Shown here: one piece after another, positions 1-64,000 of the stretch
How the letters are laid out: each line of letters begins with the position of its first letter
Position numbering within the stretch: position 1 is the first letter of the stretch
From: Haloarcula pelagica
GTDB taxonomy: Archaea; Halobacteriota; Halobacteria; Halobacteriales; Haloarculaceae
Reading direction: 5' to 3'
NCBI RefSeq assembly: GCF_030127105.1
Contig: NZ_CP126164.1
Coordinates: forward strand, 1-64,000
DNA length: 64,000 nucleotides
Notes under the pieces: generated by a model
Databases searched by the model: none
What the model was told of the DNA's origin: nothing
The model's input: only the letters and a program-made list of their open reading frames with translations
Made by a program: the position numbers and the translations under genes

Positions 1-615
1 CGAAGTCGGGAGCGGGCCGGAAATACAACTCGAATCAGTAATCCCGACCGGTGACTCGGTCGTGCCCTACTCTGGGTGGGCAACGAGCACGCCGATGCCG
101 TTCAGGTGGCACTCGAAGAGTCCGAGTTCGTCGACGAGGTAACGATTGTCGATTCCTCACAGTCAGAAACGCTGTTTCGCGTCGTGTGGAACAACGATGT
201 CGATGGATTATTTGGACTTATCCGCGATACTGACGCTGCACTGTTAGAAGCCGAGGGCCTGGGTGACGACTGGGTCTTCCGGATGCGGTTCTCCGAGCGT
301 GAGTCACTTTCCGAGTTCTATCAGGCCTGCATCCAGAAGGGATTGACACCAGACTTAGAAGAAGTGAACAGCCCGTTCAGCTCAGCCGATACCAGCAGTT
401 TCGGCGTCAGCGAGCCCCAGAGAGAGGTACTTCTCGCCGCCTTGGAGAAAGGGTACTTCGACGTTCCCCGGGAGATCAACCTTACCAACCTGGCCGAGGA
501 TCTGGACATCTCGGATACGGCAGCGTCACAGCGCATCAGGCGCGGAATGAACACGTTGCTGTCTGGCACGCTCGCTTCCCGTGAGAAGCGAGATCTGGAC
601 AGTGACGACGAGTAG
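1..615 (+). pseudogene. HTH-10 (bacterio-opsin activator-like) regulator, frameshifted, 5' end outside window
   Basis: This is the 3' part of a haloarchaeal HTH-10 transcription regulator. From base 2 one frame encodes PEIQLESVIPTGDSVVPY, which matches the N-terminal domain of the paralogues at 3337-4029 and 4806-5474 (VIPVGSTFIPYFW and IVPRKGVIIPYFW). The continuation LWVGNEHADAVQ lies one frame over, so a single base appears to be missing near position 70. The rest runs open to 615 and ends in the HTH-10 domain (VSEPQREVLLAALEKGYFD, then a helix-turn-helix with SDTAASQRIRRG). An internal GTG at 76 could start a 179-residue protein, but that would lack the N-terminal strands. Either the gene is inactivated or there is a sequencing error. 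Family assignment is firm; targets are unknown. Confidence 0.8.
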
Positions 616-875
616 CTGATCGGTCCGCCAGTCACGGCTGTTGTGGAGTCTCGATGTCCAGTTACAGTTAATTAAGTTTACAGGAATGAACGCCGCTACT
701 GGCACGCTCGATACAGGTTTATTATAACAGCCTTCTATATCACTGCATAGGCCGAATGTACGACGCGCGAAAATATTCTGGTGAGGTCAAACACTGGTTA
801 TGTCTCGATGAATAATCACAGTGTTCGAGGGAGGAGTGCTGTCGAACCGGACCCCGTGAGAGGTTGGGCAAGGAG

Positions 876-1601
876 ATGAGTCTCTTCGTCAACGTGGGTC
901 TCTCGGTACCCGCTATCCCGCCCGGTGGTGTCGTTCCAATCCAAACGGACGTGACACTCGAACTCGAACGAGTCGTGCCGACGGCAAGCGCAACACACTT
1001 TCTTTGGCTCGTCGGCGAGAACCACCAGCAATTTTTCGAGGGCCTCCGAGGCGAGTCTACTGTCGAGTCGATCACTGTACTCGACGAGTTCGACGACCGG
1101 CTGTTCGTTCGCCTCCACTGGACGGCCCTCGAGAATCCGTTTCTCGACCTGCTCGACGAGAGTGACGTGGTCCTCGTGGAAGCACGGGGAACGGCGGATG
1201 GGTGGGAGGCTACACTCCGATTTCCCGACGAAGCGGCACTCAGAACCTTCTACGAGGCCAGCGAACAGCGTGGACTCGGGGTCGAACTCCGTGCGATCAA
1301 CGGTTCACGAATCGACGAGTCTGGGGACATGGACGCGCTCTCCCCCGTGCAACGGGAGACGCTCGAGGCCGCCTTCAGGGCCGGGTACTTCGACGTGCCA
1401 CGGTCGATTACGATCGCCGAACTCGCAGCGCAACTCGACCGCTCAGAGCAAGCGGTCTCCGAAGCACTCCGGCGAGCGATGGCGAACTACCTGCAGACGA
1501 CGCTGCAACAGGGAGACACTAGTGAGGCTGACGCTGACGACGAGGGCGAGGCGAGCGACGCCACATACTGCACGGATACCGACACTAACGGCGACGGCTG
1601 A
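876..1601 (+). CDS. HTH-10 family transcriptional regulator
   Basis: The 241-residue protein has the usual two parts. An N-terminal sensory-like domain (residues about 1-150) contains LELERVVPTASATHFLW, and a C-terminal HTH-10 domain (about 160-215) contains SPVQRETLEAAFRAGYFDVP and EQAVSEALRRA. The family includes the bacterio-opsin activator Bat and binds DNA through this domain; ligand and targets cannot be read here. I chose ATG 876 because its MSLFVNVGL opening aligns with the paralogue opening MSVLATVEL at 4029; TTG 864 would add four residues. The tail is strongly acidic and Asp/Thr rich. It lies head-to-tail after the broken paralogue at 1-615 and convergent with the HalOD1 gene, only 3 bases away. 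Confidence 0.85.
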   Translation: MSLFVNVGLSVPAIPPGGVVPIQTDVTLELERVVPTASATHFLWLVGENHQQFFEGLRGESTVESITVLDEFDDRLFVRLHWTALENPFLDLLDESDVVLVEARGTADGWEATLRFPDEAALRTFYEASEQRGLGVELRAINGSRIDESGDMDALSPVQRETLEAAFRAGYFDVPRSITIAELAAQLDRSEQAVSEALRRAMANYLQTTLQQGDTSEADADDEGEASDATYCTDTDTNGDG

Positions 1602-1604
1602 TGC

Positions 1605-1877
1605 TTAAGTCTCGGTCGAGCCAGCGGATTCGACGGTCGGCTCTCGGACCTCGATATCGGTGGCCGACCGGACCCGGACCTCATACCCTGCATACGAGAA
1701 CAGAATCGTCGGGGGGGTCCGCTCCGCCGAATCAGCGCTCGCGTGTGTGTACATCGCATCCATTGCCTCAGCTTCAATCGCGTTTTGAAGCGGTGGCAGT
1801 GCCTGCGGATCAGCTCCCCTGGCTCGTGCGACCGCCTCGACGACGCGAACACTGACAGAAGTCTCTGGTTGACTCAT
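1605..1877 (-). CDS. HalOD1 output domain protein
   Basis: A 90-residue single-domain protein of the haloarchaeal HalOD1 (halobacterial output domain 1) type. Support comes from VRVVEAVARARGADPQALPPL, followed by an acidic helix and a C-terminal strand pair (ILFSYAGYEVRVRSATDIEV). The domain is known as an output module of haloarchaeal signalling proteins; stand-alone copies are common and their partners are unknown. It starts at ATG 1877 and converges on the HTH-10 gene upstream, ending 3 bases from it. A second HalOD1 gene lies at 18036-18443. Confidence 0.8.
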   Translation of the reverse strand: MSQPETSVSVRVVEAVARARGADPQALPPLQNAIEAEAMDAMYTHASADSAERTPPTILFSYAGYEVRVRSATDIEVREPTVESAGSTET

Positions 1878-1974
1878 TATTTTGAACTACTACCATTGGT
1901 TTAGCCCCCAACAAATATAAATGGCAGTGATATAGATGGTCGCCCGGTCGTTATATACGAGATACAGGAGAAAA

Positions 1975-1994
1975 CCCACGACTTTAGTCGTGGG
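1975..1994 (+). repeat. Left-end stem-loop of the TnpB element
   Basis: Two perfect 9-bp arms (CCCACGACT / AGTCGTGGG) enclose a TT loop. The arms are identical to those of the right-end copy, where the loop is TC. Subterminal stem-loops of this kind are the TnpA recognition structures of IS200/IS605 elements. Confidence 0.8.
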
Positions 1995-2081
1995 ATGAAT
2001 CCGCCACTGCTGAAACAAACCACGCGACAGAGGCAGGCCGACTCCCCACTGTTTAAGAAGTACTAGTCTTACATATAAGAT

Positions 2082-3335
<1,254 letters not shown>

Positions 3336-3336
3336 C

Positions 3337-4029
3337 TCAAGTATCCTCAGCAGTTGGTTTCGTGTCGTCAGTCGTCTCCTCCTGGCCGTGGGTGAGCGTC
3401 GCTCTGAGGAGGGCTGCGGTGCCTCGTGAGATTCGCTGTTTCGTCGCTGTGTCCGAGAGCCCCAGTTCAGCAGCGAGGTCGGTGAGGTTGATGTTCCGGG
3501 GCACGTCGTAATACCCCGCTTCGAGTGCGGTCATGAGCGCCTCTCGCTGTGCCTCGGTGATGTCGAACCCGAGCCCGAAAGTCTCGGGGATTCCAGGGTT
3601 GTGGATGGACTGAATATCGATCCGTATATCGCGGTCGACACACGCACGATAGAACGAAGAGAGGTCGTCGTGGTTGCGAAAACGAAACGAGAACGTCCAG
3701 GTGTTGGCTTCCCCGACTCCTTCGATGATCGACCCATCTGCCGTTGCCAGTGCATCGAGGACCCCATCGATGTCCTCAGCCCACTCGGCACGAACGAGCG
3801 TCTCACCGTCGGTCGAATCGAGAATTTCGAAGGAATCGATATCGTCGTCTACTTGGAGCGCGGCTTCGATAGCGTCGATACTGTCGTCCGATGCCCAGAA
3901 GTACGGGATGAACGTCGACCCGACGGGGATGACCCGTTCGAGGCGAACGCGAATGCCCGGATTCTCGCTGAGTGCCGAGTCGAGGACGAACGCATCCGCC
4001 GGGAGTTCAACGGTTGCGAGGACACTCAT
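3337..4029 (-). CDS. HTH-10 family transcriptional regulator
   Basis: A 230-residue paralogue of the other HTH-10 proteins in this window. The N-terminal domain holds RVRLERVIPVGSTFIPYFW, and residues about 160-215 hold the HTH-10 signature (ITEAQREALMTALEAGYYD, SDTATKQRISRG). It starts at ATG 4029. Its TGA stop (3337-3339 on the plus strand) falls at, or perhaps inside, the right boundary of the TnpB element, so the original C-terminus may have been altered by the insertion. Even so the protein has normal length and an intact HTH domain, and is probably functional. Binding sites are unknown. Confidence 0.85.
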   Translation of the reverse strand: MSVLATVELPADAFVLDSALSENPGIRVRLERVIPVGSTFIPYFWASDDSIDAIEAALQVDDDIDSFEILDSTDGETLVRAEWAEDIDGVLDALATADGSIIEGVGEANTWTFSFRFRNHDDLSSFYRACVDRDIRIDIQSIHNPGIPETFGLGFDITEAQREALMTALEAGYYDVPRNINLTDLAAELGLSDTATKQRISRGTAALLRATLTHGQEETTDDTKPTAEDT

Positions 4030-4239
4030 AGCTGTTCCCCCGCTCGGACTCGGTTGTAATTGTGTACCTGCCTCGCTGTTGTATCGCTAATTGATATCTC
4101 GTGTGGCTCTGTCGAAATCATATTTTTGACACCTTTCTTGCCAGAATAGCCGTTAGGCAGGTTGGGGAAGGGTAATTAGAGAAATCACCAGTTTCAATGG
4201 ATAATTTTGCGAGCGTACTGCATACATAGCGCGTATTTC

Positions 4240-4542
4240 TCACGGGTGGTTTGAGTGTTCCCCATGGTCATCCACCCATTCAAGAAGTGGCTGAATCTCA
4301 CCGAACTGCGGTCCTTTGAAGACTTCGTTGGCGGGCCTGTCCCACTCGATGTAGCCGTAGTCTTCGAGTTTGGGCAGATGCGTGTGGTACATCATTATGT
4401 GCGCGTGTTTCTCGACGTCTGTCAGTGCTGACGCTCCCGTGGATGAGTTAACCTTCACATCCTGCGAATTCGATTCGAGAAAATCGAGCAGGAATGTACG
4501 CCGCTGTTTGTGTGCGAGCGCGTTGAAGGCGTTGTCGTTCAT
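4240..4542 (-). CDS. DUF7344 winged-helix regulator
   Basis: A 100-residue protein with the DUF7344 pattern of haloarchaeal ArsR-like winged-helix proteins: FNALAHKQRRTFLLDFLES at the N-terminus, then MMYHTHLPKLEDYGYIEWD for the recognition helix and wing, and a C-terminal helix (PLLEWVDDH). The family is treated as transcriptional regulators; no target is known. Its ATG overlaps the stop codon of a 56-residue open frame (4539-4709) that repeats only the first DUF7344 helices, so the two are translationally coupled if that frame is expressed. Confidence 0.8.
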   Translation of the reverse strand: MNDNAFNALAHKQRRTFLLDFLESNSQDVKVNSSTGASALTDVEKHAHIMMYHTHLPKLEDYGYIEWDRPANEVFKGPQFGEIQPLLEWVDDHGEHSNHP

Positions 4543-4709
4543 GTGTGGTCTCCCACTTGGGGGTTGTCTTGTGCAATGGCCATGAGGATGCGACGCCGAT
4601 ACGGGTGTGTGAGGGCGTCAAACATCCGGTCCAGTCGTGAGTGGCTCCTGCCGTCCGTTCTTAACGGGGATTGGCCGGACTCATTCACCGGTGGTGTTTT
4701 TTCAGTCAT
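4539..4709 (-). pseudogene. N-terminal DUF7344 fragment (56 codons) overlapping the intact gene
   Basis: The frame opens at ATG 4709 and ends at TGA 4539-4541, overlapping the ATG of the next gene (ATGA). It encodes RMFDALTHPYRRRILMAIA, nearly the same as the first helices of the DUF7344 protein at 16916-17257 (MFDALRNPYRRRILVAIS), then stops. It carries no wing or C-terminal helix. It could be a truncated DUF7344 gene fused by deletion to a neighbouring paralogue, or a small expressed peptide. I favour the remnant reading. Confidence 0.6.
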
Positions 4710-4805
4710 GTGATGTTAGCACTGTTGCGGAATGCGTCGCTTTGTAAGTCTCACTGAACCAGAAGAGGTCGGCCACTCTTAGCTTTGATTTTGGGTATAC
4801 AACCC

Positions 4806-5474
4806 TTATTTATGCCGCGGGCCTTCACCCTCCAGGGCGGTGAGTGTCTGACCGAGAATCTGGCGGATACCACGCCGGAGGCGAGAAGCGATCGCCTGTT
4901 GTGAGATTCCGAGTTCTTCTCCCAGTTCGGCCATCGTCACGTCGCGCGGTGAGTTGAAATATCCACGTTCGTAGGCCAGCACCAGCGCCTCCAGCTGGGG
5001 GTCGGTGAGTGCGGCCTCGGTGGTAGTCTCGACCGGCGTCAGCGCGTGCAGGGCTGTCAGCGTCACCTGGATGTCGCGTTCCCGGCACCGCTGCTGAAAC
5101 GTGGCGATATCGCTTCGCTGGTCTCCGCGGACCTCGAAGGTCCACTGGTCGTTCGTCCCGATCGCCGTGATGAGCGGTATCTCCGTCTCGCCGAGCGTGC
5201 TGAGTATCCCCTCGTACTTCGGGTTCCACTCAACGCGCAGGAGGTATTCGTCTTCGACGGAGTCTATCAATCGAATAGCCTTCACGCCGGGATGTGTCGA
5301 GAAGGCTGCCTCGACGTCCTCGACATCGACACCTCGGACCCAGAAGTACGGAATGATCACGCCCTTGCGCGGGACGATGCGCTCCAGTTCGACCGTCACG
5401 CCCGGCACAGACGCGAAGATCGACCCCAAGGGGAACTCGTCGGGCGGGACCGTAAACGTCGCCTCGGTAGCCAT
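4806..5474 (-). CDS. HTH-10 family transcriptional regulator
   Basis: A 222-residue HTH-10 protein. The N-terminal domain contains TVELERIVPRKGVIIPYFW, and the C-terminal domain contains LTDPQLEALVLAYERGYFN and QQAIASRLRRGIRQ. I chose ATG 5474 (MATEATFTVPPDEF) because it aligns with the openings of the paralogues; an in-frame ATG at 5513 would add 13 residues without similarity. This is the fourth HTH-10 paralogue within 5.5 kb. No operon partner is adjacent. Confidence 0.85.
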   Translation of the reverse strand: MATEATFTVPPDEFPLGSIFASVPGVTVELERIVPRKGVIIPYFWVRGVDVEDVEAAFSTHPGVKAIRLIDSVEDEYLLRVEWNPKYEGILSTLGETEIPLITAIGTNDQWTFEVRGDQRSDIATFQQRCRERDIQVTLTALHALTPVETTTEAALTDPQLEALVLAYERGYFNSPRDVTMAELGEELGISQQAIASRLRRGIRQILGQTLTALEGEGPRHK

Positions 5475-6169
5475 ATCCAAACCATCGGCCCGCGTCGAAA
5501 AAGACCTGTGCACCGATGCGAGTCTCTCTGAGAGGATTATCCAGCAATATTGCGTACTCCTGGCTCGTCGTGACCACCGATTCGCGCTGTGTTATCGACA
5601 CGGTTCCCGAGAACATCAACGCAATCTGGTAGAAGCTACAGCGATTCTTTCACAGGCATTTGTGTCCCGCGCGGCGGCCACGCGAAGAGAAACGAGGAAC
5701 GGTTGGACCGACCAACCGTTTTCAAGCAGTCCCTTCATGATCGGGACTGAACACAGGGATGGACCTGCTATTCCAACTTTAATAATTGTCGATACAGACG
5801 CATACATCTGCCGGTCGGTGTGGTGTCATTCGCAAGCAATCGTGGATACCTCGTCGACACCGCCAATATGGGGTATTGAAAAGACCATCGACATCACTGC
5901 CGTAAGGTAATCCGAAGTGGCAGTATAGTAACCATTGAGCAAGATGCTGAGCGATATCATCATCAACAGACCAGATGCAGACAAGTTTTTTCACGCTGGT
6001 AGCGCCGGAGCGTCGGCGACACGTACCAGGATACTCAGACGGCAGCGCAGCAATCTTCCGCACCCAACTAGACGCCGAGGCTTCGGTGGCCCAATCGCCA
6101 GCAGGTACCGTCACGGAGCTGGCAGATCATGACCGGTGGTGACCAAGTAGATGACTCTGGCCTGATTCG
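5475..6169. other. Region without a confident gene
   Basis: About 700 bases with no convincing gene. A plus-strand frame at 5975-6142 reads LVAPERRRHVPGY, which faintly recalls the first helices of DUF7344 proteins, but the remainder does not match, so at most it is an eroded copy. The sequence just upstream of 6170 (from ATG 6129) may contain the original N-terminus of the following broken DUF7344 gene in another frame. Confidence 0.4.
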
Positions 6170-6471
6170 ATGCTCAATGTGCTGTCGAACCGGTACCGTC
6201 GACGGCTACTCGTCGCGTTGCTGGAGCACAACCCCCAGGAGGACGACGACCCACAGGCTCCAGACGACGTTACCTACCAGGACGAGAATCTGGAAGAGTT
6301 GATGGTACAGATGCGTCACTCGCACCTGCCCAAACTGGCTGACGAGGGATTTATCGAGTGGAGTCGGGAGACGAACGCCATCAGGTCAGGGGCCCCAAGT
6401 TCGAAGAGATTCGACCACTACTGGAGTTGATGACGAACCACGCCGACGAACTTCCTGACGACTGGGTCTAG
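6170..6471 (+). pseudogene. DUF7344 winged-helix regulator, frameshifted by a 5-bp duplication
   Basis: Reading from ATG 6170 gives NRYRRRLLVALLEHNPQ and MRHSHLPKLADEGFIEWSRE, a clear DUF7344 body. After codon NAIR the frame is lost. Bases 6381-6385 and 6386-6390 are a tandem TCAGG duplication; removing one copy restores GPKFEEIRPLLELMTNHADE and a natural end at TAG 6469-6471, matching the C-terminus of the gene at 16916-17257 (GPNFHDIAPLLQLLDDNADK). As it stands, translation ends after 86 residues with an unrelated tail. The start may also be damaged, since this copy lacks the usual short N-terminal lead. Confidence 0.85.
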
Positions 6472-6780
6472 ACCCACCGGACGGTCACTGAGAACGCCGA
6501 AACGCGGAGCGATGTGAGTGCACCGGTTGTGGCTCCATCGACCGCCGGTTCCTGCTTCCCGACCAAAGAACGCCGGTTTCGCCGTCCGTGCTGCATCCAC
6601 CTTCTGTATCTAGAATGACATCACTGTTAGTTTCAAAGGATTTCAACAGAGCCGCTGAGTCGGTAGGTGGTCCCACCCTCCGCGAACTATTTTGGTTTAT
6701 TTTCCGCGGGTGGACTGGCGGGAACGTGACGGCTATCCAGTGACGCCGTTGACGGAGTCTTTTCCGCCGACGAGGATACC
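6472..6780. other. Intergenic region, nothing recognised
   Basis: About 310 bases between the broken DUF7344 gene and the next gene. An A/T-rich stretch near 6690-6710 could hold an archaeal promoter for the gene at 6781. No repeats or RNA genes were seen. Confidence 0.4.
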
Positions 6781-7194
6781 ATGGCTACAGAGAATCCTAA
6801 GAAAAGCAGCTGCACAGAGCGATCGTTCGCAATCCATTATCAGAGTGTATTCGTAGAAGAGACGGCCAGCTCTGACGGTATCGACGAGACTGAACTGCTC
6901 GAAATCGATGACACACCCTTCGAAACCACACTGTCTGACCACGGGCTGGATATCGACACTCAGGTCAGGACCTCACGAATCGACAGTGGAGGGAGCCAAG
7001 AATTCGTCGATGACAGACCGTTGTCTGCTATCCGGGCGAGTAACGGAGGGAACAGCACGGAGGAAAGACAAGAAGCACTCTTCGTCAACACCGAGGCGGA
7101 CCAACGTACGTTGGGTGGCGGTCAAGCCAGCGCCAGGTGCCTGTTCGAAACCGAATCTCGACAGGTATCCAGACCCAATGCCGGTGAGAAATAG
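6781..7194 (+). CDS. Hypothetical protein
   Basis: A 137-residue acidic, Glu/Thr/Ser-rich protein with no family I recognise and no membrane segment or signal peptide. The most structured part is near the C-terminus (ALFVNTEADQRTLGGGQ followed by ARCLFE), which could be a small domain; the N-terminal 100 residues look disordered. It starts at ATG 6781 and lies about 65 bases before the DUF6610 gene on the same strand, so the two may be cotranscribed. A competing frame at 6908-7201 has less haloarchaeal amino-acid composition. Confidence 0.5.
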   Translation: MATENPKKSSCTERSFAIHYQSVFVEETASSDGIDETELLEIDDTPFETTLSDHGLDIDTQVRTSRIDSGGSQEFVDDRPLSAIRASNGGNSTEERQEALFVNTEADQRTLGGGQASARCLFETESRQVSRPNAGEK

Positions 7195-7258
7195 CTCGTA
7201 GTTCCTGGAGATTTGTCGGCAGCGGGTCCTTGAGCGGCCAGCTGGTCGCTTCTCATCG

Positions 7259-8341
7259 ATGGCAAGTTCATTAGATTCCCGAGATGATTCTCTGAGTTCG
7301 CATAGCCCAACTCAGGAATGTACAGGGCGGCAGGCTGCACCGGACATCGGCGATGAGATCTCCCGAGCCCGCAGCGCGGAGTACGTGGCGTTCCTGTCTC
7401 GACACCCGTTCGCGACGGACGCATTTGAAGCAGGCTTCGTGACTGGGGTCCGTGAAGACTGTAGCCTGCAAACAGGGGCCCTTCGAAACGTCGACATCCC
7501 GATACTGATGTTAGATAACGACTTCAAAAATCCTAATCTAGAACGGTACGTCTCGCGATTTCGGGAGATCGAGCCTGAAATTGGGGTGGTCGGGGACGCT
7601 CGTTCAGCGGAGGAAGCATACATCACTGTTGACGCGGTCCGTAAGCTGAAAACAGAGTATCCAGACTCAACGCTCATCATAGTCCCAAAATGCCACGAAG
7701 CAATCGATATCATCGGTTCCGCCGACGTACCGGGCACGGAGATTGTACTGGGCTACTCGATGGGATATTCAGATATCCTGGCCTCTGACTTCTCGGACTA
7801 CTCGGACTGGCGTGGACGGCGTGTACACCTGCTAGGAGCAAGCCCGACCAAACAGTGGGAGGTGATTCAGCTACTGACATCGCCAACGCTGTTCGGCGAT
7901 CCACCTGCAGACATCGTCGGGTTAGATTGGAACGGTGCGCACAAAGTCGCCTACATGGGTGAGTCTTGGAGTCGAGAAGGCTGGCAACGAAGCGACCATC
8001 TCTCCATCAGGGAAACCGTGAAGAAGAGCCTTCGTGAGATGCGCATGTTCTGGAAAGAACGCGGTGTCTGGCCTCGTGAGGGGACGACCCCAGTTGACCG
8101 TTTAGGTCAAGCCGTCCAGGTGCCAGACGATGAGGTGTTTGCAAACGGAATGCACATCTCTGAAGTGGGTGACTACGAGGGCCCAGATGATTGGGAGGAC
8201 CGACTTGACCCCGAAGACGATGAGACGCTACCACTCGAACATGCAATCGTCAACCAGTATACTGATGGCAGTATACGGGCATTTCGCTCGGAAACCGAGC
8301 GGGCATTCATCGAATACCACGAGGGCTTGATTACGTCATAG
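7259..8341 (+). CDS. DUF6610 family protein
   Basis: A 360-residue protein that I recognise as the DUF6610 family of haloarchaea and their viruses. Conserved-looking stretches are EYVAFLSRHPFATDAFEAGF, ILMLDNDFKNPNLERY, VLGYSMGYSDILASDF, RRVHLLGASPTKQWEVI and VGLDWNGAHKVAYMG. Alternating strands and helices with short catalytic-looking loops suggest a TIM-barrel, and the VHLLG segment recalls tRNA-guanine transglycosylase and the related DNA-modifying DpdA proteins. That relationship is my inference. The first 38 residues look like an unstructured extension. Two small genes follow on the same strand; the group resembles virus or provirus cargo. Confidence 0.75.
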   Translation: MASSLDSRDDSLSSHSPTQECTGRQAAPDIGDEISRARSAEYVAFLSRHPFATDAFEAGFVTGVREDCSLQTGALRNVDIPILMLDNDFKNPNLERYVSRFREIEPEIGVVGDARSAEEAYITVDAVRKLKTEYPDSTLIIVPKCHEAIDIIGSADVPGTEIVLGYSMGYSDILASDFSDYSDWRGRRVHLLGASPTKQWEVIQLLTSPTLFGDPPADIVGLDWNGAHKVAYMGESWSREGWQRSDHLSIRETVKKSLREMRMFWKERGVWPREGTTPVDRLGQAVQVPDDEVFANGMHISEVGDYEGPDDWEDRLDPEDDETLPLEHAIVNQYTDGSIRAFRSETERAFIEYHEGLITS

Positions 8342-8488
8342 ACAGTCCGTAGATAGCAAAATACGGAATCACCACAGACTGTGGGCGAGTCTGTTAATCA
8401 TCAACTTTGCAAGGTGATTGGTAGCGTAGAATAAGAACTCCTCTCTGTCGAATTTGTCTCTCCCAAGAGAGGTGTGGGCTTCGATTCA

Positions 8489-8845
8489 ATGGACACCATC
8501 ATAGCGTCGCAAACCGTTGCTCGACCACCCGTTTTCTCAGAAAAAAGCATCGCGCACATTCGCCGTGTAAAGCACCTGAGTGCTATCGTCAGAGAAGACC
8601 TCGGCCCTGATGTTGAACGCGACGGTCTGGAGCAAAAGGTCGCCGGCTCACTGTATCACCACCACCCGGAGATTCGGCTCGAAGATGCACTGGAACTGAA
8701 GTGCCATCTGAAAGAGCCGTCCACGGAGGGTTCGACGGACTCTGCTATCAAGGGGATCGTCGACGAAGCTTGTACACTACTAGAGAGCTGGGATCGTCTC
8801 GGTCAGACCCAGTCTGAGGACTCGAATGCAGCCTTTGACTACTAA
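8489..8845 (+). CDS. Hypothetical protein
   Basis: 118 residues from ATG 8489; an in-frame GTG at 8474 would add five. It is probably helical, with a basic patch near residue 30 (HIRRVKHLSAIVRE) and the segment GSLYHHHPEIRLEDALELK. I do not recognise a family. Its TAA stop shares a base with the ATG of the next gene (TAATG), which points to translational coupling and a shared function. Confidence 0.6.
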   Translation: MDTIIASQTVARPPVFSEKSIAHIRRVKHLSAIVREDLGPDVERDGLEQKVAGSLYHHHPEIRLEDALELKCHLKEPSTEGSTDSAIKGIVDEACTLLESWDRLGQTQSEDSNAAFDY

Positions 8846-9189
8846 TGGCCACCGACCAAGCGGTGCTTGAAACACTTCCTCCAGAGAAACTTCTCGCCGC
8901 TACAAGATTACGTATCATCAGGGCAGCGATTCGAATGTTTACCGACCCAGAGAGTCTAGACTCCTATATTTCTCACGAGAGAAATAGTTGGGGACGGGAG
9001 GGTATACTCAGACTGCTTCGTGACCGGAAAAACGAACTCAGTGCGCCATCCGACGGAATCCCCCAAGATGGAAAAATGAAACAGTATCCAACAAAGGCCG
9101 CCCACACGGAACCATTAAAGATTATCCACACGGAATACGAACCTCGTTTGATACGGCGAGAGTTTGCACCCGACTGGAATGACCTATAA
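8845..9189 (+). CDS. Hypothetical protein
   Basis: 114 residues, coupled to the preceding gene by a one-base stop/start overlap. The N-terminal half is helical (PPEKLLAATRLRIIRAAIRM), and the C-terminal half is mixed and ends with RLIRREFAPDWNDL. No known motif, membrane segment or signal peptide is visible. It converges on the minus-strand gene at 9207-9830, 17 bases away. Confidence 0.6.
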   Translation: MATDQAVLETLPPEKLLAATRLRIIRAAIRMFTDPESLDSYISHERNSWGREGILRLLRDRKNELSAPSDGIPQDGKMKQYPTKAAHTEPLKIIHTEYEPRLIRREFAPDWNDL

Positions 9190-9206
9190 ATAGTCCTGAG
9201 AAGAGT

Positions 9207-9830
9207 TCAATCTCTTTCGCAGAAAACTTGCTTGACCGGGTGGCGAAGCGCTGCTAATCGGCTGAGATCGCCTTTTCGATACGGGACTGACCAGGTGCGA
9301 GTGTTCCCTTTCAGGTCTTTGCGGCCGATAATGATTCGTACCGGACCTCTCGGAGTCTTCGCGAGAGATAACCAACTCTCGCATAGTGATGTTCCACGGA
9401 AACTTATTGATGGTCCTGATACCCACAGGTTGCTATTCTCGTTCGAATACCCACGTTTGAACCAGGCTTGAGCACCGTCCATGAACTGTTCAAACCGCTC
9501 TGGGAACTCTTCGCCGATGTGGCAGATGAGATATGATGAATCACTCCTGTCCAAATCTTTCTTCCAGAACTCTAGAAAGATGTGATCAGACGGAGCTTGA
9601 ATTACGTTTACCCAAGCACGCTCTGGGCTCTCTCCATGGAGAGATATAGAGGAAATTTTCTGCCATCCCTCCGGTGACATGCCCGAGTCATAGTGCCCCC
9701 GAAGCGGGGGGACCACTTCGAGAGCGTGAGCACGAAGATATTCGTCTGGGAACGGGATAGAAATCTCAACCGCATCGGGGGAGTCTGGTTTCAGCAGCTT
9801 GATGGACAACTTCAGAGTAGCCGTCGACAT
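9207..9830 (-). CDS. Hypothetical protein downstream of CoiA-like gene
   Basis: A 207-residue protein of unknown family. It appears mixed alpha/beta and soluble, with aromatic-rich segments (SDHIFLEFWKKDLDRSDSSY, EEFPERFEQFMDGAQAWF) and a basic C-terminus. It starts at ATG 9830, inside the 3' end of the CoiA-like gene in another frame, with a 65-base overlap. That is longer than usual, so the true start may be later or one of the two genes may carry an indel near the junction. The two are surely cotranscribed. Confidence 0.6.
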   Translation of the reverse strand: MSTATLKLSIKLLKPDSPDAVEISIPFPDEYLRAHALEVVPPLRGHYDSGMSPEGWQKISSISLHGESPERAWVNVIQAPSDHIFLEFWKKDLDRSDSSYLICHIGEEFPERFEQFMDGAQAWFKRGYSNENSNLWVSGPSISFRGTSLCESWLSLAKTPRGPVRIIIGRKDLKGNTRTWSVPYRKGDLSRLAALRHPVKQVFCERD

Positions 9831-10353
9831 CTTCAGTAATTGGGATAGCGTGAGGCCATGGAGTCCAAAGTTGGTCTTCGCTAAAGGTCATATCATGGCC
9901 GTCGAAATCTTTCTGATAGGCCCAGTAGACTGTGTAGCCCGCCCAGAGCACCTCACTCGATATAGCATCTACTTGTTTATCATCATTCGTTGGCCGGAAC
10001 TCGACGGCAATGCCATTCCCGTACGGAAACTCGGGACTTTCGAAGGTTGCAAGGACATCAGCAGTATGCTCTATCCTTGGGATCGGTTTTTCGTGGGCAA
10101 CAGACGCCGACGGAAAATTCTCCCTGAGCTTCATTGCCGCCACGGTCTTCATTTTTGCTTGAGCAGAAGATTCTCCCGGACACTTCGACCCCACAGGATG
10201 AAAGAAATGCTGTGCAACAAAGTTACCACGATTATAATGGGAGCTTCGAACGCGCAGATTGCACTCACACAGTGGGCACAGGACCGGATCATTTACCCCG
10301 ACGTCGAGCGGAAGGACACGATCTCCGTCGAGATTCATTGCTAGATAGGGCAT
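9766..10353 (-). CDS. CoiA-like zinc-finger/nuclease protein
   Basis: 195 residues resembling the CoiA family of putative PD-(D/E)XK nucleases. An N-terminal CPLCEC motif begins a zinc-binding segment that continues through FVAQHFFHPVGSKCPGES and a Lys-rich helix (QAKMKTVAAMKLR). Next comes HTADVLATFE, then GIAVEFRPTNDD, giving the Asp and Glu-x-Arg spacing expected of the nuclease core. Bacterial CoiA acts on incoming DNA in competence; the role in archaea is unknown. It starts at ATG 10353, and an internal ATG at 10338 is also possible. It overlaps the following unknown gene by 65 bases. Confidence 0.6.
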   Translation of the reverse strand: MPYLAMNLDGDRVLPLDVGVNDPVLCPLCECNLRVRSSHYNRGNFVAQHFFHPVGSKCPGESSAQAKMKTVAAMKLRENFPSASVAHEKPIPRIEHTADVLATFESPEFPYGNGIAVEFRPTNDDKQVDAISSEVLWAGYTVYWAYQKDFDGHDMTFSEDQLWTPWPHAIPITEDVDGYSEVVHQAAETRLPRCG

Positions 10354-10748
10354 TTCAATCGGTGACGAAGGTCTCTCTTCGCAAACTAGTACGTGATACG
10401 ACGATAAATACAGAATAGACTCTTCAGGTCCAGAACCTCATGATATCCACACATACGCACTATCAGGAATCCTCGCCAGATTGGCTATAGCTCAACTCGG
10501 ATGAGAAGGCGACTTCACACTCACGTCCACCCGCACCGATAGTCAAACACCCTCCAATGGTGCAGCTATCGTCGAAGCACCCTCCTAAAGGCTCGAAAAT
10601 GATTTGCTCATTTTCTGCGGGTCAGACTTGATGAGTATGCTTGTCGCTATAGTATATCGATGGCTGAGGTATATATCAGTACCTGCCAACCTCTCGTTAC
10701 TGATATTCACCAGAAGCGGTGTGGGTAGCAAGCGAAATATGTTCAAAG
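10354..10748. other. Intergenic region, nothing recognised
   Basis: About 395 bases. The direction of flanking genes (both minus strand) places the promoter of the CoiA-like gene here. Short A/T-rich stretches near 10650-10690 are the only notable composition; no repeats or RNA genes were recognised. Confidence 0.4.
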
Positions 10749-11183
10749 CTATCGATCGCGCTGATTCAAAACAATCTCCTCCAGATCGTCATGATCTAGA
10801 CCGGCCTTGATGAGACCTTCAAAGAAGTGTTTGTGCTTCTCGATTTCTTCTTTACCGTCAATCATCAGCTGGCCATTGATTTTCCGGTATCGGTCGTCGA
10901 CTTTCTCCACCAGATCCTCTGAGATGTAAATCGCAGTATGCGGCCTCGACCGTCTGGTATCAGTATCCGATGAGTCAGAATCACCGGTGTCCTGGCTGTC
11001 CGATTCACTGTTTTTCGCCGAGGTCTCGGCTGTCTCCTCTGCTTTTACCCCTTCTGTATTATCCAGGTTATCCGTAGTATCCGAAGACGCTGTCTCGTTG
11101 CCCGTCGGTGAGTCCGCATCCTCGTCACTGCTCTGAGGTTTATGCTCCTCAAACCGGTCCATCAGTGGGTTATCGTCGCTCAT
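10749..11183 (-). CDS. Partition partner of ParA with C-terminal ribbon-helix-helix-like domain
   Basis: A 144-residue protein. Residues about 8-85 are Asp/Ser/Glu/Thr-rich and disordered, followed by a compact C-terminal part with TAIYISEDLVEKVDDRYRK and a second helix EKHKHFFEGLIKAGL. A strand then two helices is the pattern of ribbon-helix-helix DNA-binding proteins. Its ATG (11183) overlaps the stop of parA, and 9-bp phased repeats lie upstream of parA. By analogy with delta-omega and other ParA/small centromere-binding-protein systems, I infer that it binds these repeats and recruits ParA. It is not a canonical ParB. Confidence 0.7.
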   Translation of the reverse strand: MSDDNPLMDRFEEHKPQSSDEDADSPTGNETASSDTTDNLDNTEGVKAEETAETSAKNSESDSQDTGDSDSSDTDTRRSRPHTAIYISEDLVEKVDDRYRKINGQLMIDGKEEIEKHKHFFEGLIKAGLDHDDLEEIVLNQRDR

Positions 11184-11989
11184 TGGTACTGCTCCAGGTG
11201 ATCTGCGATACGGTCGTACGCTGCGATCACATCCTGCTGAGGACCGTCGTCCCATGGGTATCCAGCATCTTCAGGGTCGTATTCGAATATCGATGTCCGA
11301 TATTCTATCGCGTGTTCCACGACGTCGCGTTCAGGAACATCGAAAACATGGTCTTCACCAAAGGTCTCGAAGAACCACTCCTCGACTTCACGAGCTACAT
11401 TACCTTGAGACGGAACTTCATTGAGTACGGCTCCAAGCGTCGTGATACTGTACTGGTCGAATTTCGCCTCGATTGTATCTATCTCCTCGAACAGTATCTC
11501 GAGACTGTCTCGCGCAATCGTATTGGGATGACTCGGGAACAGGACGTTTTCAGCTGCTATTAGTGCCCCATCAGAGAGTGGGCCGAGGTTCGGCGGACTG
11601 TCAATGACGATGAAATCGTAATCTGTGTCCAGCCTATCTACGGCCTTTCGCAAAGATTCGTGACCACCAGCTTCGGAGTACAGGTATTTTTCGAGGTTGA
11701 AGTTCTTGAGGTGGCTTGGGACGATATCGAACTCTGCAGAGTCGATAATTAACCGGTCTAAATCATCATACGTGAGATCGCCCATATCGCTGAGAACGTC
11801 AAACAACGCAAACTCACCAGACCGGTACTCCTCTCGAAGCCCCATTTTGAGTGTTGCACCCCCTTGTGGGTCAGCGTCGACGACGAGAACATCGTGGCCT
11901 CTGGCATTCAGCGCCCCTGCGGTATTGATACTGGTAGTCGACTTTCCAACGCCGCCCTTCTGCATTGATATTGTAACTCTAAACGTCAT
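11180..11989 (-). CDS. parA: ParA family partition ATPase
   Basis: A 269-residue ParA/Soj-type deviant Walker ATPase. The Walker A box KGGVGKSTT is at residues 11-19, the Asp-rich Walker A' region reads VLVVDADPQGGAT, and Walker B is DFIVIDSPPNLGPLS. It segregates low-copy replicons by forming ATP-dependent gradients over the nucleoid, working with a centromere-binding partner. That partner gene overlaps its stop codon by 4 bases. The start ATG at 11989 lies about 20 bases from the first block of 9-bp repeats, so its own promoter is probably covered by the partition complex and autoregulated. Confidence 0.92.
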   Translation of the reverse strand: MTFRVTISMQKGGVGKSTTSINTAGALNARGHDVLVVDADPQGGATLKMGLREEYRSGEFALFDVLSDMGDLTYDDLDRLIIDSAEFDIVPSHLKNFNLEKYLYSEAGGHESLRKAVDRLDTDYDFIVIDSPPNLGPLSDGALIAAENVLFPSHPNTIARDSLEILFEEIDTIEAKFDQYSITTLGAVLNEVPSQGNVAREVEEWFFETFGEDHVFDVPERDVVEHAIEYRTSIFEYDPEDAGYPWDDGPQQDVIAAYDRIADHLEQYQ

Positions 11990-12000
11990 GGATTGTTTGT

Positions 12001-12304
12001 ATTAGTCATATTATCCGGATTATCCGTCTTATCCGACCTATCCGTGTTATCTACATTATCTCTCTGGAACAGGCAATCTTATAAAATTATGTCAGACACA
12101 GTATTTACGGAGTGTTTAGCGTTCTAAGGGAACTTTGGCCATACCGGATTATACGGATAATACGTATGTGGGAGGACTCTGTAGCAGGGTGAAATACGGA
12201 TAATCCATATAATCCAAGTAATCAAGATAATCCGTCAGCCCACATGTCGAGGACAACTTGGATTATCTGGATAATCCGTATAATCTAGTTAACATCAGTA
12301 ATCC
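12001..12304. repeat. 9-bp phased repeats, probable centromere and parA operator
   Basis: Four blocks of 9-bp direct repeats share a TTATCC / GGATAA core. Block A, 12010-12063, has six consecutive units (consensus NTTATCCGN), possibly seven with 12001-12009. A pair occupies 12145-12162 (CGGATTATA, CGGATAATA). Block B, 12198-12233, has four units ending in AATCC. Block C, 12260-12304, has five units, of which the fourth is degenerate. Blocks differ in orientation. Regular 9-bp phasing next to parA is typical of binding arrays for small ribbon-helix-helix centromere proteins. It could also serve as replication iterons, but no initiator gene is visible nearby. Confidence 0.8.
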
Positions 12305-12357
12305 CGATTTCTGCGGATTCTCCGTACAATCCACTTGAGGCCCAAAAAAGACGGAAT

Positions 12358-13578
12358 CTACTCAGTAGAATCTTGATTATCCGATTGTGGGGCTTCGTCG
12401 AAGGCTTCAGCAGCGAGATCAGCGAGCTCTCCGGCCTCGATATGTGAGTAGTGCTCACGGACAACCTGTTCAGAGTTGTCCAGCAGTCGGGCAGCTTCAC
12501 CATGTCCGTATTTTCGGACCATTACTTCGCCAGCCGCTCGACGAGCCCCATGGGGAGCGAGATATCCGTGGGTGTCATCGTCTAATTCAATTCCCGCTCG
12601 GTCAGTGAGACGCTTCATGACGTCGCGACCGCCATGCGTCGTCATCGCGGAGGGTGCTACCCCGTACTCGGCACAGAGTTCTATCATCGAGATTTCACCT
12701 TCAGAGACCTTTTCAAGGCGTATTTCTTCTATTTCTTCGGTATCATACCCTCTCTCCAGTAGACTGTTAGAGAAGTCCTGAACGAGCGTTGAATACGAGA
12801 GCGAAGGGAAGACAGGCCAATCATCAGATGGTGGGTCCAGAATCTGATTCAACCGTTCCAGAGACGGTACAGCGGGTTCTGGAAGTGCTCGGTCATCCCA
12901 CCGCTGCTTCTTCGCGAGCACCTGGAGACTGTTATCCGCAAGCGAAAGGTCGGACCATCGTAGGCCATCTCGACCACGGCGGCCGTCGTCGACGTCAGCA
13001 AGAATCTCGGCACCGCGAACACCGGAAAAGCAGAGCAAATTGACCAATGCTCGGTTTCGGCCGTCTTTGATCGCGGCTTTGCGGTCATCACTGATAGCGT
13101 CGATCGCGTTGTGCGCCTGCTCGTCGACATATGAGAGCAACTGTTCCCGGTGCTCACGGGACCACGCCTGTTGCTCACCCGATTTTCGTCCCGTATCTTC
13201 TGGCAGCGGTTCCTTGGCCCGAGTGCGCTGGGCGGGGTTCTCTGCAAGGTGTCCTTCCCGAGCTGCCCATCCCAAGAAGCCCGAAACGTGCGCGTAGTAG
13301 TTCTTGATGGTACCTTCAGCCCAGCCCTGACGAGAGAGGTATCGAGCGTACTCACGAAGGTCAGCGACAGATAGCTCCTCAAAAGTTGCAGGAGAACCGG
13401 GCCGGCCAGAGAGAAACTCCAGGAATCGGTCTATCTCACGCTCCGCGTGTCGTCGATAGTTTCCACTCTCGCCGTCCCGCCCCTTTCCCTTGTCGAGCAA
13501 ATAGTCCTCGACCACGGAGGAGATGGCGATGGCACCCGTCTCAGTATCGCCGGACCCCGTGTTTGGCTTAGATGGCAT
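12358..13578 (-). CDS. Tyrosine recombinase (XerC/D-like integrase/resolvase)
   Basis: 406 residues. An N-terminal SAM-like domain (about 15-125) contains DRFLEFLSGRP and GTIKNYYAHVSGFLGWA. The catalytic domain (about 150-390) contains FSGVRGAEIL with the first Arg (near 187), LAKKQR with the Lys, HGARRAAG with the His-x-x-Arg box (near 343) and REHYSHIEAG with the nucleophilic Tyr (near 376). Such enzymes resolve plasmid dimers or integrate elements. It sits between the centromere-like repeats and a 13-6-13 inverted repeat at 13717-13748, which has the geometry of a core site. A segment of about 40 residues before the His-x-x-Arg box is longer than in bacterial Xer proteins. Confidence 0.88.
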   Translation of the reverse strand: MPSKPNTGSGDTETGAIAISSVVEDYLLDKGKGRDGESGNYRRHAEREIDRFLEFLSGRPGSPATFEELSVADLREYARYLSRQGWAEGTIKNYYAHVSGFLGWAAREGHLAENPAQRTRAKEPLPEDTGRKSGEQQAWSREHREQLLSYVDEQAHNAIDAISDDRKAAIKDGRNRALVNLLCFSGVRGAEILADVDDGRRGRDGLRWSDLSLADNSLQVLAKKQRWDDRALPEPAVPSLERLNQILDPPSDDWPVFPSLSYSTLVQDFSNSLLERGYDTEEIEEIRLEKVSEGEISMIELCAEYGVAPSAMTTHGGRDVMKRLTDRAGIELDDDTHGYLAPHGARRAAGEVMVRKYGHGEAARLLDNSEQVVREHYSHIEAGELADLAAEAFDEAPQSDNQDSTE

Positions 13579-14057
13579 CAGTACGTCCTCCAGGAACAGC
13601 AGTGAACCGCTGCACCAGACCCGACAGAAGTGATCGGGTGATTTGATGGGGTTTACCCCAGGTTCTGGGCCGAGACATCGTGTTCGCGTTGGGGGACGGC
13701 GGCCGTCCTCAAAAAAGTGCTTACGTTTATTCGACTAAACGTAAGCACCTGTGCTCAAACGAGAATAGCTTGAATTCGGGCGTTTGAAGCTTTTAAACAG
13801 TGAATTTTGGCTCAACAATCACATAATAAACTATATATCGCGATACTATTTTCTGGATCACAGGTGATCACTAGTTTCACGAACAAACAGCAGAGAGGTG
13901 ACTCCTACAGTATATTTACGACTATTTCAATAAGAAAATATATTGGGTAGAAAGGTTTCCTCGGTCAACGGCAGGCGAATACGGTTGAGAACAGCAAAAT
14001 AGCGAGTTTCAGAGAGTGTTGCCACTCACCACTAAGCACACCGAGAAGGAGTATCTT
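13579..14057. other. A/T-rich non-coding region between recombinase and transposase
   Basis: About 480 bases without a gene. The first 130 bases are upstream of the recombinase. A 32-bp inverted repeat is at 13717-13748. From 13780 to 13950 the sequence is unusually A/T-rich for the window, and could include an origin or simply old insertion debris. A short hairpin (GAAGGAGTATCTTC) lies at about 14045-14058, at the end of the transposase gene. Confidence 0.5.
13717..13748. other. dif-like recombination core site (13-6-13 inverted repeat)
   Basis: Perfect 13-bp arms (GTGCTTACGTTTA at 13717-13729 and its complement at 13736-13748) flank a 6-bp centre, TTCGAC. Tyrosine-recombinase core sites such as dif have 11-13-bp inverted arms around a 6-8-bp crossover region. 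This site is 139 bases upstream of the recombinase start. A transcription hairpin is the main alternative, but no U-tract follows it. Confidence 0.55.
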
Positions 14058-16121
14058 CTAATCTGGCGGGTCCAAGCCGGCGTAATCCTTCGCTATCGTC
14101 AGGAACAGGTCAGCTGTAACCAAGGGCTTGAAGCGGAACTCAGAGTCTGCCAATAACTCCAACTTCACCAGCAGATCCACTAATCGCCAAGCATTGTACA
14201 TGGTGCAGGCGTAGAGAAAATTGAAGAAGCGGTACTCAAACTTCATCGACATCGTCCGAACACGGAACCGCTTAATCTGCTTGAAGCCGTTCTCAATCCC
14301 CCACCTGTACTTGTACTTCCGAATGATTCGACTCACCATGTGAGCCTTCTCGACCTCGGAAAGGCTTTCACTGTCATCTGGTGGTTGTAGGTCCGGGTGG
14401 TTCGTCTCGAACAGCAGGTACAAGCGCGTGTCTTCATCGTTCCCCGGCAGTCTCCGCTCTTCTTCCTCCTCACGGATTTCCTCAATCAGGTCACCGAACA
14501 TGCGACCGGCGCTCTCTTCATCCTCTTCGGTAGCTTCTGCGAAGTCTGAAAGCAGTCCTTCACGATACTCGTTGCTGTCCTGCGACTCGTCCTCCTGTTT
14601 TGACTCCTGTTCCTCATCATCAGAATCGTCGGCAGTCCGTTTCGCTTTCATCGCAGGCACGTACACGGATTTGCGTGCGGGCGCGTCCTGACCGGCTTCT
14701 ACACCTGTTTCCGTAGATTCCTCTGTGAAGTCCGTGAGAGTTGTCCGGGCAGGGGTGTTATCGCTGCTACTGTCTTCCTCTTGCTCGATGTGAACGAGCT
14801 TGCCCTGCCGGCGAAGGCGGGTACACGTTGCTCGTTCACTCGTATGCATCATTCCAGGATTCAGGTAGTAGACACCGCGGTCTTCGCACACGTCCTTCAC
14901 GGGGTCGTGGGCGAATTCCCGGTCCATCATGACCATCTCAATGTCGATCATGTCTGTTGCCTTCGACAGCAATTCATCGACGATAGCTGCACGAGACAGT
15001 CCACGGGAGACGGGAATTGCGTCTAGAACCAAGGGGACATCTAACCCGACAATCTGGATGCTCGCCCATTGGAAGTGCAGGTCCGGCAGGTCATCCTCAT
15101 CCTTGCCTTTCTCCTTGTACCCGAGAAGCCACGTATTCGCCAGTCCGTCCTCATCGAATTCTAACTCCGTGTTTTCCCGGTACGGGTTCGATTTCGTAAT
15201 ATCGATACTCGCCAGGACACCTCCTACGAGTTCGGAATCTCGTCGTGCACGCTCAATGAGCGCTTCCGTCGTATCTCGGTGCATCTGCCGGGCTTCTTCC
15301 GGATTTATCTTCTGTATGTGGTGACGGTGAGTGCTTCCCGTCTGAACACGGTCGCGTGTGGTTTCGGCTGCGAAGTTCCGCGTCCCGTCTTCGGCATACA
15401 TCTCCGCACGAGAACCCATGTATGCGTGACTCTCCCAAAACGCATTCTCGTGAACCTCGGCATTATCTCCTCGGGAGAGTGAGTAGTTCTCTGTCAGCAT
15501 CGGCTTCGCGTGCTCCCACACTTCCCGAGTGTTGGCTATTGTCCGGTCTCGAACCGTCGAATCGTCCTGCTCGACGTCACCCGGGTCATCCACACTCGGG
15601 TCAGGGTGAAACACTTCCTCTGGCGCGGGAACATCGTTCTCCCGCGCGACGTTCACGAGTACCTGCCCAATAGTCCAGATGACTCGCTTGTGATCGAGTT
15701 CAAGCCGGCTGTCGTTCCAGACACGCCACAGCGTCGATTTCGAGGCACAGCCATCCTCGAAGCCGAGAGACTCGACGAGTTCAGGCTCATCCTCAAGATA
15801 CTCAATAAGGTTTGTCTCGCCGCTCCAGCCTTTGACAATCCGAAGGAGATGGGCTCTTAGCAACGCTTGGGGTTCTTTCTTGTCGTGCCAGGTGGTGATG
15901 TCATATCCGAACTTCCACGGGTTGAGCGGCAGATAGCAGATCGCCTCTTCGAGGTCATTATGCTCTGAATGGGCAAACCATTCCTCGATGAATGCAGCAG
16001 CATCCCACGCAAGCGGCCAGGGGTCATTCACCGTATCGTGGTTGTCAGAGTACGGCCACTCTCGGTGCGACGCGCTCAGCGCATCGAGCACCGCTTGTTC
16101 AGTAGCGGGGGTGGCCGTCAT
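14058..16121 (-). CDS. DDE (IS4-like) transposase with acidic insertion
   Basis: A 687-residue transposase. Catalytic-triad candidates are Asp in LASIDITKSNPYRE, Asp in VMMDREFAHD and Glu in KYKYRWGIENGFKQIKRF; the last is the YREK-type signature of IS4-related enzymes. Between the second Asp and the Glu lies a long low-complexity acidic stretch (Asp/Glu/Ser), which accounts for the large size. The N-terminal 180 residues read like a DNA-binding region. It starts at ATG 16121 and is divergent from a winged-helix gene, with matching palindromes between them. I could not find convincing terminal inverted repeats, so element boundaries are open. It appears intact. Confidence 0.8.
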   Translation of the reverse strand: MTATPATEQAVLDALSASHREWPYSDNHDTVNDPWPLAWDAAAFIEEWFAHSEHNDLEEAICYLPLNPWKFGYDITTWHDKKEPQALLRAHLLRIVKGWSGETNLIEYLEDEPELVESLGFEDGCASKSTLWRVWNDSRLELDHKRVIWTIGQVLVNVARENDVPAPEEVFHPDPSVDDPGDVEQDDSTVRDRTIANTREVWEHAKPMLTENYSLSRGDNAEVHENAFWESHAYMGSRAEMYAEDGTRNFAAETTRDRVQTGSTHRHHIQKINPEEARQMHRDTTEALIERARRDSELVGGVLASIDITKSNPYRENTELEFDEDGLANTWLLGYKEKGKDEDDLPDLHFQWASIQIVGLDVPLVLDAIPVSRGLSRAAIVDELLSKATDMIDIEMVMMDREFAHDPVKDVCEDRGVYYLNPGMMHTSERATCTRLRRQGKLVHIEQEEDSSSDNTPARTTLTDFTEESTETGVEAGQDAPARKSVYVPAMKAKRTADDSDDEEQESKQEDESQDSNEYREGLLSDFAEATEEDEESAGRMFGDLIEEIREEEEERRLPGNDEDTRLYLLFETNHPDLQPPDDSESLSEVEKAHMVSRIIRKYKYRWGIENGFKQIKRFRVRTMSMKFEYRFFNFLYACTMYNAWRLVDLLVKLELLADSEFRFKPLVTADLFLTIAKDYAGLDPPD

Positions 16122-16136
16122 GTGTCGCGTACTCTA

Positions 16137-16157
16137 AATACTTTGATTCGAAGTATT
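16137..16157. promoter_or_regulatory. Palindromic operator-like site 1
   Basis: The arms AATACTT and AAGTATT surround the core ACTTTGATTCGAAGT, which matches site 2 at 16251 except for two bases. It lies 16 bases upstream of the transposase start, where a repressor would block initiation. Confidence 0.6.
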
Positions 16158-16250
16158 AGGTCCGGGCGTGTTGTTTCCATATTTCCGGATAGAGCTGCGT
16201 ATAGGGTGGATAAACGCCCATCTCAGGCAGTAGAGTTCAATTTTCGACTG

Positions 16251-16265
16251 ACTTTGAATCAAAGT
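16251..16265. promoter_or_regulatory. Palindromic operator-like site 2
   Basis: ACTTTGAATCAAAGT is a perfect 7-bp-arm palindrome around a single centre base. It sits about 80 bases upstream of the winged-helix gene and 130 upstream of the transposase. The shared consensus with site 1 (ACTTTGAWTCRAAGT) suggests one dimeric regulator, probably the adjacent winged-helix protein. Confidence 0.6.
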
Positions 16266-16343
16266 ATAAATCCGAATGAAGTGCCATTCGGAAAGAGAAG
16301 GAAGTTTGACTATGACGGGGGATTGAGTTCAACAGTATCGGGC

Positions 16344-16820
16344 ATGGTAGACACGCTTAGGGAGTACTTCGAGTTGCGCGGTGGGATTGGGCTACTCGTC
16401 GTGTTGAAAGGTGATGCAAAGAGATTCAAAGACCTGGCCGACCGGCTACACATCAGCTCTTCAACGCTGACGAAACGGATTGGCGAAGCGAAAGATTACG
16501 GGCTTATAACACCCGAAATCGACAATAAGGAAACCTCTGTGAATAATCGGTATCGACTCACCGAGCGTGGGCAGTACGTAGTTACGAAGATGGAGCGGAT
16601 GAACATCATTCACGCGTACCGGACGATGCTGGATATGCAGGCACAAATCGAGGACGGAAAAACCGAGTTACTGGAGTGGGTGGAACTTGATGAGACGAAA
16701 GAAGAATTGGCCAGGCAGAGCGATAGCGACCCATACGTTGACCCATTCGGCAACGATGTGACAGAGTTCTCCAACGACGATGATGATCGTGACTACGATG
16801 AGTTCATGACGGAAGAATAA
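16344..16820 (+). CDS. Winged-helix regulator divergent from transposase
   Basis: A 158-residue protein with an HxlR/MarR-like winged helix at residues about 5-80. LRGGIGLLVVLKGDAKRF is followed by the helix-turn-helix LADRLHISSSTLTKRIGEAK and the wing NNRYRLTERGQYVVTKM. The C-terminal half is a helix and an acidic Asp-rich tail. I chose ATG 16344 because the frame upstream is open but has no family resemblance. Two palindromes in the divergent promoter region are likely its operators, which would make it a repressor of the transposase and of itself. Confidence 0.75.
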   Translation: MVDTLREYFELRGGIGLLVVLKGDAKRFKDLADRLHISSSTLTKRIGEAKDYGLITPEIDNKETSVNNRYRLTERGQYVVTKMERMNIIHAYRTMLDMQAQIEDGKTELLEWVELDETKEELARQSDSDPYVDPFGNDVTEFSNDDDDRDYDEFMTEE

Positions 16821-16915
16821 TCCTCTAAAAGAATATGTTTCAAGTTGGATTAGCTGAACTAACCGCTCAGTAGGCCTGCGGATGTAATGGTTCGCTCCCG
16901 AAGAACGAGCGTGAA

Positions 16916-17257
16916 TTACGGCCAGTCGGCTGGTAACTTGTCGGCATTGTCGTCCAACAACTGGAGGAGCGGTGCGATGTCGTGGAAGTTCGGTCCCCGC
17001 CGAATCGTCTCCGCCTCGGGATTCCAGTCGATATACCCCTTCTCAGCCAGTTTGGGCAGGTGAGAATGGAGCAATTGCACTTCCAGCCGTTCGGGGCCGG
17101 CTTCATCTTCAGAGACGGGCGCGAACTGGTTCCGGGTGAATTCGGTTATCTCACATGGATTGTGGTCGGAGATGGCGACGAGGATTCGTCGGCGATACGG
17201 GTTCCGTAGGGCGTCGAACATCACGTTGAGTGACGCCGAGTCGATGTTTTGCGGCAT
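16916..17257 (-). CDS. DUF7344 winged-helix regulator
   Basis: 113 residues from ATG 17257. VMFDALRNPYRRRILVAIS, then LLHSHLPKLAEKGYIDWN, then RRGPNFHDIAPLLQLLDDNA give a complete DUF7344 protein, the best-preserved copy in the window. The frame is open upstream to 17497 and encodes a Cys/His-containing stretch (HCAFVPDDEGALEPVCRTC, then SSCGRH) that might be a zinc-binding extension. Its A/T-rich start region argues against it, so I use the internal start. It is divergent from the DUF7344 gene at 17585. Target unknown. Confidence 0.8.
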   Translation of the reverse strand: MPQNIDSASLNVMFDALRNPYRRRILVAISDHNPCEITEFTRNQFAPVSEDEAGPERLEVQLLHSHLPKLAEKGYIDWNPEAETIRRGPNFHDIAPLLQLLDDNADKLPADWP

Positions 17258-17584
17258 ACTGGTGGCTCGTAGTGCGGAACGCTGAGACTCGCTAATGCGT
17301 TCCGCGTGACGACCACACGAAGAAAAACGGGTGTATCTGCACGTCCGGCACACCGGTTCAAGCGCCCCTTCATCGTCAGGGACAAACGCACAGTGTGAAA
17401 CTGTTATTCCGTACAATAACTTGACACCGAGCGTATATAAAAATGGTGTAGACCAAGTGTTCTTATCCATGCTGGAAGCAGGGAACAAGTAAAACATTCA
17501 TTGTCTGAACCCGGCGATAATGCGCATAAGACCCGGGATTAATCTTGAAGGAAGGTTTATTGAGATTTGTTGTCAACTCGTTCC

Positions 17585-18043
17585 ATGGACGACGAGGATT
17601 TCGAAGGGACACAGTCGAACGCCTCGGACCATTTCATGACGGACTCAGGCAGTGACGCAAGCGGCGTACTGGAGCTCAACGAGGTGTTTGCCGCGCTCGG
17701 CCATCCACGTCGGCGGTACCTGATGTACACCCTTGTCAACGAAAGTACCGAGGAGACGCTCCCTAAGTTGGCGACCAAGATCGCTGCGTGGGAACAGGAC
17801 AAGACAGTCAACGAGGTAACGGACGATGAACGCCGCCGCGTCCATGCATCGTTGTATCACTCACACATTCCGAAACTCGCGGACCTCGGCGTTCTCGAAT
17901 ACAAAGAGGCGGATGACATAATCGTGAAGGCACTAAACACCGAACAGGTCCAGGCAGTCCTGAACGGGGCGGGCGCAGAACTCGATAGCCGACAAGAAAC
18001 GCACGCACAGCAACGAGACCCGGACACGGAGAAAGATGAATAA
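17585..18043 (+). CDS. DUF7344 winged-helix regulator
   Basis: 152 residues from ATG 17585 (TTG 17567 would add six). VFAALGHPRRRYLMYTLVN and SLYHSHIPKLADLGVLEYKE are the DUF7344 helix and recognition elements, separated by a longer acidic helical linker than in the sister genes. Its last 8 bases overlap the start of a HalOD1 gene, so the two are translationally coupled. A DUF7344/HalOD1 pair suggests a small regulatory unit in which HalOD1 modifies the regulator; this is inference from the arrangement. Confidence 0.8.
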   Translation: MDDEDFEGTQSNASDHFMTDSGSDASGVLELNEVFAALGHPRRRYLMYTLVNESTEETLPKLATKIAAWEQDKTVNEVTDDERRRVHASLYHSHIPKLADLGVLEYKEADDIIVKALNTEQVQAVLNGAGAELDSRQETHAQQRDPDTEKDE

Positions 18044-18443
18044 CGGCCCGGGCGACGACTCTCCGTCCTCGAATGGAGACAACCAAGGGCCGAACGGAGA
18101 TGTACAGCCCGAGGCATACGAGTCCGCCGAGTCCGTCGAGAACGTGGATACCGACCAGTGGGTGCAGGTCCACCAGGAACACTACGACCGTGAATCTGAT
18201 GGCGAACTTGCGACGGCACTCGCCTTTGCCATTGCGGAGGCGAAGGGCGTCGATCCGCTCAACCACACCGAGATGCCACCACTGTACGAGTTCATCGACG
18301 CCCAAGCACTCGAAGAGACATTCTTCGGTCCGTCGGGTGCTGGCACCCGACGGACCGAAGCCGGAGCCATCACGTTCATGTACGACAACCATAAGATCGC
18401 GCTCCAGTCAGACGGCTGGATTTCCGTCTACGAACCCGGATAG
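18036..18443 (+). CDS. HalOD1 output domain protein with palindrome-encoded insertion
   Basis: 135 residues. A disordered acidic N-terminus (about 1-45) precedes the HalOD1 domain: ATALAFAIAEAKGVDPLNHT, PPLYEFIDAQALEETFF, then ITFMYDNHKIALQSDGWISV. Between the helix and the strands lies GPSGAGTRRTEAG, which is encoded by a 38-bp perfect palindrome at 18323-18360; compared with the HalOD1 protein at 1605-1877, this loop looks enlarged. The reading frame is kept. The start overlaps the DUF7344 gene by 8 bases. Confidence 0.78.
   Translation: MNNGPGDDSPSSNGDNQGPNGDVQPEAYESAESVENVDTDQWVQVHQEHYDRESDGELATALAFAIAEAKGVDPLNHTEMPPLYEFIDAQALEETFFGPSGAGTRRTEAGAITFMYDNHKIALQSDGWISVYEPG
18323..18360. repeat. 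38-bp perfect palindrome inside HalOD1 gene
   Basis: Arms of 18 bp (CTTCGGTCCGTCGGGTGC and its exact complement) meet around a 2-base TG centre. In RNA this would be a very stable hairpin within the coding sequence. It could be a palindromic mobile or slippage product, or an RNA control element. Confidence 0.85.
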
Positions 18444-18729
18444 CTCAAATCGGTGTGGGTCTACGAGACCTATCCTCTATATCTTGCATGGCGTTTCTGA
18501 TAGATTTCTGAGAAGTAGTCGCCCTGCACGGTAACTGAGTATCCGTACTGACCAGTCAAGATAGTAGCTGAGCCTCCTTCGGATTAAGAACCATTATAGA
18601 CTCATGAAATGAGCGGAAGCTAGTGAACTCGTCCTGGATCATCTACTAATTACGGCACATCCAGCAATCAAGGCGGTAGCGAGATTCCTGAGTGTAGCAC
18701 TAAGTTCACAAATCACAATTATACTAAAT

Positions 18730-19860
18730 ATGACGACTCCGGCAGATGTCGAACGCTACCGTCGCAATCGCCAAGACGAAATCGACAGTGCGACGGTCTA
18801 TGCGGCGATGGCTGACGCCGAATCGCAACCACAGGTCGCAGATGTGTACCGGCGGTTGGCCGACACAGAGCGAACCCATGCGGATTTCTGGACCGAGCGG
18901 ATTCGTGAAGCCGGTTCCGAGCCGGGAGACGCCAATCCATCTCGTAGAGCCAGAGTACTGGCGTGGTTAGCTCGTCATTTCGGACCGGGAATGGTACTTG
19001 GCTCGATGCAGGCCGGAGAGGCCATCGGTGGGAGTGACTATGCGACCCAACCAGAAGTCACGGGGACCGGAATGGCAGCCGACGAGCGCTCTCACGACCG
19101 TCTCCTGACGGTTATCGCGGAAACGCCCGGAAAGGGGGCACGGGGAGAGGTCCTCGCCCAGCTTGAAGGCCGCCACCGTGCGACCAGCGGCAACGCACTG
19201 CGCGCTGCAGTGCTCGGAGCGAACGACGGTCTCGTCTCCAATCTCAGTCTCGTGATGGGCGTCGCTGGTGCGGCGCTGGATTCACCGGCGATTCTAATTA
19301 CGGGTCTTGCCGGACTCCTCGCTGGATCAGGGTCGATGGCGATGGGCGAGTGGCTTTCCGTCCAGAGCTCACGGGAACTGTATCAACGTCAGATTGGCAT
19401 CGAGGCTGAAGAACTCGCTGAGGTTCCCGAAGAGGAGGCAGAAGAACTGGCACTCATCTACGAGGCGAAAGGACTCTCGAAAGCTCGCGCCAGAGAGATC
19501 GCTGAACAGTTGATCGCCGATGAGGAGATGGCACTTGACACACTCGCCCGTGAGGAGCTGGGCATCAACCCAGAAGAACTAGGGGGCTCAGCATGGGAAG
19601 CGGCGGCGACGTCGTTCGTGCTCTTCGCACTCGGAGCCATCGTCCCGGTACTCCCGTACTTCGTATTAACTGGGTCAATCGCCGTCGGCGTGAGTCTCGT
19701 GTTGAGTGCAGTCGCGCTGTTCGTCATCGGTGCCAGCATCACGCTTCTCACGGGACGGTCTGTGCTCTTTTCTGGACTGCGTCAGGTCGGGATTGGACTC
19801 GCTGCTGCGGTCCTTACCTACGGTGTCGGGAGCCTGATTGGCGTGACACTCGTCGGCTAA
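18730..19860 (+). CDS. Ferritin-like/VIT1 fusion, iron or manganese transporter
   Basis: 376 residues. The first 130 form a ferritin-like (rubrerythrin-type) domain with paired metal ligands (ADTERTHADFW near 50, AADERSHDRLL near 118). Residues about 155-376 are the VIT1/CCC1 membrane domain (VLGANDGLVSNLSLVMGVAG, GSGSMAMGEWLSVQSSRE, then three C-terminal membrane segments). Fusions of this type (erythrin-VIT1, as in MbfA) export or sequester iron, with the soluble domain sensing or delivering the metal. It is a single gene with its own upstream region and starts at ATG 18730. Confidence 0.88.
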   Translation: MTTPADVERYRRNRQDEIDSATVYAAMADAESQPQVADVYRRLADTERTHADFWTERIREAGSEPGDANPSRRARVLAWLARHFGPGMVLGSMQAGEAIGGSDYATQPEVTGTGMAADERSHDRLLTVIAETPGKGARGEVLAQLEGRHRATSGNALRAAVLGANDGLVSNLSLVMGVAGAALDSPAILITGLAGLLAGSGSMAMGEWLSVQSSRELYQRQIGIEAEELAEVPEEEAEELALIYEAKGLSKARAREIAEQLIADEEMALDTLAREELGINPEELGGSAWEAAATSFVLFALGAIVPVLPYFVLTGSIAVGVSLVLSAVALFVIGASITLLTGRSVLFSGLRQVGIGLAAAVLTYGVGSLIGVTLVG

Positions 19861-19983
19861 TGCAGACAGACTGTCGGGTGACCGCTGGGTCGCTGGCCAA
19901 TAACAAAGTCAATTCGCCACAAGATTCACTATGAACGCGAGAAGGGGCTCGGAAGAATTCACCGCGTTCGTACACCCAGTCCG

Positions 19984-21360
19984 ATGAATCCAATCGAGCG
20001 AGGAAAAATCACACTCGACGCCTGGCGGGCCAGAAGAACCACCCGCGCGGAGATAGCAGAACGGCAGCGCCGGCGTCTAGTAGAGATGCTCTCATTTTCC
20101 CGGCGACGGTCACGGTTCTACAAGCGACACTACGCCGACGTGCCGGAGGGAACTACCGACCTCACACAGTACCCACCGGTAACGAAGCCGATGCTCATGG
20201 AGCACTTCGACGACGTCGTTACGGACACCGCGATTACCAAAGCCGAGGTCGACGCCTTCGTCGCTGACGAGACACAGATCGGCGAGCGCTTCCTCGGCAA
20301 GTATCCAGTGTGGACGACGTCTGGGACGACCGGGGAACCGGGGGTATTCGTCCAGGATGAAACAGCATGGACCATTTCAGACGTGCTGGGTGACCGGTGG
20401 ATCGTGCCCGCAATGGCGAACCGTTCGTCACTCTCCCGCCTCTTCACACAGAATATCCACGTTGCACTCGTCGCAGTTTCGGGCGGTCACTTCGCCGGTG
20501 CGGCCGGACTCGAGTTGATGCGTCGAGAATCCGTCCTTGGAGAACGTCGTCTGCGACTCTTTTCGCCGACGAGTCCGATCGACGACCTGACTGCCGAGCT
20601 GAACCAGTATCAGCCCGCCATTCTCGAAGGCTACTCGACCGTCCTCGTCGAGTTGGCGCGAGCCCAACGAGACGGTCGTCTCGACATCAGCCCCGCACTC
20701 GTGCTCCCCACAGCAGAACCCATCTCTGAGTCACAGAAGCGACTGCTCCGAGACACGTTCGATTGTGTCGTCCGGGAACTCTACGGAGCGACGGAATTCG
20801 TCCCGATTGCTGTCGAGTGCGACCACGGAAATCTCCACGCCAACACCGACTGGGTCGTGGTCGAACCGGTCGACGAGGACTATCAGCCGGTCGAACTTGG
20901 AACGCCGTCGGACACCGTCCTTATCACGAGCCTCTCGAATCGTGTGCAACCGCTCGTTCGGTACAACCTCGGGGATAGCATCACGATGTACGAAGAGCGG
21001 TGTCAATGCGGGAGCGCGTTCCCAATCATAGAGGTCGGCGGACGGCAAGGGGATGTCCTCCAGTTCGAAACCGATGAGGGAGAAGAGGTTCCGATTTTCC
21101 CACTCGCACTCGCAACTGTCGTCGAAGACGTTCCGGGAGTCCGTCGAGTTCAGATTATCCGCACGGCCCCTACGACACTGCAGGTCCGCTTCGATGTCGA
21201 TCCTGATGCGACCGAGGAGGCGGTCTGGAACCAGATAAAGGGGGATCTCCAGTCGTTCCTCGGTAATCACGGGATTACCAGCGTAACCATCGAAGCGGCA
21301 GCCGAGCCACCACGACGGGAGAGACGAAGCGGAAAGTTCCGCCACGTCTGGGCAGAATAG
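19984..21360 (+). CDS. PaaK-like adenylate-forming ligase
   Basis: 458 residues resembling the phenylacetate-CoA ligase (PaaK) branch of the ANL superfamily. The phosphate-binding loop is TTSGTTGEPG (about 118-127), a later core motif is VRELYGATEFVP (about 262), and LVRYNLGDSITM (about 325) carries the Arg/Asp near the hinge. CQCGSAFP is typical of PaaK-like proteins. The C-terminal subdomain ends in GKFRHVW, with Lys at the place of the adenylation lysine. The substrate cannot be told from sequence; no phenylacetate pathway genes are nearby, so PaaK itself is doubtful. Confidence 0.8.
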   Translation: MNPIERGKITLDAWRARRTTRAEIAERQRRRLVEMLSFSRRRSRFYKRHYADVPEGTTDLTQYPPVTKPMLMEHFDDVVTDTAITKAEVDAFVADETQIGERFLGKYPVWTTSGTTGEPGVFVQDETAWTISDVLGDRWIVPAMANRSSLSRLFTQNIHVALVAVSGGHFAGAAGLELMRRESVLGERRLRLFSPTSPIDDLTAELNQYQPAILEGYSTVLVELARAQRDGRLDISPALVLPTAEPISESQKRLLRDTFDCVVRELYGATEFVPIAVECDHGNLHANTDWVVVEPVDEDYQPVELGTPSDTVLITSLSNRVQPLVRYNLGDSITMYEERCQCGSAFPIIEVGGRQGDVLQFETDEGEEVPIFPLALATVVEDVPGVRRVQIIRTAPTTLQVRFDVDPDATEEAVWNQIKGDLQSFLGNHGITSVTIEAAAEPPRRERRSGKFRHVWAE

Positions 21361-21517
21361 CAGAAGTAATCCATCCTTTGCGAGTGGTAGGATGGCTACG
21401 TACGCACACAACTGCCACATTCTTACAGCAAGTCAATGAGAACGCGGCGCTATCGCTGGCCACAGACATCGGGTCGGATGAGTTCTACCGAGTTACAGCC
21501 GCCAACAACTGGAACTA

Positions 21518-22654
21518 ATGAGCGACGAACGCGCCCGCTGGGACGGATTGTCGTCGTCGGAGACAGCGAGACGGTTGTCACGGGACGGACCGAACGAACT
21601 GCCCACCCCTTCACCGCCGTCGATGCCCCGCTTGCTGCTCGCCCAATTCGTTCACTTTTACGCGCTCATGTTGTGGGTGGCAGCTGGGTTGGCCGTCATC
21701 GGTGACTTGCCGTCGCTAGGTGTTGCCATCGTGCTAGTCATCGTTATCAATGGCGTCTTCGCGTTCGCACAGGAGTATCGTGCTGTCCGCGCAGCCGAGC
21801 AGCTTCGCGAGTTGCTGCCCGAACGCGTCTACATCTGTCGAGACGGCCGACGGGTAGAGGTGAATGCGACGGTCCAGCACTGCGCCAGGCCGACATCGGC
21901 GTGGCGATAGGTGCCGCAGGGACTGACGTCGCTCGGGAAGTCTTGGACCTCGTATTGCTCGACGACCACTTCGCGACTATCGTCACAGCTGTTGAACTCG
22001 GGCGGTCGACGTTCTCGAACATACGGAAGTTCCTCACGGACAACGTCGCGGAACTGACTCGGTTCGTCGTGTGGGTACTCTCGGACGGGTAGTTCCCCCC
22101 TCGCTATCGGTGTCTTTCAGATTCTCGCTATCGACCTAGTCACAGACCAGTTCCCCTCTCTCGCACTTGCGCTGGAGCCGCCCACCGAACGACAGCGGAC
22201 ACACACCCTCACCGGCCAGCACCTCATCGATGGGGCGCTGCTGCGTCGGGTGTTTTTCGTCCTTGGACCGACGATATCAGTGGTCACACTGGTCGCGTTT
22301 TCCGCGTCACTGCTATCGGGCGGTTGGCAGTTCGGTGACCCCGCCACAGGGACGACGATGCTTGCGGCATCGGGGGCCGCGTGGGCGACCATCGTCCTCG
22401 GGCAGATGGCCAACGCCTTCGCCGTCCGTAGCCCGACCCAGTGGCCTGGCGCGCTCGGGTGGACCTCGAACCCGTATCTTCCGTGGGCCGTCGCTTCTGG
22501 ACTCGTTTTCCTGGTCGTCTTGCTGTACGTACCGTGGCTCGCGCAGTTGCTCGGGCAAGCGCCCCCATCAGCAATCGGCTGGGCAGTCGCGGTAGCCGTA
22601 GTGCCAGCGGTGTTCGGGATGGATATGATTTACAAGCGATGGCGGGCCGAGTGA
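21518..22654 (+). pseudogene. Cation-transporting P-type ATPase, internally deleted and frameshifted
   Basis: The N-terminal part (21518 to about 21873) encodes the cytoplasmic start and first membrane helices ([36 protein letters not shown]). It is joined near 21874 to the end of the P domain in another frame ([20 protein letters not shown]). The phosphorylation DKTGT motif, the actuator TGES region and the nucleotide domain are all missing. A further shift near 22090 separates this from the C-terminal membrane part (GVFQILAIDLVTDQFPSLA, ending at 22654). The gene cannot make a pump. The remnants resemble the P2/P3 type of Ca2+ or H+ ATPase. Confidence 0.9.
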
Positions 22655-22870
22655 CAGTCTCGGTCGGTAGGGGGACCTCGTCGCCGACAGCGGGACACTG
22701 AATCAACCACATTGCTTATCCAGAAGATTGGCTCAACACTCGCTGATATACGTGATTTCGATAGGTTCATGCGACACGTCACACGCTTTTTCGACAGATG
22801 CGCCAGCACAGTTGTAGCCACGCGTCCACGAATTCGCTGAACCAGCTACCGATGGAGGACCGGTGAGTCG

Positions 22871-24088
22871 ATGGCCTCAGTACTACTCGTTCTGGCAATT
22901 GCACTGTTGGCGGCACTGTTCATGTCGTTCACCGTCGGTGCAAACAGTAACTCGGCACCAGTCGCACCCGCTGTTGGGGCCAACGCGCTCTCTGTGCTCC
23001 GAGCAGCTTTGCTCGTCGGGATTGTGGCTGGGCTCGGTGCGATACTCCAAGGTGGCAGTATCTCAGAAACCATCGGCAAAGACCTCATCACGGGCGTCGC
23101 GATTACCCCGCTGGCCGCAGCGGCAGCGCTGTTGACCGCTGCGACCCTCATCACTATCGGGAACACGTATGGCTATCCCATCCCTTCGGCGTTCACCGTT
23201 ACGGGGGCGATGATCGGGGCCGGCATCGCTCTTGGTGGTGGTTTCGCTGTCCACGAGTACGCCGTCATTCTCGGGTTCTGGTTCGCGATTCCACTGGTCG
23301 AGGGCGTTCTCGCGTACGGGATTGCCCGTGGCCTCCGAAGCGATGCTATCCCCGAAACTGTCGGTATCCCGCTCCTCGGAGGGACAGTCGGCTATGCGTT
23401 GGCCAACATCCAACTCACTATCATTCCGACTGCGAGCGGCGCACAGGGCTCTGTCGCTCGCTATCTCGCCACCACGTACCAGTTCCTTCCAACAGTCGTC
23501 GGCGGCGCGTACACGCTCGGCATGGTTGTCGTGAGTGTGTGTAGCGGGCTCGTTGCACTCGTCGGGACACGGGCGTTGCTCCACCGCGACGAGACCGCCG
23601 GTATCAATCAGTTCCTCGTCGTACTGGGACTCATCGTCGTGTTCACGAGTGGTGGCACACAGGTCGGTCTGGCAACCGGCCCGCTAGAGGCCGTGTTCGA
23701 GACAGACCTCCAGCTCCCGTCGATCTACTTGCTCGCACTCGGTGGCGGCGGGATTCTCCTCGGCGCCTGGATAAGAGGCCCGCGACTCGTCCAGGCAGTC
23801 TCGAACGAATATGCCTCGCTGGGGCCGAGACGGTCGATTGCCGCGCTGATTCCCGCCTTTCTGGTCGCGCAACTGGCTATCGTACTGGGAATCCCGATAT
23901 CGTTTAACAAGGTGATGATCGCAAGTATCGTCGGCAGTGGACTCGCCGCGAGTTCGACTGGCGGGAGCGGCGTCTCGGGACGAAAAGTCGGTATCACTAT
24001 CGGGTCGTGGGTCGGGTCAATGCTGGGCGCGGGCATCATCAGCTATGGTCTCTATCACCTCTTGAGCGCAGTCCCAGGTGTAGGATAA
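22871..24088 (+). CDS. PiT-family inorganic phosphate permease
   Basis: 405 residues with about ten membrane segments and the two inverted PiT signature repeats. The first is TVGANSNSAPVAPAVGANAL near residue 25; the second is GIPISFNKVMIASIVGSGLA near 340. PiT proteins are secondary transporters taking up phosphate (or metal-phosphate) with H+ or Na+. ATG 22871 was chosen because hydrophobic sequence begins at once. The stop codon is directly adjacent to the end of the convergent gene at 24089. No PhoU gene is next to it. Confidence 0.88.
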   Translation: MASVLLVLAIALLAALFMSFTVGANSNSAPVAPAVGANALSVLRAALLVGIVAGLGAILQGGSISETIGKDLITGVAITPLAAAAALLTAATLITIGNTYGYPIPSAFTVTGAMIGAGIALGGGFAVHEYAVILGFWFAIPLVEGVLAYGIARGLRSDAIPETVGIPLLGGTVGYALANIQLTIIPTASGAQGSVARYLATTYQFLPTVVGGAYTLGMVVVSVCSGLVALVGTRALLHRDETAGINQFLVVLGLIVVFTSGGTQVGLATGPLEAVFETDLQLPSIYLLALGGGGILLGAWIRGPRLVQAVSNEYASLGPRRSIAALIPAFLVAQLAIVLGIPISFNKVMIASIVGSGLAASSTGGSGVSGRKVGITIGSWVGSMLGAGIISYGLYHLLSAVPGVG

Positions 24089-24412
24089 TTACGTGACAAT
24101 CAGGTCAATAATCTCTTCCTCCGCGGCCTGCGTTTTCATCCCCTCCCACGTCTGGAACTCGGTCGTGTCGTCGATATACTCGTTGAGTTGCTCACGCGAG
24201 AGATCCTGTACATCGCCGATGCTATCGAGATTCCACGGGCTCTGCGTGCAGAACGCCTCGAATGAGTTGAACTCGGTGTGCTCTCGCATAAACTGCTGCG
24301 AAAAGAACGTCTCAGACTGGATCCGAGTGCCAGCTTGCAGTTCACCGATTCGGTCAAGTGCGTCCCCGACTTTCTCTTCGAGGTCCTCAAGCCCGGCGAC
24401 CTGAAGATCCAT
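24089..24412 (-). CDS. Hypothetical haloarchaeal protein
   Basis: A 107-residue acidic, soluble, mainly helical protein (EDLEEKVGDALDRIGELQAG, then FMREHTEFNSFEAFC and WEGMKTQAAEEEIIDLIVT). No motif is recognised. Similar small proteins are frequent in haloarchaea and have no assigned function. It converges on the phosphate permease with no spacer. Confidence 0.65.
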   Translation of the reverse strand: MDLQVAGLEDLEEKVGDALDRIGELQAGTRIQSETFFSQQFMREHTEFNSFEAFCTQSPWNLDSIGDVQDLSREQLNEYIDDTTEFQTWEGMKTQAAEEEIIDLIVT

Positions 24413-24574
24413 AGCTAAGATGAACTCTGGACGCGGGTAAAAGCCACGGCTAGCGATATCGGACCGTCTGTCAGGAACTGCAAATTACGGTCGCTCTTCG
24501 TGGGTAGCGTAGCCAATGCAACGACCAAGGATGGCGGCCGAACCTACTGGAGAGGACGGTGAAGGCGATCTATT

Positions 24575-24706
24575 TCAGATCGGTTTCGCCCAGGAGTGGC
24601 CGCACTCTGAACACTCGAAATTGTGGAAGGCATCGCCGTCTCTGACCTCCGTCGAAATCGCAGTGGCCAAATTATATCCACACTCCGGGCAGCGGCTATG
24701 TGGCAC
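24575..24706 (-). CDS. Small zinc-ribbon protein (43 aa)
   Basis: A 43-residue frame from GTG 24706 with two treble-clef-like half sites: SRCPECGYNLATAIS and FECSECGHSWAKP. Four cysteines in two CPEC/CSEC pairs should bind one zinc. Small CPxCG proteins are abundant in haloarchaea and act in regulation or as protein adaptors. No ATG is available in the frame; translation from GTG is assumed. It lies just downstream of trkH on the same strand. Confidence 0.7.
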   Translation of the reverse strand: MPHSRCPECGYNLATAISTEVRDGDAFHNFECSECGHSWAKPI

Positions 24707-24772
24707 TTTCTGAAATAATACCTGAGATTTGATAGTTCTTTCCTGATACTGTGGGAGGATTCTCGTTCAAGC

Positions 24773-26311
24773 TCATCTACGCCACTGTGACTTCGTAAAC
24801 AGGACCAGTACCGGGATGATTTCAAGGCGTCCGACCCACATGAAAAACACCATGAGGAGTTTCGAGACCCTCGGAAACGCGTTGAAGTTGTACATCGGCC
24901 CGACGATTCCGACGCCGGGACCGACGTTCCCCAAGGTGGCCGCGACAGCGCTCGTCGCCTCGAACGCGGACAGCTCAGCACCTCGGACATCAATGAGAAG
25001 GACGACCAGTGTGCCAAGCGCAAAGATGACCAGATAGAGCATCGTGAAGGCGTAGATGCCTCGAATAGCGTTCTCATCCACGACCACGTCACCTAATCGA
25101 ATCGGCTGGACGGCTCGCGGATGCGCACTGGTGAACAGCTCCCGTCTGAGCGTTTTCAAAATCACGATCCATCGAACGACTTTGATACTCCCCCCTGTGC
25201 TCCCGGCGGAACCGCCGATGAACATCCCGAATAGCAACACGAATTGCGCGTGTTCTCCCCAGAGATTGAAGTCGATGCTGGCGTACCCTGTCGTGGTTAC
25301 GATGGACGCAATCTGAAACGTCGCGTGCCGAAGCGATGGTTCAACCGCGTTTGCGAGTGTGTTGAGGCCGGGTGTCGTATACAGCAGCCCCGCCACGAGC
25401 GCCGACAGGACACCGATGGCACCCAGATAGCCCTTCAGTTCCACATCCTCCCAGACGGTCCGAAAGTTCCGGTTCCAGAGATGCCAGAAGAGGGCGAAAT
25501 TCATTCCGGCGGCGATCATGAACGGGATGATGAACCACTGGACAATCGCTGAGAAGGCTTCGATAGAGCGCGCTTCTGGTGAGAAGCCACCGGTCGGCAT
25601 CGTGGTGAAGCCGTGTGCAACAGCGTTGTAGAGCGTCATCTCCGGTGCCAGTCCCACCAGATGGAAGCCAAACAGGCCGAGAATCTCGATAACGGTGAGT
25701 CCGATGTACAGTCCCCAGAGTGCTCGAGCCGTCTCTGCAATACGCGGTGTGAGTTTCTCGAGGCCCGGTCCCGGCGCTTCCGCGTCCATGAGCTGCGCAC
25801 CGCCGACGGAGAGTTCGGGCAAGATTGCGACCGCCAGGACGACGATACCCATCCCACCCAGCCACTGGGTCTCTTGGCGCCACATCATCAGCGCTCGTGA
25901 GTGATTCTCAAAGGATATCGACCCCATGACTGTCGACCCAGTCGTGGTGAACCCGCTCATCGTCTCGAACAGGGCGTTCACTGGATAGCGAAGCGTCGAC
26001 GTCGCTCCGTAGTCCGTGAGCACCCCCTCGAGTACGAACGGGACCGCACCGACGACGCTGACCAGTAGCCAGGTCAGGGCGACCATCAAGAAGCCTTCCC
26101 GAACGCCGAGGGCGCCTGCAGCATCCTCGTGAGCCTGTTCGAGTGCCCAGCCAACAGTGATGGCAAGCGCCAGACTCGCCAAGAAGGTCGTAAACCCACG
26201 GCCGTAGTACAGCGCCAGAAGCAGCGGGAACAACATCGGCACCGCTAGCCACTTGATAATGCGCCCGGTGAGACTAACACTCGCTCGCCAGTCTGTGTAT
26301 GCAGTAGTCAT
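24773..26311 (-). CDS. trkH: TrkH-type potassium uptake channel subunit
   Basis: A 512-residue Trk/Ktr membrane subunit starting at ATG 26311. The four selectivity-filter loops are visible in order: SGFTTTGSTVMGS, GFTTMPTGGFSPE, SIVTTTGYASID and TLGNVGPGVGIVGP. The late MWVGRLEIIPVLVLF helix is also typical. K+ enters through this channel, normally gated by the nucleotide-binding TrkA; no trkA gene is in this window. High-capacity K+ uptake fits the salt-in strategy of haloarchaea. A 77-residue membrane protein lies 28 bases upstream on the same strand and may be cotranscribed. Confidence 0.93.
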   Translation of the reverse strand: MTTAYTDWRASVSLTGRIIKWLAVPMLFPLLLALYYGRGFTTFLASLALAITVGWALEQAHEDAAGALGVREGFLMVALTWLLVSVVGAVPFVLEGVLTDYGATSTLRYPVNALFETMSGFTTTGSTVMGSISFENHSRALMMWRQETQWLGGMGIVVLAVAILPELSVGGAQLMDAEAPGPGLEKLTPRIAETARALWGLYIGLTVIEILGLFGFHLVGLAPEMTLYNAVAHGFTTMPTGGFSPEARSIEAFSAIVQWFIIPFMIAAGMNFALFWHLWNRNFRTVWEDVELKGYLGAIGVLSALVAGLLYTTPGLNTLANAVEPSLRHATFQIASIVTTTGYASIDFNLWGEHAQFVLLFGMFIGGSAGSTGGSIKVVRWIVILKTLRRELFTSAHPRAVQPIRLGDVVVDENAIRGIYAFTMLYLVIFALGTLVVLLIDVRGAELSAFEATSAVAATLGNVGPGVGIVGPMYNFNAFPRVSKLLMVFFMWVGRLEIIPVLVLFTKSQWRR

Positions 26312-26339
26312 CGGATATCTCGATAGATAGTAGTAGCAG

Positions 26340-26573
26340 TTACAGGTGCTGACGAACGGCTGGCAGCAGTTTTCGATATCCGAGCATGTAGATGCCGACG
26401 TACAAGAGCAAGAGCCCCATCCCGAACTCCCAGATAGCAAACGTCGAAACGTCTGCGGAAAGATCAGCGAGCGCCGCCTGTTCGAGCAGCGCGCCACCAA
26501 CTGTGAGCACGGGAGCCAATATGAGCGAAACCAACAGTTCAGGAACGACGACAACCGACTCTGATGCGGTCAT
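26340..26573 (-). CDS. Small membrane protein upstream of trkH
   Basis: 77 residues with two hydrophobic segments (VVPELLVSLILAPVLTVGG and FGMGLLLLYVGIYMLGY) and a basic C-terminus. Function unknown. It is the first gene of a likely two-gene unit with trkH and is divergent from another small membrane gene at 26659. It may be an accessory subunit, judged only from position. Confidence 0.7.
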   Translation of the reverse strand: MTASESVVVVPELLVSLILAPVLTVGGALLEQAALADLSADVSTFAIWEFGMGLLLLYVGIYMLGYRKLLPAVRQHL

Positions 26574-26658
26574 GGTATATTTGAGTTACTCTGGCCTGGG
26601 TGTATCTTTTTCGGTCCAATGGAAAAAGCGTATAATGGCCGCTCGCAACAGATATCGT

Positions 26659-26885
26659 ATGAGCCAGTCGAAACAGCGGGACTATCCGCGCCTCGCAAAG
26701 CGTGGGTTCCTCCTCGGTTTGGGATTGTTCCTGGTGGGTGCAGGCGGCGCCATCGGCGGAACGGCGCTATTTGGCACACTTCCAGCGTGGAGTAACACAC
26801 TGTTTACCGATATGGAGCTACTCGGCATCGTCCTGGTCTGTTCTCGCCGCTCATCTTCGGAATCGTCATGCCCCTCGTCGAGTGA
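26659..26885 (+). pseudogene. Small membrane protein, frameshifted near the C-terminus
   Basis: From ATG 26659 the frame reads MSQSKQRDYPRLAKRGFLLG and continues with a glycine-rich membrane segment, TDMELLGIVLV, and then leaves frame. The other frame continues LFSPLIFGIVMPLVE to TGA 26883-26885, giving a natural second membrane segment of about 75 residues in total. One base therefore seems to be missing or added near 26840. If the shift is real, the last helix is replaced by a Ser-rich tail. Confidence 0.7.
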
Positions 26886-27065
26886 CAACCACTAAGTGCC
26901 TGTCACGCGAAGCACTGAACGCGGCAAGTTGATACGCCGCCGACCGCGAGAGCGGTTCTGAGAGACAGAGTCAGGACATGCTCGTGTCCACTGTCGCGTG
27001 TGAGTTCTGTCTCTCAGCCATCGTCCACCACTTTTCACGCCCCCACTACCGGACAGCACCAGTGT

Positions 27066-28516
27066 TCACGGCCGGTGGACGATAGCGAGGTCACAGTCTA
27101 TCTCCTGGATACACTCGTGAGTCGGTGGCGAGAGCAGTCGAGATGCGGCGTGTCGGTCAGTACTGGCCCCCATGATCGCGAGGTCGTAATTCCCGGCGTA
27201 CCGCTCTAGAAACTCTTCGACGGGCTCGTGGGCAACTCTGGTCTCGATGGGGTCTGCAAACGGCTCTGCGAGCGTTTCGAGCGTGATCTCTGCACGCCGA
27301 TGTCGGCCTCGGGTAGAAATGCACGTACAGAGACTGATGGCGCCACGAGCATTACAGAGCCGCTGTGCGAAATCAAGCATCGTGTTGGCGACCGGCCCAG
27401 CAGACCGAACCATGACTAGAATCTCCTGCCAGTCAGTCGTCCCGTTGCCGGAGCGAAAGGTGATGACATCAACCGACCCGGACAACAGATGCCTGACGAA
27501 CGATGTCGGTTCGCCCTCGTCGGTTTCGTACGGCGCCACCACGAGGTCGCAGTTCTCGTCACTGGCTGTCTGGAGCACGGTTTCCCCGGCGGAGTCCGAT
27601 GCCACAGCGACGACGAACTCACAGGGCACGTCGACGACGGCCGTGATAGACGATTGCAACTGTTCGAGCCGTTCTGCGATTGTTCCGTGATTAGTTCCTC
27701 TGCGGACGCGTCCGGTCTGTCTCCAGGCGACGTCGATTCATCTGCTGGATCGGTAGCGAGGTTCGCTTCGACCTGTTCGATGGTGGCTGGTTCGACGGTG
27801 TCCATCAACACGACCTTCCCTGCATCGTGGGCCGCAGCGATACGGCCTGCGAAGAGTGCGAGGGTGGTCGGCTGTGTATCGCGTACCGGGACCAGTATCT
27901 GGTCGTCCCCGTTCGTCGATTGGAACAGATACCGGGCCCGTTCGCGATAGAGGTGCCGCCGCCAGATGATGAAGGTTCCCGCAATCAGGACGCTCGCAAC
28001 GGTGACACCTGCCACGTAGCGGAGTTGGGCCGACCCAGTCACGAGGACGAGGAGCGCGGAGGAGTACGCGGTGGGTAGTTCGATTTCGAACATCCAGGTC
28101 ACCAGACTGGTGAGAAAGATACCGAGCGCGGCCGCCCCGGCGTGGACCTGGAACTGGGCCGGGGGGACGGTGTACCAGAACTGGGCCGTCAGTTCCAGTG
28201 CCACCCACCCGCTGAGCGCGCCTGCAGTCATCCCGCCGACGAAGCGTCGTGGGTCGGCGTACCGGCTTCCGGGATCGGCAAACAGTGTGTACGTCCCCGA
28301 CGCTAACGGCGGATAGACGAGAAACGAGACGATTGGCGATATGTTGGATAGCCACGTCACGAGCGCGATGAGGAGTGGGACGATGACGAGTACCGAAAGG
28401 TGGAGCAGATTCTGCGTGTTTTCGAGCCAGCGCCGTAACGCTCGCATATGTCGGCGCTTCTGCCGTCGCAGCCGACGGTGAACGGTCTGCAAGCTGTCCC
28501 GCAGGTACTCTCGCAT
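27066..28516 (-). pseudogene. HPP-family membrane protein with UspA-like C-terminus, frameshifted
   Basis: The N-terminal part (28516 to about 27685) encodes a basic start and several membrane helices of the HPP family (LVYPPLASGTYTLFADPGSR, FVGGMTAGALSGWVAL), then a soluble UspA-like start (DDQILVPVRDTQPTTLALFA). Near 27685 the frame shifts after EELITE; the other frame continues IAERLEQLQSSITAVV to 27066 with the end of one UspA-like domain and a second one. Joined, the protein would be about 480 residues. It lies opposite the APC-UspA gene at 28700. A single-base error in assembly is possible. Confidence 0.8.
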
Positions 28517-28699
28517 GATTCGTAACTACTCGTTGGCCAGTATCCGGTCTATGTGTTTCGGCTCATACTGGTCGCCGTGCGCTCGTAACGATATTTGCCA
28601 CCCGGGGGGACAAAGGACGTTAGTTCGTTACAGCCACCAGTAACAGGCGTGTTCGAGAAAGCGAAAGCTTAGTCAATGCCCTTCCAGAACGCCTAGAGG

Positions 28700-31111
28700 A
28701 TGACAGACAGCACTGCCGGCACAGAGACATCAGTCTCGGCGGAGTCGTCCGGCGACGTCGAGACGGAACTGTCGAGAGACATGAGCCTATTCGATATCAC
28801 GTTCATCGGCGTCGGAGCGATGATTGGGGCAGGCGTGTTCGCCCTGACAGGCTTTGCCGCCGGGCTGGCCGGCCCGGCGCTGACAGTCGCCTTCTTACTC
28901 AACGGCTTCGTCGCGCTGTTCACTGCCGTCTCCTACGCCGAGTTGGGGGCTGCTTTCCCTGAGGCTGGTGGCGGTTACCTCTGGGTCAAAGAGGCACTGG
29001 TCGACCCGAATGGGTTCTACGCAGGGTGGATGAGCTGGTTCGCTCACGCGGTGGCCTGTTCGCTATACGCCGTCACGTTCGGCGTCTTCCTGACCGAATT
29101 CATCGTCTACGGAACCGGTCTGACCCACGAGTTCGTCCTCTTTGGCTTCCTCACACCGGGGCTGTTGGAGAAGGTACTTGCCGTTGGAATGGTCGCGCTA
29201 TTCGCGTTCATCAACTACCGCGGCGCCGAGGAGACCGGGAAGGCAGGCGTCGTCGTGACTGGGATCAAGGTCAGTATTCTCGCGGTGTTCGTCGCCTTCG
29301 GTCTCCTCGCGACGGTCAACACCCCCCAGTGGCCCCAGAAGTTCGTCGGGAGCCCCGGCTTCGCCCCCAACGGTGCTATCGGTATCATCGGCGCGATGGG
29401 ATTCACCTACATCGCCTTCGAGGGGTACGAAATCATCGTCCAGTCCGGCGAAGAGGTCGTGGATCCGGGTGAGAACGTTCCCAAGGCGGTCTTCTACTCC
29501 CTCGCCATCGTCGTCCCGATATACATTCTCGTCGCCTTCGCCGCGCTGGGTGGTATCGAAGTAGTGCCAGAATTGGCCGAGCGGGCCGGTGTCGCCGCCG
29601 ACGCGCCGACGTGGCGACTGCTTGGCAACCTCGGCGAACTCGGTATCATCGAGGCCGCCGGACAGTTCGTCCCCTACGGCGTCCCGCTGTTGCTCGTCGC
29701 GGGGTTGACGGCGACGATGAGCGCGCTGAACGCGACGGTCTATTCGTCCTCCAGAGTCTCCTTCGCCATGGGGCGGGACCGCGCGCTCCCTGAAGCGTTC
29801 TCACAGATTCATGAGGACAAACGGACGCCCCATATCGCCATCTTCCTATCGGCAGTGCTCATCGCCGCTATGGCGGTCACGCTGCCTATCGAGGCCGTCG
29901 CAGCGTCGGCTGATATCATGTTCATTCTACTGTTCGTGCAGGTCAACTGGACGGTCATCAAGATGCGGAAGACGCACCCGGACTTACCACGGACGTACGA
30001 AGTGCCCTACATGCCGTGGCCCCCGCTCATCGGTATTGTCCTCCAGTTCCTATTGACACCGTTCCTCCTGTCGGCACTCGGTCTCAAGGTTGGTCTCGGG
30101 CCGGATTCACACGGATTCATCGCACTGGTGACAACTGTCCTATGGATGGGACTCGGACTCGTCGTCTATTACGGCTACTCCCAGCAGAAGGAGAAAGAAA
30201 AACTCGAAGAAGAGACGCCGACTGTCGTTGCGGAACAAGCCCCGGCACCGGAACGAACGACTCGAGAGGAGCGGTTACTCGTCCCCATCGCGAATCCGGA
30301 GAGTGTCGACCAGCTGATGGGGACTGCGTTCGACGTTGCTGCGGACCGCAACGCAGAAATCGAAGTGATGAGCGTCGTCACGGTCCCACAGCAGACTCCG
30401 CTATCGGAGGGGCGCAAGTTCGTCTCCGAGGAACGGGCCGTATTAGATTCGGCGCTGGAGTTCGCGGAGAACGAATACCCCGATGTCCCGGTCAGCGGGA
30501 CGATACGCATCGGCCACGAGGTCGCACCGGCCATCCTGAATACTGTAGAACAGAACGACATCGACGTGGTGTTGATGGGGTGGCGCGGACAAGGTCGCCG
30601 ACGGGACGTTGCCCTTGGGAGCAACGTGGACCGAGTAGTGACCCAGGCAGGCTGTGACGTCCTCGTCCAGCGCATCGGGGACCAGCCTGCTGTCGACGAC
30701 ATACTGGTCCCGACCGCAGGCGGACCGCACGCCGAGTTCGCCGCGGAGGTTGCCAGAGCGCTGGCACGGGCCAACGACGCCCGAGTCGAGATATTGACTG
30801 TCGCCGACCCCGGCGAGCCAGCCGATGCCAGCGAGGGTTTGCTTGAAATGACGGCTTCGGTTCTCGAAGACATCGAAACTACCCGCACACGCATCGAGAG
30901 CGACGACATCGCCGGAACAATCGTCGAGGAATCGGCTGGTGTCGACGTGACTGTCATCGGCGCATCCCGTGAGAGTCTGCTCCAGCAGTTAGTCGTCGGA
31001 GCGATTCCCGAAGCCGTCGGCCGACGGGCCCAGAGTACGGTCATCATGGCCAAGCGGGACCTCGGTATCACATCGTTCCTGACGCGGTGGCTTCGCGGGT
31101 CCCGCCGATAG
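28700..31111 (+). CDS. APC-family amino-acid permease with two UspA domains
   Basis: 803 residues. Residues about 30-500 are an APC-type permease with 12 membrane segments (FIGVGAMIGAGVFALTGFAA in helix 1, PEAGGGYLWVKEALVDPNGF, FIAFEGYEIIVQSG-type helix 6). After a charged linker come two UspA-like domains (about 530-660 and 670-790; ERLLVPIANPESVDQL, DVVLMGWRGQGRRRDVALGS, DDILVPTAGGPHAEF, VTVIGASRESLLQQL). Fusion of a transporter to universal-stress domains is known in haloarchaea; the UspA part probably binds nucleotide and controls transport. Its paralogue at 42781-45144 has the same architecture. Substrate unknown. Confidence 0.9.
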   Translation: MTDSTAGTETSVSAESSGDVETELSRDMSLFDITFIGVGAMIGAGVFALTGFAAGLAGPALTVAFLLNGFVALFTAVSYAELGAAFPEAGGGYLWVKEALVDPNGFYAGWMSWFAHAVACSLYAVTFGVFLTEFIVYGTGLTHEFVLFGFLTPGLLEKVLAVGMVALFAFINYRGAEETGKAGVVVTGIKVSILAVFVAFGLLATVNTPQWPQKFVGSPGFAPNGAIGIIGAMGFTYIAFEGYEIIVQSGEEVVDPGENVPKAVFYSLAIVVPIYILVAFAALGGIEVVPELAERAGVAADAPTWRLLGNLGELGIIEAAGQFVPYGVPLLLVAGLTATMSALNATVYSSSRVSFAMGRDRALPEAFSQIHEDKRTPHIAIFLSAVLIAAMAVTLPIEAVAASADIMFILLFVQVNWTVIKMRKTHPDLPRTYEVPYMPWPPLIGIVLQFLLTPFLLSALGLKVGLGPDSHGFIALVTTVLWMGLGLVVYYGYSQQKEKEKLEEETPTVVAEQAPAPERTTREERLLVPIANPESVDQLMGTAFDVAADRNAEIEVMSVVTVPQQTPLSEGRKFVSEERAVLDSALEFAENEYPDVPVSGTIRIGHEVAPAILNTVEQNDIDVVLMGWRGQGRRRDVALGSNVDRVVTQAGCDVLVQRIGDQPAVDDILVPTAGGPHAEFAAEVARALARANDARVEILTVADPGEPADASEGLLEMTASVLEDIETTRTRIESDDIAGTIVEESAGVDVTVIGASRESLLQQLVVGAIPEAVGRRAQSTVIMAKRDLGITSFLTRWLRGSRR

Positions 31112-31171
31112 CGCATCGGAGATTTCCCTTCCCGCAGATTTATGCGGGTGTGCACGAGAGTTGCAAACGAG

Positions 31172-31849
31172 ATGGACAGACGGCAGTTCGTCCAGACAGC
31201 CGGAGGTACAGCGACTGCTCTGAGCACACTCGGCGTGTCCGGAACCGCAGCGGCCCAGGAGGAGGGCGGCGGTGAGGGTGACGGCGGTGGCGGAACCACA
31301 GTCCCGGACTACGGCGACTGGTTCAGCGATGTCGACAACTTCAGCGACCCCACCAGTACCGTCGACGCGACGGGACAGGACTCGGCGACGGTCGAAGTCG
31401 GTGTGCAGGCCAACGGCGGCGCGTTTGGCTTTGGCCCACCAGCGATACACGTCGATACAGGCACGACAGTCCAGTTCGAGTGGACCGGACAAGGCGGTGG
31501 GCACAACGTCGTCTCGGATGGAGGCGGCACCCTGGATTCGGGCTCACCGACAGGGAGCAGTGGAGTCAACTACGAATACACGTTCGAAGAGGCAGGGATA
31601 TACAAGTACTACTGTGATCCCCACAAGGGGCTCGGAATGAAAGGCGCGGTCGTCGTCGGTGAAGAGTATCCGACGACGACTGTCGGTGGCGGCGGTCCAG
31701 TCGAAGTCGACCCTCATCAGGCCGGCGTCCCGTTGCAGCCACACTTCATCGGGTTCGGTGCCGGCTTGGCGGTGATTCTCCCACTGATATTCGCCTTCTT
31801 CCAGCTCAAGTACGCCGAATCACCGCACACCAGCGGCGGCAACGACTGA
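31172..31849 (+). CDS. Halocyanin-like blue copper protein, Tat-exported, membrane-anchored
   Basis: 225 residues from ATG 31172. The twin-arginine signal MDRRQFVQTAGGTATALSTL is followed by a small-residue region and an acidic, Gly-rich linker. The cupredoxin domain (about 60-165) has its copper ligands at His in GGGHNVVSDGG and Cys, His and Met in YYCDPHKGLGMKG. A C-terminal hydrophobic helix (FGAGLAVILPLIFAFFQLKY) then anchors it, so the copper site faces outside. Halocyanins carry electrons between membrane respiratory complexes. No oxidase genes are adjacent. It follows the APC-UspA gene by 60 bases. Confidence 0.9.
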   Translation: MDRRQFVQTAGGTATALSTLGVSGTAAAQEEGGGEGDGGGGTTVPDYGDWFSDVDNFSDPTSTVDATGQDSATVEVGVQANGGAFGFGPPAIHVDTGTTVQFEWTGQGGGHNVVSDGGGTLDSGSPTGSSGVNYEYTFEEAGIYKYYCDPHKGLGMKGAVVVGEEYPTTTVGGGGPVEVDPHQAGVPLQPHFIGFGAGLAVILPLIFAFFQLKYAESPHTSGGND

Positions 31850-31856
31850 TTCGGAT

Positions 31857-32210
31857 TCATTCCTCTTCGGCGTACAGACCCATGAACTCCCAGTGAAAGT
31901 GTGTCTCACCGTTGGGTCGTTTCTCGCGTCGTACCTCGTAGACGTACGGGCCATGCGGACAGTCTGCACAGCCATCGGTACAGGGCTGCCGTTTTATGAC
32001 GGTGAACCGGTCACCGTCGCCGTGGACCTCGACGATCTCTTCACCCGGTAGCGGCTCAATCTGCTCGGTCGGCTTATGATGGTACTGTAATAGCTCCTGT
32101 GCGTACATCACACTCTCCCGGAGGTCGTGAACAGAAGCGTCCTGTAGGTCAGCCGTGAGATGGTCGGGGAGGTCAGCCGGCGGTCTTGGGAGGTTATTCT
32201 CTCTATCCAT
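31857..32210 (-). CDS. Hypothetical cysteine-containing protein
   Basis: 117 residues from ATG 32210 (an upstream ATG at 32231 would add seven). The N-terminal half is helical (DHLTADLQDASVHDLRESVM), and the C-terminal half is a small beta domain with PCTDGCADCPHGPYVYEVRR, whose clustered cysteines may bind metal. It resembles a group of haloarchaeal hypothetical proteins, perhaps related to DUF6788, but I am not certain. It converges on the halocyanin gene with 7 bases between stops. Confidence 0.6.
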   Translation of the reverse strand: MDRENNLPRPPADLPDHLTADLQDASVHDLRESVMYAQELLQYHHKPTEQIEPLPGEEIVEVHGDGDRFTVIKRQPCTDGCADCPHGPYVYEVRREKRPNGETHFHWEFMGLYAEEE

Positions 32211-32433
32211 GCAGACAAACACGCGCTCCATGATACTATAACTCCCGAAACGAGAACATGTTAACAGAGGCTTAGGTGTTGTTTTGGGTCGCGTCTTTAG
32301 GGGCTACCCACATGAAACGACAGAGAAATCGTGTGGCGCTGAGAGAGGCAGGCCTAATTGGTCGACTGCTACGATTCGGGCTGAATATAGGGGATTTTCT
32401 CCTCTATCACACGTCGTTCGAAGTAGAGCGCTT

Positions 32434-33717
32434 CTACTGCTGAATTGCCACAGCTATTAGCAGTACCGCGTAGAATGTCCCACGCTCAGCTACGTACAGG
32501 TGATAGAACATGAGTATGAAGAACCCGATAGTACCGACGACACCAACAGCGGGGGGAACTGGGTGTATCTGATCCGAGTCCCGACGAGAGAATGCCAGTG
32601 CACTCATCGAACCGAAAACGACGATGAAAGCAAGCGATGCAAACGAGGTTATCGCTTCGAGGCTCCCGTAAATCGTGAACACGACCGTCACGAGACCGAG
32701 CAAAAGCAACGTACGGCTCGGCACACCGCTCACGCTCGAATCACCGACGCGATCCGGCAGGAGGTCGTCCGATAGCATCCCCTTCGCGAAGTACCCCGCA
32801 GAGAAGAGGGTCGCGTTGATCGCTGACCCAGTTGAGAAGAGCGCGGAGACGGACAACACCACGCCGCCAACAGCGGCCAGTCCGACCACGCCGGCGATAG
32901 TCGACGCGGCTTCGGTCAGGGCCGTATGGGGATGGGCCTGCAGTGCCAGCGGGGCAAGCGCGAACGTCGCGACCGCGACGACGACGTAGATGAACACGGC
33001 GACAGGGATTGCGATGTAGATGGCCGTCGGAATCTGGTCGAGGGGGTCGTCCATACTCTCCTGATCGTAGAAGAGCAACTGCCATCCCTGAAAGGCGACA
33101 AAGGAGATCGCCGCCGCCATAATCGGGCTCACTGTGGTGAACTGGTCGGTCCCGAACTGCACCGGCTCGGTCGAGATAGTGACGGCATAGAGGACGCCAC
33201 CGATGCCGAGAGCGACCAAGATGACGACTTTGACACTGACGAGTACGTTCTCCGTAGAGCCAGTGGCACGTGTACCGAGCAGATTCAACCCGACGAAACC
33301 CGCGACAGCAAGGGCCGAGATAATCGGTCGAAGCGGCAGGCCAGCCACTGCGGCCGGAACGAGGGGGAGTGCCACTGCGAACTCCCCGAAGGCGAACGCA
33401 TACATCGCCATCGACCCGATGTATCCGACCAGTAACGTCCAGCCGACCATCCCGGCGATGTCCGAGTTTCCGGTAAACGACTGGACGAACGTCACTGAGC
33501 CACCGCCCTGTCCGTCTTGGTCTGCAACGAGTTCGTTGAGGCCGATATACGAGTAGGCCGCGGACAGCGCGACAATCCCGGCGAGAACGAACGCAAACCA
33601 CGTCGCTGCGCCCGTAATCTGTGTCACGACGCCCAGGACGGCGTAGATACCGCCACCGATCATGCCACCGAGTGCTATCGAGATAGCCTCGGTGAGGCTA
33701 AAGCCTCCGTCACTCAT
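32434..33717 (-). CDS. APC-family amino-acid permease
   Basis: 427 residues, 11-12 membrane segments, no UspA domain. Helix 1 carries the substrate-binding glycine motif (IALGGMIGGGIYAVLGVVTQ), and helix 6 has FVAFQGWQLLFYDQESMDD. It closely resembles the gene at 40779-42074 (AVGGMVGGGIFAVLGVV, FVAFEGWELLLFDQESIRN), so this is a duplicated pair. Substrate cannot be inferred. It lies 64 bases after secY on the same strand and may be cotranscribed with it. Confidence 0.88.
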   Translation of the reverse strand: MSDGGFSLTEAISIALGGMIGGGIYAVLGVVTQITGAATWFAFVLAGIVALSAAYSYIGLNELVADQDGQGGGSVTFVQSFTGNSDIAGMVGWTLLVGYIGSMAMYAFAFGEFAVALPLVPAAVAGLPLRPIISALAVAGFVGLNLLGTRATGSTENVLVSVKVVILVALGIGGVLYAVTISTEPVQFGTDQFTTVSPIMAAAISFVAFQGWQLLFYDQESMDDPLDQIPTAIYIAIPVAVFIYVVVAVATFALAPLALQAHPHTALTEAASTIAGVVGLAAVGGVVLSVSALFSTGSAINATLFSAGYFAKGMLSDDLLPDRVGDSSVSGVPSRTLLLLGLVTVVFTIYGSLEAITSFASLAFIVVFGSMSALAFSRRDSDQIHPVPPAVGVVGTIGFFILMFYHLYVAERGTFYAVLLIAVAIQQ

Positions 33718-33781
33718 GCAGCGTCATCTTCTCGTTCGAGTCGGGTATATCTGTTCAACAGGTAGGTGGGCCAGCCCGACA

Positions 33782-35251
33782 TTACCCGAACAGCTGGCGC
33801 ATCATGGGGTGCATCTCCATGAGCTGCTCTTCGGCTATCTCCTCGTACAGTTTGTACGTGATGGAGACCGTCAGCAGCAGGCCCGTCCCTCCGACGCCGC
33901 CGATGGTACCGAGCATATTCGCGAGTACGGCAAGGACACCAACTAGCGCTCCGCCCAGCACGGTGACCTGTGGGATGTATCGTTCAAGGACCTTCTCGAT
34001 GACACCGACGTTCTGACGGAAGCCGGGAATCTGCATCCCCGAATTGTGAATCTGCTGTGCCGTCGACGCGGGACCCATGTCGGCCGTCTCGACCCAGAAG
34101 ACGGCGAAGATAGCGCCACCGACAATCATAAACGTGAGGTCGATACCCATCCGAAGCAGCACTTTCCAGACGGGTTGGGTCACGCCACCGATGAACCACA
34201 TCCAGTCTCGGGGGGACTGGATAGGTGCGAGATAGTAGAACAGCCCGCTGACCGGCTGCCCGTTCGCGTAGACGCCCAGCCACGCGGGCATACTTGTCAA
34301 CTGCGCTCGTAAGATGCGCCCGAGGAACTGGATATTGGCCTGTATCGCGCGGACAAATATCATCGGCAAAACGCTGGCGTAGATGAGTTTCACCGGAAAT
34401 CTCCCACGCGCACCCTTGACCCGTGCGTTGGAAAGCGGGATTTCGACGCGTACGGACTCAGCGTAGACGACGACGGCGAATATGAGGAGCGTCGTGAACA
34501 GTTGGAGCAACTGGCCTTGTGTGAACAGGAGCACCTGGAGTCCATCGGGGCTGAACACAGAGCCGATGGGGATCTCGCCTGTCGCCATCTGAATCCATGT
34601 GGGAATGATGCCGAGTTGCTGACCACCGATAGCCGGATGTGTGAGAAGTCCGCCGACGAGACGCTGGCTGATACCAGCGACGATGAACAGGCCGATACCG
34701 GAGCCAACGCCCCACTTGGAGATGACCTCGTCCATGAAGAGGATGAGGACGCCGCCGGCGAACATCTGTGCGAAGATTAGCCACTGGACGGTGAACGTCC
34801 CGACGCCAAGGGACTGGGCCACTTGCGTATCCACCGGTAGGAAGTTCCCGGCAAAGACCATCGGCAAGCCGGTGAAGCAAATCATCACCAGCACCAGCAA
34901 CTTCTGCAGGCCCTGGTAGAGAATCTGGTCGCGCGGGTCGTTCTGCGTATCGAGACCGAGGAGATTCGCGCCACCGAGCAGCTGCAAGACGATGCTCGCA
35001 GTGACGATGGGACCGATACCGAGTTGCAGCACCGATCCCTGACCGGACGCGAGAATCGAGCTAAAGCGGCCGAACACGGCCTGGTCACGGGTGATATCGA
35101 GCCCGAACAACATCACGTTCGTCAGGAAGAAATAGAGGACGAGTACGCCGGCCGTCCAGGCGAGTTTCCGCTTGAAAGGTATGTGTCGCTCCGGCTTGCG
35201 GACGGCTGGCATCCGGACCAAGACGGGTTCCGCGACATCTTTCCAGCTCAT
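33782..35251 (-). CDS. secY: SecY protein-translocase channel subunit (probable second copy)
   Basis: 489 residues with ten membrane segments. Typical SecY motifs are present: KLAWTAGVLVLYFFLTNVML in helix 1, QLGIGPIVTASIVLQLLGGA (helix 2), FMDEVISKWGVGSGIGLFI, EIPLSNARVKGARGRFPVKL in the cytoplasmic loop that contacts the ribosome, and GGVGGTGLLLTVSITYKLYE at the end. It looks fully functional. In archaea secY normally sits in the spc ribosomal operon after rpl15; here it lies between a permease and small membrane proteins, with a DUF106 gene upstream. That makes a second copy likely, though the canonical one is outside this window. Confidence 0.92.
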   Translation of the reverse strand: MSWKDVAEPVLVRMPAVRKPERHIPFKRKLAWTAGVLVLYFFLTNVMLFGLDITRDQAVFGRFSSILASGQGSVLQLGIGPIVTASIVLQLLGGANLLGLDTQNDPRDQILYQGLQKLLVLVMICFTGLPMVFAGNFLPVDTQVAQSLGVGTFTVQWLIFAQMFAGGVLILFMDEVISKWGVGSGIGLFIVAGISQRLVGGLLTHPAIGGQQLGIIPTWIQMATGEIPIGSVFSPDGLQVLLFTQGQLLQLFTTLLIFAVVVYAESVRVEIPLSNARVKGARGRFPVKLIYASVLPMIFVRAIQANIQFLGRILRAQLTSMPAWLGVYANGQPVSGLFYYLAPIQSPRDWMWFIGGVTQPVWKVLLRMGIDLTFMIVGGAIFAVFWVETADMGPASTAQQIHNSGMQIPGFRQNVGVIEKVLERYIPQVTVLGGALVGVLAVLANMLGTIGGVGGTGLLLTVSITYKLYEEIAEEQLMEMHPMMRQLFG

Positions 35252-35442
35252 CGCTGTCCTCCAGCTAACGGCCAGGAGACGATACCAAACTCACAGCTGT
35301 ACCGGCGGCGAGCAGTATGGGTCATGCTTGTGGTTTCCTCCACGCCGGGGTGGGCACAGACAGCGCTCCCCAGTGGCGCGTTCGTATCGCTGCCGATGAC
35401 CACGACTGACGTGTTGGTTGTAGCCAACTCTGGCGTGGGCTT

Positions 35443-36120
35443 TCAAATGTCTACTGGTTCAGGGAAGTCCGGGTTCGCCGTTGCATCTACCGTTTCGAGG
35501 CGACGGCGTCGACCTGCCCGATCAAACACCGCGATTGAATCCTCGTCCCATGGTGGCACTGCCACGAAGACGACTTCGTGTAAGTCGTCACGCTTGGTCA
35601 CCTCTAGAGCTGAGCGGGGGTGGGAGAGAAATCGTCCTTGTGTGCGCTGCGGTGGGGTTTCCAGGTCTATACCGAAAACGGAGCTCACCGAGTTCGGCTG
35701 TTCGGGGAGATAGAGATCTGAAAACACTGGGGTCTGATCATGAACATCATCACAGGATGTGAGTTCGCCAGCGGGTGTGACCGCGAGACCGAATGAGACC
35801 CTGTCCGGTTCTGCCTCAGCGGCAAATGAAAGGAGTGTCTCCTGTAGCGGTTCGGTAATGTACACCGTTGCGTGAGCTCGGGTAGAAGGGGTGTCACGGT
35901 CTCCCGGTGTGAGGACCGATTCACCGAGCAGCGCGACACTGCCAGTAAGCACGCCGATGATCTCCAAGTTCTTATCAGTATACAGCCCCCATCCAGAGAC
36001 ACCGAACCTTGGGTGCGTGTCTGCCAGTGCACCCACTGCGCCCAGAATTAGGAGGGTAATTCCGATGGTGAATACGACAAGCGATACCGGTGACTGGAGA
36101 CGCTGGCGTAGCGGAGTCAT
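35443..36120 (-). CDS. Hypothetical membrane protein
   Basis: 225 residues. Two N-terminal membrane segments (SLVVFTIGITLLILGAVGAL and LEIIGVLTGSVALLGESVL) precede a soluble domain of mixed strands and helices with no known motif (ATVYITEPLQETLLSFAAEA; RRRRLETVDATANPDFPEP). It lies between the DUF106 gene (81 bases upstream) and secY on the same strand, so it may be part of that membrane-biogenesis unit. Confidence 0.65.
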   Translation of the reverse strand: MTPLRQRLQSPVSLVVFTIGITLLILGAVGALADTHPRFGVSGWGLYTDKNLEIIGVLTGSVALLGESVLTPGDRDTPSTRAHATVYITEPLQETLLSFAAEAEPDRVSFGLAVTPAGELTSCDDVHDQTPVFSDLYLPEQPNSVSSVFGIDLETPPQRTQGRFLSHPRSALEVTKRDDLHEVVFVAVPPWDEDSIAVFDRAGRRRRLETVDATANPDFPEPVDI

Positions 36121-36201
36121 CCACTCATCACCGCGTCGGCGTCTCGCTAATCAGTTTCGCCTTCGTGCTATCGAGCATTTTTGACAATCACTTAGCCCCT
36201 G

Positions 36202-37098
36202 TTAATTGGACGGTGAGTGGGACAACTGAATATCGAGCGCCTTCTGAATGATCTGACGCGCTACCATCGAACAGAGAAAGTACCAGACAATCCAGGTCGT
36301 CATAGGTCCGAGCAGCGGCTCTTGCCAACCGACCGCACCGGCGATGGGAACGACCAGCCCGGTCTCATTGGGGCCGAGGTGACCACCGCGGACCTTCCAC
36401 CTGAGCCAGAGGAACACCGGGATAGTAAGGAGCATTATCCAGACCATCGGCCGGAATTGCAGTTTGAACATCCCGAGTTGGTCACCGACAGCTTCCATCT
36501 GTTCTGCTTGGATGTCTTCGACCACATCGTCGTCTCCGCGTTCCTTGGCAGCTTCCTTGCGTTCTTTCAATTCGGTTATCCGCTCCTGATACGCCCGCAT
36601 TGTCTCGGTGTCTTGCAGCCGAGCCTGCAACATGGTCGAATACAGTCCGGTAACGACTGAGAGTACGATGACGACGGCGAAGAACGGCAGTGCGTCAGTG
36701 ACTGGCGCGAGAAGTAGATCGTCGAACGACGCGATCATATCTCTGATGCCAGTGTTCCAGTAGCCGGCAAAGAGAAAGAGGGTCGCCAGTCCGGCCGCTT
36801 TGTCGTACCACGCCCACGGTTCGACATCTATGTCATTCGCCTCCGCAGTTGCCTCGGCCGATTCAGTCTGTCGGAGTATCTCCCCTACCCTGTCGGGATT
36901 AGCGACGCTGAATCCAGCACCGTCACTGACGAGGAGCCCGTCCCGGATGAGACGCCCCCATTCTTCACTGGACAGCGTATCGCTTACGTCCCGCCATTGT
37001 AGTGATTCGCTTCCGTCGTCACTGCGCTCGAACACCGTCGTGATAGCTTCACGCATCGCTGGGTCCTCGAGCACTGAGGCTACCCGTTGGTCTGGCAT
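36202..37098 (-). CDS. DUF106 membrane insertase (YidC/EMC3 superfamily)
   Basis: 298 residues from ATG 37098. Residues about 1-80 form a winged-helix-like domain (DVSDTLSSEEWGRLIRDGLL), as in other haloarchaeal DUF106 proteins. Then come a membrane segment near 100, another near 130-150, a long charged helical hairpin (ERITELKERKEAAKERGDDD) and three C-terminal membrane segments. This is the layout of archaeal DUF106 proteins, the archaeal members of the YidC/Oxa1/EMC3 family that insert membrane proteins. In most archaea this gene sits near secY and adk in the spc region, so its pairing with an out-of-place secY suggests joint duplication. Confidence 0.82.
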   Translation of the reverse strand: MPDQRVASVLEDPAMREAITTVFERSDDGSESLQWRDVSDTLSSEEWGRLIRDGLLVSDGAGFSVANPDRVGEILRQTESAEATAEANDIDVEPWAWYDKAAGLATLFLFAGYWNTGIRDMIASFDDLLLAPVTDALPFFAVVIVLSVVTGLYSTMLQARLQDTETMRAYQERITELKERKEAAKERGDDDVVEDIQAEQMEAVGDQLGMFKLQFRPMVWIMLLTIPVFLWLRWKVRGGHLGPNETGLVVPIAGAVGWQEPLLGPMTTWIVWYFLCSMVARQIIQKALDIQLSHSPSN

Positions 37099-37258
37099 TC
37101 GCGTACCTGAATCTACGAGTAAGTCGTTATCAACCCTTCCGTTTTGCCGTCGCCACTCGGGAGCGGCTACGCCACCCGCTTTGTACGGACTGCTAACAAT
37201 GGCTTTGTGGTTGTCACTGTACGCCAGACCTGGAGCTACTCCAGCAGCGTCTGTGCAT

Positions 37259-37477
37259 TCAGATGTCGATATCGAGCACTTCCTCGGTCTGACAGTCCGG
37301 GCACGTGAGCTGGTACTGAATGTGTCCAGACCGGTGGTCCGTCTCGACGTGCGTCCGCCAATCACTGTGGAGGACTGTGTCGTGGAACCCACAGTTGCTA
37401 CACGTCTGCTCTTTGTGCAGGAGACTCTGCGTGAACGCATCGACGCCCCGCTGGTGGGCCTCGGTAAACTTGCTCAT
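37259..37477 (-). CDS. Small zinc-finger protein
   Basis: 72 residues from ATG 37477. Two cysteine pairs (TCSNCGFHDTV and LTCPDCQTEEV) and an intervening HSDWRTHVETDHRSG with several His indicate one or two zinc sites. The first part is a short helix (EAHQRGVDAFTQSLLHKEQT). Role unknown; small zinc-finger proteins are common regulators or adaptors in haloarchaea. It stands between the SMC-like gene and the DUF106 gene, on the same strand. Confidence 0.75.
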   Translation of the reverse strand: MSKFTEAHQRGVDAFTQSLLHKEQTCSNCGFHDTVLHSDWRTHVETDHRSGHIQYQLTCPDCQTEEVLDIDI

Positions 37478-37570
37478 CGCGTTTGCTGGGTAGAGCGACT
37501 GAAAATATAAATCTGGCGAGAACGTGTTACACGGTATCACGAGTCGAGAAGGCCACACAATGGGCCAACG

Positions 37571-39355
37571 TTACGCCTTGGGTTCGGCCCGATGAGAGAC
37601 AACATCCCAATCCGAGGGAGAGAGTTCGTTCGCCTCGAAACCGTCGTGTTCCGGATAGGCGGTCAAGACGAGATACGTCACCCGGCCGGCGGTATACTCG
37701 ACGAACGTGGCGATGTTGTCGCTGGCGAGACTTCCCAACCCATCAAGGAGTAACACCGGAACGCGCTCACCCACGTCGTAGGCCTCGTGACCGGCCAGTG
37801 CGACGACGAACCCCAACAACTCCCGTTCGCCCTCACTGAGGGCATCGAGCGTCGTCTCGCGCCCGTCGCGAGCGACGACGAGGTCGAACGTGCTGGTCAG
37901 GCGAGCCATCTCGAAGCCGGTATCGAATCGCTCGAACAGCTCTCCGAGCGCCGCCGAGAACGACTCCCGGAGTTCGCGTTTGACCTCGTCTTTGCGGTTT
38001 CGGAGTGCAGCTATTTCATCTGTGAGGTCGTCGTACTCCTCACTGAGCATCTGGCGTTGTTCGGCACGGGACTCGGCGTCGGCGAGTTCCTCACGTGCGT
38101 CTTCGAGTTCGGCTTCGGTGTATTTGATATCGCTCTCGATATCGGTGAGTCGGTCAGTTTCCGTCTCCACGGAGTCCGCAACGTCGTCGATGCGAGCCTC
38201 TAGGTCGGCCAACCGGTCACGGGCCCCAGCGAGGTCGTCGGTTTTCTCGGCGAGCGACGCTTCCAACTCGCCGATACGGTCGGTCAGGTCCGTTTCCCGT
38301 CGGCGAGCCGTGCGGACCTCGTCACGGCGAGTTTCGAGTTCTTCGACCCGCGTCTGGTATTCGGATTCCTCCTGTCGTAGCTCCGTGATTCGTGCGTCGA
38401 GTGCGTCGAGCTTATCTGTTATTTCGTCACGCTCTGTTTCCGTTCCACAGACCCAACATTCGACGCTGTCACCGAGGAGATCCCGAGACACGTCGGTCAG
38501 TAACTCGGTTCGGTCAGCGTCGAGTACCCGCTTGTTGGCCTCGAAGACGCCCTGTAACAGCTCTCGGTCCCGTTCGAGTGCGTGGAGTCGGTCGCGGACG
38601 CGCGCTAACTCCGACTCGATATCACCCGCGTCCGGCACGGTGTGCTCGGAGAGTTCCGTGCGGTTCTCGGCGAGTCGGTCTTCGACGCGCTCGACAGTCT
38701 GCTCCAGCCGGTCGATGCGTCGCTGCACGCGTTCCCGCTCGGCACGGAGGTCGCTCAGTTCCGCCCGGGTATCGGTGTCGCTGGTCTCGGCATCGAGCGA
38801 CGCCCGTTCAGTTCGCAGCTCTTCCAGGTCGGCTTCGAGGTCAGTCACTCGTTCCTGCAGTTTCGGCAACCGCTCCGCCGCATCGTCTGCCCGTTCGAGT
38901 TCGCGTTCGACCTGCTCCCGTTCGGATTGCAGGTCGGCTATCTGGCTGTCGATATCCTCGAAATCCAGTGGCTTCGTGAGCAGCGGCTCCAGCGGTTCGT
39001 CGTCCCGAACTGCCTTTCGAACAGCGTTGTTCTCGTCGAGGAACGCAAAGAGGTCAGCACAGATGCGGTCGTATTCGGACGAGAGATACGGGTTCCCGCG
39101 GCGGCGAACCGCCGTGCCATCCCGTTCGAGTCGCACTTCGAACGTGTCGTCGTCAGTATCGAGTTCGACCAGGCCGTGGTCGGCACCTTCGGTAAGGGGG
39201 GTCTCGGTCCCCAACGCAGTTTTGATGCCGCGCAGAAAACTCGACTTGCCCTGCCAGTTGCTCGCTCGGACGGCGTTGACGCCGGGTTCGATAGCTTCGT
39301 CTGCGGTACGAATCCCGGCGATGTTCTCGACTGTGAGTTGCCACGTCATGTTCAC
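37571..39355 (-). CDS. Archaea-specific SMC-related ATPase with zinc hook
   Basis: 594 residues, Rad50/SMC layout. The N-terminal Walker A (SNWQGKSSFLRG, near residue 36) is followed by a long coiled coil (about 130-290) and a zinc-hook CWVCGTETE (near 298). A returning coiled coil (about 310-460) leads to the C-terminal signature LDALSEGERELLGFVVALAG (near 500) and Walker B VPVLLLDGLGSLAS (near 532). Such half-size SMC proteins are annotated in haloarchaea as archaea-specific SMC-related proteins. It starts at ATG 39355, overlapping the end of the RdfA gene by 4 bases. The partnership suggests a role in chromosome organisation or cell-shape control. Confidence 0.88.
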   Translation of the reverse strand: MNMTWQLTVENIAGIRTADEAIEPGVNAVRASNWQGKSSFLRGIKTALGTETPLTEGADHGLVELDTDDDTFEVRLERDGTAVRRRGNPYLSSEYDRICADLFAFLDENNAVRKAVRDDEPLEPLLTKPLDFEDIDSQIADLQSEREQVERELERADDAAERLPKLQERVTDLEADLEELRTERASLDAETSDTDTRAELSDLRAERERVQRRIDRLEQTVERVEDRLAENRTELSEHTVPDAGDIESELARVRDRLHALERDRELLQGVFEANKRVLDADRTELLTDVSRDLLGDSVECWVCGTETERDEITDKLDALDARITELRQEESEYQTRVEELETRRDEVRTARRRETDLTDRIGELEASLAEKTDDLAGARDRLADLEARIDDVADSVETETDRLTDIESDIKYTEAELEDAREELADAESRAEQRQMLSEEYDDLTDEIAALRNRKDEVKRELRESFSAALGELFERFDTGFEMARLTSTFDLVVARDGRETTLDALSEGERELLGFVVALAGHEAYDVGERVPVLLLDGLGSLASDNIATFVEYTAGRVTYLVLTAYPEHDGFEANELSPSDWDVVSHRAEPKA

Positions 39356-40104
39356 AGTGCCGGCAAGAGGAGTGTCTCCATGAGGAACGGCCCATCGAGC
39401 AAGAGGCCCTGAGCTGCTTCAGCCGCACCATAGGGCGTAATAACCGCCGAGAGCGTATTCTTCCAGCTCTCGACAGTGCCGTCCTCCTCTTCGAGCGAGA
39501 CATGCTGTTCACAGACGTACCCGCGTTCGACCGCCTCGTCGAACGGGACCCGGACCGAGCAGTCCGAACAGCCGAGCTTGACCTGAACGTCCACTTCAGC
39601 TGCTTCGGCATCGACGAGTCGTTCTTTTGAGGCGAGCGAGGAGAGGACAGACTGTGCCTTCTCTTCGGTTCGCTGTCGGGCGACTTCTACGGTATTCGCC
39701 TCCCAGTCTGTCTTCGCCTCGCCAGTGTCTTTCTCGGCATCGAGACAGCCCTTGAGGTGATGGCGCATCGTACTCCAGGAGATGAGTTCGCTCTCGATGC
39801 GCTCGATGTCGAGTCCGTCAGCAGCAAGCGCGGCCGCCAGTTCGTCACGCGCTACGTCGTCGTCACCGGTGAGGAGTTCGTACTCCCGGTCCAGATGGAC
39901 GCCCAGCGTCTCGCGGTCCGCTTGTGCGTATAGCTCCTTGAGAAGTCGTTTGTTGAACCACTCTGTGAGCGATTTGTAGCCGTCGGCTGACCGACCGTCG
40001 CGGCCGGTCCAGCGAGTGACGAGATACTCGTCGAGAGAGTGGTCGGCCGACCCCGGCGCCGTGAGGTCGTACCGATCAGCCAGCGTATCGACCTTGCATC
40101 CCAT
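39352..40104 (-). CDS. rdfA: Rod-determining factor RdfA
   Basis: 250 residues. The N-terminal half (KVDTLADRYDLTAPGSADHS; YKSLTEWFNKRLLKELYAQA; REYELLTGDDD) matches the RdfA family, first described as needed for rod-shaped cells in Haloferax. The C-terminal part has two CxxC-like pairs (LGCSDCSVRVPF, then RGYVCEQHV) that may bind zinc. The gene overlaps the SMC-related gene by 4 bases, a recurring pair in haloarchaea. Molecular function is unknown. Genomes often carry several such pairs, so this copy may not be the shape-controlling one. Confidence 0.85.
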   Translation of the reverse strand: MGCKVDTLADRYDLTAPGSADHSLDEYLVTRWTGRDGRSADGYKSLTEWFNKRLLKELYAQADRETLGVHLDREYELLTGDDDVARDELAAALAADGLDIERIESELISWSTMRHHLKGCLDAEKDTGEAKTDWEANTVEVARQRTEEKAQSVLSSLASKERLVDAEAAEVDVQVKLGCSDCSVRVPFDEAVERGYVCEQHVSLEEEDGTVESWKNTLSAVITPYGAAEAAQGLLLDGPFLMETLLLPAL

Positions 40105-40187
40105 ACAGTTTCTATCCGTATGAATGGGGTCGCGACTATTAAACGTGCGTGCTGCCGTTTTGCGTGCTACCGCTTCAGTTGAATCAG

Positions 40188-40694
40188 CTACTCCGGATTC
40201 CCCAACCGCACAGTGAGTACAGGGGCATCCGCCGCTCGCACCACCTTCTCGGTCACACTACCGAGGAGATATCGGTCGACACCGGTCCGGCCGTGGGTCC
40301 CCATCACGATGAGGTCTGCGTCGGATTCATCCGAATAGTCGAGAATCCGTTTGAATGGATTGCCGCTCCAGACCGCAGTTTCGACGGCAACGTCGTCGTC
40401 GATAGCATCGGCGGTGTCACTCACAACCTGCTCGGCGTGTGCGGTGACCGCGTCCTCGTGCTCTTCGTTGACGAGCCCAGACGGCTGTTCTTGCTCGTGT
40501 TCCTCTCCGACCATCTCGGATTGTGCCACGCCGTCGTGTTCTTCACCGACCATACCGGAATGGACAGCATCAGTGTCTGCCACGAACAGGACGTGGAGCG
40601 TCGCATCGTACTGTCTGGCATGGTCTACGGCGTGTTCGAGCGCTGCGTCGGCTCCGTCGCTCCCGTCAGTCGGGAACAGAATGGTCTCGTACAT
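40188..40694 (-). CDS. UspA universal stress protein with histidine-rich repeat insert
   Basis: 168 residues. The fold begins ETILFPTDGSDGADAALEHA and ends with the ATP-binding loop MGTHGRTGVDRYLLGSVTEK, so nucleotide binding is expected. An insert at about residues 45-85 holds three near-repeats (GMVGEEHDG, EMVGEEHEQ, GLVNEEHED), absent from ordinary UspA proteins. The acidic His-containing repeats might bind metal or mediate assembly. It stands alone on the minus strand, 85 bases before an APC permease in the same direction. Other UspA modules occur at 27066, 28700, 42781 and as a remnant at 47065. Confidence 0.85.
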   Translation of the reverse strand: MYETILFPTDGSDGADAALEHAVDHARQYDATLHVLFVADTDAVHSGMVGEEHDGVAQSEMVGEEHEQEQPSGLVNEEHEDAVTAHAEQVVSDTADAIDDDVAVETAVWSGNPFKRILDYSDESDADLIVMGTHGRTGVDRYLLGSVTEKVVRAADAPVLTVRLGNPE

Positions 40695-40778
40695 GTGCCT
40701 TCAGTATCTATTTATCGGCCCCATATATAAAATTTTGTAGGTGTTAACAAGTCAGATAGTTTTTATATCCACGGCCTA

Positions 40779-42074
40779 TTACTCCAACAGAGTTCGCTCG
40801 AGCGGTTGTCGTTCGAAGTATACCAGTTCGAGAAGGACGACCGACACGACGAGGGCTAAGACGACAACGAACGTCCCGAATTCCTGGGTCAGGAGATACC
40901 AACAGAGCGCACAGATAGTAGCTATCGCCCCGACGGTGCCCAGGGCCGGACCGACCGCAGACCAGCGGGAGTCAGAACGGTGTTGGAACGCGAGATAGCT
41001 ACCCAGCCCGAATATCGTGACGAACGCGAGCGATGCGAACGAACTAATCGCATCGAGACTCCCGAACGCGGAGAGCAGTACCGTGAGTCCGCCCAACAGG
41101 GCGAGTGACCGAACGGGTTCCCCGCCCGATGTCGTCAGGCGACTCGGAAGCATCTCTTCGGTGGCTAACTGCCGAACTAGGCGGGCGGTACTGAACAGCG
41201 TCGCGTTGAGCGCGCTCGCCGTCGAAAATAAGGCGGCGATGCCTATCAGCAAGAAGCCTACCGTCCCGAAGACCGGCTCTGCAGCGACTGCGAGTGCCGT
41301 CTCGGCATCGGCTTGGATACGTGCCGCCGGGAGTAAGGTCGTCGTGACGAGTGCCACCAGCATATAGAGCGCCGTTACGAAGGGTATCGAGACGAAAATC
41401 GCGGTCCGAACCGTCTCTCGCGGGTTCCGAATACTCTCCTGGTCGAACAGCAGCAGTTCCCACCCTTCGAAGGCGACGAAAGCTATCGCCCCGGCGACGG
41501 CCGGACCGACACCGAACTGGTCGAGGCCGAGTGTCAACTGGCCACGCGTGACGCCGTAGTAGAGCCCGCCGCCGCAGAAGCCGAGCAGAATCAACACTTT
41601 GAGACCGACCAGCGTATCTTCGGTGCGGCCCGAGGCATGTGCCCCGAGCACGTTGATACCGATGAAGACCACGACGACAGCGGCCGAAACGAGTGGGCGA
41701 AGCGGGATGGGGCCGACCGTACTGCTGCCAACGAGACCGACGAAGTAACTCCCGAACGCGTAGGCGTAGAGCCCCATCGTACCGACGTAGCCGATGACGA
41801 ACGTCCACCCCATCATCCCGGCAAGGGTCGTGTTTCCGGTGACTGTCTCGATGAGCGCGACGGGGCTCGTCGGTTCCGGGACGACCGCGTTCAGTCTGAC
41901 GAAGGAGTACCCGGCAGCGAGAGCGACAACCCCCGACACGAGGAAGGCAAACCATGCGGCGGTGCCAGCCTGTGCGGCGACTACGCCCAACACGGCGAAG
42001 ATGCCGCCACCGACCATCCCGCCGACGGCCATCGCGACGGATTCACTGAGGCCGATTCGGTCGCCCATATCCAC
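40779..42074 (-). CDS. APC-family amino-acid permease
   Basis: 431 residues, about 12 membrane segments. Helix 1 is VAMAVGGMVGGGIFAVLGVV, and helix 6 is FVAFEGWELLLFDQESIRNP, followed by RETVRTAIFVSIPFVTALYM. It is a close paralogue of the permease at 32434-33717. It starts at ATG 42074, and ATG 42068 is equally possible. It follows no obvious operon partner; the UspA gene is downstream on the same strand and may regulate it, as suggested by permease-UspA fusions nearby. Confidence 0.87.
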   Translation of the reverse strand: MDMGDRIGLSESVAMAVGGMVGGGIFAVLGVVAAQAGTAAWFAFLVSGVVALAAGYSFVRLNAVVPEPTSPVALIETVTGNTTLAGMMGWTFVIGYVGTMGLYAYAFGSYFVGLVGSSTVGPIPLRPLVSAAVVVVFIGINVLGAHASGRTEDTLVGLKVLILLGFCGGGLYYGVTRGQLTLGLDQFGVGPAVAGAIAFVAFEGWELLLFDQESIRNPRETVRTAIFVSIPFVTALYMLVALVTTTLLPAARIQADAETALAVAAEPVFGTVGFLLIGIAALFSTASALNATLFSTARLVRQLATEEMLPSRLTTSGGEPVRSLALLGGLTVLLSAFGSLDAISSFASLAFVTIFGLGSYLAFQHRSDSRWSAVGPALGTVGAIATICALCWYLLTQEFGTFVVVLALVVSVVLLELVYFERQPLERTLLE

Positions 42075-42181
42075 AATTTATATTCTACTGACAAATGTGT
42101 TCCTGCGGTGCGGTCGTCGAAAGCCCCGACACCCGTCGCTAGTCTACAGAAAACAATGCATTGTCCTGACCAAGCCACTGT

Positions 42182-42448
42182 ATGAGCAGCGAGACAGCGC
42201 CGCTCGACGTACGGGCATTTGGCATCGCGTGTGGCCTTCTCTGGGCAGGCGGCGTGGTCGCGCTTGGCCTCACTGCCCGCGTCGGCTGGGGGCAACGGTG
42301 GGAACAGTTGTTGGCCGATGTCTACCGAGGATACGACGAGACAGCAACCGGGCTCGTCGTCGGCGCGAGCTGGGCTTTCCTTGATGGCCTCAGCGGTGGG
42401 CTGGCGTTCGCGTGGCTCTACAACAAGCTGGCTACGACACCCCGGTAA
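42182..42448 (+). CDS. Holin-like small membrane protein
   Basis: 88 residues with two membrane segments (FGIACGLLWAGGVVALGLTA and TGLVVGASWAFLDGLSGGLA) separated by a short polar stretch (WGQRWEQLLADVYRGYDETA). It is of the type annotated in haloarchaea as bacteriophage holin-like. Here it sits among transporters rather than virus genes, so cell lysis is unlikely. It is divergent from the APC permease at 40779. Confidence 0.7.
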   Translation: MSSETAPLDVRAFGIACGLLWAGGVVALGLTARVGWGQRWEQLLADVYRGYDETATGLVVGASWAFLDGLSGGLAFAWLYNKLATTPR

Positions 42449-42641
42449 GCCCAGCAAACAGGTCTGTCGGTCCGTCGAGTTGCCAGTATGTAGACACTAT
42501 ATTTGTTCGTTCGTTCCGAATCACACCAGTATGCAGGAGCAGTCCCGACGAGCAGACGGACCCAAGCTAGTGTCCGCCATAGCACACACGCCTGCACAGC
42601 CAGCCCCGCTGGGGCCAGGGAGCGAGCCGGAGTGAGCGGCC

Positions 42642-42788
42642 GTGCCGGGCACAGATGTCCTCTTGGGTGTCGCGCTGACGGTTCTGGCGTGGGGGGCGCT
42701 TTCGTACACGGTCCTCCGCGGCCGTCGCACCGTCGAGCGTCTCGCTGAAGCCCGGACGACCCAACGAGAGGAGAGCGCCGATGGCTAG
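42642..42788 (+). CDS. Small membrane protein overlapping APC-UspA gene
   Basis: 48 residues from GTG 42642 to TAG 42786-42788: a single hydrophobic segment (VLLGVALTVLAWGALSYTVL) and a charged tail with many Arg and Glu. Its last 8 bases overlap the start of the large permease gene, so translation is probably coupled. It could be a small subunit of that transporter. The non-ATG start lowers certainty. Confidence 0.55.
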   Translation: MPGTDVLLGVALTVLAWGALSYTVLRGRRTVERLAEARTTQREESADG

Positions 42789-45144
42789 CGATGCCGAAGG
42801 AGGTGCGGACTTCGCTCGCGAACTAACCCTGCTGGACGTAACGTTCATCGGCGTCGGGGCGATGATCGGCGGGAGCATCTTCGTGTTGAGCGGGCTCGCT
42901 GCCGGTGAGTCCGGCCCCGCATTGATCCTCGCGTTTGCGCTGAACGGCTTCATCACCATCTTCACGGGGATGGTGTACGCCGAACTCGGCAGCGCCATCC
43001 CGGAACCGGGCGGGGGCTATCTCTGGGTTCGGACGGCACTGGGCCGCTCGCAGGCGTTCCTCTCGGGCTGGATGAGCTGGTTCGCCCACGCCGTCGCCGG
43101 CTCACTGTACATCCTCAGTTTCGGCTCGTTCGTCACGCTCATTCTGACAGAGTATTTCGGGATTACGCTCGGACTCGGTGACACACAGCTCCAGCAGGGT
43201 TTTGCGATTGTGGCGGCAGCCGTCTTCACCTATATCAACTACCGCGGCGCGAAAGAGACGAGTCGCGCGGAGAACCTAGTCACGTTCCTGCAATTGCTCA
43301 TCATCGTCGCGTTCATTGTCGCCGGCGTGGCGGCGATGTTCCGACGCCCACAGATTACAGCGGCGAACTTCGAGCCGTTTTTTCCGAACGGTGCCGGTGG
43401 GGTCTTCCTGGCGATGGGGCTGACGTTCATCGCATTCGAAGGCTACGAGATTATCGTCCAGTCGGGTCGAGAAGTGGTGAACCCGAGGGAAAACATCCCG
43501 AAGGCGGTGTTCTACTCGATGTTCGTCGTGGTCACCATCTACGTGCTGGTTGGAGCTGTCCTCATTGGTGGTGTCGAACTGACCCCGGAGCTGCTGGAAA
43601 CCGCCCGTACGACCGATAGCATCGGCGGTAGTACGGTCGAGGCGTTGCCAGCTGACCCGACGGGGTGGCAGGTACTGGGTCATCTCGGTGAGTTCGGGCT
43701 TGCACAGGCTGCCGGTCAGTTCCTGCCGTTCGGGACGCTCATCATTCTGGTGACCGGCATCCTCTCGTCGCTGGCCGCACTCAACGCGACGACGTTCTCC
43801 AGTTCCCGCGTTGGGTACGCGATGGGTAAAGACAGCGTCTTCCCCGACGCATTCGAGCGGATTCACCCGGACCACCAGACGCCGCACATCTCCATCGTCC
43901 TAAGCGGCGCACTCATCGCTGTGATGGCCGTCTCACTGCCGCTGGCACAGGTCGCAGCCGCCACCGACCTCATGTTTCTCCTCCTGTTCCTGCAAGTGAA
44001 CTACTCGATGATTCGCATTCGCCGCGAACAGGGAGAGGAACTCGAATACGGCTACATCTCGCCGTACTTCCCGTACGTCCCTATCGTCGGAATCCTCACG
44101 AAGCTCTTTCTGGCGATCTACTTTTTCAACTACAGCCCGCTGGCGTGGCTGCTCGCTGTCGGCTGGATTCTCACCGGTCTCGTGGTGTTTCTCGTCTACT
44201 CGCAGGGCCGGATTCGGCGGACAGAACTCGCGTCCGAGGTGCGGGTCCTCTCAGAAGAACGCAGCGCCGCCGGACGACCGAATCAGATTCTCGTCCCGAT
44301 TGCGAATCCCGATACCGCCCACCGGCTTCTCGAATTGGCGACGACGCTGGCTCGCCAGACCGACAGCGAGCTGCTCGTCACGACAGTTGTGACGATTCCC
44401 GTCCAAACACCGCTGGAAGAGGGTGAATCCTACGTCGAGAACGAACGGGAGTGGCTCGACGAGGCGCTAGCGGGCGTCCCGGACGACGTGCCTGCTCACC
44501 GGACGGTCACCATCGGTCGAACGGCCGGCCGGAGCATCGTCAGTCTCGCTCAGCAGTACGACAGCGATCAGGTGTTGCTTGGCTGGCGAGGGCAACGCCG
44601 GCGGCGTGAGTACGTCCTGGGCTCGACCATCGACTACGTCGTCGAAGAGGCGCCCTGTGACGTCGTCGTCGCGAAATCGAGCGGTACCGAACATCCACGG
44701 CGGGTGCTGGTGCCGACCGACGGCGGGCCCCACAGCGAGCGAGCCGAGGGAATCGCAGGGGGGTTCGTCGAGGCCGTGGACGGCAAACTCACGCTGCTCA
44801 CCGTCGGGCCGGACGCGCCCGTCGGGCAACCGTATCTCGACTCGCGCCAGTCGATGCTCGAAGCGCAAGGAATAGCGGTTGACGCCGAGCTGTTGGACGG
44901 TGCCGATGTGACCGACACAATTCTGGCCTATGCTAGCGAGCACGAGGTCGATACGATAGTGATGGGGGCGACCCGTCAGGGACTTCTGAGTCGTGCCCTC
45001 TTCGGGGACGTGCCTGAGACAGTTGGAGAGCGATTCGACGGTGAAGTGTTGCTAGTGAGGCATTATCAGCCCACACGGTCGCTCGTTCGAGCGTGGTTCC
45101 AGCGGTGGCTCGGCGAGCGGCGGGTACCGACCGTATCGAAGTAA
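42781..45144 (+). CDS. APC-family amino-acid permease with two UspA domains
   Basis: 787 residues, the paralogue of the gene at 28700-31111. The permease part has FIGVGAMIGGSIFVLSGLAA, PEPGGGYLWVRTALGRSQ and FIAFEGYEIIVQSGREVVNP. After about residue 490, two UspA-like domains follow (NQILVPIANPDTAHRLLELA; QVLLGWRGQRRRREYVLGST; RRVLVPTDGGPHSERAEGI; TIVMGATRQGLLSRALFGDV). ATG 42781 was chosen because the region before the first helix matches the paralogue. A SulP transporter follows 82 bases downstream. Substrate unknown. Confidence 0.9.
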   Translation: MASDAEGGADFARELTLLDVTFIGVGAMIGGSIFVLSGLAAGESGPALILAFALNGFITIFTGMVYAELGSAIPEPGGGYLWVRTALGRSQAFLSGWMSWFAHAVAGSLYILSFGSFVTLILTEYFGITLGLGDTQLQQGFAIVAAAVFTYINYRGAKETSRAENLVTFLQLLIIVAFIVAGVAAMFRRPQITAANFEPFFPNGAGGVFLAMGLTFIAFEGYEIIVQSGREVVNPRENIPKAVFYSMFVVVTIYVLVGAVLIGGVELTPELLETARTTDSIGGSTVEALPADPTGWQVLGHLGEFGLAQAAGQFLPFGTLIILVTGILSSLAALNATTFSSSRVGYAMGKDSVFPDAFERIHPDHQTPHISIVLSGALIAVMAVSLPLAQVAAATDLMFLLLFLQVNYSMIRIRREQGEELEYGYISPYFPYVPIVGILTKLFLAIYFFNYSPLAWLLAVGWILTGLVVFLVYSQGRIRRTELASEVRVLSEERSAAGRPNQILVPIANPDTAHRLLELATTLARQTDSELLVTTVVTIPVQTPLEEGESYVENEREWLDEALAGVPDDVPAHRTVTIGRTAGRSIVSLAQQYDSDQVLLGWRGQRRRREYVLGSTIDYVVEEAPCDVVVAKSSGTEHPRRVLVPTDGGPHSERAEGIAGGFVEAVDGKLTLLTVGPDAPVGQPYLDSRQSMLEAQGIAVDAELLDGADVTDTILAYASEHEVDTIVMGATRQGLLSRALFGDVPETVGERFDGEVLLVRHYQPTRSLVRAWFQRWLGERRVPTVSK

Positions 45145-45226
45145 AGGTCGTGAGACTCGGCAGTGGGTCAGAGTGGGATACTACTGGGAAGAACGGCTAT
45201 CAGGAGTAGCCCCCAGAGACGTACAC

Positions 45227-46912
45227 ATGCGTCTCCCCGACATCGGGACGCTACTTCCGATTGTCGAGTGGCTCCGCGAGTACGAGCCAGGGTGGCTGCG
45301 AGCGGATCTCGTCGCCGGTCTCACGGTCGGTGCTGCAGTGGTTCCCGAGGGAATGGCCTATGCCGCACTCGCCGGTCTCCCGCTTGAGACGGGGCTCTAT
45401 GCGAGTCTCGCCGCCGTGACAGCGTACCTGGTAGTCGGGACCTCGAAACAGGTCATCGTCGGACCGACCTCCGCGCTGGCAGTGCTACTTGCGACCCAGG
45501 TCGGTGCGGTGGCAACTGGTGGGGCAGCGTACGTGACGCTCGTCGGCGTCACGACCCTTCTGGTGGGAGCAATAGCGTTCGTCGCGTGGCTGTTTCGGCT
45601 GGGCTTCGTCATGAACTTCATCTCCGAGTCGGTGCTGACTGGCTTTTCCGCTGGTGCAGCCCTGTTTATTATCTCGACACAGCTGCCTACACTACTCGGA
45701 CTCGACAGCGCCAGTGGGCAGTTCTACGAACGAATCTGGTTCGTCCTGAACAGCCTCGCTGCCATCCAGCCGCTAACGGCCGCCGTCGGCGTCGGGACGG
45801 TTCTGTTGTTGCTGGCCGGTGAACGGTACGCCCCACGGCTTCCGTCAGCACTCATCGTGGTGGCGCTCGCTATTGCGCTGGTTACCGTGACGGGCATCGA
45901 GGAGCAGGGAGTGACAGTCGTCGGCGCGGTCCCGAGCGGCCTGCCCGTACTCGCTGTGCCGACTACAACACTGTCGACTGTCGTCCAATTACTCCCGGTG
46001 GCACTGGCGTTGTTCATCCTCTCGTACGTCGAAGGGATGGCCGCTGTCGAGACGTTCGCCCAGCGGCACAAGTACCGTGCCGACCCGGACCAGGAACTGC
46101 TCGCGACGGGACTGACGAACACGCTGTCGGGACTCGCACAGGGCTTCGTCGTCGGGGGCAGTATGTCACGGTCGGCGCTGAACGATGCGGTCGGTGGCCG
46201 AACGCAAGCGATAAACGCGATTGTCGCCGTCGTGCTCATCGTCGTGTTGGTATTTTTGACAGGCTTACTATCCGCGCTTCCCGAGGCGACACTCGCTGGC
46301 GTGGTCATCGTCGCAGTGACGAAACTGGTCGACGTCGCCGAACTGCGACGGCTATGGCGGGTCGACCGAGGGGAGTTTCTCACAGCCGCAGTGGCGCTTA
46401 CGAGTGTGCTCGTCGTGGGCCTCCTCTATGGCGTGTTCGTCGGGGTCGTCATCTCTGCACTGGTCGTACTAGGCCGAGCGACGTATCCACACACCGCAGA
46501 ACTCGGACGAGACACCACGGGAGGCGAGTTCACCGACATTGACCGGCATCCCGCCGACGAGCGAGTGCCCGGGGTACTCGTCTACCGTGTCGACGCGGAG
46601 CTGTTCTTCGCAAACGCACCCACGGTACGACACGATCTGCTGGAGCGCCTTGACGAGCGCGACGAGCAAGTCCGGCTCGTAGTATTCGACATGCGGTCCT
46701 CACCGACGATCGATCTGACCGCAGCCGATATGTTTGCGGATCTGCACGAGCGGTTGGCTCACCGAGGCATCGACCTGCGGCTTGCCGAGGCCGACGGGGC
46801 CGTTCGAGACGTGCTTGCGCTGTCTGCGTCGGCCCATCCCCTCTGTGAGACGCCCGTCAACGAAGGCGTGGCAACCACGATTGAGTCGTGGCAACGTAGC
46901 CAGGAACAGTGA
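45227..46912 (+). CDS. SulP-family anion transporter with STAS domain
   Basis: 561 residues from ATG 45227. The SulP core holds LVAGLTVGAAVVPEGMAYAA and the signature TSKQVIVGPTSALAVLLATQ, with 12-14 membrane segments. A C-terminal STAS domain (about 450-555) has LVYRVDAELFFANAPTVRHD and FDMRSSPTIDLTAADMFADL. Family members carry sulfate, bicarbonate or other anions; the exact substrate cannot be told. It lies downstream of the APC-UspA gene on the same strand. Confidence 0.9.
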   Translation: MRLPDIGTLLPIVEWLREYEPGWLRADLVAGLTVGAAVVPEGMAYAALAGLPLETGLYASLAAVTAYLVVGTSKQVIVGPTSALAVLLATQVGAVATGGAAYVTLVGVTTLLVGAIAFVAWLFRLGFVMNFISESVLTGFSAGAALFIISTQLPTLLGLDSASGQFYERIWFVLNSLAAIQPLTAAVGVGTVLLLLAGERYAPRLPSALIVVALAIALVTVTGIEEQGVTVVGAVPSGLPVLAVPTTTLSTVVQLLPVALALFILSYVEGMAAVETFAQRHKYRADPDQELLATGLTNTLSGLAQGFVVGGSMSRSALNDAVGGRTQAINAIVAVVLIVVLVFLTGLLSALPEATLAGVVIVAVTKLVDVAELRRLWRVDRGEFLTAAVALTSVLVVGLLYGVFVGVVISALVVLGRATYPHTAELGRDTTGGEFTDIDRHPADERVPGVLVYRVDAELFFANAPTVRHDLLERLDERDEQVRLVVFDMRSSPTIDLTAADMFADLHERLAHRGIDLRLAEADGAVRDVLALSASAHPLCETPVNEGVATTIESWQRSQEQ

Positions 46913-47064
46913 TGGCTACTGGTGACGCAACGGCAGTCGAGAATCGCTCATCGTGTCGTGTCCGAGGCCACCAATTCCTCCGTTTCGAGGGGCAACGCGT
47001 ACGTAACTCGCAGGAGAACTGCGACAATCGATACACTTTAGCCATGGCCGTCTCTTAGATATAT

Positions 47065-47334
47065 CCGATCAGATACTTGTCTATACAGACAGGAGTGACG
47101 CCGCCGGCCGGGGCACTCAATCTCGCGCTGGACATCGCCACAACGTACAACAGTGCATTGCATACAGTACGCGTCGTCGATATCGGTAGCCTCGCCGTGG
47201 ACGAAGACAGCGATAGATAGCTCATCGAGCGGGCGCTCGAAGCGAACGGTGAGCGGGCGATCGGTGATATCCGAGAGCGAGCGGACGAGATCGACATACC
47301 GGTCGAATCGGCAATCCGCTATGGGCGTGCATAG
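47065..47334 (+). pseudogene. UspA fragment with in-frame stop
   Basis: The frame reads GALNLALDIATTYNSALHTV, then RVVDIGSLAVDEDSDR, a TAG at 47218-47220, and continues in the same frame RALEANGERAIGDIRERADE and IPVESAIRYGRA to TAG 47332-47334. This is the central part of a UspA protein; the N-terminal ILVPTDGS-type strand is eroded and the ATP-binding end is missing. It follows the SulP gene and converges on the MATE gene. Confidence 0.75.
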
Positions 47335-47370
47335 TTGAGATATCGCCGCGTAAGCTACCGACGGCGGCGC

Positions 47371-48837
47371 TCAGTCGTCTACTGCCGGTGTCTCGAACTC
47401 GTCCTCGAAGTCGGCGTCAGCCGAACCTGTGGACCCGCGCACATCGCCATCACGCCACGTCCCGCGGCGGAACCACAGCCACGCGATAGTCGCACCCGCG
47501 ATATTTGAGATGAAGAACGCAATCCAGATGCCACGGACACCGAAGATAGCGTCGGCGAACGGAATCGAGAGGCGATATTGGGACGCGACGTACGCGATGG
47601 GGAGTCGGATAACGGCGAGGGTTGTGACGGAGATAGCGGCAGCGACGAGCGTCTTCCCCGCGCCGCGGAACCCGCCAGTAAAGGCGCGCATGATGCCGAT
47701 GAACCCAAAGGAGAGCGAGACGTACCGGAGGAACGTCGCCCCCTCGGTGATGACGGCCGAGTCGTTCGTGAAGACAGCGACGATAGGCTCTGGCACGAGG
47801 AATATCACGACGCCCATGAACGCGAGGATGGCAAACAGCCCCTTGGCTGCGAGATAGTTCGCTTCCTCGGCGCGGTCGTATTTCCCAGCGCCGATGTTCT
47901 GGCCGCTCATCGTCTCGACACCACGGGCAACGGCGATTGCTGGCAGGAAAATGACCGAGAACACGCGGGTCCCGATACCGAACGCCGCAACGACCGTCGT
48001 CGAGAACAGGCCGACGACGATGAGCAAGGCGTTGATGGAGAGTGCCCGGCCGGTTCCCTCGATGCTTGCCGGGACGCCGATTTCGAGGATCTTTTTGAGA
48101 TACTGGAAGTCGGGGACAAGGTCCGAGACGTGAATCTGGATGCCACGGCTCCCCGAGAGCATGATCGCGAGGCCGACGGCCATCGCCAGACTCCGCGAGA
48201 AGACGGTCGCGACGGCCGCCCCCTGGATGCCCAGCTCGGGGACGGCAATCGGGCCTACGTCCCACCCGTTAATCAGGAATGGGTCGAGGATGACGTTGAG
48301 GACAACCGTCCCCAACATCACGAGCATCGGCGTAATCGTGTCGCCGGCGCCGCGCATCAGGGAGATGAACACGAAGAAGCCGAACATGAACGGCAGTCCG
48401 AGTGCGATCACCTCCATATAAGCCGTCGCACCGGGGAGCACACTTGGCGATGCCCCAAGGAACTCCAGGAACGGCCGGACGAACGGATACGCGACAAGCC
48501 CGAGTATCAACGACGCAGCGAAGGCGAAGGTGAACGTCTGGGACGCCGCATACTCTGCTTTTCGCGTCTCCTCAGCGCCAGTATGTTGGGCCACAAGAAC
48601 ACTCCCTGCTACTGATAGGCCCATCCCGAGAGAAATGAGCAAGAAGACCATCGGGAACCCAAAGGAGATGGCCGCTAGCGCATCCGTCGAGTAGCGACCG
48701 AGCCAGAAGGTGTCCGCGAGGTTGTAGGCCGTCTGGAGCAAGTTCGTTATGACGATGGGCAGGGACAGATACACCAACGGTTTGAGGATATCCCCATCGG
48801 TGAGGTTCAGTTCGTCCTGTCCTTTGAACAGGCTCAC
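47371..48837 (-). CDS. MATE-family efflux transporter
   Basis: 488 residues, 12 membrane segments in two halves. The start has LVYLSLPIVITNLLQTAYNL and DTFWLGRYSTDALAAISFGF; the second half has EIGVPASIEGTGRALSINAL and AVARGVETMSGQNIGAGKYD. MATE proteins export drugs or metabolites by H+ or Na+ antiport. The gene is directly downstream of a TetR regulator, whose stop overlaps its ATG by 4 bases, so it is the likely regulated target. Confidence 0.9.
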   Translation of the reverse strand: MSLFKGQDELNLTDGDILKPLVYLSLPIVITNLLQTAYNLADTFWLGRYSTDALAAISFGFPMVFLLISLGMGLSVAGSVLVAQHTGAEETRKAEYAASQTFTFAFAASLILGLVAYPFVRPFLEFLGASPSVLPGATAYMEVIALGLPFMFGFFVFISLMRGAGDTITPMLVMLGTVVLNVILDPFLINGWDVGPIAVPELGIQGAAVATVFSRSLAMAVGLAIMLSGSRGIQIHVSDLVPDFQYLKKILEIGVPASIEGTGRALSINALLIVVGLFSTTVVAAFGIGTRVFSVIFLPAIAVARGVETMSGQNIGAGKYDRAEEANYLAAKGLFAILAFMGVVIFLVPEPIVAVFTNDSAVITEGATFLRYVSLSFGFIGIMRAFTGGFRGAGKTLVAAAISVTTLAVIRLPIAYVASQYRLSIPFADAIFGVRGIWIAFFISNIAGATIAWLWFRRGTWRDGDVRGSTGSADADFEDEFETPAVDD

Positions 48838-49424
48838 GCCGCCACCTCCGAGCCGGGCGTCCAGCCCAGATGCAGGGTCAACGATTGTTCGATAGTCTCG
48901 CGAGTCCGCCCGGTCCGCTCACCGAGCGCCACTGAGCGGACGTGCGCGCCGTTAATCATCGTGGCAACGAGCCGGGCTACTTCTTCGGGGTCGGCATCGT
49001 CGAAGTATCCCGCCTCGATGCCGTCGCGGACGGCCGTCTCGACGACGGTACGGACGACTTCGTCGAGTTCGACGAACCGCTCGCGAAAGAGATCGTGATA
49101 GGGTGCCTGGGCCTTCAGCTCCATTAGCGCGACCGGGAAGTCGTCGTGGTCGGATGAGGACTCCTCGAATACGGCGTCGAGGAAGTCTGTCAGGCGGTCG
49201 CGTGGGTCTCGTGCCTCGCAGGCCAGACGCGATTCGAATCGGTCCAGTAGGTCGTCCAGAAAGGCGTTCAGCAACTCTTCTTTGGTGTCGAAGTGGTAGT
49301 GAATAGCCGCCGAGGTCACCGACGACTCGTCGGCAATGCGTTGCATCGTGAGGTCGGCGTAGCCGTGCTCGCAGAGTGCACGCCCCGTCGCCTCGATGAT
49401 TTCGGCAGTGCTCTCAGAACTCAT
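48834..49424 (-). CDS. TetR/AcrR-family repressor of the MATE exporter
   Basis: 196 residues. The N-terminal helix-turn-helix (IIEATGRALCEHGYADLTMQ, RIADESSVTSAAIHYHFDTK) is typical of TetR, followed by an all-helical ligand-binding domain that includes RLVATMINGAHVRSVALGER. It is the first gene of a two-gene unit with the MATE exporter. Two GACTAGTC-type palindromes lie 14-56 bases upstream of the start and are its probable operators. The inducer is presumably an exported compound. Confidence 0.9.
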   Translation of the reverse strand: MSSESTAEIIEATGRALCEHGYADLTMQRIADESSVTSAAIHYHFDTKEELLNAFLDDLLDRFESRLACEARDPRDRLTDFLDAVFEESSSDHDDFPVALMELKAQAPYHDLFRERFVELDEVVRTVVETAVRDGIEAGYFDDADPEEVARLVATMINGAHVRSVALGERTGRTRETIEQSLTLHLGWTPGSEVAA

Positions 49425-49437
49425 GCTACTCCAACTT

Positions 49438-49480
49438 ACTGACTAGTCAGTTAAGAGAGTTTTGACTAACTAGTCAGTCA
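49438..49480. promoter_or_regulatory. TetR operator: two palindromes
   Basis: Site 1 (49438-49451) is the perfect 14-bp palindrome ACTGACTAGTCAGT. Site 2 (49463-49480) is the near-palindrome TGACTAACTAGTCAGTCA. Centres are 27 bases apart. Their position just before the repressor start fits autorepression of the repressor-exporter unit. Confidence 0.75.
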
Positions 49481-49663
49481 GTTCAGCGGATTAGGTCGGA
49501 CAGCTGCCACGGGCCGAGGACGGACGACGGCTATCAGTAGCATCTGCTGGCCGAGTGGATCTTACCGTATCACAACATGTGGATCGCTCTGTCGACGTAG
49601 GATTGCTGGAGACAAACTCTTCTGGATAGAGAAAGCAGTCTGGAAACTGTTTTCAGACGGCGT

Positions 49664-50818
49664 TCAGGGCGATTCGACGAGAGCGAGAATATCTGGCGCT
49701 CTGTATACTCTGTTGCGCTCTTTGTCAGTCAATTCTACGATGATTCCGTCTTCACTGAGCCTCTCAATCGCGTCGTAGACTGCCTGCCGTGAGCGACCGG
49801 TCGCATCGATGGCCCGTGGAGCTTTGAGATATGGCTCTTCGAACAAATGGTCGATGACATCCCGGACTGCAGGGCTGTTCGGGAAACGGCTTCGGTAGTC
49901 CGCACGGAGCGCGACGAGTTCGATACCACACTGATAGGCATCAATAGCCTGTTCGGCAATCGCGTTCAGGACGAACGTGATCCACGACTCCCACTGGCCA
50001 TGCTGGCTCACCGCGAGGAGACGGTCAAAGTACTCCGTTCGATAGTGGTTGAAATACGCCGAGAGGTAGAGATACGGTTCTGAGAGCAGGTTTGCCTGAT
50101 ACAGTTGGAGCATAATGAGGAGTCGTCCCAATCGGCCATTCCCATCGCGGAACGGATGAATCGTCTCGAACTGGTAGTGTGTAATCGCGATATCGATCAG
50201 TGGGGGATAACTCCCATTTCTAATGTATGAGAGCAACTGATCAAGGAGTAGTGCGACGCTGTTTGGATTTGCCGGGACGAATCGAGCGTTTTCGACGTGG
50301 TTATCCGGGCCGATCATGACTGGGATATCATCGCGAATATCACCCGGGCGCTTGTTCTCACCACGGACATCAATGAGTAATGAAGCATGGAGCTCACAGA
50401 GGAGTTCTTGATCTATCTGTCTGCCATCATCCAAGGCGTTGAAGCCCGTCCGGATTGCTTCGACGTAATTATACGCTTCACGGATGTCCCGAAGGTTGGC
50501 TGCTGAGCGCTCAGGATCGTCGTCGAGATTGTGAAGAACGATATCCGAGACAGTGACATCAGTCCCTTCAATCTGCGAACTCATCGCCGCTTCCCGGACG
50601 ACAAACGGCGCGATGAGAAGGTTCTCGTTCTCGATGTCGTCGTAGAGTGTCGAGAGCTGTCCGAGAGCATAGCGTGCATCCCCGTAGGCACGGAGGATAT
50701 CGTCACTGTATGTGAGCTCAGGTGGGAGTCCAGCAGGCTGGTAGCACGGAATATCCTCGTATGGGTCAATCCATCCCGGTCCGTTATCAAAATCATCGGG
50801 ATTCATTTGACTAAGCAA
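49664..50818 (-). CDS. Fic-domain protein with C-terminal winged helix
   Basis: 384 residues. An N-terminal Fic-associated domain includes AAMSSQIEGTDVTVSDI, the inhibitory-helix motif (Ser/Thr-x-x-x-Glu-Gly). The catalytic loop is HPFRDGNGRLGRLL (near residue 215), complete for AMP transfer. A C-terminal winged helix (about 320-375; RAIDATGRSRQAVYDAIERL) is common in this class. Fic enzymes AMPylate target proteins, and self-inhibition by the N-terminal helix is expected here. The gene stands alone. Start ATG 50818; ATG 50806 is also possible. Confidence 0.9.
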   Translation of the reverse strand: MLSQMNPDDFDNGPGWIDPYEDIPCYQPAGLPPELTYSDDILRAYGDARYALGQLSTLYDDIENENLLIAPFVVREAAMSSQIEGTDVTVSDIVLHNLDDDPERSAANLRDIREAYNYVEAIRTGFNALDDGRQIDQELLCELHASLLIDVRGENKRPGDIRDDIPVMIGPDNHVENARFVPANPNSVALLLDQLLSYIRNGSYPPLIDIAITHYQFETIHPFRDGNGRLGRLLIMLQLYQANLLSEPYLYLSAYFNHYRTEYFDRLLAVSQHGQWESWITFVLNAIAEQAIDAYQCGIELVALRADYRSRFPNSPAVRDVIDHLFEEPYLKAPRAIDATGRSRQAVYDAIERLSEDGIIVELTDKERNRVYRAPDILALVESP

Positions 50819-51129
50819 CTGTACCGGAGTAGTTTAATCTGTCGAAAACCATTTAAGCAGATTAATAGCTGAAAATTATTCTTATGAGTCTATCTAGTTC
50901 GGGTTGATTTGACTTGACTACATCCATCGCGGTCAGTATTCAATTTCGTGGCAGCTACGCTTACGAGCTAGCCAGCTCCCGGAGACGCTGTGGCACCCAG
51001 GTCCCAGAAGCGGTCGATGGTCCAATGCCCGAAACCATACTACCCCAAAGTGGTTGAAATGTACAGACTTTGCCGAGTGTATGTATCCACCGGGCGGGCG
51101 GCTGTCGCACAGTATGCAGTGTCGCGTCA
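50819..51129. other. Intergenic region, nothing certain
   Basis: About 310 bases. A/T-rich sequence directly before 50818 should hold the Fic promoter. The part from 50940 to 51120 is GC-rich with open frames on both strands but no recognisable protein; it might be leftover sequence from an element that carried the serine recombinase. Confidence 0.4.
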
Positions 51130-51936
51130 CTACTGCTGATGACGGCGGATCTCATCGCGAACGATGGTCCGAATGTCCTGCTCGGGGAGGCTTGTATCAA
51201 TGGGGAGATCCGGTTTCTCTAGGGGTTCGAGTTCTTGTGCGGCAGCTTGGAGCCGCTCGTCTCCGGCTTCAGCGTAGAAATACAGGTCCCGGCGATCATC
51301 GTAAAGAGCCCGCAATGTTGACTCAGCGACGGGCGTTCCGTCAGCTGCCTCAGCGTAGGAGTAGCCTTGAGCGACGCGTTCGAGCGCCCGTCGAATAGTC
51401 AGGAACTCGTCAGCGTTGACCTGGAGGTAGCCATCTTCAACGTCGAACCCTGCTGGAGGCCGTCCAGTCCATCGGCCGGCATCTTTCGCAGCGTCGATAC
51501 CAGACTGAATCCGGCGAAGCTTCTGTTTGTGTTCTACGCGAGCGAGGTCACCCATCACACCAGCAATTAGCTGACTCACCGCTCTGTCGACGAGGTCATC
51601 ATCAAGGCTGAGTTCGAGCCCGACTTCCAGATCTTGAATCCCGGTTTCATGCCTGAGACAGAACTCGAGAAACTCGTGGATTTCGCCGGCGCCGAGTCTG
51701 GAAAGACGAGAGAGTTCGTGGACGATGACAACGTCCAAGGCTCCGTCTTCAATATCCGAACGGAGACGCTGGTATTCCTCACCCCGGTCGGTTTTTGTCC
51801 CACTAATGATGTCTGTGTAGGCGTGAATCTCCGGTTCGTTGTACGAGTGGTCGGCGAACTCCTGCAGTTCGTCGAGCTGACGTTGTGGGTCTTGGTCTGT
51901 AGTCGAGACACGGGCATAGATGCCGATCTCGGGCAT
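51130..51936 (-). CDS. Serine recombinase (resolvase/invertase family)
   Basis: 268 residues. The catalytic domain opens with GIYARVSTTDQDPQRQLDEL, where the Ser of ARVST is the nucleophile, and contains VIVHELSRLSRLGAGEIHEF and LIAGVMGDLARVEHKQKLRR. A DNA-binding region follows (GRWTGRPPAGFDVEDGYLQV; VAESTLRALYDDRRD). Size and layout fit small resolvases or invertases of haloarchaeal plasmids. It is close to a toxin-antitoxin pair on the same strand and may have brought the island in, or resolve the replicon. Confidence 0.88.
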   Translation of the reverse strand: MPEIGIYARVSTTDQDPQRQLDELQEFADHSYNEPEIHAYTDIISGTKTDRGEEYQRLRSDIEDGALDVVIVHELSRLSRLGAGEIHEFLEFCLRHETGIQDLEVGLELSLDDDLVDRAVSQLIAGVMGDLARVEHKQKLRRIQSGIDAAKDAGRWTGRPPAGFDVEDGYLQVNADEFLTIRRALERVAQGYSYAEAADGTPVAESTLRALYDDRRDLYFYAEAGDERLQAAAQELEPLEKPDLPIDTSLPEQDIRTIVRDEIRRHQQ

Positions 51937-51995
51937 ATTTCTGCGGCCTCAACCGAGTGTATAAGTTATCCACCTTTTGATGACTCCAGTAACTG

Positions 51996-52400
51996 TCACG
52001 GCGCAGCAGCACCGATATTATCATTCGATCCAGCAAACGGGATATCGATTTCGAGCCCATCGTAGGTCAATAACGGCTTCTTCGCCTGCCCAGAGCCACC
52101 TCCCTCGAACTCAATAACACCGATCGATTCGAGTTCAGTGAGATTCCGATGGACCTGTTTGTAGTCTCGGTCGACAAGTTCAGCAGCCTCACGAATACTT
52201 TCAGGGCCGTGTTCTGAGATCGCCTCTAGTAACTGCAGATTCTTTGGGCTGAGGAGCCGGCTAAGTTCGGTGTACGATTCGAAATTGAGAACTGGTTGGA
52301 CATCTTCAAGGTCCTTCCCTTCCTGTGCAGCCTTGATGCGACTGCGAGCACGCTGATCGAGACGGTCGCGTTCACCGACGGTGACTTTGAGCGTTGGCAT
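51996..52400 (-). CDS. HVO_A0114-type DNA-binding antitoxin (TumA-like)
   Basis: 134 residues from ATG 52400 (GTG 52442 is possible and would overlap the upstream gene). A basic N-terminal segment (RLDQRARSRIKAAQEGKDLE) precedes a winged helix: RLLSPKNLQLLEAISEHGPE, IREAAELVDRDYKQVHRNLT, then SIGVIEFEGGGSGQAKKPLL. It is the HVO_A0114-type regulator found paired with TumE-like toxins, and is expected to neutralise the toxin and repress the pair. The C-terminus is Gly/Asn/Ala rich. Confidence 0.78.
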   Translation of the reverse strand: MPTLKVTVGERDRLDQRARSRIKAAQEGKDLEDVQPVLNFESYTELSRLLSPKNLQLLEAISEHGPESIREAAELVDRDYKQVHRNLTELESIGVIEFEGGGSGQAKKPLLTYDGLEIDIPFAGSNDNIGAAAP

Positions 52401-52423
52401 AGTGTAATCCTCCTTGAAGCGTT

Positions 52424-52729
52424 CTATGATGACCAGTCCCATGAGACGGGAGATAGTTCTTCAGCTTCCTCTTTGAACTGGTCGTACAGCGTGAGCATCC
52501 CGGGGAAATCGATATATTCGACATCGGTCTGGGTGTGGCGCTCGTGTCCTTTCTGTTGTTCGTGAGCGTTGTCGTATCGGATGATGGTATCGCCACCAAC
52601 TTCGCCGAGATGCAGACTGTAGTCCCAGCCACACGGGTACTTTTTATCGTCAGTCTGTCGGATGGTCACTGCAACAACGTAGCCGTCTTCGACATCCCGC
52701 CAGTCTTCGATTGTCGTATAGGACGCCAT
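52424..52729 (-). CDS. TumE-like toxin (DUF6516 type)
   Basis: 101 residues. The pattern WRDVEDGYVVAVTIRQTDDK, then CGWDYSLHLGEVGGDTIIRY, DNAHEQQKGHERH and FPGMLTLYDQFKEE matches the TumE/DUF6516 toxin family, including the Tyr-Asp-Asn-x-His stretch. The antitoxin-like gene starts 23 bases after its stop, or overlaps it if GTG 52442 is used. An inverted repeat at 52750-52773 lies directly upstream and is the likely autoregulatory operator. Confidence 0.8.
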   Translation of the reverse strand: MASYTTIEDWRDVEDGYVVAVTIRQTDDKKYPCGWDYSLHLGEVGGDTIIRYDNAHEQQKGHERHTQTDVEYIDFPGMLTLYDQFKEEAEELSPVSWDWSS

Positions 52730-52749
52730 CCGCTAGCCTATGTTATTAC

Positions 52750-52773
52750 CTCCATAGACATAAGCCTATGGAG
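52750..52773. promoter_or_regulatory. Inverted-repeat operator of the toxin-antitoxin pair
   Basis: Arms CTCCATAG (52750-52757) and CTATGGAG (52766-52773) are perfect complements around 8 bases. Extra CCTATG and CCCATAGG half sites lie on both sides (52736-52785). The position 20-45 bases upstream of the toxin start fits repression by the toxin-antitoxin complex. Confidence 0.7.
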
Positions 52774-52982
52774 GAAGCCCCATAGGAGAGTGCAACGGTT
52801 CTGACCGAAAGATTCTGCGGTGACGGTTGGATTGATAAACTGGCCGGGTTTTGACTGGGCCGTAGGAAGGACTACCTTCTTGCGCTCGTTTCCTCCCTGC
52901 ACGCTCTTCGATCGCATCGCTCCCTGGAGAAGGGAGCCTATTGCCAGCCCTGATTAAATCCGAAGTTACACCACATTTCAGA

Positions 52983-53915
52983 CTAATTCCCGTCAAAACT
53001 GTCGGTCAGCGAGGCCTGCTCGGAGCCATGCAGGTAATCCTGCACAGTCTCCGAGAGCACCTGTTGCTCAACCGCTAAAACGGCGTCCATGTGGTCACGG
53101 GTGAACCGATACGTGTGATTCTCGACTTGCTCACAGGCTCCGAATTCGACAAGAAAATCAAATACTAATTCCAACTCGGTGAGGCCGACGTTGTGCTTCG
53201 GTGCGAAATAGTCACGAACCTCGGTCCGACTAACCTCTATCCCATCGTCGTGGTCTAGTGCTTGCTCACCCCATACGTCGGCGACCGCCATGGCCAGCAC
53301 TTCATGCTCCATTCCTTCGGTCAGCATGAGCTGGTCGGGCGGGTTCTCGGGTAATTCTATTCCGCGCCGCAAAAGCGACTGTAGATTCCCCGAATCGTTG
53401 AACTCACCCGCGAGTGGTCGAAGTTCACCACCATAGTCCTGCGTCATCAGCACGGCATGGTTCGTCAGCTCGTCAACAGTATCTGCGAACTGCGTAGACT
53501 CCTCACGCACCTCCTCCAAATATTCCTCGTCCATGTCTTGATAGATGATGATTGGCTCAACAGCCGTTACGGTTCCACTGAGTCCAATCCGGTCACGGAC
53601 CTGGGCGGCTCGTAAGGCCTCCTCCGCGGCCTCGATATCGATGCTTGCACACTCCCGCATCTGTCGGATATCGCGCCCATCAATATTATTCCCGCTCTTA
53701 ATCTCCGCGAGCACACAAGTCTCCCCGTCGTACAGTACAAAATCTGGCTCTGCAGTCACACCGGTTCGCGGGTTACTGATTTCCGGGAAGAACATCGGAA
53801 TACGGACACCATGATTGTAGAGCGCCGGCGTCGCTCGTTCGGTGACAGCGGAGTAAAAGAGATTGTACGTGTTGACTTCGCGCCGTTGCCGTACCCCCTC
53901 TGTCACCTCATCCAT
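52983..53915 (-). CDS. PD-(D/E)XK-like nuclease of the defence operon
   Basis: 310 residues. Residues about 50-75 have a nuclease-type core: AEPDFVLYDGETCVLAEIKS, where Asp in PDF and Glu-x-Lys in AEIKSG form the PD-(D/E)XK pattern. The middle is helical, and the C-terminal 90 residues read like a winged helix (RTEVRDYFAPKHNVGLTELE, then YRFTRDHMDAVLAVEQQ). It starts 2 bases after the stop of the preceding minus-strand gene, so it is the last member of an operon with the methyltransferase at 56660-60676. It may cleave invading DNA or RNA. No named family is recognised. Confidence 0.7.
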   Translation of the reverse strand: MDEVTEGVRQRREVNTYNLFYSAVTERATPALYNHGVRIPMFFPEISNPRTGVTAEPDFVLYDGETCVLAEIKSGNNIDGRDIRQMRECASIDIEAAEEALRAAQVRDRIGLSGTVTAVEPIIIYQDMDEEYLEEVREESTQFADTVDELTNHAVLMTQDYGGELRPLAGEFNDSGNLQSLLRRGIELPENPPDQLMLTEGMEHEVLAMAVADVWGEQALDHDDGIEVSRTEVRDYFAPKHNVGLTELELVFDFLVEFGACEQVENHTYRFTRDHMDAVLAVEQQVLSETVQDYLHGSEQASLTDSFDGN

Positions 53916-53917
53916 AG

Positions 53918-55075
53918 CTACTGTATTGCCACCGGATTATGCGATTTGCTCAGCGAGTACGTCGAGTCCAAGTCGTCGTAGACATCCCGAACGAAAGACC
54001 GTAGTGAGAGTGCAGTCGTCGACTCACGGGCGTAGAGAATGATGTTCGGTGGCTCAAGCGCTACGTCAAATAGTTCGTCGTGGTCGGTATCGTAAACCCG
54101 GATCTTTCGTTGCTCATCACGAATACCGTAGCGGTATTGATTGCCGTTCAGGATATTTTCCTCTAAATCAGCTATCAGTTCTTCGTTCGTCGCCTGCTCT
54201 CGGTCGGGGTCGGTGAGTTCGACTGCGGTGAATCCGTCAACAGTGAAGCCGCTATCGAGTTCTTGCCGCACCGGAGCATGTTCGACTTCGAAACTCTGCC
54301 GGTCCAGCTCCTGGTATCCGGCTGTGAGACCCATTATCGTATCTACAGCTTTCCCTTCGGAGCCACGTTTGACAGACCGCATCGTTACCCGGCCCTCATT
54401 CGTATTAGAGCCCTGGATGGCAGTTGCCGGGGAATTGGTCTGGTCGAACTCTATCCGAGTGGGTTTGGCGTCAAAGGTCTCCTCCGCATCTTCGAGGTCA
54501 TTTTCCTCCGCCCCGGAGAATATGAGCGTCGCATCTCTTTCCCGGTTCGGAGCGTGATACTTTGCAGTGAAGCCGGACACACGCGCATCTTTCACCTCAT
54601 CGGTCAACTCTCTCAGGTCGTCAGCAGAGAGATATAGCCGTTCGACACACGGTAGATAGTTGAGTAGATTCTCGATTGTCTTATCCCGCCAATCGCTGTG
54701 AACAGTCGTAAGAACCCATAGATAGCCGTCTTTTGCCACGAAAACAAACTCATCCTCCCGATTCTTCGCTGGTGTAGAAATCCCGACCAGCGAAATATCC
54801 TCATCGATTACCTGCTCCGAGAAAGTGTGTTCACCAACGTAGTTTTCAGCATGTCCGGTTATACCATCGTTCTCCGCGATGTACGTCACCCACTGATCCA
54901 GTTCTCCAATGTCGTAATCCTGATTGTCGCAAAGATAGATGTTGAGGTCAGTTTGCCCCCCGCTGCGAGTTGTCTTGGATTCCATCTCCTCACCGCTCGT
55001 AACAACATATTGGATAAGTTCATCCAGGACTTCTCGCGTGGATTTATCCTCGATGTCTGAGGGGGCAATGTCCAT
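53918..55075 (-). CDS. Unknown protein of the defence operon
   Basis: 385 residues from ATG 55075; the frame is open further upstream but loses coding character. An acidic soluble protein with strand-rich segments (EFVFVAKDGYLWVLTTVHSD; SGFTAKYHAPNRERDATLIF; PPNIILYARESTTALSLRSF). No catalytic motif is recognised. Its middle region, with TMRSVKRGSEGKAVDTIMGL, may contact nucleic acid. The nuclease gene follows after 2 bases, and the tail-anchored gene is 262 bases upstream. The tight link makes it a likely obligate partner of the nuclease. Confidence 0.7.
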   Translation of the reverse strand: MDIAPSDIEDKSTREVLDELIQYVVTSGEEMESKTTRSGGQTDLNIYLCDNQDYDIGELDQWVTYIAENDGITGHAENYVGEHTFSEQVIDEDISLVGISTPAKNREDEFVFVAKDGYLWVLTTVHSDWRDKTIENLLNYLPCVERLYLSADDLRELTDEVKDARVSGFTAKYHAPNRERDATLIFSGAEENDLEDAEETFDAKPTRIEFDQTNSPATAIQGSNTNEGRVTMRSVKRGSEGKAVDTIMGLTAGYQELDRQSFEVEHAPVRQELDSGFTVDGFTAVELTDPDREQATNEELIADLEENILNGNQYRYGIRDEQRKIRVYDTDHDELFDVALEPPNIILYARESTTALSLRSFVRDVYDDLDSTYSLSKSHNPVAIQ

Positions 55076-55195
55076 ACTAAAGTCGACTCCGTACCATTGA
55101 TTTATTGTCGAACGGGTTCTATCCTGCGAATCTATCTTAACATGGAAACTATATGAGTAATAAATTTGTTCACGAATATCTAACAGTTCTGGCGA

Positions 55196-55337
55196 TGACC
55201 GAGGCGTTTCTGGAGTGGCTCGGCGAGCCGACGTTCGGCTGTGAATACAAGTAGGCGACAGACCAGGAGGTCTACGAGCGTGGCCGTAACAATGTCCGTA
55301 GCAGCCTTCAGCCGGTGGGTTGTAGTCTGATAGCCCT
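55196..55337 (+). other. Possible coding remnant
   Basis: On the plus strand an ATG frame reads AFLEWLGEPTFGCEYK, a stop, and then in the same frame TDQEVYERGRNNVRSSLQP. The composition is protein-like on both sides of the stop, suggesting a small eroded gene, but I do not recognise it. Otherwise this gap within the operon (55076-55337) holds the A/T-rich start region of the gene at 53918. Confidence 0.3.
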
Positions 55338-56621
55338 TTAGAGAAGCTCGATACCGACCAGAACAAAGGTCAGAATTACGAGAACCACTGTCAAGACAGT
55401 CAATAACCAGGTGAGTCTCGTCACCCGACTTTGCAATGTCAGATTCTCATCGGTGGCTGCTAACCGTGTCCGACTCTCGATTGAAGATACCAGTGAATCG
55501 ATTTTGTTCGACACCATTTCACGCCGCTCGTCAACCTGCTCAAAGGTCTGTTCAGCACTGCTCTCAAAATATTCTATCACAGAGTGTGATCTGTCTCCAG
55601 TGTCGAGTGTGGCTGAATCCGACGGAGCAATAGCTGTATCATACGGGACTTCACTGGTAGAGTTCTCATCAACTTCGCCACCGAGATCGTCTTGTAACGC
55701 TTGATATTCAGCCTCAAATCGAGTCCGGAACTCTGTGTATTCGATTTGCAACGCTTGAATCTGCTCAGAGACCGGTAGCACCCCATCGACATCTGTCTGA
55801 CTTGATGACAACGCTAATAGCTCATCGCGAGCATCACTGGCCTTCTCATCGAAGTCGTGAAATTTGCGCCAGCGAGAGTCCGCCCACGTTTTGAGCCGGT
55901 AATACCGTCTCAGTGAATCAAATTCAGCAGCCCAGCCCGGTGGGAAGATTAGCTCATCAAATGGTTCTGCATCTGGATGAGCGTCCCTTCGGACTGCGGA
56001 TAGGCCATCGAAGGGCTGCATAAGGATTCTCGGACAAACAAATACACCACCTCTAATCAGCGACAGCAGCCCGCCAGTTTGAAAACCAAAAGCTGAGAGC
56101 GACGAACCTATCTCATGCAGTCTGTCTATGATATCAGCCTTCTCGATTTCTTCTGTTTCTGGAATCAACGGTTCCTCGCCCTCCCACTCAGCATAGTATA
56201 CACCACTGTGACCCGTCTCTTCATGATCTACCAGGGTCGGAATCTCCGCTAAGGGCTCCGAAAGCTGTGATTGCGGCTTCTCTATCTGGCGATTGTTTTC
56301 GCCAGTGAATAGTGACTGTATTTGTTCCTGCGAGAGGATAGCATAGGTTGTCACATCGAGGATGCCCCTTGCTTTACCTTGCACCAGAGTCCGTACCGAT
56401 TCAAACGGTTCTGAGTCTTCGAGCTCATTTTGCTGGTTGCCTGCAACTCGATGATACCAGCCTCCGGACCCACCAAGTCTCGGACCGCCGTACTCCTCTG
56501 GTTCTGCTCCATAAAGCTCTGTGAGGGTAGTGAGCAGTTCGTTTTCATCAGATTCATCTACAAAATCCCAAAAAACGAGTGCAGCAAAGCCGATGTCATC
56601 TGCATTGCCTACATCGCTCAT
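55338..56621 (-). CDS. Tail-anchored coiled-coil protein of the defence operon
   Basis: 427 residues. The N-terminal 300 are soluble (LVFWDFVDESDENELLTTLT; LGGSGGWYHRVAGNQQNELE; GGLLSLIRGGVFVCPRILMQ). A helical, coiled-coil-like stretch follows (EYFESSAEQTFEQVDERREM), and a single C-terminal membrane helix (TWLLTVLTVVLVILTFVLVG) ends the protein. A tail-anchored protein next to a methyltransferase and a nuclease could act as a membrane effector or as a scaffold. It begins 38 bases after the methyltransferase stop. No family is recognised. Confidence 0.7.
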   Translation of the reverse strand: MSDVGNADDIGFAALVFWDFVDESDENELLTTLTELYGAEPEEYGGPRLGGSGGWYHRVAGNQQNELEDSEPFESVRTLVQGKARGILDVTTYAILSQEQIQSLFTGENNRQIEKPQSQLSEPLAEIPTLVDHEETGHSGVYYAEWEGEEPLIPETEEIEKADIIDRLHEIGSSLSAFGFQTGGLLSLIRGGVFVCPRILMQPFDGLSAVRRDAHPDAEPFDELIFPPGWAAEFDSLRRYYRLKTWADSRWRKFHDFDEKASDARDELLALSSSQTDVDGVLPVSEQIQALQIEYTEFRTRFEAEYQALQDDLGGEVDENSTSEVPYDTAIAPSDSATLDTGDRSHSVIEYFESSAEQTFEQVDERREMVSNKIDSLVSSIESRTRLAATDENLTLQSRVTRLTWLLTVLTVVLVILTFVLVGIELL

Positions 56622-56659
56622 GATTCCGATCGGTTTTCGATCAAGGCTGGGACCTCATT

Positions 56660-59600
56660 CTACTCCCCCACCGCCTCTTCCACAATCTCGATTTCCTCCT
56701 CGGTCAGCCCGTACAGCTCGTAGACGATTTCGTCAATCAACTCGTCCGTCCGCTCGATTTTCCCTTCCAGCTCGTCGGCTCGCTCCTTCGTCTCGATGTA
56801 ACTCTCCAGCCCGTCCCGAACCTCGTCGACAGCGGGCAGCGTCAGCTGCCGCAGCCGGTCGACCAGCGAGTATGTAATCGTCGCCGTCTCGCGAAACTCA
56901 CCAAACCCACCGGCTTTATCGACGGCCACCGGGACGAACGCCTCAATCAGGTCAGCCTCGGTCTCGGAGAGGTCCGTAATCCGCAGCGCCGGCAGTGGCT
57001 CGGTCTCGGTATACGCATCTTTGCCCTTTTTACTTGGGTCCGGTTTGTAGCGTGCGGTGAGCCGAATCTCGACCGTCGTGTCGGACTCACGATTGACCAC
57101 GGCCTCACCCACTTTGAGATTGGGCCTCTCTTCAACGGTCTGTTGAAGGACTGTGTCGGCGGAACCTTTGGGCGGTTGAGTAAGTCCAATGTCAGCAAGG
57201 GTTGGACCGTCAGAATAAGAGCCGAAGTGGTCCCGAAGCGAGAGATTCAGGTTACTTAATTTATTCTGAAGCCGAAGCATTTCATCTGCCAAATTTTCCA
57301 TAGTTGCTCGTGCTGCTGAATCTGCTCCCCCTTCAATAGCAAGAGTGGTCAGTATGGAATCTATATCCAGTTCCCCGCTTATGCATTGCCTGACAGAGCT
57401 TTCAGACACTTCTGAGCGTGCATCAGATTGCCGGATATTGGGGAATGGTAGCTCACGTAGCCCAGTTAGCGTTACCTGACGAAAATCGTCTTTTGAAGCA
57501 GAAAGCTCGACGTTAAAGTGCCACCAAGAAAGGAGAGTACTGTTCAATATAGTTAGTAAAAACTTCTCAGAGAACTCCTCAGATGTGAAAATATACACGT
57601 CTTTCTTAGAGACAAAAAACTCAGATGAATACGTTCCAAGTAACCGGTCATCCCGACTGACTAATCTTCGAACCAATAATCGGCTGCCCTCAAATACTTC
57701 TTTTGACGGAGGACACTCATCCAATAGCTCCCAATCTGCAGAGTCATTGGCACCAATAGTCTCATATCTCGAATAACTGTTCGTACAGATTGGTGTGTCT
57801 GCAGTTTCACTCTCGATAGCCTCATCCGTAACAAGGACACCCCTTGTTGATTCTGTGTGCTCTCCTAGAGTGTCTTGTCCTCCAATTCGGTTGTAGAGCG
57901 AGATAAAATCTCTACTGAGCGCGATAAAACCGATTTCTTGCCACTGCTTCACTGGAACGCCAGTGAGTTCGAGATTAGCAACTGCCACCTCAGGATCTAA
58001 ACGTGTGCCACTTAAATTTGCGATATCACACTCGTCTCCTTCACGACCTTTTTGCCAAACAAAGATACCCGTATCCACGTATGCATCTTCGAAAACATCG
58101 TATGGTAAATTGACCAGCGTCTGCAGCGCGCCATCGGATAACAAAAAGTCCCTGACCGAATCATAATCCGGACCCGTTTCCCATGATGTTGGGGCGATGA
58201 AAGAAAGATACCCACCTTCCCGCGTGAAATCGCCAGCCCTCACGATGAACTGAGAATAGAGGTCATTTGTAACGTCAGGATTGATACAATCCGCAACCTC
58301 ACCTGGTATTTTTGCGTACGGTGGATTTCCGGCTACTGCATCAAACCCAGCACCCTCTAACCGCTCCCCACCCGACCCGAAGAACACCTCGGGGAACTCC
58401 AGCTCCCAATGGAAGAAATCCACCTCTTCAGCGGTCGCCTGCGCGCTTTTGAACCAATCCTCTTCCTGAATCTCAGCCCACTCCTCACCGTCCTCGATCG
58501 CACCCGCCATCTCTTCATAGACGCCCTCGGGTACGTCCAGCCCGAACTCTTCGGCGGTGTGCACGTTCGCAATCTCGAAGAGTCTCTTATATAGCGGGTC
58601 ATCGCGAATCTTGTCGTAGATCGCCTCCATCGACTTGATATCCTCGTAGTTCTCATTGTCGATGGCCAGCAGGTCTTCCATCAACTCCATCACGTGCTCT
58701 AATGTCTGCTGTCGAGCTTGGGCAAATACCTGTGTCAGCGTAATCTGCCCTTCCAAATTATTCTCATCGCTCAGCACCTCCGAGATATCCGACCCCACCA
58801 GCGAGTTCCCAGCCTTCAGGTGGTGATCCAGGAACGCCAGCGGCTTGTCGGCCGCCAGCGTCTCCAGCCACATCGAGAGCTTCCCCAGCTCGACGGCCAT
58901 CCCGTTGACGTCGACGCCGTAGATACACTCCTTCGCGATGGTCCGTCGAATCTCCTGCTCGTCACGACCCTGTTCCTCCTGCTCGCGGACGACCTCCATC
59001 ACCTGCTCGGTGAGATACGCCGTCGCACTGGTCAGGAAATGCGCCGAGCCCATAGCCGGGTCGAGTATCTTTAGCTCCTGGACCTGTCTGTAGAACCGGC
59101 CGAAGTAGCCCTGGTCACTGGGCTCCAGCCCGTCGGCCTCCAGTTCCGCGCGAATATCGTCTAGCAGCGGGTCGATGGTCTCCTCAACAATATACGACAC
59201 CACGTAGTCGGGCGTGTAGTACGCACCCGTAGCCTTGCGCTCGCCGTCGTCGTTGACCACGTATAGCTCGCCTTTCTCAACGTCCTCGACAGCGTCGGCG
59301 ACGCTCACCTCCGTCGCTGGCTTCCAGACCTGGCCGCCATCCTCAGCGACCGCGGCGTATGGTTCGGAGGCAATGCGGAACTCGTGTTCTAATAGCCCTT
59401 CGTAGATACTGCCAAGGTGCCGGGTGTCCAAATCGGCGTAGTCGGCCAGGACGGGGTCCTCGTCGTCGCCTTCGGTTGTCCCGAGCCGGTGAATCACCTC
59501 GGCGATATACCGGTTAGATACTTCGTTTTCCGCCAGGAACTGATTGCTTTCCTCATCGAACAGCCCACCGTTGTAGGGCGGTATCCCCAGTTCCTCGTCG

Positions 59601-60676
59601 CCTTCGTCGACGAGCTCGAAGAGGTTCTCCAGTCGCGCCCAGAATTGGGTCGACCGGTCGCTGTAATCCTCGTAGATATCGCCCGACGTGATGTCCTCGT
59701 GAATCTCAGCACGGAGCTCGTCAAGGCTGAATAGCTCCTCGTATTCGTCCTGAGCTTCGGGGTCGTCGGGATGAATGAGCCCACGAGACTCCGCGTAGAG
59801 AACAAACATCAACCGATACAGCAACACGAGCGACTGCTCTTTCAGCTCGGCTCGGGCTGCTTCGTCCTCCGGGTCGATATCGAGGTCGTTCGTCTCGATG
59901 AACCCCTCTCCCAGCACGCGAAGCGCAGTGAAGACGTTATCTTGGAGGTCTTCACCTAACTCTTGGGCCGCCGTCTCCGATTCGTTCCAGACCGTATCCA
60001 GAAAGGTCGTTCCGCCAGTCTCGCGAAATGCTGCCGGTCGGAAGAACGCGTAGAAATATTTGAACCGCTCCAGATCGCCACTGGCCAGCAGTTCGGGTAG
60101 GTCGACCTCGTAATAAATCTCTGTGGCGTAGTCTTTCGTCCCGTAGAGACGCCACTTCTTGCCGTCAGTGAGAATCCCCCACTGGAGCCGTTCGGGTGTT
60201 TTCTCCAGATAGTACTTAATCTGGTGAGATGCGTCGCGGTAGGAACGGTGTTCGTCGAACTTTTTTGTGAAATCTGCGCCCCACTGCTTGGCTTCGAGGA
60301 CGGCCGACGCCATGCCGTACATAGCATCATCGTTCCCGTCCAGCGCCCGCTTAGCCGCCTCTCGGCGCGTCTCGTCGGAGTCGAACAGCAGTCGGTCATT
60401 GTAGCCCTTTCCACCAGGGACAGTCGTCTCCGATTGCCTCCCAAACCCGAGGATATCGAGTACTTCGTCGATCCACGAACTCAACAGCTCGTCTTCTTTG
60501 TAGCCGGGAAGCAGGTCACCCTCCAGTTCCCAGAGTTCTTGGAGGTCTTCGAAGGCCTCCGTAGCTTCGGCGTTACACTCCCACTCCTCGAGATCATCAA
60601 TTCGCTCATCGAGATAGTACCCCGAAAAGAGACTCGAATTTCGGTAAGGCGTTGAGCTAAGCGTCGCTTGGCTCAT
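56660..60676 (-). CDS. Eco57I-type DNA methyltransferase with N-terminal nuclease-like domain
   Basis: 1338 residues. Near residue 125, MASAVLEAKQWG followed by SHQIKYYLEKTPERLQWGIL looks like the Glu-x-Lys and Gln of a PD-(D/E)XK domain, as in type IIG enzymes. The adenine methyltransferase domain has ATGAYYTPDYVVSYIVEETI, motif I ILDPAMGSAHFLTSA (near 540), YGVDVNGMAVELGKLSMWLE and catalytic motif IV AGNPPYAK (near 780). The C-terminal 450 residues contain a target-recognition-like region and a helical end. It could modify and cut DNA alone. It leads a minus-strand operon and is divergent from the DUF499 ATPase. Confidence 0.88.
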   Translation of the reverse strand: MSQATLSSTPYRNSSLFSGYYLDERIDDLEEWECNAEATEAFEDLQELWELEGDLLPGYKEDELLSSWIDEVLDILGFGRQSETTVPGGKGYNDRLLFDSDETRREAAKRALDGNDDAMYGMASAVLEAKQWGADFTKKFDEHRSYRDASHQIKYYLEKTPERLQWGILTDGKKWRLYGTKDYATEIYYEVDLPELLASGDLERFKYFYAFFRPAAFRETGGTTFLDTVWNESETAAQELGEDLQDNVFTALRVLGEGFIETNDLDIDPEDEAARAELKEQSLVLLYRLMFVLYAESRGLIHPDDPEAQDEYEELFSLDELRAEIHEDITSGDIYEDYSDRSTQFWARLENLFELVDEGDEELGIPPYNGGLFDEESNQFLAENEVSNRYIAEVIHRLGTTEGDDEDPVLADYADLDTRHLGSIYEGLLEHEFRIASEPYAAVAEDGGQVWKPATEVSVADAVEDVEKGELYVVNDDGERKATGAYYTPDYVVSYIVEETIDPLLDDIRAELEADGLEPSDQGYFGRFYRQVQELKILDPAMGSAHFLTSATAYLTEQVMEVVREQEEQGRDEQEIRRTIAKECIYGVDVNGMAVELGKLSMWLETLAADKPLAFLDHHLKAGNSLVGSDISEVLSDENNLEGQITLTQVFAQARQQTLEHVMELMEDLLAIDNENYEDIKSMEAIYDKIRDDPLYKRLFEIANVHTAEEFGLDVPEGVYEEMAGAIEDGEEWAEIQEEDWFKSAQATAEEVDFFHWELEFPEVFFGSGGERLEGAGFDAVAGNPPYAKIPGEVADCINPDVTNDLYSQFIVRAGDFTREGGYLSFIAPTSWETGPDYDSVRDFLLSDGALQTLVNLPYDVFEDAYVDTGIFVWQKGREGDECDIANLSGTRLDPEVAVANLELTGVPVKQWQEIGFIALSRDFISLYNRIGGQDTLGEHTESTRGVLVTDEAIESETADTPICTNSYSRYETIGANDSADWELLDECPPSKEVFEGSRLLVRRLVSRDDRLLGTYSSEFFVSKKDVYIFTSEEFSEKFLLTILNSTLLSWWHFNVELSASKDDFRQVTLTGLRELPFPNIRQSDARSEVSESSVRQCISGELDIDSILTTLAIEGGADSAARATMENLADEMLRLQNKLSNLNLSLRDHFGSYSDGPTLADIGLTQPPKGSADTVLQQTVEERPNLKVGEAVVNRESDTTVEIRLTARYKPDPSKKGKDAYTETEPLPALRITDLSETEADLIEAFVPVAVDKAGGFGEFRETATITYSLVDRLRQLTLPAVDEVRDGLESYIETKERADELEGKIERTDELIDEIVYELYGLTEEEIEIVEEAVGE

Positions 60677-61014
60677 TTTGCCCCAAGTACAATTGTTCCT
60701 AAGTCACAGGGCGAGCTTAGCACTGACAGGTCATCGACCGTGTATGAATAGAGTGACTAATCCAATGCTCTATGCGAGCCGCAACTGACTTGTACCGCGC
60801 GGTGACATGTGACGAGTAGTATGTTACATATTAGTGGTAAGCAGTCGGCTGGCTCTTTTCTAGAACTGCCCACACTAGTAGCTCATCAATTGAGCAAACT
60901 GCCCTGTAGGTCACTCACGAATCTCTTTATTGGTAATTATTGTAGGATAATCTATGATATGAAGCGTTTCCGTGTCGGTCGGGGCAGCAATCAGCTAACC
61001 CCTCATGGAATCCA
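60677..61014. promoter_or_regulatory. Divergent promoter region of the defence genes
   Basis: 338 bases between the methyltransferase start (60676) and the DUF499 start (61015). A/T-rich stretches near 60930-60960 precede the DUF499 gene. I saw no palindrome or repeat that would mark a dedicated operator. Confidence 0.5.
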
Positions 61015-64000
61015 ATGAGTGATTCTACACCCGCTTCGGCCGGAAAAGCACACACACCAACCATCTTCGATGCTTGCGAACCGCGTCAGGACGTCCTCAC
61101 GGGTGAACTTGCCGAAGACCAGTTCGCAGCCAGTCTCGCAGATGTAGCCCATAGCGACGATGCACCCGGCGTTTACTCTGATCCACGTCTTTTCTTCGAG
61201 AAAACCTATCCCACTGGCGGTCTTCAGGAGCTGCTCACACGTCTCGCAACCCGTTTCGTCGGCGCACATAACGACGACTACACAGGTACTAACGGGATTC
61301 TTCGTCTGGACACCAGCTTCGGTGGCGGAAAAACGCACAACCAGATAGCTGCATACCATCTCGCAGAATCACCCACTGCTGTCCCTGATCTGTCCGAGTT
61401 CATCACTGACCAAGATATCGCCGACGAATACACTGACGCTGCCGCACTCGGTCTTGATGTCAATTCTGCTGTCTTCGTTGGGACCCATGTTGATGCTGAA
61501 GACGCTCGCTCGAACTACGATGATCCCGAGGCCCCCGCAACGAACACGATGTGGGGCGAGATGGCGTACCAACTCTTCGGGCGTGAGGGCTACGAGTTCC
61601 TGCGTGAGAACGACGAAAATCGCACTCCACCAGGAACCACCAAGCTCGAACGGCTCTTCGAGCGAAACGACAATCCCTCACTCATCCTCCTCGACGAGAT
61701 CGCTGCCTATCTCGAACAGGCTGCTGCTGTCGAGATTGGTGATTCCACGCTCGCAAAACAAACGAATACCTTCCTGATGTCGTTGTTGTCCGCGACACAG
61801 AACAATGATAACGTCACCGTTGTTCTCAGCATCGCTGACACTGCCTTCGCTGACCAAGCTGAGGACGTTCGTGGTCTCGTCTCGGAGACGATTTCGGAGT
61901 TTAACAGCATCAGCGACCGTGTGGAAGGGTCCATCACACCCACCGAAGACAACGAAATCGCTGCAGTCCTTCGGCACCGCTTGTTCGAGAGTGTCGACGA
62001 AGGTGGTCGCGATGCGACTGTAGACACCTACGCTTCATTCTATACCGGGGATCGCGATTCCTTCCCCGACAGCACAGCGAATCCAGAGCATCGAGAACGG
62101 CTCGAAGATAGCTATCCGATTCATCCAACGGTCATCGATACGCTCACAGAGGAACTCGATTCGTTACCCTCGTTCCAGCGGACTCGCGGCGCACTCAAAC
62201 TCCTTTCTCGCGCCGTCCACCGGCTCTGGCAGCACCAGAACGACAACCAGGAACGCCACTTCGTTCGCTTGTTCGATCTGCACCCCTCCGATGGTGACGT
62301 CCGCTCAACGCTCCTTCGACTGTTCGGCTCGGTTGATATGGACTTTGAGGCAGCTATCAAGGCGGATATCTTCTCCGAGGATGGGACTGCGAACGCTGAG
62401 GAAGAAGACCGGAATTGGGTCACTAACGGCCACCCACCGCTTGGGACACAGCTCACGACGACGATTCTCTGGAAGAGCATCGTCAAAAGTGCCGACGGAC
62501 GGGGAACCACACGCCGTCCACTTCGACATGCAATCGCTAATCCCGAGGTTGAGTTGGCCCACTACGATGATGCTCTCAATAACCTCTTAGGCGAAGGACG
62601 ACTATCTGCGTGCTTCTACCTACATGGAGACAACGGGGAGAAAATCCAGTTCAAATCGGAGCCGAACCTGACGAAACTCGTCGACTCCGTCGTCGAACAA
62701 CTGCAAGATGGACTTGCCCGCCGGCATCTTGAAGAGGCCCTCGATGAGGCGCTCGGTCAGGGCAGTCTCAACGTGATTGTCGGACCGGAAGAACCACACG
62801 AGATTCCGGATACGGCTGACGAAGCCCATCTGTGCGTGATGGACTTCGATACGGTCACGATTACTGACTATGAGACCGTTCCGGAGACCATCACCACCCT
62901 GTTCAAGAACACGGCATCGTCGAGTGGTGGGCAGAAGACCCCGCGAGTGTTCAAGAACAACGTCGTCTTCCTCGCGGCCAGCGCGAACGATGTGACAGAC
63001 GCGAAGCGAACTGCCGAACGGGTCGCCGCTATCAAGCACATCCAGAACAATCTCGGTGACCAGTACGAACTCAACACTGAACAGCAGGATAAACTCGGTG
63101 AACGCCTCGATAGCGCGAAAGGGACACTGGACCAGGACATCAAGAAGGCATATACGCACCTCTACTTCCCGACTGGGAACGGGCTTGCCCATCGGAACGT
63201 CACGACCGACAGCACCATCCATCAGAGTGTTATCGAGAAACTCGACGAGGCCGGCGCAATCATCCCCGAAGGTGAGGACGCCTATGGTGTCGATTGGTTC
63301 GAGGCGACAATCTGGAACGTCGGTGCGACCTCGATGACGACGCGGGCCCTGGAAGAACAGTTCGGGAAGCGCCAGGATGCGGAAATTCTCCTGTCGCCGA
63401 TTCCCCTGCGAAAGACGATTGCTCGTCTTGTGCGTGAAGACGGGTACGCGTACTGGGATGGGGACCAGCAGACCGGACACTACCAATCCGGAACAGCGCT
63501 CTCCACAGATGACCACGATCTTGACGACGCGATGAATCTCGATGCAGGTCTCAGCTATCAGACCGTCAAGCTCTCACAATCACATACGCTGTACACCTCG
63601 CTCGACGATCTGGTCGACGATGTCGGGAGTGAGATTGAGTGGGAAGAACCCGACGATGACGAGGAAACGGAGGCGGAGACAACCGATGGCGATGATGACG
63701 AGACCATCGGCGGTAGTGATGACGGTCCGAGTGGCGGTGGCGATGACGAACCGGAGCCGTTCAGTAAACTCATCGAGGTTCGCACCTCCGAACCGGCACA
63801 CGTTTCCCGTGCACTGCAAGAGATGCGGGCCGATATCGCCGATGAGCTCACCAGCGCTCGCGAGGAATACGATGGGCATCCTGACGAACTGACACCGATT
63901 GTGGAAGGCGTGTGGATCCGCATCGACGGCGCTGATGCGTGGAAAGGTGCCTGGTTCACTGCGAATAAACTCAGCAATGATGAGGATTTTGCGGAGGACA
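61015..64000 (+). CDS. DUF499 ATPase (3' end outside window)
   Basis: At least 995 residues from ATG 61015, open to the window end. Walker A is TSFGGGKTHNQIAAYHL (near residue 103) and Walker B SLILLDEIAAYLEQ (near 223), with VTVVLSIADTAFADQAED after it, giving an AAA-like P-loop domain. This is the DUF499 layout. A very acidic Asp/Glu/Gly linker occurs near residues 875-915 before a further domain (KLIEVRTSEPAHVSRALQEM). DUF499 ATPases occur with DNA methyltransferases (often DUF1156 type), nucleases and helicases in predicted defence islands. Here it is divergent from an Eco57I-type methyltransferase, and downstream partners lie beyond the window. Confidence 0.85.
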   Translation, partial: MSDSTPASAGKAHTPTIFDACEPRQDVLTGELAEDQFAASLADVAHSDDAPGVYSDPRLFFEKTYPTGGLQELLTRLATRFVGAHNDDYTGTNGILRLDTSFGGGKTHNQIAAYHLAESPTAVPDLSEFITDQDIADEYTDAAALGLDVNSAVFVGTHVDAEDARSNYDDPEAPATNTMWGEMAYQLFGREGYEFLRENDENRTPPGTTKLERLFERNDNPSLILLDEIAAYLEQAAAVEIGDSTLAKQTNTFLMSLLSATQNNDNVTVVLSIADTAFADQAEDVRGLVSETISEFNSISDRVEGSITPTEDNEIAAVLRHRLFESVDEGGRDATVDTYASFYTGDRDSFPDSTANPEHRERLEDSYPIHPTVIDTLTEELDSLPSFQRTRGALKLLSRAVHRLWQHQNDNQERHFVRLFDLHPSDGDVRSTLLRLFGSVDMDFEAAIKADIFSEDGTANAEEEDRNWVTNGHPPLGTQLTTTILWKSIVKSADGRGTTRRPLRHAIANPEVELAHYDDALNNLLGEGRLSACFYLHGDNGEKIQFKSEPNLTKLVDSVVEQLQDGLARRHLEEALDEALGQGSLNVIVGPEEPHEIPDTADEAHLCVMDFDTVTITDYETVPETITTLFKNTASSSGGQKTPRVFKNNVVFLAASANDVTDAKRTAERVAAIKHIQNNLGDQYELNTEQQDKLGERLDSAKGTLDQDIKKAYTHLYFPTGNGLAHRNVTTDSTIHQSVIEKLDEAGAIIPEGEDAYGVDWFEATIWNVGATSMTTRALEEQFGKRQDAEILLSPIPLRKTIARLVREDGYAYWDGDQQTGHYQSGTALSTDDHDLDDAMNLDAGLSYQTVKLSQSHTLYTSLDDLVDDVGSEIEWEEPDDDEETEAETTDGDDDETIGGSDDGPSGGGDDEPEPFSKLIEVRTSEPAHVSRALQEMRADIADELTSAREEYDGHPDELTPIVEGVWIRIDGADAWKGAWFTANKLSNDEDFAED

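Follow-up and report, generated by a model that had tools for sequence, protein, structure and literature searches.

The window, which is the whole 64,000-nucleotide stretch analyzed here (bases 1-64000 of contig C4 in a 4.46-Mb genome of 4 contigs), contains a par locus. In this locus, parA and a small partner gene lie on the minus strand and overlap by one base, forming an operon (Table 1). The product of parA is a deviant Walker ATPase of the ParA type, as in type I ParABS systems. It carries the KGGVGKST motif and matches AAA_31, and its nearest solved structures are those of Soj/ParA proteins (E about 1e-20). The small gene adjoining parA is conserved and encodes a putative centromere-binding protein. 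A tyrosine recombinase gene adjoins the par locus, and an integrase gene also adjoins par in two related loci (L041 and L042). The recombinase probably has a maintenance role (dimer resolution or integration) and lies outside the par core.

Contig C4 is 191 kb long and repeats itself after 147,017 bp. The contig start reappears at 147018, as does the par locus at 158195, so that C4 is best interpreted as a ~147-kb circular plasmid whose assembly overlaps itself by 44 kb. When the genome was searched with a profile of the partner domain, no other par locus of the same kind was detected. The same plasmid encodes an Eco57I-like restriction-modification methylase (1338 aa, 56660-60676; Pfam 2.1e-24). 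A TnpB-like protein with OrfB_IS605 and Cas12f1-like TNB domains is encoded at 2082-3335.

Table 1. Coordinates of the features of the par locus and its surroundings in the window.
Feature	Position	Strand	Description
Putative DNA-binding domain of partner (C-terminal)	10752..10961	-	Extended HTAIYIS segment, then helices 15-34, 42-53 and 60-69 (domain numbering)
parB-like partner	10749..11183	-	144 aa; N-terminal MDRF motif, acidic Ser/Thr/Asp-rich disordered linker, C-terminal domain of ~70 aa
Intragenic 9-bp array in parB linker	11053..11085		Three phased units, in frame SDT-TDN-LDN-T
parA	11183..11989	-	269-aa Walker-type ATPase (KGGVGKST), ParA/Soj family; Pfam AAA_31 6.9e-35
Upstream array block 1	11996..12064		Six or more units, between promoter-like element and parA start
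Promoter-like element	12080..12096	-	GTGTCTGACATAATTTTAT (TCTGAC plus TTTAT); conserved, between array blocks
Upstream array block 2	12143..12166		Two to three units
Upstream array block 3	12192..12236		Five phased units
Upstream array block 4	12257..12307		Four to five units, one degenerate
Degenerate units running into 3' end of recombinase gene	12309..12385		Matrix (PWM) hits at 12318, 12321, 12371 and 12377
Tyrosine recombinase/integrase	12358..13578	-	406 aa; Pfam Phage_int_SAM_5 9.9e-8; adjoins par locus

The preliminary description of this DNA proposed that a ParA and a partner with a disordered acidic N terminus act together with a site of phased repeats, and our analysis supports this arrangement. 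The partner matches PHROG 26668 (function unknown) at 3.9e-8. We found no named family for it in Pfam or NCBIfam, and PDB sequence profiles also gave none. We grouped related parA genes into 25 clusters at 80% identity, and an Arg-Phe/Leu/Tyr motif was found at the N terminus of the partner in 22 of them. The partner had also been called ribbon-helix-helix (RHH)-like. Structure prediction gave a confident fold for the C-terminal domain, and no match confirmed RHH. Based on 8 sequences, AlphaFold yielded a poor model (pLDDT 71); based on 11 sequences, AlphaFold2 yielded a good one (pLDDT 88.3, pTM 0.70) in which an extended segment is followed by helix-helix-helix. RHH proteins have a sequence pattern of a hydrophobic strand, then Pro/Ser-Glu, and then a helix. 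The C-terminal pattern of the partner resembles this one, and we regard an RHH fold as likely and the assignment as putative. Searches using PDB, Foldseek, VIA-align, and Pfam found no convincing relative of the domain, a result compatible with an RHH fold. The profile search of PDB sequences matched neither SegB nor any other RHH protein, and divergence may mask homology in such a search.

Upstream of parA, blocks of TTATCC/GGATAA repeats in a 9-bp phase are present wherever they had been reported. Six units lie at 12010-12063, the last three of which are degenerate (CTATCC, TTATCT, and TTATCT). They are followed by two units at 12145-12162, four at 12198-12233, and five, one of them degenerate, at 12260-12304. 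A matrix refined on the upstream DNA of seven family members gave the repeat unit TNCGGATWA, i.e., GGATWATCC. Units appear in both orientations because this ideal repeat is nearly palindromic. Thus, the mixed unit orientation noted previously is largely an effect of scoring a near-palindromic unit on both strands, and true mixing is unsupported. Both neighboring genes have their coding ends overlapped by the array. On the recombinase side, the final codons (SDNQDS; 12371-12385) match one or two array units.

We measured the phasing against dinucleotide shuffles. Self-similarity of the upstream DNA at lag 9 reached a z of 8.1 over 400 bp and 9.0 over 450 bp. Lag 18 gave a z of about 6, and lags 7, 8, 10, and 11 fell between -0.9 and 0.5. 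Five runs of at least three phased units occur in the real intergenic DNA versus zero in any shuffle. When we searched the 4.46-Mb genome for a two-unit pattern with up to one mismatch, all matches lay in the par locus except for one site on the same plasmid. This lone match, TTCGGATTATCCGGATAA, is a perfect two-unit site at G000:C4:130088-130105 (L136, 1589-1606) inside an unrelated open reading frame (YYPDNPK). We rejected it as a second centromere, since the site is isolated and without an array; it could be a secondary site for the partner or a chance match.

To place the locus among its relatives, we searched with the partner only and found matches in 161 of 391 Halobacteria genomes at an E value of ≤0.01, of which the low-scoring ones may reflect linker composition. 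parA was immediately upstream of the partner in all 60 of the 60 regions fetched from this search. In a profile search of a phylum-wide sample, all of the matches listed were in the window's own order. Scans of viral contigs with seven queries gave mostly nothing, and one query gave three loci. The preliminary description had staked its reading on the conservation of the repeats beside related parA genes, and they are conserved there. Taking 450 bp as upstream DNA (which includes coding DNA in some loci), we found a lag-9 z of >1.64 in 16 of the 25 clusters. The lag-9 z averaged 3.2 over the 25 clusters, and the averages for lags 7, 8, 10, and 11 ranged from -0.23 to 0.14. In about nine clusters (e.g., L038, L039, L048, and L055), the upstream z did not exceed 1.64, and some of these have mainly coding arrays.

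The 9-bp phasing is retained at ParA identities as low as ~35%, whereas the core differs: GGATAA in the window, GAACCCGTA in L017 and L020, TTACG in L013-L015, and AACGA in L031-L037 and L045. A conserved period with a variable core is as expected of a binder and a site that coevolve. In 15 of the 25 parA clusters, the array blocks have a promoter-like element, TCTGACGTAGATTTAT, between them; it was found in 1 of 96 control pieces. The AACGA array also marks a family of 42 loci (the L045 family, e.g., L031-L034 and L045-L047) in which ParA is >90% identical across many genera. Its hosts are plasmids and contigs of 2-4 Mb, and it is apparently either a very mobile or a strongly conserved par cassette.

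The conserved phased array provides a cis-acting repeat site beside the operon, as in type I ParABS systems, and is a candidate centromere. We also considered that the repeats could be replication iterons or a transcription factor operator and that ParA and its partner act elsewhere. Iteron arrays are also found at plasmid origins, and the array in the window overlaps the parA promoter region. However, the array travels with the parA-partner pair and not with an initiator gene: orc1/cdc6 is near the Haloarcula marismortui locus L040, and there is none among the flanking genes shown for L041-L043. Moreover, the repeat core varies with the par cluster, and the array extends into the partner gene (see below). 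We consider this explanation quite improbable.

The repeats extend beyond parA. Within the partner coding sequence lie three phased units (hits 11053-11079) that the preliminary description did not report. We detected them with a matrix that was trained on upstream DNA only. The matrix hits are at 11053, 11062, and 11071 on the plus strand and at 11059 and 11068 on the minus strand; the genome-wide pattern search hit 11059-11085. The codons involved, TCGGATACT ACGGATAAC CTGGATAAT, encode SDT TDN LDN of the linker. In the 64-kb window, runs of at least three phased units were found six times. One of these runs is in the partner linker, and the other five are within the region upstream of parA or at its margin. 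As a null model, we permuted synonymous codons, which preserves the protein and the codon usage. Against this null, the linker score of the window partner had a P value of 0.0025, the score of its whole gene one of 0.008, and a run of at least three units one of 0.012. The parA gene of the window served as a negative control and gave a P value of 0.73. A cruder test of 10-mer sharing gave a z of 0.5 for the three coding units of the window, which it is too weak to see. The coding array is weaker in a 90%-identical relative, L010 (P = 0.056).

Other relatives have longer coding arrays. The partner gene of L105 carries a six-unit in-frame run, CCGGATAGT CCGGATAGT ACGGACAAG TCGGATAAT ACGGATAAT GCGGATAAT, and runs of four units in L106, four in L107, and four to five in L108 were found as well. 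By synonymous-codon permutation, all four of these partner genes gave P values of ≤0.004. The same test found no array signal in the parA genes of L105-L108. The coding repeats bear the core of their own family, ACGGGTTCT in L017 and L016 and GAAACG in L027 and L045. Over the 25 clusters, which are related by descent and are not phylogenetically independent, the lag-9 signal of the partner gene exceeded that of codon permutation (P = 5e-4), and that of parA did not (P = 0.92). The partner genes also shared 10-mers with their own upstream DNA (median z of 1.34 over the 25 clusters, P = 1e-4), compared with 0.13 for parA and 0.30 for the upstream DNA of other clusters. Sharing between upstream DNA and parA was slightly above zero (P = 0.024); therefore, part of the sharing is a small compositional background. 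The upstream and coding DNA thus share a repeat beyond what the amino acid sequence needs.

These tests bear on the possibility that the tripeptide repeat is selected at the protein level only, as an acidic linker in a salt-in cytoplasm, and that the DNA period merely follows. The linkers are indeed acidic and Ser/Thr rich, and three-residue repeats automatically yield a 9-bp period. However, codon permutation preserves the protein and loses the signal, and the 10-mers of a partner gene recur upstream in its own locus and not upstream in other clusters. A sister subfamily also has linkers that are just as acidic and lack 9-bp repeats. For these reasons, selection on the protein alone is highly improbable.

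The sister ParA-partner subfamily, whose partners start MPRGMDERFED, was present in 53 of the 391 genomes. Its arrays have an 8-bp period with the core AATCANNG (L101, L103, L116-L117, L119-L124, and L126-L135). All 20 of the 20 loci gave a lag-8 z of 6.0-9.7, with no lag-9 signal, and 19 of them have the promoter-like element between array blocks. The linkers of this subfamily are as acidic as those of the 9-bp loci and lack a coding repeat at either lag 8 or lag 9 (median z values of -0.1 and 0.03, respectively). An 8-bp unit cannot repeat in frame and a 9-bp unit can, so the 8-bp subfamily serves as a natural control. That its acidic linkers lack the repeat argues against acidic linkers alone creating the 9-bp periodicity. 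As far as we have seen, this subfamily is also undescribed.

The coding array was strongest in the families L017/L020/L021, L027/L035/L044, and L045-L047 (z of 4-7). No other 9-bp array of the locus is as clear in L016, L022, and L039, and the upstream array of L016 and L022 is slight or absent. Not every locus has a coding array: L040 and L052 lack one despite strong upstream arrays. This last observation suits an ordinary partition module in which only the upstream array is the centromere and the coding repeats are a nonfunctional relic of duplication or slippage, tolerated in a disordered linker. The coding units of the window are few (three) and degenerate, and array DNA is prone to unequal exchange, which also counts for a relic. 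Against this, distant clusters have coding arrays too, phased in frame and each with the core of its own cluster, and the coding array is the clearest one in the three loci named above. Unselected synonymous sites should decay, yet the codons still fit the unit. We regard a relic as rather unlikely.

Taken together, the sequence comparisons suggest that the locus is probably a type I (ParA-driven) plasmid partition module with the array as its centromere, with autoregulation, and with an array that continues in frame into the partner gene as linker-coding sequence. According to this model, dimers of the partner would bind and coat the 9-bp array (parS), which flanks and overlaps the parA promoter. 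The partner would load ParA and stimulate its ATPase through the arginine motif at the tip of the long disordered N-terminal arm. With the promoter embedded in the array, the partner would also repress its own operon. A 9-bp unit is three codons long, so the reading frame can pass through the centromere in tripeptide steps, and the array units would be translated as tripeptides (TDN, SET, TGD, and others) of the acidic disordered linker. A single DNA stretch would then double as extra centromere sites and linker-coding sequence. We give an even chance to the broader proposal of a translated centromere. Here, the 9-bp centromere would run through the partner gene and encode the disordered arm of its own binder, and the double use would keep the period a multiple of three. 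Some plasmids would have moved most of the centromere into coding sequence, and the 8-bp sisters, unable to do so in frame, would not have.

The preliminary description had suggested an archaeal counterpart of delta-omega partition. The functional likeness is reasonable: as in delta-omega of pSM19035 (PMC9499535), a small partner, here proposed to act as a dimer, and a ParA ATPase are found with tandem short repeats that overlap the par promoters. In delta-omega, each repeat takes one omega dimer, and ParA is activated only by four or more contiguous repeats; the repeats here number at least five to six. Membership in delta-omega did not hold. The delta-omega heptads are WATCACW and the units here are 9 bp. 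We found no pair enrichment of WATCACW and none in the array, and the lag-7 z was about -0.4. ParA matched Orf delta' (2oze) at an E value of 1.9e-4 versus 2e-20 for Soj. We rejected membership on the missing heptads and on a ParA closer to Soj/SegA than to delta'. An in-frame array within the partner gene is not described for delta-omega in the sections of PMC9499535 consulted.

The locus also resembles ParF-ParG-parH of TP228 (PMC7308502) in the C-terminal DNA-binding domain (putative here), the flexible N-terminal tail, the arginine finger-like motif, the short, degenerate boxes separated by spacers close to the operon, and the autoregulation proposed here. ParF-ParG-parH differs in its tetramer boxes and its ParF-type ATPase. 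We found no sequence similarity between the partner and ParG, and the tail of ParG is much shorter than that of the partner. SegA-SegB (PMC12284271 and PMC5120986) is likewise archaeal, with a ParA-type ATPase and a downstream gene overlapping segA. SegB is an RHH protein that binds upstream of its operon, and many SegB sites are intragenic. In contrast to the par array here, SegB sites are copies of a 13-bp palindrome, TCTAGASTCTAGA, dispersed over the chromosome without phased arrays. With up to three mismatches, TCTAGASTCTAGA had no match between 8960 and 18595 of the window, and its total was below chance. With no match near par, we rejected SegAB on the basis of the site.

The same gene pair as in the window is carried by the haloviruses phiCh1 (gp46) and phiH1 (gp53), where the partner is annotated as uncharacterized or hypothetical. 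These viral partners fall under PHROG 26668 and PHROG 29165, and the phiCh1 partner belongs to the former (function unknown). Neither function nor repeats are described for this pair in the database records or in the accessible part of the phiH1 paper. The notes on phiCh1 gp46 (L111, 3264-3662; L112, 3255-3656) pair it with the phiH1 HNH gene PhiH1_255. By position and sequence, the phiH1 counterpart of gp46 is gp53 (PhiH1_260), and the annotation is a probable mix-up of orthologs.

From its sequence features, we classify the par module as a variant of type I partition with an undescribed partner family. We found no description of the 9-bp arrays or of the partner family in the open literature, which does not include subscription papers; a 2016 review, in its available part, details SegAB and pNOB8 and no haloarchaeal system. 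As far as the open literature searched shows, a translated centromere is new. The segregation of haloarchaeal plasmids, megaplasmids, and plasmid-like viruses such as phiCh1 and phiH1 has hardly been studied, and the partition family that the par locus defines is widespread and testable and comprises a site, a partner, and a promoter. It is also a rare case in which the disordered region of a DNA-binding protein is apparently encoded by its own candidate binding-site array, with the 8-bp subfamily as the natural control. If true, this would connect the phasing of the repeats with the reading frame and with how the linker evolves, and it may provide centromere cassettes for stable haloarchaeal vectors.
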